The notes under the pieces: model-generated
The model's database searches: none
Told to the model about the DNA's origin: nothing
The model's input: the letters and a program-made list of their open reading frames with translations, nothing else
Program-made: the position numbers and the translations under genes
Assembly: GCA_016937175.1 (NCBI GenBank)
Contig: JAFGWL010000071.1
Location: 1-46,521, forward strand
Length of the DNA: 46,521 nt
Direction of reading: 5' to 3'
Source of the DNA: Candidatus Mcinerneyibacteriota bacterium
GTDB lineage: Bacteria > Macinerneyibacteriota > Macinerneyibacteria > Macinerneyibacteriales > DSCS01
Shown here: in pieces, positions 1 to 46,521 of the stretch
Layout of the letters: each line of letters opens with the position of its first letter
Position numbering within the stretch: the first letter of the stretch is position 1

Positions 1-1
1 A

Positions 2-886
2 CACAAAAAGGTCAAGGAGTTTTTCGGCAAAGAACCTAATATGAGCGTAAATCCCGATGAAGCGGTAGCTGTAGGGGCAGCCGTCCAGGCAGGGATCATC
101 TCCGGAGAAGGGGAACTTAAGGATATGGTCCTTTTGGATGTCACACCCCTTTCACTGGGACTGGAGACTCTGGGTGGCGTCATGACCTCAATAATTCCAC
201 GCAACACGACCATCCCCACAAAAAAATCGCAGATCTTCACCACTGCTGCAGATAACCAGCCCGGAGTGGAGATCCATATCCTTCAGGGAGAACGATCCAT
301 GGCCGCCGACAATATGACTCTGGGAAGATTTGAACTGACAGGAATCCCCCCGGCACCCCGGGGTGTCCCCCAGATCGAAGTGACCTTCGATATCGATGCT
401 AACGGAATCCTGAATGTCAGCGCCAAGGACCTTGCCACGGGCAAACAGCAGAATATCGTCATCAAGTCATCTTCTGGCCTTTCTGAAGATGAAGTGAAGC
501 GCATGGTGGATGAAGCCGAAAAGAACGCCGAAGAAGACAAGAAGAAAAAAGAGAAGATCGATATCGTCAACAATGCCAACAGCCTGGTCTACAGCGTTGA
601 AAAATCCCTGAAAGAGTTCGGAGACAAGGTCAGCGCTGAAGAAAAGACGGCTATAGAAGAGAAGATCAAGGCCATGAAGGAAGCGCTGGAAAGCGATGAT
701 GTCGAACGGATCAAGAAGGCCTCGGAAGAGCTTCAGGAAGCCTCCTATAAATTAGCTGAGGAGGCATACAAACAAGCCCAGGGCGCTTCACAGGCTGCCC
801 CTGAAGAAGGAGCAGCTTCTTCTGAACAGAAGGATGACAAGAATAAGGATGACGTCCAGGACGCTGATTTCAAAGAAGTTGACTGA
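2..886 (+). CDS. dnaK: Molecular chaperone DnaK (Hsp70), C-terminal part
   Basis: This is the 3' part of a gene cut by the window's left edge. The reading frame is open from base 2, and residues before the first ATG ([10 protein letters not shown]) are typical DnaK, so the ATG at 41 is internal. Visible are the end of the ATPase domain ([17 protein letters not shown]), the interdomain linker followed by the beta substrate-binding domain ([14 protein letters not shown]), and the helical lid with a charged Gln/Ala/Glu tail ending DFKEVD. DnaK is an ATP-driven cytosolic chaperone that binds exposed hydrophobic segments of client proteins. The gene sits 5 nt upstream of dnaJ, its usual co-chaperone, so the two are surely co-transcribed. 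The start, promoter and any grpE or hrcA lie outside the window. Confidence 0.97.
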
Positions 887-891
887 CGATC

Positions 892-1959
892 ATGGCAAAA
901 AGAGACTATTATGAGGTCCTGGGGGTTCCCAGGACCGCTACCCAGGATGAGATAAAAAAGGCCTATCGGAAGATGGCTATAAAATTCCATCCTGATAAAA
1001 ATGCCGGGAACAAAGAGGCTGAAGACAAGTTTAAGGAACTTACTGAAGCCTATCAGGTCCTAAGTGACCCGGCCAAACGCCAGCAATATGACCGTTTCGG
1101 CCACGCCGGCTTTGAACAGGGGGGAATGAACGGCAGCGGGTTTGATTTTTCCAACTTTACTGACCTGAATGATATTGTGGGAGATCTTTTTGGAGATTTT
1201 TTCGGGACATTCCGGTCAGGGAGGAACCGTAACCCGGGGGTCACCCGGGGGCGTGATCTTCAGTATGAGCTCACCCTCGATTTCATGGAGGCTGTCTCCG
1301 GGACAAAAAAGACGATATCCTTTGTCAAACTGGATGTCTGTGAGGCCTGCTCCGGGACGGGGACTGCTAGCGGAAGGGCTCCCCAGGCTTGCCCTGACTG
1401 TCATGGGACAGGACAGGTCAAGGTGAGCCACGGGTTTTTCATGATGAGCCGCCCCTGTCCCCGGTGCGGAGGGACCGGAACGGTGATCACAGATCCCTGT
1501 AAAGTCTGTCACGGTACAGGTCAGGCCCGCAAAGAGAAAAAGATAGAAGTCTCGATTCCTGCCGGAGTCGACAACGGTTCAGTCCTTAAGCTGAGAGGCG
1601 AGGGGGAAGCCGGAAAGATGAGTGGGCCGCCGGGAGACCTCTTTATAGAGATCAGAGTCAAGCCGCACCCCCTCTTCAAAAGAGATGGGTTGGATATTAT
1701 CCTGGAAGAAGAGATCTCCTTTGCTGATGCTGTGCTCGGGACGACATTGAAAGTCCCGACCCTGACAGGGCATGCCGAGCTGAAAGTCCCTCCGGGAACA
1801 GAGAGCGGTAAAGTCTTCCGGATGAAAGGAAAAGGGGTCTCCACACCGAGGAGCTACGGAACAGGTGACCAGTTCGTCCAGGTGAAGATCAAAGTCCCCA
1901 AAAAGGTCAGCACCAAAGCACGCGACCTCCTGAACCGCCTTAAGGAGGAGAATGTTTAA
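892..1959 (+). CDS. dnaJ: Chaperone protein DnaJ (Hsp40, type A)
   Basis: DnaJ delivers clients to DnaK and stimulates its ATPase in the cytoplasm. The 355-residue protein is full length for a type A DnaJ. It has an N-terminal J domain with the HPD tripeptide (FHPDKN, about residues 33-35) and a Gly/Phe-rich linker around residues 70-115. Four zinc-binding CxxCxGxG repeats start at about residue 150 ([32 protein letters not shown]). Two C-terminal beta-sandwich client-binding domains follow. The gene starts 5 nt after the dnaK stop codon. A new promoter follows immediately after its stop, so the chaperone operon probably ends here, although no hairpin terminator is visible between them. Confidence 0.97.
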
Positions 1960-1965
1960 ATTGAC

Positions 1966-1993
1966 TTGACGTTTTAATTTCTTTTGGTATAAT
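1966..1993 (+). promoter_or_regulatory. Sigma70-type promoter for the pilin gene
   Basis: A TTGACG -35 box at 1966-1971 and a perfect TATAAT -10 box at 1988-1993 are separated by 16 bp. The expected start of transcription is near 2000. That leaves a short leader with the ribosome-binding site AAAGGAGG (2013-2020) ahead of the pilin ATG at 2026. Confidence 0.8.
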
Positions 1994-2025
1994 TAGGTTA
2001 AGGCGATTTATAAAAGGAGGAAAGT

Positions 2026-2421
2026 ATGAACAAAAAAGGATTTACGTTACTCGAGCTTATAACGGTTATTGTTATTGTAGGAATTCTGGCCGCCGCGGGT
2101 GTACCGCTCTATCTCAACTATGTAAAGGATGCTAAAAGAGCCGTCGCCAAAGCCACTATCGATGCTATTTACACCGCAGAAAGAGTCTACAAGCAAAAGA
2201 CAAATCAGTTTGCTGCCCTGGCTGATATAGCTGCCATCGAAAGCACACTGGATATCGACCTTGACCCCGCTGTCGAGGCGAACTGGGGTTTTGCTGTCAC
2301 GACAACCGGCGCTGCTCCCAATGATACGGTGACCATCACCGCCACAGGGTCAGCAACGGGAAATGCCACCGGACTTTCTGTAGCCTACGATTCAAGTACC
2401 GGGACCTGGACCGAGTCCTGA
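2026..2421 (+). CDS. Type IV pilin / pseudopilin-like protein
   Basis: The protein has 131 residues and a class III (prepilin) signal: a short basic leader MNKKG, then FTLLELITVIVIVGILAA, the hydrophobic alpha-1 helix of type IV pilins. Cleavage and N-methylation by a prepilin peptidase (PilD) would be expected between G5 and F6, and E10 is the conserved Glu5 of the mature protein. The C-terminal half is rich in Thr, Ala, Asp and Gly, as in a variable pilin head, and has no cysteines for a disulfide loop. The gene has its own strong promoter and terminator and so forms a single-gene transcription unit. No pilus assembly ATPase or secretin lies nearby, so whether it is a major pilin, a minor pilin or a type II secretion pseudopilin cannot be decided here. 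Confidence 0.9.
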   Translation: MNKKGFTLLELITVIVIVGILAAAGVPLYLNYVKDAKRAVAKATIDAIYTAERVYKQKTNQFAALADIAAIESTLDIDLDPAVEANWGFAVTTTGAAPNDTVTITATGSATGNATGLSVAYDSSTGTWTES

Positions 2422-2433
2422 TCTCTTTTTAAG

Positions 2434-2460
2434 GGGGCGTTTTTAACGCCCCTTTTTTTT
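2434..2460 (+). terminator. Rho-independent terminator after the pilin gene
   Basis: An 8-bp perfect stem (GGGGCGTT at 2434-2441 with AACGCCCC at 2445-2452) closes a TTT loop and is followed by eight T residues (2453-2460). This is a textbook intrinsic terminator. The next gene's ATG lies only 4 nt beyond the T tract. Confidence 0.93.
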
Positions 2461-2464
2461 CTTC

Positions 2465-3487
2465 ATGAAGATACTTCACTTGATCACATCGTCTAATTTC
2501 GGAGGAGCTGAACAGTATCTTCTCCATCTTATCAAAGAGCAAAAAAGGCAAGGACACAAGATCTACTTATACCGTCATCTCTTCGGACGGCGGGATGATG
2601 AAGTCGCCGAAGAGGCTGAAGCTGATGTGAAGACTCATGTCATAAATTCTGTCTCTCCATGGCACCTTGTCAGGCTTTGCCGTCTTATCCGCCGGGAAAA
2701 GATCGATATTATCCATACCCATCTGGCCAAAGCCTCTGTTTTGGGAGGAATTGCAGGAAGGCTTTGCCGAAAACCTGTCATAGCGACAGTACATGGGTTG
2801 AATAAAGGAAAAGACTACCGGTTTTCTACAGCTCTTATCGCTGTCTCAAGGGCCGTCAAGGAGCATCTTGCCGGAAAAGGCAGATGCCGGAAACAGATCC
2901 ATGTCATTCATAGCGGGATCCCTGATCCCGGAGTTCAGAAAAAAGGTTTTTTGAAAGACAGGACTCTTCGGCTTCTCTTTGCCGGAAGGCTTTCACGGGA
3001 AAAAGGGATCGACCTGCTCCTTGCCCGGTTGGCTTCTTTTCGAGAGGCCCCCTGGACATTGACCATTGCGGGAGAAGGAAACCAGAAAGATGAGCTTATC
3101 TCTATCTGCCGGGATCTCAAAATAGAAGAGAGAGTCTTTTTTAAAGGATTCGTCCCTGATATGGGGCCTCTTTTTCTGGAACACGACTGCCTGGTCCTTC
3201 CCTCACGTAAGGAGGGATTCGGATTGGTGATCATCGAGGCTTTCGCCCGGGGGGTCCCGGTCCTGGCAGCAGCTACAGGGGGGATCAGGGAGATCATAAC
3301 TCCCGGCAGCGGAGGCCTGCTCTTTGAGAGGGAGGAAAAGGATTCCTTTGATATCGCCTTTAAAGAAATTCTCGGGAGGGATAATCTTCTCCGCCTGGGA
3401 GAGGCGGCCTACAGAAGCTACAAAAAAAGGTTTACTTCAGAGATGATGAGTGAGCAGGTGATGGAAGTCTATGGAAAATACCTTTAG
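2465..3487 (+). CDS. Glycosyltransferase family 4 protein
   Basis: The 340-residue protein has the two-Rossmann GT-B layout. The N-terminal half starts MKILHLITSSNFGGAEQ, the acceptor-side motif typical of GT4 enzymes, and includes DIIHTHLAKASVLGG. The C-terminal half has LLFAGRLSREKGIDLL and the E-x7-E-type nucleotide-sugar motif in PSRKEGFGLVIIEAFARGVPV. It probably transfers a sugar from an NDP-sugar during lipopolysaccharide, capsule or glycolipid synthesis at the inner face of the membrane; donor and acceptor cannot be read from sequence. Its end overlaps the following GT9 gene by 17 nt. There is no Shine-Dalgarno sequence: the start codon follows the T tract of the upstream terminator by 4 nt, so expression may depend on read-through or an internal promoter. 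Confidence 0.88.
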   Translation: MKILHLITSSNFGGAEQYLLHLIKEQKRQGHKIYLYRHLFGRRDDEVAEEAEADVKTHVINSVSPWHLVRLCRLIRREKIDIIHTHLAKASVLGGIAGRLCRKPVIATVHGLNKGKDYRFSTALIAVSRAVKEHLAGKGRCRKQIHVIHSGIPDPGVQKKGFLKDRTLRLLFAGRLSREKGIDLLLARLASFREAPWTLTIAGEGNQKDELISICRDLKIEERVFFKGFVPDMGPLFLEHDCLVLPSRKEGFGLVIIEAFARGVPVLAAATGGIREIITPGSGGLLFEREEKDSFDIAFKEILGRDNLLRLGEAAYRSYKKRFTSEMMSEQVMEVYGKYL

Positions 3488-4415
3488 TTTTTTAGTGGTC
3501 TCCTTGAATTATTTCGGAGATATCCTTATGACTCTGCCCCTGGCCACTTCTCTTAAAGCCGCTTATCCCGAATCCAGAGTCACCTTTTGTATCGGAAGCA
3601 GAGGAAAGGGGGTGGAGGGAATCGTCCGGGGTGTCGACAGGTGGATCGAAAGAGGCGCCCGCGACTCCTTTTTTTCCCGAAAACGGATCTTGAGGGAGAT
3701 GAAAGAAGTACGCCCCGATAAGATCATTCTTCTCCAGAAATCAAAGTACGTCCTCTCTCTGGTTCGTGCCGTGAATCCGGAAGGGATCGTGAATCCGCCC
3801 CATCATGAGGGGAAGGGCCTCCCCCGTCATGTGACAGACAGAGCCCTTATCTATGCCGAAGCCCTGGGGGCTGATCCCGTTCGGGAGATTAATTTCAGAG
3901 AAGATCCGGAAGCCTCTGCCGAGGAAATACCGGCTCTTTTTTTCCCGGGGACGACACGTCCTTCGAAAATGTGGCCTATGAAAAAATGGCTGGCACTGGG
4001 AGAAATGGCCTGGAAAGAGAAGGGGATCGTGCCCGTTTTTGCAGGGTCGCCTGCAGACAAGCCTATCTCGGTGGAACTGAAAAAAGCCGCTTTTCCTTAC
4101 CGGGATCTGATCGGGAGGACGACAATAGCAGAGCTGACCGGGCTCATCCGTAGATCACGGGTTGTCGTTTCTGTCGACAACGGGGCTATGCACTTATCGG
4201 ATTTTCTGCACCGTCCTACCATCGCTCTCTTCGGGTCTACTGACCCGACACAGGTAGGCCCTGTCCAGAAAGGGTCAGTCGCGGTAGGCCCCAGAGGAGA
4301 GTGTATCTTATGCCGGAAGCATAAGTGTACACGTCCGAAGATCAACTGTATGGATCAGATAAGCCCCGGTGAAGTCTGGGAACTTTTCAGAGAAGCCTGG
4401 GAAAAGGATTATTGA
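3471..4415 (+). CDS. Glycosyltransferase family 9 (ADP-heptose:LPS heptosyltransferase-like)
   Basis: The 314-residue protein resembles the WaaC/WaaF/RfaF-type GT9 family. It has an N-terminal acceptor-binding Rossmann fold (VVSLNYFGDILMTLPLA). A C-terminal donor-binding half carries LFFPGTTRPSKMWP and the hallmark VSVDNGAMHLSDFLHRPTIA followed by LFGSTDPTQVGP. GT9 enzymes usually add heptose to the inner core of lipopolysaccharide, which fits a diderm envelope. The C-terminal Cys cluster (CILCRKHKCTRPKINC) resembles that of many heptosyltransferases. The gene overlaps the GT4 gene and is presumably co-translated with it. It converges on recR, whose 3' end overlaps its own by 7 bp, leaving no room for a terminator. 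Confidence 0.85.
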   Translation: MENTFSFLVVSLNYFGDILMTLPLATSLKAAYPESRVTFCIGSRGKGVEGIVRGVDRWIERGARDSFFSRKRILREMKEVRPDKIILLQKSKYVLSLVRAVNPEGIVNPPHHEGKGLPRHVTDRALIYAEALGADPVREINFREDPEASAEEIPALFFPGTTRPSKMWPMKKWLALGEMAWKEKGIVPVFAGSPADKPISVELKKAAFPYRDLIGRTTIAELTGLIRRSRVVVSVDNGAMHLSDFLHRPTIALFGSTDPTQVGPVQKGSVAVGPRGECILCRKHKCTRPKINCMDQISPGEVWELFREAWEKDY

Positions 4416-4993
4416 TCTTTTCTGTTTTGAAGCGAGTTTCTTACAGTGATAGGGCTGAGGATGCTCAGATCCCCGCCGATGGGAAGCCCGGTGGCCAGCC
4501 TGGTGATCTTGACAGGAAAAGAGCGCAGTTGTTCAATGAGGTAATTGGCTGTAGCTTCACCTTCCAGAGTAGGGTTTGTAGCGACGATGACCTCCCGGAC
4601 AGATGCATCGATCCGCTCGAAAAGAGAAGAGATATTCAGATCAGGGAGGAAGATTCCGTCTACAGGGGAGATATGGCCTCCAAGAATATGATAAAGCCCC
4701 TTATAGATGCCCGTTTGCTCGATGGCCTGGACATCCTGGACCTCCTCCACCACGCAGATAGTCGAGCGTTCGCGATGGGATGAACGACAGTATTCACAGA
4801 GATCCTCCTGGGTGAACATCCCGCAACGGGGGCATTTTGTGATGGATTTGACAGCCAGGACGGATTCGGCGAAAGTATCCAGCTTATCCGGAGAAAGTTT
4901 GAGGAGATAAAAAGCCATTCTCCTGGCGCTTTTCTCTCCGATGCCGGGAAAGAGACGAAGGAATTCGATAAGCTCTTCAAGAGCCGGGATCAT
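4409..4993 (-). CDS. recR: Recombination protein RecR
   Basis: RecR works with RecF and RecO to load RecA on gapped DNA during recombinational repair. The 194-residue protein is the usual size. It starts with a helix-hairpin-helix segment (LRLFPGIGEKSARRMAFYLL). A four-cysteine zinc finger follows (CPRCGMFTQEDLCEYC, about residues 54-69). The Toprim domain (ICVVEEVQDVQAIEQTG, then HILGGHISPVDGI) ends in the Walker-B-like ATGLPIGGDL. It overlaps ybaB as ATGA, the classic dnaX-ybaB-recR order, and is the last gene of that operon. Its 3' end overlaps the convergent GT9 gene. Confidence 0.96.
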   Translation of the reverse strand: MIPALEELIEFLRLFPGIGEKSARRMAFYLLKLSPDKLDTFAESVLAVKSITKCPRCGMFTQEDLCEYCRSSHRERSTICVVEEVQDVQAIEQTGIYKGLYHILGGHISPVDGIFLPDLNISSLFERIDASVREVIVATNPTLEGEATANYLIEQLRSFPVKITRLATGLPIGGDLSILSPITVRNSLQNRKDQ

Positions 4994-5304
4994 ACTAAAC
5001 CTGCGAAGGGCCCTGCAATCTCTTCCATACGCGACTGGATGTGTTCTTCCATCTTGGTGTTGGCTTCGTTGACCGCTGCAATGACAAGGTCCTGGAGCAT
5101 CTCTTTATCCTCAGGGTCGATCACTTCGGGAGCGATCTCCAGAGAAAGAAGCTCCTTTCGTCCATTGACAGTGACTTTGACCATTCCTCCGCCGGACTGG
5201 GCTTCCAGGGTCTCGCTTTCCAGGCGTTTCTGTTCCTCCATCATCTGTTGCTGTATCTTCTGCGCCTGTTTCATCATCTGTTTCATATTTTGGCCGTTAA
5301 ACAT
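4990..5304 (-). CDS. ybaB: YbaB/EbfC family nucleoid-associated protein
   Basis: YbaB/EbfC proteins are small dimeric DNA-binding proteins of the nucleoid. The open frame extends further upstream, but the ATG at 5304 (MFNGQNMKQMMKQAQ) is chosen because a strong AAAGGAGG lies 7 nt before it. This gives 104 residues, the family's usual length. The N-terminal half is a Gln/Met-rich helix (KQAQKIQQQMMEEQKRLE), followed by the conserved core GGGMVKVTVNGRKELLSLEI and a helical end. The gene overlaps dnaX by 8 nt at its start and recR by 4 nt at its end, so the three products are translationally coupled. Confidence 0.94.
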   Translation of the reverse strand: MFNGQNMKQMMKQAQKIQQQMMEEQKRLESETLEAQSGGGMVKVTVNGRKELLSLEIAPEVIDPEDKEMLQDLVIAAVNEANTKMEEHIQSRMEEIAGPFAGLV

Positions 5305-6832
5305 CGTCTTTCCTCCTTTGTTCGATGATCTCACCGTTAAAGGTGTTTTTGAATTCCAGGACCTCTTCGGGGATATCTTTGTCTCTTTTTTCAGCTTTCT
5401 GGCGGCTCTCCTTCTCTTTCCGGGAATCTTTCTTCTTTTCGATGAGGATCATCCGGACAGGTATCTCTGCATCGATCTTTCGGATAAGGCCGATGATCTG
5501 GTTTTCACGGAGAAGAGCCTGTTTATGAAAATAGGGGTCTTCCCATCCCAGAAAGAGGACTCCTTTGCCGTTGACCGCCATGCGGGCTGTTTCCAGGATA
5601 GGATAAAGAGAATGGTCCTCGCCGGCGAGTTCCAAAACGGACTCTTTCCAGGAAGAGGTATTTTTCCGGGGAGCAGGAGAGGATGTTTCAGCTGCAGCGC
5701 GGGGAGGCGGAGACGCTGTGTTCCGGGCTTCCGAAGAAGAGGCATAAAGGGTCTCTGAATGGATGATCTTATAAAAGAGAAACTCCATAAAGATACGTTT
5801 CTCTGATAAAAAACGCAGTTTCTGGGCAGCATCGGCTAAAAGATCGTTGATAAGGACAAGTTTTTCCGGAGAAAATGAAGAGGCCATTCCCTCATAATAA
5901 TCCAGGTCATTTTTATGAAAAAGGATCTCTGCTTTCCCGTTTTCACGGAAAAGCAGCATGTCTCTTACTAAACGTGAGAGTTTGGATAAAATGACCTGAA
6001 AATCAGCGCCCCGTTCCTCACACTCTTCAAGAAGAGACAGGATCCCATGGAAATCCGACCCGGACAGGAGGGGAAGGGCCTTGCGGGAGAGGCTCTCTTC
6101 CAGAGCTCCGGTGAGGATCTCTACGTGGGCGGCTTCAACAGAATCCCCGGAATAGGCGATGACCTGATCCAATATCGACTGTCCGTCTCTCATGCTTCCG
6201 TCAGCAGCATCAGCGATCATGTCGAGGGCTTCCGGTTCGACTTTTTTCTTTTCTTCTGCAATGATATATTTCAGCTGGGCCTTGATCTCCTCGCGGGACA
6301 TCCGCTTGAAGACAAAACGCTGACAACGGGAGACGATGGTCTCCGGGATCTTTGCGGGTTCTGTAGTGGCAAAGATAAAGATCACGTGGGACGGAGGCTC
6401 TTCCAGGATCTTGAGCAGAGCATTGAATGCGTGGGTGGAGAGCATATGGACTTCATCGATGATATAGACCTTATAACGGGATTGGGAGGGGAGATACTGG
6501 ACGTTATCCAGGATTTCCCGGACCTCTTCCACTTTACGGTTGGACGCAGCATCGATCTCGATGATGTCCAGGCTGGAGCCCTCAGAGATCCCCGTACAGG
6601 AGTTACACTTCCCGCAGGGAGTCACCGTGGGCCCTTCGGCACAATTGAGGGATTTTGCAAAGATCCTGGCAATGGACGTCTTTCCCACACCTCTGGGGCC
6701 GATAAACATATAGGCATGGGCGATGCGGTTCTGAAGAATGGCATTGGAAAGTGTCTGGACGATGTGCTTCTGGCCGATGACTTCTTCAAAGGCCTGAGGC
6801 CTGTATTTTCTGGCAAGTGCTAAATAGGACAT
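5297..6832 (-). CDS. dnaX: DNA polymerase III subunit gamma/tau
   Basis: DnaX is the AAA+ motor of the clamp loader that places the beta clamp on DNA. The N-terminal half is strongly conserved: MSYLALARKYRPQAFEEVIGQ, Walker A GPRGVGKTS, a zinc module with four cysteines (CAEGPTVTPCGKCNSC), Walker B IIDEVHML, and the sensor region FATTEPAKIPETIVSRCQRF. The C-terminal part after about residue 370 is less conserved and Lys/Glu rich near the end. At 511 residues it is shorter than E. coli tau (643). The ATG at 6832 is chosen because GGGGTGG precedes it; an in-frame GTG at 6838 is possible. The gene begins 14 nt after the SRP RNA and overlaps ybaB. Confidence 0.96.
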   Translation of the reverse strand: MSYLALARKYRPQAFEEVIGQKHIVQTLSNAILQNRIAHAYMFIGPRGVGKTSIARIFAKSLNCAEGPTVTPCGKCNSCTGISEGSSLDIIEIDAASNRKVEEVREILDNVQYLPSQSRYKVYIIDEVHMLSTHAFNALLKILEEPPSHVIFIFATTEPAKIPETIVSRCQRFVFKRMSREEIKAQLKYIIAEEKKKVEPEALDMIADAADGSMRDGQSILDQVIAYSGDSVEAAHVEILTGALEESLSRKALPLLSGSDFHGILSLLEECEERGADFQVILSKLSRLVRDMLLFRENGKAEILFHKNDLDYYEGMASSFSPEKLVLINDLLADAAQKLRFLSEKRIFMEFLFYKIIHSETLYASSSEARNTASPPPRAAAETSSPAPRKNTSSWKESVLELAGEDHSLYPILETARMAVNGKGVLFLGWEDPYFHKQALLRENQIIGLIRKIDAEIPVRMILIEKKKDSRKEKESRQKAEKRDKDIPEEVLEFKNTFNGEIIEQRRKDDV

Positions 6833-6846
6833 AACCACCCCGTTCT

Positions 6847-6960
6847 TTTGGATGCTTTCCGGGCGGTTTTACGCCTGGCAAAGACGGCTGCCGTTGCTTC
6901 CTCTCGGACCTGGCGGGGTTCACCGGTTTGCCATCGTAAAGACCCATGAAAGCATCCAAA
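6847..6960 (-). ncRNA. ffs: 4.5S RNA, small bacterial signal recognition particle RNA
   Basis: On the minus strand this 114-nt segment carries the universal SRP RNA core that binds Ffh: GGTGAACCCCGCCAGGTCC, a GAGA tetraloop of the GNRA type, then GGAAGCAACGGCAGCC. The ends form a perfect 13-bp closing helix (TTTGGATGCTTTC at 6960-6948 with GAAAGCATCCAAA at 6859-6847). The size and single-hairpin layout are of the 4.5S type without an Alu domain. The RNA targets nascent membrane proteins to FtsY and the translocon. A good promoter lies just upstream, and dnaX begins 14 nt downstream with no terminator between, so RNA and mRNA probably share one transcript. Confidence 0.95.
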
Positions 6961-6977
6961 GCAACAGGCTGAAAAGA

Positions 6978-7005
6978 AGTATACCAAAATCTCCCTGTGC
7001 GTCAA
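6978..7005 (-). promoter_or_regulatory. Promoter of the ffs-dnaX-ybaB-recR unit
   Basis: Read on the minus strand, TTGACG (7005-7000) and TATACT (6983-6978) are separated by 16 bp. Transcription should start around 6971, about 10 nt ahead of the SRP RNA's closing helix. Confidence 0.82.
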
Positions 7006-7011
7006 TCTCTA

Positions 7012-7040
7012 TTTACCGCTCTGAATCGGTATGTTAGGAT
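7012..7040 (+). promoter_or_regulatory. Possible weak promoter for the flavin-reductase-like gene
   Basis: TTTACC (7012-7017) and TAGGAT (7035-7040) are 17 bp apart, with the gene's AAAGGAG ribosome-binding site and ATG (7068) following. The match is modest. It lies back to back with the minus-strand ffs promoter. Confidence 0.35.
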
Positions 7041-7067
7041 AAAGGGATCAGGAAAAAGGAGAGAAAA

Positions 7068-7601
7068 ATGAAGCGGAATGAAAATCATTGGAAGCCTGCT
7101 GTCCGATTGAGTGACGCTGTCTCTTCGGGCCGGGCTCTTTTATGTTCAGCTGCCGGGCCGGATGAACCGCCTGATGCCATGACTATTGGATGGGGTTTTT
7201 GGGGGACTCTTTGGAACAAGTCAGTCTTTCTTGCCTATATCCGCCCCAGCCGCCATACTTTTAAAAACCTGAAGACGTGGCCCTTTTTTTCCGTGAACTG
7301 TTTTGACGATCCGGACCGAAAAGAGTGGTTCCGTATCTGTGGGACGGAGAGTTTTCGTGAAAAAGACAAGATAAAAGAGCTGCAGATCCCTGTGGAAAGA
7401 TACGGGCAAGAGAAGATCCCCTATATCAGGGAGGCGCCGCTTTCCCTTATCTGCAAAATCATCTCTGTCCAGGCCTTGGATCCGGGGGCGGTTCCCGAAG
7501 ATGTGGAGAGTCATTTTTACAAAGGGCATGATTACCATCATCTCTTTTGGGGTGAAGTCATCGGCCTTATCGATTGTCATTCCGGTGGCAACCCGGTTTA
7601 A
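7068..7601 (+). CDS. Flavin reductase-like (flavoredoxin) domain protein
   Basis: The 177-residue protein has the split-barrel FMN-binding fold of the flavin reductase/flavoredoxin family. The recognisable parts are the N-terminal PPDAMTIGWGFWGTLWNKSVFLAYIRPSRHT, where flavin phosphate and ring contacts are made in relatives, and FFSVNCFD for the next strand. The C-terminal part (FYKGHDYHHLFWGEVIGL) is typical of the subgroup annotated as flavoredoxin or flavin reductase family protein. Such proteins bind FMN and reduce it or pass electrons to partners; the physiological partner is unknown. It has its own AAAGGAG ribosome-binding site and stands between the divergent SRP/dnaX operon and the next promoter, so it is probably a single-gene unit. 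Confidence 0.8.
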   Translation: MKRNENHWKPAVRLSDAVSSGRALLCSAAGPDEPPDAMTIGWGFWGTLWNKSVFLAYIRPSRHTFKNLKTWPFFSVNCFDDPDRKEWFRICGTESFREKDKIKELQIPVERYGQEKIPYIREAPLSLICKIISVQALDPGAVPEDVESHFYKGHDYHHLFWGEVIGLIDCHSGGNPV

Positions 7602-7621
7602 TGTCAATAAGTAAATAACAT

Positions 7622-7649
7622 TTGACAGAGCCTCTATTTCCCTTATAGT
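7622..7649 (+). promoter_or_regulatory. Promoter of the rrf2-nadA unit
   Basis: TTGACA (7622-7627) and TATAGT (7644-7649) are separated by 16 bp. The expected start is near 7656, giving a leader of about 25 nt with AAGGGGGG ahead of the ATG at 7682. An Rrf2 protein binding across this promoter would be expected for autoregulation, but I cannot identify an operator with certainty. Confidence 0.8.
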
Positions 7650-7681
7650 AAAGAAAAGGCATCGTCCTTGAAGGGGGGCTT

Positions 7682-8092
7682 ATGTTTAAGGTTTCCACGA
7701 AATTACGATACGGTCTGCGTTTTCTGGCTGACCTGGCCCTCTACGGGAAAAACGGCGTTATCAGCACAAAAGAGGTGGCTCTTCGTCAGCAAGTCTCCAA
7801 CAATTATCTACGGCAGCTGGTCATGCAGCTCAGCAAAGAGAAGATCATTGGAAGTGCACGGGGAAAACACGGAGGGGTCTATCTTCTCAAAAAACCGGAA
7901 GAGATCTCGCTATATGACCTCTATGTCCTTTTTGAAGGAGCAGTCCAGGTGGTGGAGTGCGTGGACGAAGGGTTTACCTGTGATTTTGATATCAGCCACT
8001 GTCTCACGAGGGATGTCTGGATAAGGCTGAACGAACATATCATAGGGTTTCTCAAAGAGACCACACTGAAGGATATACTGGAGAAAGCATGA
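7682..8092 (+). CDS. Rrf2 family transcriptional regulator (IscR/NsrR-like)
   Basis: The 136-residue protein has the winged-helix Rrf2 layout: KLRYGLRFLADLALYG for the first helix, a recognition region SNNYLRQLVMQLSKEKIIGSARGKHGGVYL, and a C-terminal dimerisation helix. Three cysteines at residues 93, 100 and 107 (spacing Cx6Cx6C) sit where IscR and NsrR hold an iron-sulfur cluster (Cx5Cx5C in IscR), so cluster binding is likely. Its stop overlaps the nadA start as ATGA. NadA is itself an oxygen-sensitive [4Fe-4S] enzyme, so this regulator may tie NAD synthesis to iron-sulfur or redox status. That regulatory role is inference. Confidence 0.9.
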   Translation: MFKVSTKLRYGLRFLADLALYGKNGVISTKEVALRQQVSNNYLRQLVMQLSKEKIIGSARGKHGGVYLLKKPEEISLYDLYVLFEGAVQVVECVDEGFTCDFDISHCLTRDVWIRLNEHIIGFLKETTLKDILEKA

Positions 8093-9000
8093 ATCATCAT
8101 GAACTTGTTTCCCGGATCATGGATTTGAAAAAAGAGACAAAGACAGTGATCATGGCTCATAATTACCAGAGGCCTGAAGTCCAGGATGTTGCCGATATCC
8201 TTGGAGACTCCCTTGAACTGGCCCGTCTGGCCAGAGAGCTGAAAGAGGAGAGGATCCTTCTCTGCGGAGTCCGCTTTATGGCAGAGAGTGCCAAGATCGT
8301 AGCGCCTGAAAAGACAGTCCTTACCCCGGAAGAAGAAGCCGGCTGCCCCATGGCTGATATGATCAGCGCTGAAGATGTCCGTCGCCTACGTAAAGAGTTC
8401 CCCGGATATCTTTTCATGGCCTATGTCAATACAAGTGCCGAAGTCAAGGCTGAAGTCGACCTCTGCTGCACCTCTTCCAACGCCTTGGCTCTGGTCAGGA
8501 AGCTGAAAGGGGAAAAGATCTTTTTCCTGCCCGACAAAAACTTGGGGTCCTGGATCAAAGACCAGACGGGGGCAGATATGGAGGTCTGGCCCGGGTTCTG
8601 CTATGTCCATAACCGTATAAGGTTGGAGGACCTGGAGAAGGGGCGCGCTGAGCATCCCGGAGCTGAAGCCATCATCCACCCGGAATCCCCCCTGGATGTA
8701 CTGAAAGCCGCTGATGCTGTCTTATCCACAGGACAGATGATCACCTATGTGAGGGAAGCTCAAGCGAAGAGATTTCTGGTGGGGACAGAAGAGGGGATGA
8801 TATACCGGCTTGAAACTCTTTTCCCGGACAGGGACTTTTATCCCATGGGAAAAAGATTCACCTGTGAAAATATGAAAAAGATCACATTGGAAAAGGTTTT
8901 TCAGGCCCTCCTCACAGGGGAAAAACCGATAAACGTCGATTCTGAAACAATCCGCAGGGCTTCCCGGTCTCTTGACAGAATGCTGGAGATGAGCCGATAA
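8089..9000 (+). CDS. nadA: Quinolinate synthase NadA
   Basis: NadA condenses iminoaspartate with dihydroxyacetone phosphate to make quinolinate in de novo NAD synthesis, using an oxygen-labile [4Fe-4S] cluster. The 303-residue length and three cluster cysteines at residues 86 (EEAGCPMAD), 171 (WPGFCYVH) and 259 (RFTCENM) match the archaeal/thermophile-length NadA class. Other conserved segments are IMAHNYQRPEVQDVAD, near the substrate site, and AYVNTSAEVKAEVDLCCTSSNA. The start overlaps the upstream Rrf2 regulator. No nadB or nadC is present in the window, so the iminoaspartate source is encoded elsewhere. nadD, a later step of the same pathway, lies near 32.8 kb. Confidence 0.97.
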   Translation: MNHHELVSRIMDLKKETKTVIMAHNYQRPEVQDVADILGDSLELARLARELKEERILLCGVRFMAESAKIVAPEKTVLTPEEEAGCPMADMISAEDVRRLRKEFPGYLFMAYVNTSAEVKAEVDLCCTSSNALALVRKLKGEKIFFLPDKNLGSWIKDQTGADMEVWPGFCYVHNRIRLEDLEKGRAEHPGAEAIIHPESPLDVLKAADAVLSTGQMITYVREAQAKRFLVGTEEGMIYRLETLFPDRDFYPMGKRFTCENMKKITLEKVFQALLTGEKPINVDSETIRRASRSLDRMLEMSR

Positions 9001-9009
9001 TTATTAAAC

Positions 9010-11349
9010 ATGAAAACGATCAACACCGAAAAACTTGAATTTCACATTGTCCTGGACCGTGTCAAAGCTCTAATGCTTTCAGAGAGGGCCCGTCAGATCG
9101 CCGACGAGACGGCTTTTTCCTATGACTTGTCCGATGTCCAGTTCCGGCTGGACCTGGTTGAAGAGGGGCTCTCTCTCTATCTGGAAAAAGATGATTTCGA
9201 GATCCGGACTCTTTTTGATATCATGCCTTTGCTGGACGAGATCGAAAAGGGGCTCTATTACCATCTTCCCGGAGAATACAAGAAGACCCAGAGAGTCCTG
9301 GAAGAATCCAGGCGCCTGGGCCTCTTTCTGAAAAAGCTTCCGGAGCAGTGGGCGCGGGTGAAGGATTATGGCTTCGGATTGGCTTCTTTTGACGAACTCA
9401 TCTCTTTCATCGACAGCCGGATCAGTGAGGAGGGAGAGGTCAGGGAGAATGCCACCCCTGAACTCCGCAAGCTCCGGCAACGCCAGGACGGGCTATTACG
9501 CCGGATGGAACAGGAACTGGGAAAGCTTCTCAAACAGTATGCTGAAGAGGGCGCCCTTCAGGAGGATTTCTATACCACACGGAACGACCGCTATGTCATC
9601 CCCGTCCGTGCCCAGTCAGCCAAAAAAGTCAACGGGATCGTCCAGGGTGGGTCCGGAAGCGGGAATACCGTTTTCATGGAGCCTATGAGCCTTATTACCC
9701 TGAATAATGAAAACATGGAGCTCCGTTATGCTCTGGAAGAAGAGATGAGGCGGATCCTTACAGACATAGGGCGGATGATCTCCGGCCGCATCAGAGAGGT
9801 CAAGTCCAGTGTTGAAAACCTCTACTATCTTGATTTTCTCCTCGGAAAGATCAAATATGCTTCTCTTCTCAACGGGACAAAACCAAGACTCAATGACCGG
9901 GGAGAGATCGACATCATCAGGGGGCGTCATCCCCTGTTGGATCCCAAAAAGTGTGTCCCCATCGATATATGGATCAAAGACGGAAAAAAAGGGCTTATCA
10001 TCACAGGGCCCAATGCAGGCGGCAAGAGTGTCTCTTTAAAGACCATCGGGCTCTTTACACTCATGTCTATGTACGGATTGCTTGTCCCCGCCGAGAAAGG
10101 GACGCTCCTTTCAATCTTTGAAGAGATCTTCGTAGACATCGGCGACTTCCAAAGTATCCAGGAAAACCTCTCGACTTTTTCGGGGCATATCAGAAACCTC
10201 AAGACCTTTGCTGAAGAGGTGAACCACTCCAGCCTGGTCCTTCTGGATGAAGTGGGTGTGGGGACAGACCCTGAAGAGGGAGCTGCCCTGGCGCTTTCCC
10301 TTATCACGCATTTTCTTGATAAAGGGGCGGTAGTGGTCGTGACGACCCACTATAACGCCCTGAAGCGGCAGTCCATGGATGATGAGCGCCTGGAAAATGC
10401 TTCCTGCCTATTCGACTATGACCGTTTGGAGCCTCTATATGCTATCAAAGTGGGGATCCCCGGGTCCAGCAACGGCCTTCTTGTGGCAGGGAAGCTGGGG
10501 ATGCCTCCTGAGGTCATCCGGAGGGCTAAATCCTTTATGGCCGGAGAGAGTGTCCGTCTTGAGGAGATCATCTCTAAACTGGAAAGAGAGCTATCCCAGG
10601 CCGAGCAGCTCAAAAAGAGCCTGCAGGTGGAAAACAAAAATCTCCAGAGCAAGATGGCTTTTTACGAGTCAGAGCTGAAAAAGATCACCGATAAAAGAAA
10701 CCGTAAAAAACTGGAATCATTGGCTGATTTTGAAAGTGAGTTTCATCAGATCCGGGATCAGCTGAAGGATATATTGAAATCTTTCCGGGAAAAACAGGGA
10801 GAAGAGCAGGAGATCATGGCTCGCAAGAAGGAGATCGAAAAGACACTGACAAAGATCCATCGTGAGCGTCAGCGGGTAGAGGAGCGGATGGAGAAAATCA
10901 AAAATCCGGTTAAAGGCGAGCGCATTTTTCTGGAGAAATTCGGAGTTACAGGAAGAGTCTGCGGATATGACGAACGTAAAAAAGAGTATGAGATAGACTG
11001 TAACGGGATGATCCTCCGTGTTCCCGCTTCGCAGATGATCGGGACCCGTCTTGCAGAAACGGAGACTCCCGCCAAAGAGGAGGCTGTCCGCTTCTCCGTG
11101 GAGACCCGCCCGAAGTTCATGGGAAAAGAGCTGGTCCTTGTGGGTATGAAGACCGAAGAGGCTTTGGACAAACTCAGGGATTTTCTCCCATACGCTGTCA
11201 TGAAGGGTTTCGAAAGCGTCAAGATCATTCACGGTGTGGGGACGGGACGTTTGAGAGAAGCTGTGCAGGAGTTTCTGAGAGAGAGCCGTGTCCCTAAAAA
11301 ATTCTACGACGAATCTTCAAGAGGTGCAGCCACTATTGTGGAACTGTGA
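9010..11349 (+). CDS. mutS2: Endonuclease MutS2
   Basis: MutS2 proteins are MutS-like ATPases with a C-terminal Smr domain. They act in suppression of recombination and, in Firmicutes, in rescue of collided ribosomes. The 779 residues are full length. Visible are the core domain, Walker A GPNAGGKS with the following SLKTIGLF, the Walker B/signature region LVLLDEVGVGTDPEEGAALA, and the His switch VVTTHYNALK. A long coiled coil occupies about residues 510-640. The C-terminal Smr domain keeps HGVGTGRL, but its usual LDLRG start reads LVLVG, losing the aspartate linked to nuclease activity in some Smr proteins. The start codon follows nadA by 9 nt with no clear ribosome-binding site. Confidence 0.95.
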   Translation: MKTINTEKLEFHIVLDRVKALMLSERARQIADETAFSYDLSDVQFRLDLVEEGLSLYLEKDDFEIRTLFDIMPLLDEIEKGLYYHLPGEYKKTQRVLEESRRLGLFLKKLPEQWARVKDYGFGLASFDELISFIDSRISEEGEVRENATPELRKLRQRQDGLLRRMEQELGKLLKQYAEEGALQEDFYTTRNDRYVIPVRAQSAKKVNGIVQGGSGSGNTVFMEPMSLITLNNENMELRYALEEEMRRILTDIGRMISGRIREVKSSVENLYYLDFLLGKIKYASLLNGTKPRLNDRGEIDIIRGRHPLLDPKKCVPIDIWIKDGKKGLIITGPNAGGKSVSLKTIGLFTLMSMYGLLVPAEKGTLLSIFEEIFVDIGDFQSIQENLSTFSGHIRNLKTFAEEVNHSSLVLLDEVGVGTDPEEGAALALSLITHFLDKGAVVVVTTHYNALKRQSMDDERLENASCLFDYDRLEPLYAIKVGIPGSSNGLLVAGKLGMPPEVIRRAKSFMAGESVRLEEIISKLERELSQAEQLKKSLQVENKNLQSKMAFYESELKKITDKRNRKKLESLADFESEFHQIRDQLKDILKSFREKQGEEQEIMARKKEIEKTLTKIHRERQRVEERMEKIKNPVKGERIFLEKFGVTGRVCGYDERKKEYEIDCNGMILRVPASQMIGTRLAETETPAKEEAVRFSVETRPKFMGKELVLVGMKTEEALDKLRDFLPYAVMKGFESVKIIHGVGTGRLREAVQEFLRESRVPKKFYDESSRGAATIVEL

Positions 11350-11378
11350 CCATTTTTTCGACATTTTTTAAAATTGTA

Positions 11379-11407
11379 TTGACACTCTATCCGAATTACT
11401 TTATACC
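11379..11407 (+). promoter_or_regulatory. Upstream promoter (P1) of hppA
   Basis: TTGACA (11379-11384) is followed by TTATAC (11401-11406, 16-bp spacer) or TATACC (11402-11407, 17 bp). The transcript would carry a leader of about 170 nt before the hppA start at 11585. Confidence 0.65.
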
Positions 11408-11439
11408 TACCTGTGAAGGTGGCTTATTATATTAAGCAG

Positions 11440-11469
11440 TTGACATCAAAGTCAGTATTAAATTATGAA
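11440..11469 (+). promoter_or_regulatory. Possible second promoter (P2) of hppA
   Basis: A second perfect TTGACA (11440-11445) is followed after 18 bp by TATGAA (11464-11469). Tandem promoters for hppA are plausible, but the -10 match is weaker than for P1. Confidence 0.45.
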
Positions 11470-11476
11470 TACTTTG

Positions 11477-11530
11477 GCTCTGAGCAAGAAAAAATTCACT
11501 TAATTCCTTTCCGTGCTTGCTCATATGAGC
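11477..11530 (+). promoter_or_regulatory. Inverted repeats in the hppA leader
   Basis: In the transcribed leader, TGAGCAAG (11481-11488) can pair with CTTGCTCA (11516-11523). The right arm also overlaps a perfect 12-nt palindrome GCTCATATGAGC (11519-11530), and GCTC (11477-11480) can pair with GAGC (11482-11485). These pairings exclude one another, so the region could be an RNA switch or an operator. The rest of the 235-nt gap 11350-11584 is AT-rich and holds only the promoters and the GAGGAGG ribosome-binding site at 11568-11574. Confidence 0.4.
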
Positions 11531-11584
11531 TGATTCGATGTCAGGATGTATGTTGAGAAAGACTATCGAGGAGGTCGAGTGACT

Positions 11585-13753
11585 ATGGTTGCAAATGAAT
11601 TGTTTCTGCTGGCGCCCATCGGGGCACTGGCAGCCCTCTTCTTCGCCGTTCTTTTTTTCCGTACCATGAAGAAAGCGGATGCCGGAACTGAGCGTATGCA
11701 GGAGATCGCAGGTTATGTAAAGGAAGGAGCCCAGGCTTATCTGTCTCAGCAGTATAAAGTGGTCTCTATCTTTTTCGGATTTGCTTTTTTGTTTTTCCTT
11801 TTTCTGGCTTTTGTCCTGAAGGTCCAGTCTCCCTGGGTCCCCTTTGCTTTTATAACAGGCGGTTTTTTCTCAGGGCTGGCCGGATATATCGGGATGAAGA
11901 CGGCGACACTGGCTTCCGTACGAACGACGCAAGCGGCGAGGACATCACTCAACAAAGCTCTTCAGATAGCCTTTCGGAGTGGCTCTGTCATGGGCCTTAC
12001 TGTGGTGGGGCTTGCCCTTCTTGATATCTCAATCTGGTTTATCGTACTCTATTACGGTGTCAAGCTTCCGCTTCCCCAGGTCACGACTATAATGCTGAGT
12101 TTTGGGATCGGAGCTTCATCACAAGCTCTCTTTGCCCGCGTAGGTGGAGGGATCTACACAAAAGCTGCCGATGTGGGAGCAGATCTTGTGGGTAAGATCG
12201 AAGCGGGTATTCCCGAAGACGACCCCCGCAACCCCGCTGTCATAGCAGACAATGTGGGGGATAATGTGGGAGATGTGGCCGGAATGGGCGCTGACCTTTA
12301 TGAATCCTACTGCGGTTCAATCCTGGCTGCTGCAGCTCTTGGTGTTGCCGCAGGGTTCGGATTCAAAGGCGCAGTCCTGCCGATGCTCATTGCAGCCATC
12401 GGGACTCTCCTTTCCATTATAGGGATATTCAGCGTCCGGGTGAAGGAAGGGGCGGACCAGAATCAGCTTCTGCAAGCCCTGAACAGAGGGATTTACCTAA
12501 GTTCAGCTTTTATCATCGTGGCTTCCTTTATCCTGATCAAAATTTTGATCCCGGAGAATTTCGGGATCTTCTGGGCTGTCATCATCGGCCTGGGAGTCGG
12601 GATCGTCATCGGCAAATCGACAGAGTACTTTACTTCTTATGCCTATAATCCCACAAAGAGAATAGCCGGCCATGCCGCAACCGGCCCGGCTACGGTGATT
12701 ATCAGCGGACTGGGGGTAGGCATGATCTCCACCATTGTCCCGGTGATCTCTGTGGCTTTGGGAATCCTCTTGAGCTATATCCTGGCCGGGGGATTTCAAA
12801 ATACGTCGTATGGCCTTTACGGGATAGCTGTAGCAGCTGTGGGTATGCTCTCTACCCTGGGAATCACCCTGGCCACGGATGCTTACGGGCCTATAGCGGA
12901 TAATGCCGGCGGTAACGCCGAGATGAGCAAACTGCCCCGTGAAGTCCGTGAACGCACAGACGCCCTCGATTCTTTGGGAAATACGACTGCTGCGACCGGC
13001 AAGGGATTCGCCATCGGTTCTGCGGCTTTGACAGCCCTGGCCCTTATCGCAGCCTATGTCGAGGAGATACGCGCCGCCTGGATCCATCTTTTCCAATTGG
13101 GGAAACTTTCCGAGACTATCACTGTCTATGACAGGGTCATTGCCGTGAAAGAGGCCACCATGGGGGATTTTATGGCTTACTACAACGTGACCCTGGCGAA
13201 TCCCATGGTCATAATCGGCCTTTTTATCGGAGCGATGCTTGCCTTCGCTTTTAGCGGTTTGACCATGAACGCCGTCGGCCGATCAGCGGGGAAGATGGTG
13301 GATGAAGTCCGCCGCCAGTTCAAGACCATCAAGGGGATCCTTACAGGGGAGGGAGAACCCGATTATGCCTCCTGCGTCCTGATCAGCACCAAAGCCGCCC
13401 AGAAAGAGATGATGATCCCGGCCCTTCTGGCTATCGTCATTCCCATTTTTGTCGGACTTTTCCTTGGGGTCGCCGGAGTCATGGGGCTTCTGGCGGGTGC
13501 CCTCACATCGGGATTTGTCCTGGCTGTCTTCATGGCCAATTCCGGAGGAGCCTGGGATAATGCCAAAAAATTCATCGAGACAGGAGCCGGCGGAGGAAAA
13601 GGGAGCGATGCTCATAAAGCCTCTATCATCGGCGATACCGTGGGAGACCCCTTTAAAGATACTTCAGGCCCCAGCCTCAACATCCTCATCAAACTCATGA
13701 GCATGGTCTCGGTGGTCGTCGCCGGGCTTGTCGTAGCTTATCATATATTCTGA
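11585..13753 (+). CDS. hppA: Membrane-bound ion-pumping pyrophosphatase, K+-dependent type
   Basis: The enzyme hydrolyses pyrophosphate and pumps Na+ or H+ across the inner membrane. The ATG at 11585 ([11 protein letters not shown]) is chosen over upstream codons because GAGGAGG sits 10 nt before it; this gives 722 residues and about 16 membrane helices. Pyrophosphate-binding motifs are intact: DVGADLVGK (D196 to K204), the [21 protein letters not shown] segment in two parts, and [15 protein letters not shown] near the C-terminus. A469 and G472 in [10 protein letters not shown] mark the K+-dependent class. E240, three residues after D237 in GADLYES, is where Na+-pumping members place their helix-6 glutamate. 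Ion choice is therefore predicted Na+ (or Na+/H+), not shown. It is a single-gene unit with its own promoters and terminator. Confidence 0.95.
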
Positions 13754-13760
13754 AAAGAGC

Positions 13761-13785
13761 GGGGGAGCTTCGGCTCCCTCTTTTT
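13761..13785 (+). terminator. Rho-independent terminator after hppA
   Basis: GGGAGC (13763-13768) and GCTCCC (13773-13778) close a very stable TTCG tetraloop, followed by TCTTTTT and further T residues. The T-rich tail runs directly into the next gene's -35 box. Confidence 0.9.
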
Positions 13786-13787
13786 CT

Positions 13788-13815
13788 TTGACCTTTGCTC
13801 GAAATTGACTATACT
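13788..13815 (+). promoter_or_regulatory. Promoter of the YibE/F gene
   Basis: TTGACC (13788-13793) and TATACT (13810-13815) are 16 bp apart. Only 6 nt separate the -10 box from the ATG at 13822, so transcription would start at or next to the start codon. Confidence 0.75.
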
Positions 13816-13821
13816 TCTCTC

Positions 13822-14910
13822 ATGAATTTCTTCAGACGTCTCTCTCTTCTCTTATTTCTGATCTTCCTGGCCGGAGCAGCTTCAGCCGGGGCAGAAGAGG
13901 TCTTCAGGGCCCGCGTGGTGGAGATCATGAGCGAAGAGCCTGTGCCTGGCACACCCGAAGAGACGGTCCTGCGGCAGGTCGTACTCATCCGTCCTTCTGA
14001 TGGGCCCGATAAGGGGAAGATCCTCAAGATAACCCTCGATTATTCTCCTGACAGTCCTGTGGAACGGGGACTTTCCAGGGGGAACCGCATCATCATTGCA
14101 AAAGAAGAAGGAGAGGGGAACTACTACTTCTACAGCTATGACCGGACGTGGGGTATTATCACTATCGTTCTTCTCTTTTTCACCGCGACGGTTCTCATAG
14201 GAAAAGGAAAAGGGTTACGCGCCCTGGCCAGTCTGGGGATCACTCTCCTGGTGATCCTGAAAGTCTTTATCCCGCTTCTTTTGACAGGGGTCCCCATTCT
14301 CATCCTCACCTTTTTTACCTGTGCCCTGGTCACTGTTGTGACACTTGTCCTCCTGAACGGATTCGGATTGAAGACTCTGGCCGCCCTGACGGGTATCACA
14401 GGAGGGCTGGCGGCATCGGGACTCATCGCACTTCTTTTTCAGAAGATGATGCATCTTTCGGGGATCAATATGAGTGAAGCCCAGATGCTAAGGTATATGC
14501 CTCGACAAGGACACTTTTCCATCGAAGGGCTGCTTTTTGCCGGTATCGTCATCGGGGCGCTGGGAGCCGTAATGGATGTGGGGGTAGAACTGGCTTCATC
14601 CATGCGGGAGATCCGGGCAGCGGCCCCTCAGATGAGCCGAAGGGCCCATATGAAAGCAGGGATGAACGTCGGGCGGGATATTATCGGGACCATGACGAAT
14701 ACATTGATTTTAGCCTATACCGGAGCCTCTCTGCCTCTGCTTCTTCTTTTCCACGCCTATGAGTGGCCTTTGATTCGAACGATAAACCTCGATATGATCG
14801 CGTCTGAAATATTGCGCGGATTTGCAGGAAGCCTGGGGCTGATCGTAGCAGTCCCTGCCACCGTAGCCGTCTCTGCCTTTATATTTACTCCAAGAGAAAA
14901 ACCGGAGTAA
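13822..14910 (+). CDS. YibE/F family membrane protein
   Basis: The 362-residue protein belongs to the YibE/F family of polytopic membrane proteins with no established function. It starts with a signal peptide (RRLSLLLFLIFLAGAASAGA). An extracytoplasmic beta-rich domain of about 90 residues follows (RARVVEIMSEEPVPGTPEETV onward in two halves). About seven membrane helices come next, with the family's conserved GAVMDVGVELASSMREI and the helix GMNVGRDIIGTMTNTLILAYTG. The frame extends to a TTG at 13795, but that lies upstream of the likely transcription start, so ATG 13822 is chosen. There is no Shine-Dalgarno sequence and the mRNA may be leaderless. Transport or metal roles have been proposed for distant relatives; I make no functional call. 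Confidence 0.85.
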   Translation: MNFFRRLSLLLFLIFLAGAASAGAEEVFRARVVEIMSEEPVPGTPEETVLRQVVLIRPSDGPDKGKILKITLDYSPDSPVERGLSRGNRIIIAKEEGEGNYYFYSYDRTWGIITIVLLFFTATVLIGKGKGLRALASLGITLLVILKVFIPLLLTGVPILILTFFTCALVTVVTLVLLNGFGLKTLAALTGITGGLAASGLIALLFQKMMHLSGINMSEAQMLRYMPRQGHFSIEGLLFAGIVIGALGAVMDVGVELASSMREIRAAAPQMSRRAHMKAGMNVGRDIIGTMTNTLILAYTGASLPLLLLFHAYEWPLIRTINLDMIASEILRGFAGSLGLIVAVPATVAVSAFIFTPREKPE

Positions 14911-14932
14911 AGCGGGACCTAACGGATATCTC

Positions 14933-14960
14933 TTGAAATGAGAAGAGGCTTTGATATAAT
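14933..14960 (+). promoter_or_regulatory. Promoter upstream of the M23 peptidase and ATP synthase run
   Basis: TTGAAA (14933-14938) and a perfect TATAAT (14955-14960) are 16 bp apart. Transcription should start near 14967, 15 nt ahead of the M23 peptidase ATG, with GGGAG as its ribosome-binding site. It is the only clear promoter I see ahead of the closely spaced genes running to 26.3 kb. Confidence 0.8.
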
Positions 14961-14981
14961 CGAGGCGACTGGGAGAAATAA

Positions 14982-15818
14982 ATGAAAAAAATTACTGTCA
15001 TGATCGTCCCTCCGGGGAGCTCGAAGATCTTCAAATTCCAACTCAGCAGGATTCTGTTCATCCTGATGACGATGGTACTGCTGGGGGTCATCATCTACAG
15101 TGTCTGGATGGTCTTCAATTTTTCGACCTACATTTACGAGAAAGAGAAGAATAAGACCCTGGCGGCGCGATATGACCTTCTCGTGAAAGAGAGGGAAGAG
15201 GATAAGAAAAAGCTGGAAAAGATCCGAAAAGACTTGTCGGAGATGGAGTCTCTTCTGGGAAAGATATCCAATCTCATCGGTGTGGAGATGAGTATGGAAA
15301 CGACAGCTCAAGAGCGTTTTGACGAATCCACATATGAATCTAAATGGATCGGAGACACCCTGAAAGAGTACAGTTATATCTCACGGGACAGTTTCCTGCG
15401 TCTTTCTACGCCTTTGTACATCCCTCTTAACGGCTGGGTCTCTTCCCGGTTTGACTACCGGCAGTCTCCCTTTACGACAGAGCGGCTGTTTCATTATGGC
15501 GTGGATATTATCGCTCCTCAAGGGCGTATCATCAGGGCTGCTTCCGACGGGATCGTGGTCAATATCAAAAACGACGAGACCCTGGGGAAAGTGGTCTATA
15601 TCTATCACCGCTGGGGTTATGTGACCATCTACGGCCACACCAGCCAGGTCTATAAGTCCATCGGAGACAGTGTGGCCATGGGAGAGCCCATCGGCGAAGT
15701 CGGGGTCACGGGAAAGACCACAGGCCCCCACCTTCACTTTCAGATCGAACTTCTCAACATGCCTGTCAATCCCGAGATCTCCGGGATGAAGATCGCTAAC
15801 AAGACATTAATACGATAA
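14982..15818 (+). CDS. M23 family peptidoglycan endopeptidase with coiled coil
   Basis: The 278-residue protein has a basic N-terminus, one membrane helix at about residues 22-46 (ILFILMTMVLLGVIIYSVWM), a coiled coil at about residues 50-95, and a C-terminal LytM/M23 zinc peptidase domain. The zinc and catalytic signature is complete: H171 and D175 in FHYGVDI, then GPHLHF with H250 and H252. It should cut peptide cross-links of peptidoglycan in the periplasm while anchored in the inner membrane. It lies 13 nt upstream of a bactofilin gene, a pairing common in bacteria where bactofilin scaffolds localise M23 enzymes to shape the cell. That role is inferred. Confidence 0.92.
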   Translation: MKKITVMIVPPGSSKIFKFQLSRILFILMTMVLLGVIIYSVWMVFNFSTYIYEKEKNKTLAARYDLLVKEREEDKKKLEKIRKDLSEMESLLGKISNLIGVEMSMETTAQERFDESTYESKWIGDTLKEYSYISRDSFLRLSTPLYIPLNGWVSSRFDYRQSPFTTERLFHYGVDIIAPQGRIIRAASDGIVVNIKNDETLGKVVYIYHRWGYVTIYGHTSQVYKSIGDSVAMGEPIGEVGVTGKTTGPHLHFQIELLNMPVNPEISGMKIANKTLIR

Positions 15819-15831
15819 TCAGGAGGGAAAT

Positions 15832-16164
15832 ATGGCAGAAAAGACATTTGAAATGAATACCATTCTCGGTGAAAATTCGACCTATGAGGGGACACTCAAC
15901 GTCAGGGGAAGTTTACGCATAGAAGGTAATTTTAACGGCGAGATATCCGCCGACTCCCTTGTCATCGGGAAAAAAGCCAAAGTCCACGCCCATATCAAGG
16001 CGTCTACGATCATTGTAGGCGGTGTTATCGAAGGAAATATCCTTGAGAATAAACAGCTTACGCTGCAGTCCACGGGACGCATTGTGGGAGATGTCCAGAC
16101 AGAGAAGCTGACGGTGGAGGAGGGAGCCGTTCTCCATGGAAAATGCAATATGACGGCCAAATAG
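15832..16164 (+). CDS. Bactofilin family cytoskeletal protein
   Basis: The 110-residue protein is almost entirely a bactofilin domain, a right-handed beta-helix built from short repeats such as GTLNVRGSLRIEGNFNGEI and SADSLVIGKKAKVHAHI. Bactofilins polymerise without nucleotides into membrane-associated filaments that position cell-wall enzymes. The N-terminal MAEKTFEMNTILGENSTYEG matches the short membrane-binding tail of the family. AGGAGGG precedes the start. The upstream M23 peptidase is the probable client. The next gene, atpZ, begins at the base after the stop codon, so bactofilin and ATP synthase share a transcript. Confidence 0.93.
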   Translation: MAEKTFEMNTILGENSTYEGTLNVRGSLRIEGNFNGEISADSLVIGKKAKVHAHIKASTIIVGGVIEGNILENKQLTLQSTGRIVGDVQTEKLTVEEGAVLHGKCNMTAK

Positions 16165-16413
16165 ATGCGGCCGGGATTCAAGTACTTTGTCCTTTTCTCC
16201 CAGATCAGCTTTGTCGTGGTGATATCCATCGTCCTCTTCTTATATCTGGGGACCCTGTTGGACAAGAATATTTCAGGCCATGACGGACTCTTTACCGTTC
16301 TGGGGCTTTTTGTGGGCCTGGGGTCGGCCGGCTACAATACCTACAAGCTTTTTCTCCGTTTTGTGGAGGAAGTCAAAAAAGACGAAAATGAGGAGAGGGA
16401 AAAAAAGACTTGA
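16165..16413 (+). CDS. atpZ: AtpZ/AtpI-like protein of the ATP synthase cluster
   Basis: This small 82-residue protein has two predicted membrane helices (about residues 10-30 and 43-66, with GLGSAGYNTYKLFLRF in the second) and a charged C-terminal tail. It fits the AtpZ/AtpI family, which is encoded at the head of many atp operons and is linked to c-ring assembly and to Mg2+ or Ca2+ movement. The call rests on pattern and position, since such small proteins diverge quickly. Its ATG directly abuts the bactofilin stop codon without an independent ribosome-binding site, implying translational coupling. Confidence 0.75.
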   Translation: MRPGFKYFVLFSQISFVVVISIVLFLYLGTLLDKNISGHDGLFTVLGLFVGLGSAGYNTYKLFLRFVEEVKKDENEEREKKT

Positions 16414-16458
16414 AGTGAGGTGCAGAACCATTATTATTTCACGGCAGAGGAGGGTATA

Positions 16459-16836
16459 GTGGAATACAATATGATGAAACTGCTGATCGGAAAGATCCTT
16501 ATCTTTATCGCCCTGATCGTGAGTACCCTTTTATATATCATCTTCACTCCTGCTGTGGCCTTCGGGTTTGCCGTGGGTATCCTGGCTATGCTCATCAACT
16601 GGAAACTTCTGGCCTATCAGAACGAAAAGGTCCTGCGGGAAAAGCGGCAGCCCGGTTTCGTCTATGCTTTTGTCTTTCTGCGCTATGCCATTATGGGAGG
16701 GCTGCTGGCCGGTGCTTTTGCTGCCCGGAATATTAACGGGTATATGGCTTTGGCAGGGCTCCTCTTTTCACAAGTCTACATTTTTGTATTTGCGCTGATC
16801 CTGTCCAATAAAGAAAGGGGACGACACGATGCATGA
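16459..16836 (+). CDS. ATP synthase subunit I-like membrane protein
   Basis: The protein has four hydrophobic helices, including LLIGKILIFIALIVSTLLYI and AFGFAVGILAMLINWKLLAY in the first half and two more in the second. This fits the AtpI/UncI group that helps assemble the c-ring. The frame is open from a GTG at 16420. I prefer the in-frame GTG at 16459 because GAGGAGGG lies 4 nt upstream, which gives 125 residues; an ATG at 16471 is another option. Its 3' end overlaps atpB by 8 nt. Sequence identity to known AtpI is weak to the eye, so the assignment rests mainly on topology and on its place between atpZ and atpB. Confidence 0.65.
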   Translation: MEYNMMKLLIGKILIFIALIVSTLLYIIFTPAVAFGFAVGILAMLINWKLLAYQNEKVLREKRQPGFVYAFVFLRYAIMGGLLAGAFAARNINGYMALAGLLFSQVYIFVFALILSNKERGRHDA

Positions 16837-17527
16837 AGTGGGGGTCGTTCAGACAGCCTCCTTTGACCTGGGGCCTCTTCACATAGTCTTTAATCCTGTG
16901 ACCCTTATCATGACCTGGATCGTCATTGCCCTGATCCTGATCACTTTTGTCTGGCTTTCCCGGAAAATGAGGCAGGTCCCCGGCAGGCGGCAGGCCGCTG
17001 TAGAGATGGTCATGGAGATGTTCGACGGCCTGGTGAAAGAGACTATCGGAAAAGATTCCAGGCGCTACCTCCCGTTGATCCTCACCATCTTTATCTTTGT
17101 CCTCTTTTCCAACTGGGTGGGAATCGTCCCTTTTATGCAGGAACCTACAAAGGATTTGAATACTCCCCTTGGCCTGGCTGTCATCGTCTTTTTTGTGACC
17201 CATTTCTCAGGGATCAAATACAATGGCCTTTTTCGGTATATCAAAAGCTTTTTCGAGCCGATCCCCTTTCTTTTTCCTCTGAATGTCGTGGGGGAGATAG
17301 GGAAATTCGTCTCTCTCTTTTTCCGTCTTTTCGGGAACATATTCGGCGGATCGGTCATTATATGGGTGGCCTATACCATGCTGATGTCCAGCTGGTGGAC
17401 ATCATGGATCCTTGTTGTCCTGGGCCCCTTCCTGGCAGGCTTTTTCGGCCTTTTTGTGGGGCTGATCCAAGCCTTTGTCTTTATGATGCTTTCTATGACC
17501 TACATCGCCGTGGCCAAAAACCAATAG
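16829..17527 (+). CDS. atpB: ATP synthase F0 subunit a
   Basis: Subunit a forms the two ion half-channels beside the c-ring. The 232-residue protein has five or six hydrophobic helices. The essential arginine is R166 in FFRLFGNIFGG. The usual Glu a few residues later (GE in E. coli GNMYAGE) reads Ser here (GGS, S175). The last helices hold GLFVGLIQAFVFMMLSMTYI, another family hallmark. It begins inside the subunit I-like gene and ends 8 nt before the first c-subunit gene. Length and order are normal for a bacterial F-type enzyme. Confidence 0.95.
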   Translation: MHEVGVVQTASFDLGPLHIVFNPVTLIMTWIVIALILITFVWLSRKMRQVPGRRQAAVEMVMEMFDGLVKETIGKDSRRYLPLILTIFIFVLFSNWVGIVPFMQEPTKDLNTPLGLAVIVFFVTHFSGIKYNGLFRYIKSFFEPIPFLFPLNVVGEIGKFVSLFFRLFGNIFGGSVIIWVAYTMLMSSWWTSWILVVLGPFLAGFFGLFVGLIQAFVFMMLSMTYIAVAKNQ

Positions 17528-17535
17528 GAGTTTGA

Positions 17536-18314
<779 letters not shown>

Positions 18315-18329
18315 AGAGGAAGCCCTCCT

Positions 18330-18818
18330 ATGAATGTGAACTGGACTCTGGCCTTCCAGGCCGTCAGCTTCCTTATTCTGCTTTTTCTTTTGAAAAAGCT
18401 TGTCTATCAGTCAGTCCTGGATACCCTGGACAAGAGGAAAAAGACGATTTCCGACGACCTGAAAGCAGCCGAATCCATGAAAGAGGAAGCCCGGAAGATC
18501 AAAGCCGAATATGAAGCTCTCATGGATAAAGCCAGGGCCCGGGGAGAAGAAGAACGCCGGGAGATCGTGGATGCTGCCAAACGGGAAAAAGAGGACATCA
18601 TCGAGACAGCGAAGAAAGAGGGGGACCGCTTGCGCAAAAAAGTTGAGAAAGAGCTATCCCTGGAAGTAAAAAAAGCCCGGGAAGAACTGCGCCGCGAGGT
18701 TGCCGGACTCTCTGTTGCTTTGGCCGGGAAGATCCTGGAAGAAGAGGTCGACGCGGGGAAACACGGAAAAATGATAGACAGGTTTTTGGAAAAAGCGGGT
18801 GATATGATTGACGGCTAA
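18330..18818 (+). CDS. atpF: ATP synthase F0 subunit b
   Basis: Subunit b is the peripheral stalk that holds F1 stationary against the rotor. The 162-residue protein has one N-terminal membrane helix (TLAFQAVSFLILLFLLKKLV). A long, highly charged coiled coil follows (SMKEEARKIKAEYEALMDKA and onward), as expected. Only one b-type gene is present in the cluster, so the stalk is probably a homodimer. Its end overlaps atpH by 11 nt. Confidence 0.93.
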   Translation: MNVNWTLAFQAVSFLILLFLLKKLVYQSVLDTLDKRKKTISDDLKAAESMKEEARKIKAEYEALMDKARARGEEERREIVDAAKREKEDIIETAKKEGDRLRKKVEKELSLEVKKAREELRREVAGLSVALAGKILEEEVDAGKHGKMIDRFLEKAGDMIDG

Positions 18819-19353
18819 TCCTGTTGTCAGTAAATATGCCATGGCCCTCTTTAACGTGGCCATGGACAAAAAGGTCACAGGAGATATCTTCAGGTTTCTA
18901 TCAGCCTTGAAGCGGGCCTTTACAGAGGCTCCTGCTTTGGCAGGTTTCCTGCTTAATCCGGAGATCCCTGAAAAAAAGAAAATGGACCTGATCAGGAAGA
19001 TGACAGACAAGGGAGAAGCTTCAGCGCTTTTTTTTGATTTTTTAGAGCTTCTCTTTTCCCGGGGACGTATGCCCCTTTTCCCCGATATCACAGATGCCTA
19101 TGAAGAACTCTACCGGAAATCAAAGGGGGAGGTCGATGTCACAATCTTTACTCCCTTTTCTCTTACGGAAAAGCAGAAAAAGTCAATCCAGGCCTTTATT
19201 CAGAAGGCCAGGCCCGGTAAGAGTGTAGTTATCCGTGAACAAGAGGACAAAAAACTCATCGGCGGGATCAAGCTGGAACTGGAAGGCCGGACCTATGACG
19301 GGACCGTGGCCGGGTGGCTCAAACAAAGTGAACATGTGTTGAAGGGTGAGTGA
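18808..19353 (+). CDS. atpH: ATP synthase F1 subunit delta
   Basis: Delta joins the tip of F1 alpha to the b stalk. The 181-residue length is normal. The start is a TTG at 18808 inside atpF, chosen because the resulting N-terminus ([20 protein letters not shown]) matches the family's usual VAxRYAxALF pattern. The C-terminal domain ends [20 protein letters not shown], resembling the conserved GGxxIxxxxxxxDxSxxxxL delta motif. Its TGA overlaps the atpA start. Confidence 0.92.
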
Positions 19354-20984
19354 TGGGTATGAAGATCAATGCAGAAGAGCTTAAGGATGTACTCCAGCGG
19401 GAGCTGGAGGGATATAAGACTGAAGTCGATATTTCGGAAACAGGGTCTGTCATCGAGGTGGGTGACGGGATAGCCCGCGTCTATGGCATCAAGAATGCCA
19501 TGTCCATGGAACTTGTGGAGTTTGAAAGCGGAGTTATGGGCGTTGTTTTGAACCTGGAAGAAAACAGTGCCGGAGTTGTGGTCTTCGGTGATACCCGGTT
19601 GATCAAAGAAGGGGACAAGGTTAAGACAACGGGAAACATCATGCAAACCAAGGTGGGTGAAGAGCTTCTGGGGCGCATTGTCGACCCCCTGGCTAACCCC
19701 CTGGATGGAAAAGGCGAGATAAAAAGCCGCGAGACCCTTCCCATAGATAAGATCGCTCCCGGCATCGTTTATCGCCAGCCGGTGAAAGAACCTTTGCAGA
19801 CAGGGATCAAAGCCATCGACTCTATGATCCCCATCGGGCGCGGACAGCGCGAACTCATCATCGGAGACCGTCAGACAGGAAAGACGGCCATCGCTGTGGA
19901 TACCATCATCAATCAAAAAGATAATGAGGTGATCTGTATCTATGTGGCCATCGGACAGAAACGCTCCACTGTGGCCCGTATCGTGGATACTCTGGAAAAA
20001 TACGGCGCCATGGACTATTCCATCGTCGTCGCAGCCACAGCCAGCGAACCGGCCCCTCTTCAGTATATCGCTCCCTACGCCGGATGCGCCATGGGGGAAT
20101 ATTTCATGGGGAAGGGAAAAGATGTTCTCATCATCTATGACGACCTGACTAAACAGGCTGCAGCCTATCGTGAGATGTCTCTGCTTTTGAGGCGCCCTCC
20201 GGGCAGGGAAGCCTTTCCCGGAGATATCTTCTATCTTCATTCCCGCCTTTTGGAAAGAGCTGCCAAACTTTCTGAGGAGATGGGCGGCGGGTCGCTTACG
20301 GCACTTCCCATCATTGAGACCCAAGCTGGCGACATTTCTGCCTATATCCCCACCAATGTCATCTCCATTACCGACGGGCAGATCTTTCTGAGTGCCGACC
20401 TCTTCTATTCGGGAGTCCGTCCCGCCATCAACGTAGGGACTTCTGTCTCACGAGTGGGGGGAAATGCCCAGATCAAAGCCATGAAACAGGTGGCCGGGAC
20501 ATTAAGGCTTGATATGGCCCAGTTCAGAGAGTTGGAGGCCTTTGCCCAATTCGGGTCTGAACTGGATCCGGCGACCCAGTCCCAGCTTACACGCGGGCGG
20601 CGTCTTGTAGAGGTCCTGAAACAACCTCAATACAGGCCTATGACCGTGGAAGAGCAGATCGTGCAGATCTTTACAGGGACGGGGGGATACTTGGATGATA
20701 TTCCCCAGAGCCATATCGTGGAATTCCTGGAGAGAGTCCTTGAAGAGCTTCCGGGGCAGGATAAGAGTATCCTTGAGACCCTGAAGAAGGAGAAAAAACT
20801 GGATGATCCTGTCAAAGAAAAGCTCGACAAAGCTATAACGGCTATTAAAAAACGTTTTGTCAAAACAATCGGGCTTGACGGAGAAGAGGAGGGGCTTCCC
20901 GAAATAGAGGGGACCTCAGCGGAAAAGAAGATTGATTCATCCAAGACAGAGAGCAAAAAGAGTAACAGGAAAGAAAAGGAATAG
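19353..20984 (+). CDS. atpA: ATP synthase F1 subunit alpha
   Basis: Alpha carries the non-catalytic nucleotide sites of F1 and the regulatory contacts to delta. Walker A is GDRQTGKTA, followed by [11 protein letters not shown], and the conserved [22 protein letters not shown] occurs in two parts. The protein is 543 residues, about 40 longer than usual. The excess is a charged C-terminal tail of about 45 residues rich in Lys, Glu and Ser ([17 protein letters not shown] onward). The ATG at 19353 overlaps the atpH stop as TGATG; a GTG three bases earlier is also possible. GAAGGG upstream is the likely ribosome-binding site. Confidence 0.97.
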
Positions 20985-20992
20985 CAGGGATT

Positions 20993-21835
20993 ATGGCCAA
21001 CTTAAAAGCCATACGCAAGCGTATAGCCAGTGTTCAAAGCACTAAAAAGATCACCCGGGCCATGAACATGGTGGCCGCAGCCAAACTGCGGAAGATGGAA
21101 CAGCGCCTTATGGCCATGCGGCCCTATGCTGATGCTCTGATCAGGCTGGTGGAAAAACTCAACTACCATGTGGAGACAGCTCACCCCTTCTACGTGCGCC
21201 GTGAAAGAGGAGTCCCTCTCTATGTCTTCATTTCAGGGGACAAGGGGCTTTGCGGCTCTTTTAACAGTAACATCATCCGCCTGGGGCGTGACCTTGTGAA
21301 AGAGAATCCCGGGGCTTACAAAGTGGTCATGGGAAAAAAGGTGCGCGATGCCTTCAGACGTATGGAGATCGCTGTGGAGGCAGCTTATACTGACATTTTC
21401 GATCCTCCCACCTATCACGTGGCTCAGGAGGTAGCGGATTTCCTGGCTCGTTTTTATCTCGAGCATGAGGATGTCACGGAGATCATAATCGTATACAACC
21501 GCTTTAAGAATTCCATCGTCTCAGAGATCACACAGGAGACCTTCCTGCCCCGGATGAGGGAGATCGAAGAGCCCAAGAGGATCTTCCTGGCAGAGCCTGA
21601 TATGAGCAGTATGCTGGAATCTGCCATGAAGGAGTATCTGGAATCTGAGATGTACCGCATTATGCTGGAATCTCTGGCCAGTGAACACGGAGCCAGAATG
21701 ACAGCCATGGAAGCTGCAACGGATAACGCTGAAGAAATGATCAATGAATTGGTGCTCAAGGCCAACAGGGAACGCCAGTCGATGATCACCACTGAAATCT
21801 CAGAGATCGTCGGCGGCGCCAATGCATTGCAATAA
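20993..21835 (+). CDS. atpG: ATP synthase F1 subunit gamma
   Basis: Gamma is the central rotor shaft. The 280-residue protein starts with the classic LKAIRKRIASVQSTKKITRA and MNMVAAAKLRKME. It has FISGDKGLCGSFNSNI in the Rossmann-like middle, and ends with the conserved C-terminal helix SEHGARMTAMEAATDNAEEM and ANRERQSMITTEISEIVGGA. All rotor-catch elements appear present. It begins 8 nt after atpA and ends 15 nt before atpD, as in standard operons. Confidence 0.97.
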   Translation: MANLKAIRKRIASVQSTKKITRAMNMVAAAKLRKMEQRLMAMRPYADALIRLVEKLNYHVETAHPFYVRRERGVPLYVFISGDKGLCGSFNSNIIRLGRDLVKENPGAYKVVMGKKVRDAFRRMEIAVEAAYTDIFDPPTYHVAQEVADFLARFYLEHEDVTEIIIVYNRFKNSIVSEITQETFLPRMREIEEPKRIFLAEPDMSSMLESAMKEYLESEMYRIMLESLASEHGARMTAMEAATDNAEEMINELVLKANRERQSMITTEISEIVGGANALQ

Positions 21836-23413
<1,578 letters not shown>

Positions 23414-23450
23414 GGCCTGATGAATGCGGAACTAAGAAAGGGATATAACA

Positions 23451-23864
23451 ATGGCTGAACTCGTTCTGAAAATCGTCGTCCCTGAAGGGGTCAAGGCGGA
23501 AGAGGAGGTTCAGATGCTCATCCTCCCGGGGGCCGCCGGGGAGTTTTCTGTCTATCCTAATCACATCTCCATGGTCACTCCTCTTAACCCCGGAAAGATC
23601 ACCATCTCCTTTTCCGGGAAAAAAGAGAGGATCCTGGCGACATCGGGAGGGATCTGCGAGGTGGACCCCCGAAGTGTCACCCTTATCCTCAGAAGCGCTG
23701 AGTTCGCCGATGAAATAGATGTCTCACGGGCTCAAAAAGCCAAAGAGCGTGCTGAAAAGCGCCTATCTTCCCATGATGAGGAGATCGACGTGAAGCGGGC
23801 TCAATCGGCTCTCCACCGGGCGCTGATCCGTCTTGATGTGGCCGAAACGCTTTCCCGCTTCTGA
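23451..23864 (+). CDS. atpC: ATP synthase F1 subunit epsilon
   Basis: Epsilon binds gamma and the c-ring and can inhibit ATP hydrolysis. The 137-residue protein has the N-terminal beta-sandwich (LVLKIVVPEGVKAEEEVQML, with the typical LPGAAGEFSVYPNHISMVTPL). The C-terminal two-helix domain includes RAQKAKERAEKRLSS and AQSALHRALIRLDVAE. Both domains are complete, so inhibitory regulation is possible. Its 3' end overlaps the next gene by 29 nt. It closes the set of eight classical ATP synthase subunits. Confidence 0.94.
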   Translation: MAELVLKIVVPEGVKAEEEVQMLILPGAAGEFSVYPNHISMVTPLNPGKITISFSGKKERILATSGGICEVDPRSVTLILRSAEFADEIDVSRAQKAKERAEKRLSSHDEEIDVKRAQSALHRALIRLDVAETLSRF

Positions 23865-24573
23865 TTACGACGAGACCGCTGTCGGCGGCCTGAAACTGCT
23901 TCAGCCCCGAAAAGGCTTCCGTATCTCTCATGATTCTCTTTTATTGTACATTTCACTTCCGCCGGGATCTTCTTCGGTTCTGGACATCGGTTCAGGGTGT
24001 GGAGTCATTTCTCTCCTCTATGCCAGAGACAATCCCTCCTCTTGTGTTACGGGTATCGACATCCTGGAGAAAAACCGAAACCTGGCCCGCGAGAATGCTG
24101 CGAGAAATGGGCTCTCCCGTGTCCGTTTTCTTGAAGGTGATGTCCGTGACTACAGGGAAGAGGAACCTTATGAGCTGATCTTTTCCAACCCTCCGTACCG
24201 TAAAGCGGGCAGTGGAAGGCTCAGTCCTTTTAAGGATAAGAATATCGCTCTCTATGATACTCATCTGGATTTTCAATCTCTCCTGCTGGCCGCGAAACGG
24301 CTTTTATCGTCACAAGGCCTTTTTTTTATGGTAATATGGGAAGGACGGCGGGAGGAGATGATTGAAAAGGCGGTGGAAGCCTCTCTTTTTCCTGTTGTTG
24401 AAATGACGTACAGGGGAGAGAAGACGAGCCATCACTCTTTTGTAGTGATGGGCTTCAGCCATGATAAAAACGGGATCAGAAGAGTCAGCATGGATTTTGA
24501 CGAATGGTCTCAAAAGGTACGCATACTCATGCTCAGAGAAGTGATGAAAGGGGAAAATCATGAAAAAATGTGA
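23836..24573 (+). CDS. TrmN6-like tRNA (adenine-N6) methyltransferase
   Basis: The 245-residue class I SAM-dependent methyltransferase has motif I VLDIGSGCGVISLLYA, an acidic residue ending strand 2 (VTGIDILEKN), and the N6-adenine/glutamine motif IFSNPPYRK. The N-terminal GLKLLQPRKGFRISHDSLLL is characteristic of the TrmN6 (YfiC) family that modifies A37 of tRNA-Val in E. coli. Its substrate here is inferred from family only, and HemK-like glutamine methylation is less likely. The start at ATG 23836 lies inside atpC, and the gene overlaps hutI by 14 nt, so it is read from the atp transcript. Confidence 0.82.
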   Translation: MWPKRFPASDYDETAVGGLKLLQPRKGFRISHDSLLLYISLPPGSSSVLDIGSGCGVISLLYARDNPSSCVTGIDILEKNRNLARENAARNGLSRVRFLEGDVRDYREEEPYELIFSNPPYRKAGSGRLSPFKDKNIALYDTHLDFQSLLLAAKRLLSSQGLFFMVIWEGRREEMIEKAVEASLFPVVEMTYRGEKTSHHSFVVMGFSHDKNGIRRVSMDFDEWSQKVRILMLREVMKGENHEKM

Positions 24574-25816
24574 TCTGCTTCTAAAAAACTGCCGTGAAGT
24601 CGTGACCCCTCTCTATGATACGGCCCGTGGTGCCGAAGCCGGTCTTTTCAACTGTACTTCGAATACTGATATTTCCATCACAGATGGGTTTATCGATGAA
24701 ATCGGGGAGAACCTTTCCCGGGAGGCCGCTGAAGAGATGGACGCGTCCTCCTATGTGGCCCTGCCCGGCCTCATTGATTCGCATACACACCTTGTCTACG
24801 GAGGAAGCCGTGAAGAGGAGTTTATACTCAGGCTCAAAGGGGCTTCCTACGAAGAGATCGCTGCAGCAGGTGGGGGGATAAAGAATTCTGTCCACCATAC
24901 ACGTTCCTTGACAGAAGATGAGCTTTTTGAACTGGCGCTTCCGCGGATGGAAGAACTCCTGGCCTACGGGACGACGACCGTGGAGATCAAGAGCGGGTAC
25001 GGACTGGACACGGAGAACGAGCTGAAGATGCTCCGGGTGATCCGCCGCCTCCGCAAAGCTTTCCCCGATACCATCGTTGCTACTTTTATGGGCCCCCATG
25101 AGATCCCTCCCGGTGAAACGGAAAAGTCCTACATGGATAAAGTCTGTCAGGAGATGCTTCCCCGGGTCAGAGCGGAAGAGCTGGCGGAGTTTGCTGATAT
25201 TTTTGTGGAGAAGGGGGTCTTTTCACCGGAAAGCGGTAAACGGTACTTCAAAGAAGCCCAAAAGCTTGGGTTCAGGCTGAAGATCCATGCCGATGAGCTC
25301 CACCCCCTGGGGGGAGCGGAACTTGCAGCCCGATTCAAAGCCGTGAGCGCCGATCATCTCATGCAGATATCCCATCAGGGGATCCAGGCTTTGGCCGAAT
25401 CCGACACGGTTGCCACTCTTCTTCCGGGAACCTCCTTTTTCCTTATGATGAAGGATTATGCCCCGGCGCGCAGCTTGATCTCAGCAGGAGCCATGGTCGC
25501 CCTGGCATCTGACTATAACCCGGGGAGCAATCATGGCTTTAACATGCAGTTTGTCATGAACCTGGCCGCTATGAAGCTGAAGATGACTCCAGGAGAGATC
25601 ATCAACGCTGTCACGGTGAATGCGGCTCATGCGCTTTCCCTGTCCGACCGGGGACGGATCGCTCCCGGAAAGAGGGCTGACCTTATCCTCCTGGATATTC
25701 CTAATTATAAATATCTCTTCTATAATTACGGTATCAACAATGTGGCGAAAGTGATTAAAAGCGGGATGGTGATAATTGAAAATACGCGTAGAATCTCTCA
25801 CATGCCGCAATTGTGA
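24560..25816 (+). CDS. hutI: Imidazolonepropionase
   Basis: HutI hydrolyses imidazolone-5-propionate to formiminoglutamate in histidine degradation. The 418-residue protein matches the family well: metal-binding IDSHTHLVYGGSREEEF, GASYEEIAAAGGGI, VEIKSGYGLDTENELKMLR, the metal histidine segment KIHADELHPLGGAEL, and the catalytic aspartate region ALASDYNPGSNHGF. One conserved spot differs: SADHLMQIS has Gln where most HutI have His (HLEH). No hutH, hutU or hutG is seen in the window, so it is an orphan pathway gene hitched to the ATP synthase operon. It overlaps both neighbours (14 and 41 nt). Confidence 0.9.
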   Translation: MKKCDLLLKNCREVVTPLYDTARGAEAGLFNCTSNTDISITDGFIDEIGENLSREAAEEMDASSYVALPGLIDSHTHLVYGGSREEEFILRLKGASYEEIAAAGGGIKNSVHHTRSLTEDELFELALPRMEELLAYGTTTVEIKSGYGLDTENELKMLRVIRRLRKAFPDTIVATFMGPHEIPPGETEKSYMDKVCQEMLPRVRAEELAEFADIFVEKGVFSPESGKRYFKEAQKLGFRLKIHADELHPLGGAELAARFKAVSADHLMQISHQGIQALAESDTVATLLPGTSFFLMMKDYAPARSLISAGAMVALASDYNPGSNHGFNMQFVMNLAAMKLKMTPGEIINAVTVNAAHALSLSDRGRIAPGKRADLILLDIPNYKYLFYNYGINNVAKVIKSGMVIIENTRRISHMPQL

Positions 25817-26324
25817 TCATCCCCTTACCGGGTTTGAGGACGATCTCTTCTGGGCGTGTGAAAACTGCGGAGCCACCTGGAAGTGGAGTGAAGAGGGGTT
25901 GAAGCGGGAACCCTTTCTGATCCCTTCTCCACCTTACTCCCGGGATGGGATCTTCTATCTTCCCTTCTATCTTTTCCGTTTCCGGGATAATGATTTCTAT
26001 CTTCCAGCTTACCGCATGGGGTTGGTGACCCCGAAGATGAACCTCTCCTATGCTTTTTCCATTGAAAAAAAAGAGCATCTCTCCTTTGAAAAGGCTTCTT
26101 TCGGCCGGGGTGTACGTGTTCCCGCTGAAGCGATGCTTCCTCTCCTCCAGGCCTATATCCTCCTCTTTTATGACAAGGAGATCTCCCGTGAAGAAGCAGA
26201 CAGGCTGCAATACAGGATATGCGGGATGCCCTGTGTCCTTGAGGGAGAAGAGGTCATAGACCTCGTCTGGGGCTACAGGATGTCCGCCCACTGTGTAGAG
26301 AGGCTGGACGGCTATTTTATTTAA
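25776..26324 (+). CDS. Zinc-ribbon protein of unknown function
   Basis: I do not recognise this 182-residue protein. It starts with a clear zinc ribbon (CRNCDHPLTGFEDDLFWACENC, Cys pairs at residues 10/13 and 28/31, here quoted in parts: CRNC and CENC). An all-soluble region follows, rich in aromatic residues (YSRDGIFYLPFYLFRFRDND). The start is a TTG at 25776, inside the last 41 nt of hutI. A later ATG would remove the zinc ribbon, so the upstream start is preferred. No membrane segment is present. Overlap with hutI suggests coupling, but that need not mean shared function. Possible roles include nucleic acid or protein binding; I make no call. Confidence 0.75.
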   Translation: MKIRVESLTCRNCDHPLTGFEDDLFWACENCGATWKWSEEGLKREPFLIPSPPYSRDGIFYLPFYLFRFRDNDFYLPAYRMGLVTPKMNLSYAFSIEKKEHLSFEKASFGRGVRVPAEAMLPLLQAYILLFYDKEISREEADRLQYRICGMPCVLEGEEVIDLVWGYRMSAHCVERLDGYFI

Positions 26325-26351
26325 AAAAAGATTGAAAAAATATCGAGTGAC

Positions 26352-26379
26352 TTGTCGTTTTTCGTAAACCATTTATAAT
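26352..26379 (+). promoter_or_regulatory. Promoter of the exported-protein cluster at 26.5-28.9 kb
   Basis: TTGTCG (26352-26357) and a perfect TATAAT (26374-26379) are 16 bp apart. The transcript would begin near 26386 with a leader of about 185 nt, which contains a GCCTC/GAGGC hairpin (26405-26409 with 26419-26423) and a small open frame. Confidence 0.75.
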
Positions 26380-26443
26380 AGTAAAATCACAGGATGCCCT
26401 AAAGGCCTCAGAAGAAGAGAGGCAGCGTAGAAATGAGGTGTTT

Positions 26444-26533
26444 ATGGGATCAGATTATCTTCACTGGCTTATACCCGAGAATGATGAAAACAGCCTTTTA
26501 ATTCCTACACTCTTCTATTCACTTGTTCCCTGA
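26444..26533 (+). CDS. Possible 29-residue leader peptide
   Basis: An ATG at 26444 is preceded by GAGGTG and encodes MGSDYLHWLIPENDEN and then SLLIPTLFYSLVP before TGA at 26531. It lies in the long leader between the promoter and the gene at 26572. No poly-His, poly-Trp or arrest motif is obvious, so a regulatory role is speculative. It could be a genuine small protein, a leader peptide that couples translation to the next gene, or chance. The following gene lacks its own good ribosome-binding site, which favours some form of coupling. Confidence 0.35.
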   Translation: MGSDYLHWLIPENDENSLLIPTLFYSLVP

Positions 26534-26571
26534 CAGGATTTACGAAATGATTTTGTTGGTTAGTCTGGAAG

Positions 26572-27255
26572 ATGAAAAAAGCAGTTCTATTAATTGTCTC
26601 AATGATGGTCTTGGCAGGCCTGATCACAGCTCAGGAAGGGAAAAAGATGCAGCGCTTCGGCATAAAAAGAGGCGCAGTCAAGTACGAGATCAGCGGAAAT
26701 ACCAACGGAACCAGGTCCGTCTGGTGGGATGATTACGGACGGAAAATGCGTGAAGAGATCAGTACAGTTACAGTTACAAAAATTTTGGGAGTGAAAAGCG
26801 AAACAACGACGCATACAGTCACTGTTACCGTTGAAGACCGCTTCTGGACGGCTGACCTGGATAAGATGACTGGTATCAAGGGATCACTTTACGGAACGGA
26901 ATTAGACGAATCCGTCGATGAGATGACAGAGAAAGAACAGGAGGCCCTGGGACAGGCTGTTTTGGATTCCCTGGGCGGGGAGATCGAAGGGCAGGAGTCA
27001 TTCATGGGATACACCTGCGATGTGGTCCGTGCACTGGGTTCCCGGGTCTGGGTCCATAAAGGAATCAGTTTGAAGACAGAAAGCAATATCATGGGAATCA
27101 AGTATTTTGAAAAAGCCGTTCACTTTGTCCCGGGTGACGATGTCCAGGATTCCTATTTCCAGCCTTATTCCGGTGTTGAATATAAAGAGTATGAGATCGA
27201 GAGTCAGGGAGAGGATGAAGGGCAAACGGAGATCTTAAAAGGACTTTTCGGTTAA
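26572..27255 (+). CDS. Exported protein of unknown function
   Basis: The 227-residue protein has a signal peptide (MKKAVLLIVSMMVLAGLITA, cleavage probably after the Ala). A beta-rich body follows, containing GAVKYEISGNTNGTRSVWWD, a Thr/Val-rich stretch (HTVTVTVEDRFWTADLDKMT) and a single Cys in GYTCDVV. The pattern of a 'K-Y-x-I-x-G-x-x-x-G' strand followed by a 'D-x-Y-G-x-K' turn resembles uncharacterised periplasmic proteins of the DUF4412 kind, but I cannot confirm this. Its stop overlaps the upstream in-frame ATG of the next gene (TAATG). No convincing Shine-Dalgarno sequence precedes ATG 26572. It is probably periplasmic or surface-bound. Confidence 0.75.
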   Translation: MKKAVLLIVSMMVLAGLITAQEGKKMQRFGIKRGAVKYEISGNTNGTRSVWWDDYGRKMREEISTVTVTKILGVKSETTTHTVTVTVEDRFWTADLDKMTGIKGSLYGTELDESVDEMTEKEQEALGQAVLDSLGGEIEGQESFMGYTCDVVRALGSRVWVHKGISLKTESNIMGIKYFEKAVHFVPGDDVQDSYFQPYSGVEYKEYEIESQGEDEGQTEILKGLFG

Positions 27256-27272
27256 TGGAAGAGGACAAGAGC

Positions 27273-28064
27273 ATGAAGAAAACGATTGTTTTTTTTGCCT
27301 TTCTGGCTCTGTATGTTCTTTTTATGACACCGGCCATTTGCGGAGAATCTCCTGAGATGGTCACAGTCGAAGGCGGGACCTTTATCATGGGGTCTGACCA
27401 TGCAGGCGAAAGGGAGCGTCCGGCCCATAACGTCACCATCTCATCCTTTCTCCTCAGTACAGGGGAAGTGACACAGCGGATGTGGAATGAGCTCATGGAT
27501 GACAACCCTTCGCGTCTCAAAGGTGAAGACCTTCCTGTGGATCGAGTCACCTGGCTCATGGCCGTAGAGTTCTGCAATCGTCTGAGTTCAAAAGAGGGTT
27601 TGGAGCCCGTTTACACGATCAAGGATGGCGGAGCTCAAATCGATTGGACAAAAAACGGTTATCGGCTGCCCACCGAAGCGGAATGGGAGTTTGCTGCAAA
27701 AGGGGGAAAACAAAGCCAGGGGTTTCAATATGCAGGGTCTGATGTCATTGATGACGTTGCCTGGTATAAAGAGAACAGCAGGTTTAAACCGCATCCTGTA
27801 AAAGAGAAGAAACCAAACGAACTGGGCCTCTATGACATGAGCGGGAATGTCTACGAATGGTGCTGGGATTGGTTCGGGGAGTCTTATTTTTCTGATTCTC
27901 CTGAGCAAGACCCCAGAGGCCCGGCAACCGGGGAGAGAAAGATCCTCAGAGGGGGATGCTGGTATTCCGAAGCCAAACACTCTGTCATAGTGGCCAGAGT
28001 CCATGCAGACCCCGAGGGGCAGGGGGCCAACGTGGGATTTCGTCTCTGCCGGACCCTTCCCTGA
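27273..28064 (+). CDS. Exported SUMF1/FGE-fold protein
   Basis: The 263-residue protein has a signal peptide (MKKTIVFFAFLALYVLFMTP) and then one full formylglycine-generating-enzyme-like (SUMF1) domain. That domain includes MVTVEGGTFIMGSDH, LPVDRVTWLMAVEFCNRLS, YRLPTEAEWEFAAKGG, ELGLYDMSGNVYEWCWDW, RKILRGGCWYSEAKH and NVGFRLCRTLP. The catalytic cysteine pair of true FGE is not present in the expected place, so sulfatase activation is unlikely. Related domains bind carbohydrate or act as variable ligand-binding folds. ATG 27273 is chosen because AGAGGA lies 7 nt upstream; an ATG at 27255 would add six residues. It is followed 22 nt later by a second SUMF1-like gene. Confidence 0.88.
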   Translation: MKKTIVFFAFLALYVLFMTPAICGESPEMVTVEGGTFIMGSDHAGERERPAHNVTISSFLLSTGEVTQRMWNELMDDNPSRLKGEDLPVDRVTWLMAVEFCNRLSSKEGLEPVYTIKDGGAQIDWTKNGYRLPTEAEWEFAAKGGKQSQGFQYAGSDVIDDVAWYKENSRFKPHPVKEKKPNELGLYDMSGNVYEWCWDWFGESYFSDSPEQDPRGPATGERKILRGGCWYSEAKHSVIVARVHADPEGQGANVGFRLCRTLP

Positions 28065-28086
28065 AAAAGAGATAAGGAGAAAGCTT

Positions 28087-28857
28087 ATGCGGAATATTCG
28101 TGTGATTGGTTTATTTATTATCATTTTTCTTTTTTTTACGGCTTGCGAAACTGTGCGGCCCGGCCTGAAAAACGAAACCAAGGAGATGGGAAGTCCCATG
28201 ATCGCTGTGGAAGCCGGAAGCAATGCCAAGGGATTTGCAGAGAGTGGCTTTTTGATGGGAAAGACCGAAGTCCTTCAAAAAGATTTTATGGCTCTGATGG
28301 GATTTAACCCGTCAAAACACCAGGGTGACGATTTGCCTGTGCATAATGTGACCTGGTATGACGCGTTAGCCTACTGTAATGCCCTGAGTGAGGCTGAAGG
28401 ACTGCAACCCTGCTACACTTTAAGCAATACCAGTTATGAAGGGGCTTCTCTTGTCAAAGCGGATGTCACTGTCCGTGAAGAGACTTCCGGCTATCGCCTC
28501 CCGGAAAAGAAAGTCTGGGCCTATGCCGCTGCCGGAGGGAAAAAGACCAATGGTTTTAAGTACAGCGGAAGCGATAATATCAGTGATGTGTGCTGGTACA
28601 AAGAGAACAGCATGGGGGCTCCCCATAAAAGTGCAAGTAAAAAGGCCAATGAGTTGGGCCTTTTCGACATGAGCGGCAATGTCTGGGAATGGACGGCCAC
28701 AGCATCCCAAAATAAATATAAGGTCATTTACGGCGGGTGCTGGGCTGATGGTGAAGACCATGCACAGGTTCCCGGCTTCAATGCCGAATATCCTCATAAA
28801 GCCTCTCCCTATGTCGGGTTTCGGGTATACAGGCCCGTGACCAAAGAAGTTCAATAA
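28087..28857 (+). CDS. SUMF1/FGE-fold lipoprotein
   Basis: The 256-residue protein starts at ATG 28087 behind AAGGAG. It has a lipoprotein signal (IGLFIIIFLFFTAC, lipobox Cys at about residue 20). The SUMF1-like domain is degenerate at its start (FLMGKTEVLQKDFMALMG) but clear later: LPVHNVTWYDALAYCNALSE, YRLPEKKVWAYAAAGG, NELGLFDMSGNVWEWTATAS and YVGFRVYRPV. The usual RLPTEAEWE reads RLPEKKVWA, and the domain is shorter than in the preceding gene. It should be membrane-anchored on the periplasmic or outer side. With its neighbour it forms a tandem pair of diverged paralogues, one soluble and one lipid-anchored. Confidence 0.85.
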   Translation: MRNIRVIGLFIIIFLFFTACETVRPGLKNETKEMGSPMIAVEAGSNAKGFAESGFLMGKTEVLQKDFMALMGFNPSKHQGDDLPVHNVTWYDALAYCNALSEAEGLQPCYTLSNTSYEGASLVKADVTVREETSGYRLPEKKVWAYAAAGGKKTNGFKYSGSDNISDVCWYKENSMGAPHKSASKKANELGLFDMSGNVWEWTATASQNKYKVIYGGCWADGEDHAQVPGFNAEYPHKASPYVGFRVYRPVTKEVQ

Positions 28858-28867
28858 CGATTCATCC

Positions 28868-28923
28868 AGCCCTGGATTTTGCACGAGCCTTTCAAGGATC
28901 AGGCAGACATCCGGGGCTTTTTT
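28868..28923 (+). terminator. Probable terminator after the SUMF1 pair
   Basis: AGCCCTGGAT (28868-28877) can pair with ATCCGGGGCT (28909-28918), 10 bp with one G-T pair, across a 31-nt loop. Six T residues (28918-28923) follow. The long loop makes it less certain than the other terminators. The rest of the 168-nt gap to the convergent gene at 29026 holds nothing else I can identify. Confidence 0.55.
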
Positions 28924-29025
28924 GCAGAATGTCTCATAAAAAACCAATTCCATGTGCCTTTATCTAACTATCAGACGGGAGGTCCCCCGAAGTAAACAGT
29001 CCAAGAACGGGGATCGTTTTAATAA

Positions 29026-30201
29026 TCAAAGAGAATCTTTGTGCAGAAAACGGGTCTTGAGATAGAGGCTTTCGGGGAACTGGATGAGGACGGGGTGGTC
29101 CGGAGCCTGGACTCCGCCCGGGAGGAGAGTCATCCTGGAGCGTGATTCAAGAGCGCTTTTCATGAGCATCTCGTCAAACTGCAGGGCGGAGACATGGTAG
29201 GAGCAGCTTGAGGTCGCCAGCAGCCCTCCCGGCGCCATCTTTTTCATCACGGCGCGGTTGAGGTAGAGATACCCCTTGAGGGCAGAGGAGAGGTCTTTTT
29301 TGGATTTTGCAAAGGCCGGGGGGTCCAGGGAGACGGTATCCAGCGACGGGATCTCCTTGATATACTGAAAGATATCGGCCTTGATGAAGGTGCCTTTGTC
29401 AGCCCATCCGTTGAGCTTCAGGTTTTCCTGCACCAGTTCTCCTGCCTCTTCCGAGATATCCACGAAGAGAGCCGAAACCGCTCCCGCTTTCAGGGCATAA
29501 AGCCCCCAGGCTCCGGCGTAGCAGAAAAGGTCTGTAAATGCGCGTCCCGCTGTATAAGCGGAGAAATCTTTCCTGTTTTCTTTCTGGTCCAGAAACAGGG
29601 AGGTCTTCTGGCCGCTGTAAGGACGGATGAGAAACCGCACACCTCTCTCTTCAACGATGGTCTCTTCCGGAACTGTCCCGCTCAAAAGCCTTGTCTCCGG
29701 GGTGATACCTTCTCGGGAGAGGACAGAGGCGGTGTTTTTCAAAAGGATGCCCTTGGGGCTGAGAAGCTCGTTGAGGGCTTGGACAATGGGCTCTTCGTAG
29801 GGAAGCAGGGCCTTGGCGTTGAATTCCAGGATAAGATAATCGCCGTAGCGGTCGGCCACCAGGCCCGGAAGGCCGTCTGATTCCCCGTAGGCCAGGCGCA
29901 GGACGTTCCATCCGGGATAGAGGTCTTCTCTTCGTTTCAGGGCACTCTTCATGCGTTTATAAAAGAAAGTCTCCGGAGAAAAGCTGCTGTCGTGTGTGAG
30001 AAGGCGCAGAGCGATGAGAGAGTGTTTATGAAAAAGAGCTTTTCCCAGAAAGTCCCCCTTCGGTGATGAAAGAGCCCCCAGGCAGAGGTCGGGAAGTTCC
30101 CGGAGAGGGGTGACGATCTCGTTGGAAAAGACCCAGGGATAGCCGCCGCTTATCTTGGCTGCCGCCCTAGGGGAGATGATGATCTTTTCTTCAGTGAGCA
30201 T
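29026..30201 (-). CDS. RlmI-type 23S rRNA (cytosine-5) methyltransferase
   Basis: The 391-residue protein has an N-terminal PUA domain (SPRAAAKISGGYPWVFSNEI) and a middle domain with YGESDGLPGLVADRYGDYLI. The C-terminal class I SAM methyltransferase shows FTDLFCYAGAWGLYALKAGA (motif I), the catalytic-loop LDPPAFAKSKKDL (motif IV) and LLATSSCSYH with a conserved Cys. This is the RlmI/YccW family that makes m5C1962 in E. coli 23S rRNA; the exact site here is inferred. The ATG at 30201 is preferred to the GTG at 30225 because a promoter-like pair ends 6 nt before it, suggesting a leaderless mRNA. It lies 59 nt downstream of the GNAT gene on the same strand. Confidence 0.88.
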   Translation of the reverse strand: MLTEEKIIISPRAAAKISGGYPWVFSNEIVTPLRELPDLCLGALSSPKGDFLGKALFHKHSLIALRLLTHDSSFSPETFFYKRMKSALKRREDLYPGWNVLRLAYGESDGLPGLVADRYGDYLILEFNAKALLPYEEPIVQALNELLSPKGILLKNTASVLSREGITPETRLLSGTVPEETIVEERGVRFLIRPYSGQKTSLFLDQKENRKDFSAYTAGRAFTDLFCYAGAWGLYALKAGAVSALFVDISEEAGELVQENLKLNGWADKGTFIKADIFQYIKEIPSLDTVSLDPPAFAKSKKDLSSALKGYLYLNRAVMKKMAPGGLLATSSCSYHVSALQFDEMLMKSALESRSRMTLLPGGVQAPDHPVLIQFPESLYLKTRFLHKDSL

Positions 30202-30207
30202 GGTCTC

Positions 30208-30236
30208 AATGTAGGCTTTTATCACGGGGATGTAAA
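30208..30236 (-). promoter_or_regulatory. Possible promoter of the RlmI-type gene
   Basis: On the minus strand, TTTACA (30236-30231) and TACATT (30213-30208) are 17 bp apart. Six nucleotides (GAGACC) separate the -10 from ATG 30201, so the transcript would begin at the start codon. Confidence 0.5.
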
Positions 30237-30260
30237 GAAAAAAGAGAAACGGCCAGCGCC

Positions 30261-31013
30261 TTACCCCTCGAGGTGATGCACCACCCAGACATTGGGTTCC
30301 ACGTAGAGTCCCTGATTATGTTCGATATCCATATGAACCGGGACAAGGGCGCCGGGGATGATGTGATCACCGCTTTGAAAAAAGCGCAGATGAGTCCACT
30401 CTTCCCATTGGGCGACGGTTCCGGGGATGGTCATGGCGTGTGAGCACGGGTGAAGGATGGTGCCGCCGCATTTTACATGGATCCGGAGCCAGGGGTCAAA
30501 AGGGAGCCCGTCATCACATTTCCAACTGATATAATCATCCATGGATGTCAAAGGATAGCGGCTTTTCCAGGTGGGACGGACAGGGATGATCAGCGCTTTA
30601 AGGCTGTGATCCCGGGCTGTCTCTTTCATGGACTGCACGAGAAAAGCGCTGAGGCCTTGTCCCTGAAACTCTTCAGCCACGGCGATCTGAAGCCCGCATA
30701 AAAGGTCCGGGGTGCGTTTTTTCCTGTGATCTTCTACCCCTTTCTGAAAGGCCCAGTCCCAGCCTTCGTCAGGAAGAGCGTCCAGGGGCTTATCCCATTG
30801 CAGGGGGATGGCATTGATCACGCCGGCGGGACGGCCGCTGACAAAAAGAGTCTGCTGGTATTCAGGAAAAGAAGTGAAAAGTTCTCCCCATAGGGCATTG
30901 GAGACAGGGTCATGAAACATGAACTCGTCCCAGAGGTCTTCTGTAAGACGGGACTGGATGTCAATATGGCCCGGGATCCCCGATTTTAACTGAAAAGCTG
31001 TAAAATCAGACAT
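30261..31013 (-). CDS. GNAT-fold acetyltransferase-like protein
   Basis: The 250-residue protein has a GNAT acetyl-CoA-binding motif A in the middle (LQIAVAEEFQGQGLSAFLVQ, with the QGQGLS pyrophosphate loop at about residues 117-122). A short following helix comes next, and then a C-terminal region rich in Trp, His and Pro. The N- and C-terminal flanks are longer than in small GNATs and may form a substrate domain. The acceptor is unknown. The gene is divergent from the TPR-lipoprotein operon. Its ATG is 5 nt after a TATATT -10 box and has no Shine-Dalgarno sequence, which suggests a leaderless mRNA. Confidence 0.72.
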   Translation of the reverse strand: MSDFTAFQLKSGIPGHIDIQSRLTEDLWDEFMFHDPVSNALWGELFTSFPEYQQTLFVSGRPAGVINAIPLQWDKPLDALPDEGWDWAFQKGVEDHRKKRTPDLLCGLQIAVAEEFQGQGLSAFLVQSMKETARDHSLKALIIPVRPTWKSRYPLTSMDDYISWKCDDGLPFDPWLRIHVKCGGTILHPCSHAMTIPGTVAQWEEWTHLRFFQSGDHIIPGALVPVHMDIEHNQGLYVEPNVWVVHHLEG

Positions 31014-31018
31014 AGGCC

Positions 31019-31047
31019 AATATAACAGCCCCTGTGCTTTTTGTAAA
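31019..31047 (-). promoter_or_regulatory. Possible promoter of the GNAT gene
   Basis: On the minus strand, TTTACA (31047-31042) and TATATT (31024-31019) are 17 bp apart, with only GGCCT before the ATG at 31013. It lies back to back with the plus-strand promoter at 31062. Confidence 0.55.
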
Positions 31048-31061
31048 CCCCAATCCTCTTC

Positions 31062-31089
31062 TTGACAAAAGGGGGAATGCCTTTACAAT
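31062..31089 (+). promoter_or_regulatory. Promoter of the 12-gene run starting with the TPR lipoprotein
   Basis: TTGACA (31062-31067) and TACAAT (31084-31089) are 16 bp apart. The transcript should start near 31096, with AAAGGGAGAG ahead of the ATG at 31112. I see no other clear promoter before 42663. Confidence 0.8.
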
Positions 31090-31111
31090 TATCGGAGAAA
31101 AGGGAGAGATT

Positions 31112-32023
31112 ATGCGGGATATTTTTAGGTCTTTTTTGATGATAATCGTTCTTTTTGCGCTCCTGGGATGCGGAGGCAAGTTTCAGAAATTCATCCGTGA
31201 CGGGCGCCAGGCGCTGAAAAACGACAAGGTCATGGATGCCATCGGTTATTTTGACCGGGCTGTCCGGGCCAACCCTAAGTCCCCCGACGGCTACTACTGG
31301 CTGGCCATGGCTAACAAAGCCCGCATGAGGTACGGAGACTTTGTCATCAATATGAACAAGGCCCTCATCTACGGCGGCGACAAAGAGAGGCAGCGCATCG
31401 CCGATGCCTATTATGACTTCGCCCGTGAGCTGGAAGAAGCCAACCGCCTGGACAACATGTATGATGCCTTTGAACACATCGTGGAGATCATGCCCCAGTA
31501 TAAGATCGGGGAGGATTATGCCATCCATCTCGGGAACAAATACTTCGAAGAGAAGTTTGATTACCAGAAAGCCCTGGCCTTTTATCTTACCGGTGTGGAG
31601 GGGGAAGACTTGCCCGAGGAAGTCAGACAGAGTGTCCTTTACAGGATCAGCCGCTGTTATTACGAGACAGGGGATTATGAGAACGCCAATATGAGTTATA
31701 ACCGGCTTCTTGACCTCTATCCGAACCATCCTAAAAAACAGATCATCTATTTCGATATAGGGAATATCAACTATAAATTGGCTGAAAGAGCCTTTAAATC
31801 GGGAAATTATGAAGAAGCGATCCAGCGGGGGGAAGTGGTACTTCGCATCGGGAAACCCAAGATCTGGATCAGCGACGTCCAGCGCATCGTAGGGGATGCT
31901 TATCTGAAGACGGGGGACCGTGAGAAAGCCATCACACTTTATCAGGCAATTGTGGATGAGGACCCTTACCAAAAGCAGAGAAATACGATCTATGCCCTCA
32001 ATAAACTGAAAGAACTGGAGTGA
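31112..32023 (+). CDS. TPR-repeat lipoprotein
   Basis: The 303-residue protein starts at ATG 31112, giving a lipoprotein signal MRDIFRSFLMIIVLFALLGC with the lipobox Cys at residue 20. Tetratricopeptide-like helical repeats fill the rest, for example ALKNDKVMDAIGYFDRAVRA, YYETGDYENANMSYNRLLDL, FKSGNYEEAIQRGEVVLRIG and YLKTGDREKAITLYQAIVDE. It is likely to sit on a periplasmic membrane face as a protein-protein scaffold. Its direct neighbour is a BamD-like lipoprotein, so a role beside outer-membrane protein assembly is reasonable but inferred. An ATG at 31034 is in frame but lies upstream of the promoter. Confidence 0.85.
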   Translation: MRDIFRSFLMIIVLFALLGCGGKFQKFIRDGRQALKNDKVMDAIGYFDRAVRANPKSPDGYYWLAMANKARMRYGDFVINMNKALIYGGDKERQRIADAYYDFARELEEANRLDNMYDAFEHIVEIMPQYKIGEDYAIHLGNKYFEEKFDYQKALAFYLTGVEGEDLPEEVRQSVLYRISRCYYETGDYENANMSYNRLLDLYPNHPKKQIIYFDIGNINYKLAERAFKSGNYEEAIQRGEVVLRIGKPKIWISDVQRIVGDAYLKTGDREKAITLYQAIVDEDPYQKQRNTIYALNKLKELE

Positions 32024-32027
32024 TATC

Positions 32028-32780
32028 GTGAAAAAACTCATTCTTGCTGTCCTGACTATTTTCATCATCACCTCTTATATGGGATGTTCAAAAAAGAACA
32101 CCCGCGTCCTTCTGGGAGAGGAGGAGTATCTCCTCCGGCTCAACCAGCTCTATGAAAAGAAGGATTTTTCCGATTTCCAGGAGGAGGCCCGGTATTTCCT
32201 TTCCGATTTTCCCGGAAGCCGGAAGGGCCCCTGGATACAGTATCTCATCGGAGAGGCTTATGCGAAGAAGAAACAGTATGAGGAGGCCATCGTAGCCTAC
32301 CAGAGGGTGATCGACAAATATCCTGAAAGCGAATACCTTGATGACGCTTTTTTCAAGATCGGGGAGGCTTACTATAAGCAGAAGAGAAAACCCCAGCGCG
32401 ACCAGGAGCCCACACAGAGGGCCATCTACTATTTTCAGAAGGTGACGGAGATGGATTCTCCCTATCAGGAGACAGCGCGTGAAAGGATAGCCGACTGCCG
32501 GAATACCCTGGCCATGAAGGAGTACTATATTGCCCGCTTCTACTTCAAGAGGGAAGAATATAAGATCTCTCTGGCTGTGATCGAAAACGCCCTGAAAGAG
32601 TACGGAGATATCACAGGCGGGAATTGGCTCAGATATTTGCAGATCCGGGATTATCTGGAACTCGGGGAAAAAGATAAAGCATTCTCTCTCTATTCCTTTT
32701 TGCTGCAGCAGGATATTCAAGACAAGGATCTGGCTGAAAAGATCAAAGATATCGGAGAATCCTTTCAAGCGGATCAATGA
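32028..32780 (+). CDS. BamD-like outer membrane assembly lipoprotein
   Basis: The 250-residue lipoprotein has signal KKLILAVLTIFIITSYMGC (lipobox Cys at about residue 20). TPR repeats of the BamD/YfiO kind follow: SDFQEEARYFLSDFPGSRKG, QYEEAIVAYQRVIDKYPESE and YLDDAFFKIGEAYYKQKRK. BamD recruits outer-membrane protein precursors to BamA in diderm bacteria. Family membership is likely, but the essential interaction with a BamA homologue cannot be seen here. The start is GTG 32028 with GGAG 8 nt upstream. Its stop overlaps nadD as ATGA. Confidence 0.8.
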   Translation: MKKLILAVLTIFIITSYMGCSKKNTRVLLGEEEYLLRLNQLYEKKDFSDFQEEARYFLSDFPGSRKGPWIQYLIGEAYAKKKQYEEAIVAYQRVIDKYPESEYLDDAFFKIGEAYYKQKRKPQRDQEPTQRAIYYFQKVTEMDSPYQETARERIADCRNTLAMKEYYIARFYFKREEYKISLAVIENALKEYGDITGGNWLRYLQIRDYLELGEKDKAFSLYSFLLQQDIQDKDLAEKIKDIGESFQADQ

Positions 32781-33358
32781 AAACAGGAATCTTCGGGGGA
32801 TCTTTCGACCCCTTTCACAAGGGACATCTGGCCGTTATCCGCTCTTTCCTCCGACTCTATGAGCCCCATATGCTCTATCTGGTCCCGGTCTGGCAGCAGC
32901 CGTTGAAAGATCATCAGCCCGCCGCCTCTTGGGAAGACCGGGCCGAATTGATCCGTGCAGGGCTGGACGGGGACCCGAGGGTGGTGGTCTCCGATGTGGA
33001 ATACCGGCGTAAAGATATCTCTTATACAGTGGAGACCCTGGACAGTTTCAGGAGTGAAGGCTCTCTCTATCTGCTTATGGGGAGCGATTCGGCTCTTTTC
33101 CTGGACCACTGGAAGGATTATGAAAGGATCCTGTCCCTGGCGACGGTGGTCGTCTATCCCCGGCGTGGAGCCTCCAGAAGAGAACTGGAAAAGAAATGGG
33201 GCCGGCAGTTCCGGTGGATGGAGACCCGGGAGATCCCTGTCTCTTCTTCTGAGATCAGGAATCGCCTGAAAGAGGGGCTTGACTGTTCCCGGCTTTTGCC
33301 CGGGGGGACATGGGAGCTTATCCGAGAGAGAGGGTTGTATCAATGGGCGCAAAAGTAA
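32777..33358 (+). CDS. nadD: Nicotinate-nucleotide adenylyltransferase
   Basis: NadD joins ATP to nicotinate mononucleotide to make deamido-NAD, a step that NadA's product also feeds. The 193-residue protein begins with the nucleotidyltransferase signature MKTGIFGGSFDPFHKGH. It has the internal LMGSDSALFLDHWKDYERIL and the C-terminal SSSEIRNRLKEG (the family's ISSTxIR motif). It is followed, with overlap, by a LytR_C gene and then rsfS. The nadD-LytR_C-rsfS order recurs in several phyla, including spirochaetes. Confidence 0.95.
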   Translation: MKTGIFGGSFDPFHKGHLAVIRSFLRLYEPHMLYLVPVWQQPLKDHQPAASWEDRAELIRAGLDGDPRVVVSDVEYRRKDISYTVETLDSFRSEGSLYLLMGSDSALFLDHWKDYERILSLATVVVYPRRGASRRELEKKWGRQFRWMETREIPVSSSEIRNRLKEGLDCSRLLPGGTWELIRERGLYQWAQK

Positions 33359-33792
33359 AACTTTTCCTTGTCATCCTTCTTCTCTGCACCGGGGCTTTTG
33401 TCGTATGGCGCTGGCAGAAAGATAAAGCCGCCAGAGCGTTCTACCGGAACTTCCCCCGAGGGATCATCCGTGTGGAAGTCCTCAACGGAACGGATATCGC
33501 CGATCTGGCCTATACTCTCACAAAGATCCTTCGCCTGGACGGATTCGATGTAGCTGAGTTCGGGAATGCCCCAAGCATGAAATATCCTGAAACGGTGATC
33601 ATCGACAGGACAGGACGGAATCCTGAGAAGATCTCCATCCTCAAGACCTATTTTGAAGTGGACAAGGCAGTTATCCTTTATGATGACCGAAGAGAGATGG
33701 AGAAGATCGATGCAACGGTGATCCTGGGGCGTGATATTTTGACTAAAGAGTTGTTTCAGAACCATAAAAATCTACTGGAGGTCTATTTATAA
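33343..33792 (+). CDS. Membrane-anchored LytR C-terminal domain protein
   Basis: The 149-residue protein begins at ATG 33343, inside the end of nadD. It has one N-terminal membrane helix (VKLFLVILLLCTGAFVVW). An extracytoplasmic LytR_C domain follows: IRVEVLNGTDIADLAYTLTK, LDGFDVAEFGNAP and PETVIIDRTGRNPEK. This domain occurs alone or fused to LytR-CpsA-Psr enzymes and is thought to sense or bind envelope polymers; here the catalytic part is absent. Single LytR_C proteins are often found next to rsfS, as here, but the reason is not known. Confidence 0.85.
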   Translation: MGAKVKLFLVILLLCTGAFVVWRWQKDKAARAFYRNFPRGIIRVEVLNGTDIADLAYTLTKILRLDGFDVAEFGNAPSMKYPETVIIDRTGRNPEKISILKTYFEVDKAVILYDDRREMEKIDATVILGRDILTKELFQNHKNLLEVYL

Positions 33793-34131
33793 ATGGAAAT
33801 AGTACATAAAGTCGCAGGACTGATCGATGACAAAAAAGGGCTTGATATCAGAGCCCTGGATGTCCGCGGGATTTCACCCATAACAGATTACCTTATTCTG
33901 GCATCAGCCGAGACAGTCAAACAGACCAAGGCCCTGGCCGATCACGTGATGAAGGAGTTGAAATCAGAGAATTCGCTTATCTGCCGTCATCTGGACGGGT
34001 ACGAGAACGGGGAGTGGATCATTCTGGACTACTTTGACTTTCTTGTTCATCTATTTACACCGCAAAAGAGGGAACTTTACGACCTTGACCATCTTTACGG
34101 AGGGGTCAATGTCATCAGCCGTCATGATTGA
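33793..34131 (+). CDS. rsfS: Ribosomal silencing factor RsfS
   Basis: RsfS binds L14 on the large ribosomal subunit and blocks subunit joining when nutrients are scarce. The 112-residue protein has the family's ALDVRGISPITDYLILASAE and the C-terminal signature GEWIILDYFDFLVHLFTPQK followed by RELYDLDHLYGG. GGAGG precedes the start, which abuts the LytR_C stop. Its last codons overlap rlmH by 8 nt. Confidence 0.95.
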   Translation: MEIVHKVAGLIDDKKGLDIRALDVRGISPITDYLILASAETVKQTKALADHVMKELKSENSLICRHLDGYENGEWIILDYFDFLVHLFTPQKRELYDLDHLYGGVNVISRHD

Positions 34132-34582
34132 GATCGCAAGCTTCGGGAAAATAAAGAATAAGGCCCTTAAGACGGCTTTTGAGTATTATCTGCAACTGGC
34201 CAACAGAAAGATCCCCACGGCCCATGTGATCCTTAAAGAGAGCCGTGCCCTGCAGGAAAATGAACAGGTCAAAAAGGAATCCCTTGAACTGGAAGCCTCT
34301 CTGGGAGCCGCAGGCCGTATCCCGCTTCTGCTGGATACCCGGGGCGAATTAATGGATTCTCTGGAATTTTCCCGTTTTATCAACCGATTGTTGATCTCGG
34401 GCCGGCATCCCCGGTTTCATGTAGGGAATTTTTACGGAATACCGGAACCGCTTAAAAAAAGCGGAATCAAGCTCATCTCGCTGGGGCCGCTGACCATGAG
34501 TCATGAACTGGCCCTGGTCGTCCTGGCTGAACAGATCTACCGGGCAGGAACATTGCTCTTCGGAGGGCAATATCACCGATAA
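34124..34582 (+). CDS. rlmH: 23S rRNA (pseudouridine-1915-N3) methyltransferase RlmH
   Basis: RlmH is a SPOUT methyltransferase that modifies helix 69 of assembled ribosomes. The frame opens earlier, but ATG 34124 (MIEIASFGKIKNKALK) gives the usual start and 152 residues. The knot region carries IPLLLDTRGELMDSLEFSRF, ISGRHPRFHVGNFYGIPEPL and ISLGPLTMSHELALVVLAEQ, and the end FGGQYHR matches the typical ...YHR terminus. The order rsfS-rlmH is also seen in E. coli and many others, both products acting on the large subunit. Confidence 0.93.
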   Translation: MIEIASFGKIKNKALKTAFEYYLQLANRKIPTAHVILKESRALQENEQVKKESLELEASLGAAGRIPLLLDTRGELMDSLEFSRFINRLLISGRHPRFHVGNFYGIPEPLKKSGIKLISLGPLTMSHELALVVLAEQIYRAGTLLFGGQYHR

Positions 34583-34591
34583 GGAGGATAA

Positions 34592-35250
34592 ATGAGTAAA
34601 AAAAGTTTTAAAGAGGAGTTGAAAGAGTGGAAGAACGCCATCATCTGGTCTTTGCTTGTCTTTCTCTTTATCGTGAAACCATTTGTGGTCTCAGGCTATA
34701 AGATCCCTTCGGGATCCATGGAAGACACTATGCTCATCGGAGACTATCTCATGGTGGATAAGTTCACCTACGGAGGAGAGGTGCCCCTGGTGAATATCAG
34801 GGTTCCCGGTTTCCGGGACCCCAGGCCGGGGGATATCGTCGTCTTCTGGAGTCCGGAAGGCCCCAAGCCCTCTTTTTGGGACCAGCTCTTTTTCTGGAAA
34901 AAGAGCAAAAACCTGCGGCTGGTGAAACGCTGTGTGGCAGAAGGAGGCCAGACGGTGGAAGTCAGAGACAAACAGCTCTATGTGGACGGGAAACGCCTGG
35001 ATGAACCCTATGTGAAGCATATTGATGCCCGTGTTTATCCCGGAGAGTACATCCCACGGGATAATTTCGGGCCGGTCACTGTCCCTGAAGGGTACTATTT
35101 TATGATGGGGGACAACCGGGATGACTCCCACGACAGCCGGTTTTTCGGGCCTGTCTCTCGCAAGAAAGTCATCGGGACCCCTCTGCTCATCTATTTTTCC
35201 ATGGAGGAAAACAGGCGGGATATCCGCTTTGAAAGGATACTGAAGTTCTT

Positions 35251-35254
<4 letters not shown>
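34592..35254 (+). CDS. lepB: Signal peptidase I
   Basis: LepB removes signal peptides from exported proteins at the outer face of the inner membrane. The 220-residue protein has one N-terminal membrane helix (NAIIWSLLVFLFIVKPFVV). The catalytic serine is S42 in IPSGSMEDT and the general-base lysine is K112 in RLVKRCVAEGG. The closing box is GDNRDDSHDSRFFGPV. It would process the many signal peptides encoded in this window. AGGAGG precedes its ATG, and the stop overlaps the next gene's TTG start. Confidence 0.96.
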
Positions 35255-38342
<3,088 letters not shown>

Positions 38343-38343
38343 C

Positions 38344-40041
38344 ATGCTGCGATCAGTATTATTCTTTTCAATGTTTGTTCTTTTTACGGTTTTTGTGGAA
38401 GGAGAGACTGTCACAACGAAGTTTTCAGAAATCCTTTCAGGGGAAGCGGGTAGAAATTTTAAAGCTTTACAGAAACAGGAGATACCTCCCTACTATATTT
38501 CCTATCGTGTGGAAGACGAGAGGAGTGTGACGCTCAGTGCGGAATTGGGAGCCGTCTCTTCCCGCGACGAAGAGAGAAACCGTATCCTCACGGTCATGGT
38601 CCGTGTAGGGTCTCCTGAACGTGACAATTTCCATCCCCTTCGGGAAGATGTGAGTGTCTATTACACGTCTCAGGGGGAAGAGTCCCGTCTCCCTTATGAG
38701 GATGACCCGGAAGCCGTCGCCCATGTGGTCCGCCTGGCTACGGAAAAGGCCTATCGGAAAGCTCTTATGAGATTTTCCAAAGTCAGGGCGAACCTTGAAG
38801 TGAAAGTCGCCGAAGAGGACTCCTCTCCCGATTATACCATGCCCTCCCCCTCGGTTTCGGCGACTTCAGATCATGCGGAAGCCCCACGTCCTTTTCTCTC
38901 TTCCTGGGAAGAGCCTCTCAAGGATTGGAGCGCTCTTTTTCTGAGAGATCCCCGATGCTTCAGCGGGACAGCTGAGATCCAGCTGGTGGACACTGAAAAG
39001 ACGTTTGTAGATACACAAGGGGCTGCCATCGTCCAGTATTCCAGCCGGGCACGTCTCTCCTTTGAAGCTATGACCAAAGCCGATGACGGGATGGTCATCC
39101 CGGTCTTTCTCTCTTTTGAAGGGAAATCGGTGGATGATTTTCCGTCCCGGGAGCTTGTCTATCGGGAGGTGGAGAAGAGAGCCGCTCTTATGGAAGCTTT
39201 GAGAAATGCGCCTCTGGTGGAACCCTATTCAGGCCCGGCGATACTATCCGGAGAGGCCGCGGGAGTCTTCTTCCATGAGATCTTCGGACACCGCCTCGAA
39301 GGACAGCGGATGAAGGAGGTTACAGACAGTCAGACATTTAAAGACAAGATCGGAGATCAGGTGCTTCCCCGCTCTTTCAGCGTCACTTTCGACCCTGTCC
39401 GGACCCGCTTTGAGGGGAAGTTCCTGTGGGGAGGCTATGCTTTTGATGATGAGGGCGTTCCTGCACAGAGAGTCGATGTGGTGGAAAAGGGAATACTGAA
39501 GGATTTCCTCATGTCGCGTACACCCCTTGAGGGACATCCGTCTTCCAACGGGCACGGAAGGGCCCAGGCCGGGCGCCTTCCTGTGGCACGGCAATCGAAC
39601 ATGTTCGTATCAGTGGAAGATCCTCTCACCAAAGAGGCTCTTCGCCGGCGCTTGATCCTGGAGCTTAAAGAACAGGGGAAGTCTTTCGGATATCGTATTG
39701 AAGCGGTGCAGGGAGGATTCACGCTGACCAAGCGCTTCTCCCCCAACGCCTTCAATGTCAATCCTTTTATCGTCTATCGTGTCTACACCGACGGCCGTCC
39801 TGACGAACTGGTCCGAGGCGTCGACCTTATCGGGACTCCATTGTCCATGTTCTCCCATATTGAAGCCGGTGGAGGAGAGTACGGGGTCTTCAGCGGTTTC
39901 TGCGGAGCAGAATCAGGCGCTGTGCCTGTGGCGGCTGTGGCTCCGGAACTCTTTGTCTCACAGGTGGAATTGCAGAAAAAAGGAATTTCGCAAAACAGGC
40001 CCCCGCTTCTTGAGCGCCCGGACCGGAGGGAGGAGCCATGA
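38344..40041 (+). CDS. Exported TldD-like metalloprotease with HExxxH
   Basis: The 565-residue protein belongs to the TldD/PmbA family of metallopeptidases but begins with a signal peptide (MLRSVLFFSMFVLFTVFVEG), unlike cytosolic TldD. An N-terminal exported region of about 270 residues precedes the TldD core. The core contains GPAILSGEAAGVFFHEIFGH, with the active-site H311-E312 and H316, then GRAQAGRLPVARQSNMFVSV and EAGGGEYGVFSGFCGAESGAV. Cytosolic TldD/TldE pairs trim linear peptides inside a closed chamber, and family relatives with signal peptides are less studied. GGGAGG precedes the start, and the stop overlaps the next gene by 4 nt. Confidence 0.88.
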   Translation: MLRSVLFFSMFVLFTVFVEGETVTTKFSEILSGEAGRNFKALQKQEIPPYYISYRVEDERSVTLSAELGAVSSRDEERNRILTVMVRVGSPERDNFHPLREDVSVYYTSQGEESRLPYEDDPEAVAHVVRLATEKAYRKALMRFSKVRANLEVKVAEEDSSPDYTMPSPSVSATSDHAEAPRPFLSSWEEPLKDWSALFLRDPRCFSGTAEIQLVDTEKTFVDTQGAAIVQYSSRARLSFEAMTKADDGMVIPVFLSFEGKSVDDFPSRELVYREVEKRAALMEALRNAPLVEPYSGPAILSGEAAGVFFHEIFGHRLEGQRMKEVTDSQTFKDKIGDQVLPRSFSVTFDPVRTRFEGKFLWGGYAFDDEGVPAQRVDVVEKGILKDFLMSRTPLEGHPSSNGHGRAQAGRLPVARQSNMFVSVEDPLTKEALRRRLILELKEQGKSFGYRIEAVQGGFTLTKRFSPNAFNVNPFIVYRVYTDGRPDELVRGVDLIGTPLSMFSHIEAGGGEYGVFSGFCGAESGAVPVAAVAPELFVSQVELQKKGISQNRPPLLERPDRREEP

Positions 40042-41771
40042 AAAAGCTTACAGCCCTGTTAAGCCTTCTCACAGTCCTCATTCTTTCTGCCTCGGGAGAG
40101 TCTTCCTATGACCCTCTTCTTCACCGGGTGCTCCGGGAAGAACTCTTCTATCAGAAGAATCATCTTTCTCTGGAGGGACGCCCCGGGCCCTTTTACCTTT
40201 CAGCGGCATTAACCGATATCCGTTTCAGGAGAGTCATTGCTGTCAGGGGAGCTATCATCCAGAAACGTGACGTCCCCTACAGGGGAATCATGGGACGTCT
40301 CATGGTAGGGGACTATGAGCTGAACAACGAAAACTTCCTGACCTATAACAATATGTTTGGTGAAATAGGCCGGTTCACGGGGACAGTCCAGGAGAATGAC
40401 CCGCTGGCGATCCAACGCTCTCTGTGGCTCATGGCCGATACCTTGTATAAAGAGGCTGTGGTCCGTCTGGAGGACAAAAAGAGTATTATGAAAGAGTGCG
40501 GGATGACCGTTGATGAGACCGGCCCCGACTTTATCCCCGCCGGAGAGATCCATTATTCACGGACCCGCCGGCAAGCCCTTCCTTCCATGGCCCTCCTTGA
40601 GGAGACGGCCAAAGTCATCTCGAAGGAGGTGGGGTCAGAAAAACGCATAAAAGATTCTCAAACAGATATTTACGGATGGGAGACACTGATCTCTTATGTG
40701 AATACAGAGGGATCCATGCAAGTCTTTCCCTTATCGGGGATCACAGTGACCCTGACCGGCTACGGGCTCACACAGGAAGGCGAACAGGAAGGGATGCGCT
40801 TCAGGGCCGTCTTTCCTGCAGGGGGGGAGTTCCCTTCCCGGGCTGAATGGATAAAACAAGCCCGGGAATTCCGGAATGCCCTTCTTAGACAGATAGACGC
40901 ATCTCCCTATGACGACTATTATGAGGGGCCGGTGTTGTTCAGTGGCGAAGCCGTGGGGCAGCTGTTTGCGTCAGCTCTTTTCGGAGAAAAGGATCCCCTC
41001 ATCGACAGAAAACAGCCCCTTTACTACGACAGACGGATCGCCGATGCCGACCCCGACCGCAACACCGGGCTGATGTCCCGCCGCCGGGGACGTCTGGTAG
41101 TCTCCCCGCTGCTGACAGTGAAAGCCGTATCGGGAAAAGAGGCCTGGGACGGTATCCCGCTTGTGGGCTATTTCCCATGCAGTGCAGAGGGTGTCCCTGT
41201 CAAAGAAAAGACACTGATCTCCCGGGGAATCCTTAAAGAGATGCTCTCCAGCAGGACTCCTGCGCGCAAAGGGGATGAAGCAGGCTGGCATAAAAGATGG
41301 GTCAATCCCTGGCGCATTGACGATGCTCCCGGGGTTGTGGCGGTTTTCCCCGAACAAAGCCTGACAAAAGAGGCGTTGCATGAAAAACTGAGCCGTGAGG
41401 CGGAAAAAAACGGCTATGATTACTATATCTCCATCTCTTCCCTTTCAGAGCCGGGATTTCTCGACTCTTTGACAGATCAATCCTGGGAAGAGCCCGGAGC
41501 GCTTCTCCCCCGCTGTGTTGAAAAAGTCTACCCCGACGGGCGGAGGGAGCCTATCCGTAATATAGAAGCTCTATTCTTTTCTCCCCGAACCCTGAAGCAT
41601 CTTCTGGGGGTGGCAGCACCGCTTAAGGCACGCAATCTGGTCTATAAACGAAATCAGACGGACATCTATGCTTCTTTTATCGTTCCTTCCGCTGTAGCGG
41701 TGGAAGAGATGGCCATCACGGGGAAACCTCAGGACGGCTTCTCTTATGAAGAGTATCTTCACGTGGATTAG
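40038..41771 (+). CDS. Exported TldE-like partner lacking the zinc motif
   Basis: The 577-residue protein has a signal peptide (KKLTALLSLLTVLILSASGE). Its layout parallels the preceding protein: an N-terminal region, then EGPVLFSGEAVGQLFASALFGE where the first gene has its HExxxH. Here no His-Glu is present, so the zinc site is missing. Other conserved stretches are KTLISRGILKEMLSSRTPAR and VEKVYPDGRREPIRNIEALF. In E. coli, TldD carries the zinc and TldE does not, and the two work as a heterodimer. This pair seems to be the exported counterpart. The start has GGGAGGAG upstream and overlaps the first gene, and the end overlaps the next by 26 nt. Confidence 0.82.
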   Translation: MKKLTALLSLLTVLILSASGESSYDPLLHRVLREELFYQKNHLSLEGRPGPFYLSAALTDIRFRRVIAVRGAIIQKRDVPYRGIMGRLMVGDYELNNENFLTYNNMFGEIGRFTGTVQENDPLAIQRSLWLMADTLYKEAVVRLEDKKSIMKECGMTVDETGPDFIPAGEIHYSRTRRQALPSMALLEETAKVISKEVGSEKRIKDSQTDIYGWETLISYVNTEGSMQVFPLSGITVTLTGYGLTQEGEQEGMRFRAVFPAGGEFPSRAEWIKQAREFRNALLRQIDASPYDDYYEGPVLFSGEAVGQLFASALFGEKDPLIDRKQPLYYDRRIADADPDRNTGLMSRRRGRLVVSPLLTVKAVSGKEAWDGIPLVGYFPCSAEGVPVKEKTLISRGILKEMLSSRTPARKGDEAGWHKRWVNPWRIDDAPGVVAVFPEQSLTKEALHEKLSREAEKNGYDYYISISSLSEPGFLDSLTDQSWEEPGALLPRCVEKVYPDGRREPIRNIEALFFSPRTLKHLLGVAAPLKARNLVYKRNQTDIYASFIVPSAVAVEEMAITGKPQDGFSYEEYLHVD

Positions 41772-42648
41772 GCTCTTTGTGCAGAAGGGGCCGCTTTTCG
41801 GGATTATGGCGGTCCTTTTCCTAACGGGGTGTTCTTTCCCCGGTACCGGCAGACGCCTTTATCCCGATTGTTTCGATACGATACGTGTCTCGCGGCTTAC
41901 AGAGCTTTCGGGGATGGCCTTGTCAGCCTGTTTTCCCGGTGTCATCTGGGGTATCAATGATTCCGGCCACCTCCCGGAGCTCTTTGCCATGGATCGGGAG
42001 GGAAATCCCGCGAAGCCGTTCAGTATTAAACTATCCGGAAGAAAAAACCGGGACTGGGAAGATATGGCTTCCGACGGGAAGGGACGCCTTTTCATAGCCG
42101 ATACGGGAAACAACCTGAACAGGAGGCGGGACCTCGGGATACTTATCATCGATGAACATGAGCTTGATGCCGGGACAAGGACGGTTTCCTCACATATCAT
42201 CCCGCTGGAATATCCCGGGCAAAGAGAGTTCCCTCCGCCTTTAAAAAAGCGTAATTTCGATTGTGAGGCCCTCTGCTATATCAGGGGGACCCTTTGTCTT
42301 TTTACAAAAAATCGAGGAAACAAGGAGACGGACCTCTATACCCTTGACGAAGAGAATGAATTTTCGGGCCCGTTGGCCTACAGAGAAAGTTTTCCTGTTG
42401 AGGGGCTTGTTACTGGGGCTGATTTCCACCCCGCCGGTTTTTTGGCCCTGCTGACTTACAGCGAGATCCTGATCTTCGATGTATCAGAAAAAATCACTCT
42501 TCAAAAACCGGTAAAGCGCTTCTTCCTGGATACCCTTCAGGTAAAACAGTGTGAAAGCATTCTCTTTATCCGGAAAGGGCTTCTGGTTTCCAACGAACAG
42601 GGAGACCTCTATTTCTTTTCTTTTGAGCAACTGGGGCTCTCTCTCTGA
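41746..42648 (+). CDS. Lipoprotein, probable beta-propeller, coupled to the TldD-like pair
   Basis: The 300-residue protein has a long N-terminal hydrophobic leader ending in lipobox LTGC (Cys at about residue 29). A body with propeller-like features follows: ELSGMALSACFPGVIWGIND, RKNRDWEDMASDGKGRLFIA and LVTGADFHPAGFLALLTYSE. It resembles lipid-anchored, SdiA-regulated-like or esterase-like propellers, but I cannot name a family with confidence. The start ATG lies 26 nt inside the TldE-like gene, so translation is coupled, suggesting a shared role on the envelope. It is the last gene of the 12-gene run; I see no hairpin terminator after it. Confidence 0.75.
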   Translation: MKSIFTWIRLFVQKGPLFGIMAVLFLTGCSFPGTGRRLYPDCFDTIRVSRLTELSGMALSACFPGVIWGINDSGHLPELFAMDREGNPAKPFSIKLSGRKNRDWEDMASDGKGRLFIADTGNNLNRRRDLGILIIDEHELDAGTRTVSSHIIPLEYPGQREFPPPLKKRNFDCEALCYIRGTLCLFTKNRGNKETDLYTLDEENEFSGPLAYRESFPVEGLVTGADFHPAGFLALLTYSEILIFDVSEKITLQKPVKRFFLDTLQVKQCESILFIRKGLLVSNEQGDLYFFSFEQLGLSL

Positions 42649-42662
42649 ACGCTTTTAAAACG

Positions 42663-42691
42663 TTGACACCGCAGGCTTCTTGCCATAAGAT
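42663..42691 (+). promoter_or_regulatory. Promoter of rnz
   Basis: TTGACA (42663-42668) and TAAGAT (42686-42691) are 17 bp apart, with a leader of about 28 nt and AAAGGAG before the ATG at 42727. It lies in the short gap after the 12-gene run. Confidence 0.65.
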
Positions 42692-42726
42692 GAAGCCGAC
42701 TTACGGAGAGAGATGAAAGGAGCTCC

Positions 42727-43620
42727 ATGCTGGAGATCGTCACCCTGGGAACAGGATCAGCTGTCCCGGGCCTGTTCAGAAACCATTCTTCTACGGCCCT
42801 TTCCCATGACGGAGAGATTACGCTTTTTGACTGCGGAGAAGCCACGCAGCATCAGATCCAGAAAGTCCGCCTCCGCCATTCAAAGATCCGTTCCATTTTT
42901 ATCTCCCATGTCCACGGTGACCATCTTTTCGGGCTTATGGGCCTTCTGACGACTCTTTCCCTTAACGGACGTGACATCCCCCTTTCTCTTTACGGACCTG
43001 AAGGGCTGGGAGAATATGTGGCCTTTAATTTGAGATTTATCCGCGGAGACCTCTTCTACCCCCTCCATATCCACGAGTTTCGGGGAGGGGAGATCTTTGA
43101 CCTGGGGCCTCAGGCCGAGGTGCACGTCGTTGAGTTGAAGCATTCAATCCCCACCTATGGGTTTTTATATCGGGAAAAGGAGAAACCGGGAAAGTTCGAC
43201 GTGGAAGCAGCAAGCCGTCTGAAAATACCTCCCGGCCCTCTCTATGGAAGGCTCCAGCGGGGGGAACCCATAGAGTGGGAGGGGCGCACCATCCGTCCTG
43301 AAGAGGTGCTGGGGCCGCCACGTGAAGGAATCGCCGTAGGGTATGCCCTGGATACAGAACCCTGTAAAGGGACTCATTACCTGGCAAAAAACTCTCAGGT
43401 CCTCATCCACGATGCGACCTATAAGGACGAAGACAAGAGACATGCACGGCGGGGAAAACATTCGACCCACGGGGAAGCGATAAGCCTGGCCCTGAAGCAT
43501 GGAGTGAAGCAGCTCATCCTGACCCATTTCAGCCAGCGCTATCTTGAATTTTTCCAGAATGAGAGCCGGGACGGGCTGGAGATCATCTATGCCTACGACG
43601 GGATGCGCCTTGTCTTATGA
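42727..43620 (+). CDS. rnz: Ribonuclease Z
   Basis: RNase Z cuts tRNA precursors 3' of the discriminator base. The 297-residue protein has GTGSAVPGLFRNHSSTAL at its start and the metallo-beta-lactamase motif HVHGDH (H61, H63, D65, H66). Further metal ligands lie in VLIHDATYKDEDKRHARRGK and LILTHFSQRY. The length fits the short (RNase Z-S) form, including an exosite arm region near residues 155-190. AAAGGAG stands 5 nt before the start, and the stop overlaps the next gene as ATGA. Confidence 0.95.
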   Translation: MLEIVTLGTGSAVPGLFRNHSSTALSHDGEITLFDCGEATQHQIQKVRLRHSKIRSIFISHVHGDHLFGLMGLLTTLSLNGRDIPLSLYGPEGLGEYVAFNLRFIRGDLFYPLHIHEFRGGEIFDLGPQAEVHVVELKHSIPTYGFLYREKEKPGKFDVEAASRLKIPPGPLYGRLQRGEPIEWEGRTIRPEEVLGPPREGIAVGYALDTEPCKGTHYLAKNSQVLIHDATYKDEDKRHARRGKHSTHGEAISLALKHGVKQLILTHFSQRYLEFFQNESRDGLEIIYAYDGMRLVL

Positions 43621-44762
43621 TATTCCGAGGGCGCTACCTTCTTATCGATGGACAAGCCTATCTTCTATCCGGATACACCTATTATAAGATTCCGCCTCAG
43701 GATGCCTCGCTGTTTGATATCATAGAAGTCCGGGGGGAGGAATCAGAAGGGGCGATCGCCGTTGAAAAGGCTGCCGTCCTCGTTTCAGGCCGGGAACCTA
43801 GGGGAGGGGCAAACTGGAAAAAAGCCCTCTATGACCTGGAACTCAAACGCAAGTTTTTAAAGACCTTTCTCTGGACAGCCCAGGCCCGTTCCTTTTTCTG
43901 GGACCGTCAGTTTCTGGAGGTCCACACGCCTCTCCTTGCACGGTTCCCCGCCATGGAACCGACCATCGATTCTCTGGAGACGTCGCTCTTCGGAGAGACC
44001 TTTTATCTTCATACATCCCCCGAATATTTGATGAAAAAGATGCTTGTGGCGGGAATCATGGACCGTATCTTCCAGATCGTACCTGTTTTTCGGAAAGAAA
44101 AGGCAACGCCCCGGCATAACCCTGAGTTTCTCATGCTCGAGTGGTACCGTAATTTTGAAGGGTATGAGAGCCTCATGGATGACCTGGGGGCCCTGGTCCG
44201 TCATCTGGTGGGCTCCTCCTCTCTCACTTATCAGGGGAAGAAGGTGGACCTTTCCCGCTATGAGGTGATGACAGTTGAGGAGGCTTTTATCAAGTATGCC
44301 TCAGTGACCTTTGAGGAACTCGGCGTCTGGGATAACCGTCCCGGCTGGGAGGAGCTCTATTTTGCAATTCTGACTCATGATATCGAACCCCGCCTGGGAT
44401 GGGAATGCCCTGTTGTTTTATGCGAATACCCGGCATCCATGGCGGCTCTAGCCCGGTTGAAGCCGGAAGACCCGCGTGTAGCGAAACGCTTCGAATTCTA
44501 CCTGGGCGGGGTGGAACTGGCCAATTGTTTCGAAGAGCTCAATTCTTCTGAAGAACAGCAGAAACGCATGGAAGAAGAAAAAAAGTTGCGACAAAAGGAA
44601 GGAAAAATTGTATATGAAATAGACAGGGGTTTTATTGAAGCCTTGGAGATCGGGCTTCCCCCGTCATCCGGGGGGGCTTTGGGATTAGAACGTCTTTTCA
44701 TGATCCTGCTTGACGAGACAACTCTGGACAAGGCCCTGATGTTTCCGTGGAATGATGTTTAA
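43617..44762 (+). CDS. epmA: EF-P lysine ligase EpmA-like (class II LysRS paralogue)
   Basis: The 381-residue protein is a truncated lysyl-tRNA synthetase without the tRNA anticodon-binding domain. Core motifs are LEVHTPLLARFPAMEPTIDS, YLHTSPEYLMKKMLVAGIMD (motif 2 region), RHNPEFLMLEWYRNF and GGALGLERLFMILL (motif 3). This is the EpmA/PoxA/GenX family that attaches beta-lysine to elongation factor P. It carries about 70 extra N-terminal residues (RGRYLLIDGQAYLLSGYTYY onward) that may be a shrunken OB-like domain. No efp, epmB or ablA lies in the window. Its overlap with rnz makes a two-gene unit. Confidence 0.9.
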   Translation: MIFRGRYLLIDGQAYLLSGYTYYKIPPQDASLFDIIEVRGEESEGAIAVEKAAVLVSGREPRGGANWKKALYDLELKRKFLKTFLWTAQARSFFWDRQFLEVHTPLLARFPAMEPTIDSLETSLFGETFYLHTSPEYLMKKMLVAGIMDRIFQIVPVFRKEKATPRHNPEFLMLEWYRNFEGYESLMDDLGALVRHLVGSSSLTYQGKKVDLSRYEVMTVEEAFIKYASVTFEELGVWDNRPGWEELYFAILTHDIEPRLGWECPVVLCEYPASMAALARLKPEDPRVAKRFEFYLGGVELANCFEELNSSEEQQKRMEEEKKLRQKEGKIVYEIDRGFIEALEIGLPPSSGGALGLERLFMILLDETTLDKALMFPWNDV

Positions 44763-44776
44763 CAACGGAGGTCGTT

Positions 44777-46521
44777 ATGAAACGTTTTTCAGCCCTGAGC
44801 CTTCTTGTGCTCCTGGCGGCGGGACTGCTTTCTGCTGTCCCTGTGGATCCCAGGTTAAAAGAGAAACTGGAAAATGAGGGGAAACCCGTTCCCCGTGAAC
44901 CGGAACTGCCCACAAAACAGGTCTATTGGGATGCGGCTTTACAGAGCCATGTCAAAAGGACTATGGGCCAGGATATCAAAAGAGTCAACACTACCGGAAC
45001 ACAGAAAGTGCTGGTCCTCATGGTGGACTTCAGCGACAAGACCCACAGCAAGACCAAAGCTCAGTTCGACGAGCTGCTCTTCAGTGACGATACTTACGCC
45101 ACGGGGAGCTTTCGCGACTATTACCAGGATATCTCCCACGGGACATTCAACCTGGAAGGCCCGGTGGCCATGGACTGGGTGCGCATCACGGTGAACAATT
45201 ATTCCTATTATACTTATAACGGTTACGGGACAGACGGGCCTTATCCCCATAATGCCCAGGGCCTGGTCAAGGACCTTGTGGATGCTGTGGATGCTACCAT
45301 AGATTTTTCCCAGTATGATCAGGACGGAGACGGGTTTGTGGACCATCTCATCGTGATCCATGCAGGGAAAGGGGCTGAAGCCACCGGCTCGGTCAATGAT
45401 ATCTGGTCCCATCAATGGTCCACTTATGAGTGGGATGATGCCAACGGCAACGGGACCGTGGACTCCGGAGAAGCCTACTATCTCGAGCGCGACGGGGTGA
45501 AGATCTACGAGTATTGTATCCAGCCGGAAGTGGACTGGAGTAATGCTCTTGTGGGTATCGGAGTCTTCGCCCATGAATTCGGCCATATGCTTGGGCTTCC
45601 CGACCTGTATGATACCGATTATTCCTCTGAAGGGACCGGGATCTATTGTCTGATGAGCGGCGGCTCCTGGGGCGGAGGAGGCACAAAACCCATCTTCATG
45701 TCCGCCTGGTGCCGATATCAATTGGGCTGGGTGAACCCCATCGAGATCACTGAAAGCAATACCGGGACCTACACCATCCCTCAGGTCGCTGATAATGCCG
45801 ACACCACGGTCATCAAGATCTGGAAAGAGGGCATTTACACCGGGAATGAATACTTCCTCGTGGAGAACCGTTACAAAACCGGATGGGATATGTCGCTCCC
45901 CTCTTCAGGCCTTGCCATCTGGCATGTGGACGAATCCATGTCGGGGAATACCAACGAGTCCCATTACCTGGTGGCTTTGGAGCAGGCTGACGGCGATTTT
46001 GACCTGGAAAACGGAAATAGTTCCGACACCGGAGATCTTTACCCGGGTATCGACAGTGTCCGGTCCTTTACCGACCTGACCACACCCTCAAGCCGAAATT
46101 ATGCAGGCCAGTCCACAGATGTAAGCATCCGGAACATCTCTGATGCCGGGGCCTCCATGACGGCTTCATTCTTCCTCTCGGGAGAGCTGGCCGCTTTTGA
46201 CTTTATCACTCCGGACGACGACTCCACTTATGCCCCCGGAGCAGATATCGCCTTTTCCTGGCAGTCAGCCGGAGAAGACGGCACAGTGACCTATTACCTG
46301 GAACGCTCTGAGACATCCGGTTTCGATTCCGTGACTACCCTGGCCACCACGACAGGCCTCTCCTTCACACCTGTGGCTCCTGCTGTGGGGACCTATTATT
46401 ATCGGGTGAGAGCCAACAAAGACGGGATCGACAAGTACTCCACGAACTCTCTGACGTTGTATTCATCGACGGTCCAGACGGTGGATAGTTTTGACCCTGT
46501 AACGGCGGGGAATTCAACAGA
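44777..46521 (+). CDS. Secreted M6 family metalloprotease, 3' end cut by the window
   Basis: The reading frame is open from ATG 44777 to the last base of the window (581 codons), so the gene is truncated here by the window edge. CGGAGG precedes the start. The protein has a signal peptide (KRFSALSLLVLLAAGLLSAV). The M6 (immune inhibitor A-like) catalytic domain has zinc motif HEFGH (residues 266-270, in AHEFGHMLGLPDLYD), and an acidic calcium-type loop DQDGDGFVDH. After about residue 470 a fibronectin III-like domain begins (FITPDDDSTYAPGADIAFSW, then YYLERSETSGFDS and YYYRVRANKDG). It is a likely extracellular peptidase. The missing C-terminus could hold a secretion-system sorting domain. Confidence 0.9.
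   Translation, partial: MKRFSALSLLVLLAAGLLSAVPVDPRLKEKLENEGKPVPREPELPTKQVYWDAALQSHVKRTMGQDIKRVNTTGTQKVLVLMVDFSDKTHSKTKAQFDELLFSDDTYATGSFRDYYQDISHGTFNLEGPVAMDWVRITVNNYSYYTYNGYGTDGPYPHNAQGLVKDLVDAVDATIDFSQYDQDGDGFVDHLIVIHAGKGAEATGSVNDIWSHQWSTYEWDDANGNGTVDSGEAYYLERDGVKIYEYCIQPEVDWSNALVGIGVFAHEFGHMLGLPDLYDTDYSSEGTGIYCLMSGGSWGGGGTKPIFMSAWCRYQLGWVNPIEITESNTGTYTIPQVADNADTTVIKIWKEGIYTGNEYFLVENRYKTGWDMSLPSSGLAIWHVDESMSGNTNESHYLVALEQADGDFDLENGNSSDTGDLYPGIDSVRSFTDLTTPSSRNYAGQSTDVSIRNISDAGASMTASFFLSGELAAFDFITPDDDSTYAPGADIAFSWQSAGEDGTVTYYLERSETSGFDSVTTLATTTGLSFTPVAPAVGTYYYRVRANKDGIDKYSTNSLTLYSSTVQTVDSFDPVTAGNST

Follow-up and report, generated by a model that had tools for sequence, protein, structure and literature searches.

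An exported TldD-like protein and its catalytically dead partner, a pair of separate origin from cytosolic TldD/TldE

Has the active/inactive TldD/TldE heterodimer, which is cytosolic in Escherichia coli, been relocated to the cell envelope together with a lipid-anchored partner? This question is raised by three consecutive ORFs on the forward strand of a 46,521-nucleotide stretch of DNA (the window), which an initial annotation read as a three-gene module. The ORFs lie where it placed them: P1 (38344-40041, 565 aa), P2 (40038-41771, 577 aa), which overlaps P1 by 4 nt, and P3 (41746-42648, 300 aa).

We determined how far P1 and P2 belong to the TldD family. P1 contains the motif HEIFGH at residues 311-316 (39274-39291). 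Its Cys520 (39901-39903) aligns with Cys454 of E. coli TldD, which lies in a CGKEG stretch and binds the metal in the crystal (PMC5810440), and is the putative third metal ligand of P1. H311, E312, H316 and C520, the HExxxH and downstream Cys of an M103-type site, were invariant in 80/80 P1 relatives. These came from the best 80 P1 loci of a longer list, obtained by scanning GTDB genomes and reading the ORFs around each locus. In an ungapped GP(x)SGEA frame common to P1 and P2, residues 311-316 of P2 (40968-40985) read ASALFG. As initially described, P2 has no HExxxH; it lacks every metal ligand, and HExxxH was kept by none of the P2s of the best 80 P1 loci.

The C-terminal domain PF19289 (PmbA_TldD_3rd, cut-off 22 bits) was matched by P1 with 92 bits (E=4e-26) and more weakly by P2 with 28 bits (E=1.4e-6). 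It was also matched by 16 of 16 P2 relatives. By this domain, P1 and P2 both belong to the PmbA/TldD superfamily. The two proteins share 25% identity, and a phmmer search of the PDB with P1 returned E. coli TldD (5nj5, E=2e-11). Neither protein reached the TldD/TldE equivalog cut-offs of NCBIfam. Among the N-terminal and central Pfam domains, PF01523 was not reported at E<=1 and PF19290 remained below its own cut-off. Considering that the predicted structure of a natural P1-P2 fusion, described below, matches TldD over about 550 columns, these domains have diverged and are not absent. P1 is indeed 81-99 aa longer than the TldDs of its own genome (466-484 aa). The additional residues had been assigned to the N-terminus, which is true of only part of them: the HExxxH of P1 is shifted inward by only 56-62 residues, of which the signal peptide accounts for about 20, so some of the added residues must follow the active site.

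Both proteins begin with predicted signal peptides of about 20 residues, MLRSVLFFSMFVLFTVFVEG in P1 (38344-38403, cleavage point placed by eye) and MKKLTALLSLLTVLILSASG in P2 (40038-40097). Signal peptides were judged by maximal hydropathy near the N-terminus and by eye. By hydropathy, an N-terminal hydrophobic segment was present in 40/41 P1 and 40/41 P2 relatives, compared to 1/24 cytosolic TldDs and 0/14 TldEs. Strong ribosome-binding sites precede both starts (GGAGG at 38335-38339 for P1 and GGAGGGAGGAG at 40025-40035 for P2), which indicates that the starts are not mis-called. Where P1 and P2 are naturally fused, only 1 of 21 second halves has a hydrophobic N-terminal segment, as expected if one signal peptide exports the joined pair. 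The ribosome-binding sites, the conservation of the segments and their loss in second halves together rule out mis-called starts, and the export signals first noted for P1 and P2 are upheld.

The genome from which the window derives encodes three Omp85 proteins, with one further sub-threshold match, and one LptD-like protein, so that an outer membrane should be present. We infer that P1 and P2 are periplasmic (or surface) proteins. A different arrangement occurs in genome G047, where an ordinary cytosolic-clade TldD (L032:919-2505) begins with a signal of the twin-arginine-like type (SRVTRREFMRNCAAGTAGAAVLPYVVKA) and the TldE-like gene beside it encodes none. This is possibly a separate export route, with a folded pair passing through Tat.

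P1 is encoded with an inactive paralogous partner well beyond the window. Among the best 80 P1 loci, which are spread over Bacteroidota, Acidobacteriota, Kapabacteria and other groups, an inactive P2 immediately follows P1 in 48, and in 22 a single ORF of about 1,100 residues encodes both proteins as a fusion. Eight have no P2 in the surrounding stretch, and the remaining two stop at a contig edge. When the eight genomes with an unlinked P1 were searched in full, each proved to encode exactly one P2 at another place. Many of the genomes surveyed are metagenome assemblies. Two phyla were also sampled evenly. Ten of 118 Bacteroidota genomes were positive, nine with both subunits and one with a P1 running into the contig end. 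Full-length matches were found in 13 of 99 Acidobacteriota genomes, 12 with active and inactive proteins and one with a "single" type (see below). The distance matrices of P1 and P2 were correlated (r=0.88, a value reached by none of 2000 permutations), although some of this agreement stems from the history that the species have in common. On the tree, the fused state appeared or disappeared at least six times. The partnership of P1 and P2 is thus near-obligate and often fused across several bacterial phyla. One gut bacterium, Butyricimonas sp. Marseille-P3923 (G060), encodes five exported active/inactive pairs, one of them fused.

For the third gene, and only for it, the same survey revealed no conserved co-occurrence. 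P3 has an LTGC lipobox and was modeled by AF2 as a beta-propeller (pLDDT 77.9), which agrees with its first description as a propeller-like lipoprotein. The top Foldseek match was YjiK (PDB 3qqz). P3 thus resembles YjiK/SdiA-regulated-type beta-propellers in its predicted fold, but the match is weak and at fold level only (TM 0.52-0.62), and no Pfam family was reached. The reported 26-nt overlap with P2 holds if P3 starts at the ATG at 41746, but not if it starts at the GTG at 41779, which lies 7 nt after the P2 stop and also yields a signal peptide with a lipobox. The ATG lies in coding sequence shared with a congener, where TTATGAAGAGTATCT is found inside P2 and no P3 is present.

This congener (DSCS01000026.1, SpSt-1200) has the same gene order as the window, rnr-tgt-P1-P2-rnz-epmA-M6, without P3. 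A promoter-like element precedes rnz in both (TTGACA-17-TAAGAT, 42663-42691 on the forward strand of the window); it follows P2 at once in the congener, while P3 lies between P2 and the element in the window. P3 was not found anywhere in the congener genome, and no P3 homologue was present in the best 80 P1 loci. Homologues elsewhere are in unrelated loci and are not linked to TldD-like genes. We conclude that P3 is a neighbor outside the module, and that it was either inserted in the window lineage or lost in the congener. No promoter was called between P2 and the abutting P3, and a lipoprotein with a predicted propeller fold might tether or feed the peptidase pair. Given its absence from the syntenic site and from the P1 loci, we find such a three-gene system very hard to credit.

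Two further observations concern this region. The congener is labeled "Bacillota", which looks doubtful because it is a poor fit with the Omp85 and LptD homologues of the window genome. Downstream of epmA, an exported M6-type metallopeptidase (immune inhibitor A family; 44777-46519) runs off the window end, in the same order as in the congener.

We next considered how P1 and P2 might be arranged. A structure of the natural fusion L098 (1,084 residues), built from an alignment of 22 fusions, was predicted with a pLDDT of 86.5 and a pTM of 0.82. Below E=0.001, the model matched only TldD, TldE and PmbA chains in the PDB. L098 is predicted to consist of two halves, each with the TldD fold, and we read the high pTM over the whole chain as a confident placement of the halves relative to each other. 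By analogy with E. coli TldD/E, P1 and P2 probably form a closed two-subunit shell around an internal chamber. The initial proposal of an active and an inactive protein in one complex is supported by this model together with the co-occurrence, the repeated natural fusion and the mirrored trees.

We consider it likely that the two proteins make up one exported, metal-dependent peptidase of the TldD fold, with P1 as catalytic and P2 as dead subunit, which acts in the periplasm (or on the surface) of an outer-membrane bacterium. The metal would be held by His311, His316 and Cys520 of P1, with Glu312 as the base, and P2 would provide the other half of the shell. E. coli TldD/E is the precedent for both the metal site and the chamber (PMC5810440). 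If the chamber admits unfolded peptide ends only, with the chemistry on the P1 side, the likely job would be the disposal or trimming of unfolded envelope peptides with little sequence preference. A Cys metal ligand could be open to oxidation in the periplasm, which counts against this reading of P1.

Other roles can be weighed against the gene neighborhoods. Microcin B17 and other RiPPs are matured by TldD/E, which is often encoded away from their gene clusters (PMC5810440, PMC10885120). P1/P2 might likewise serve the maturation of an exported peptide, as a protease dedicated to cutting off its leader segments. In the best 80 P1 loci, the pair has no biosynthetic genes nearby and no recurrent neighbor that would point to a substrate, the commonest neighbor cluster occurring in 7 of the 80, and the pair is widely spread over unrelated phyla, which makes this role improbable. 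The superfamily also includes N-deacetylases, as indicated by the title of Vobruba 2022, cited in PMC10885120, and the pair might be an exported amidase or deacetylase whose target is a non-peptide amide of the envelope. This too seems unlikely, considering that all 80 P1s keep the peptidase ligand set of HExxxH and Cys and that no linked sugar or cell-wall genes recur in their loci. Of the possible roles, general disposal of unfolded peptides is the most compatible with the wide spread and the lack of conserved neighbors.

Are P1 and P2 then the TldD and TldE of the cytosol, moved out together through the acquisition of signal peptides? The common fold, the same division into active and inactive subunits and the fact that the best PDB alignment of P1 is to TldD would fit such a relocation. 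A phylogenetic analysis of 85 proteins argues against it. The tree separated exported (P1, P2 and singles) from cytosolic proteins (TldD and TldE) with 100% support, and P1, P2 and TldE each formed one group. The split also received 100% support with the C-terminal domain alone without catalytic columns, and when the long branches and the lineage of the window were excluded. P2 branches with the exported active proteins, and its grouping with TldE was rejected under the models used, both with the full alignment (p-AU 5.8e-47) and with the C-terminal domain alone after removal of catalytic columns (p-AU 0.006). We therefore regard relocation of the cytosolic heterodimer, as suggested in the initial annotation, as highly improbable: the inactive subunit arose inside the exported family.

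Since P2 does not derive from the TldE lineage, the active/inactive arrangement arose at least twice. P1, the singles and TldD all keep the site, so the simplest account, irrespective of the position of the root, is that the metal site was lost at least twice. P2 of the window is on a long branch, which makes its exact place among the P2s uncertain, but not its membership. The window genome (1.9 Mb) also encodes three cytosolic TldD/TldE pairs of its own (contigs C3, C6 and C34; L001-L005), an unusually large set for a genome of this size. The exported pair is thus additional to them.

We found no description of the exported pair in the open-access literature and no dedicated family model, and provisionally consider it previously undescribed. 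We give about even chances to a broader reading, in which P1/P2 would be a widespread exported chambered peptidase of outer-membrane bacteria, a convergent heterodimer for general unfolded-peptide disposal in the envelope, with the active/pseudo-enzyme division re-invented and repeatedly fused. TldE is the usual example of an inactive paralogue that is retained because a protease chamber needs completing. A second independent origin in another compartment shows that the dead-subunit arrangement is a repeatable solution, and nature thus offers two cases that can be compared to learn what is required of a dead subunit. The pair is also a pointer to an envelope peptidase that has gone unrecognised in bacteria of gut and soil, with five copies in the one Butyricimonas genome. 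For structure determination and assay, the natural fusions supply it ready-made as a single chain.

The closest relatives of the pair are exported "single" TldD-like proteins (L008-L014). Like P1, they belong to the exported clade and have an intact metal site, and most have a signal peptide. They form a sister group with mostly HEAxGH-type sites, and whole-genome searches found no P2-like inactive partner in 7 of 7 of their genomes. The singles are presumably homodimers or monomers and provide a natural control against which the contribution of the dead subunit can be judged. Among characterized systems, P1/P2 most resembles E. coli TldD/TldE (PmbA; MEROPS M103; PDB 5nj5, 5njf). The two share the fold, one subunit with an HExxxH and a remote Cys, a paralogous subunit in which all ligands are lost, and a two-subunit arrangement, which is predicted for P1/P2. 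Unlike the cytosolic E. coli proteins, P1 and P2 both have predicted signal peptides, are about 100 aa longer and have N-terminal domains that Pfam does not recognise. Their inactive subunit is of separate origin, and the two subunits are often joined in one fused chain.
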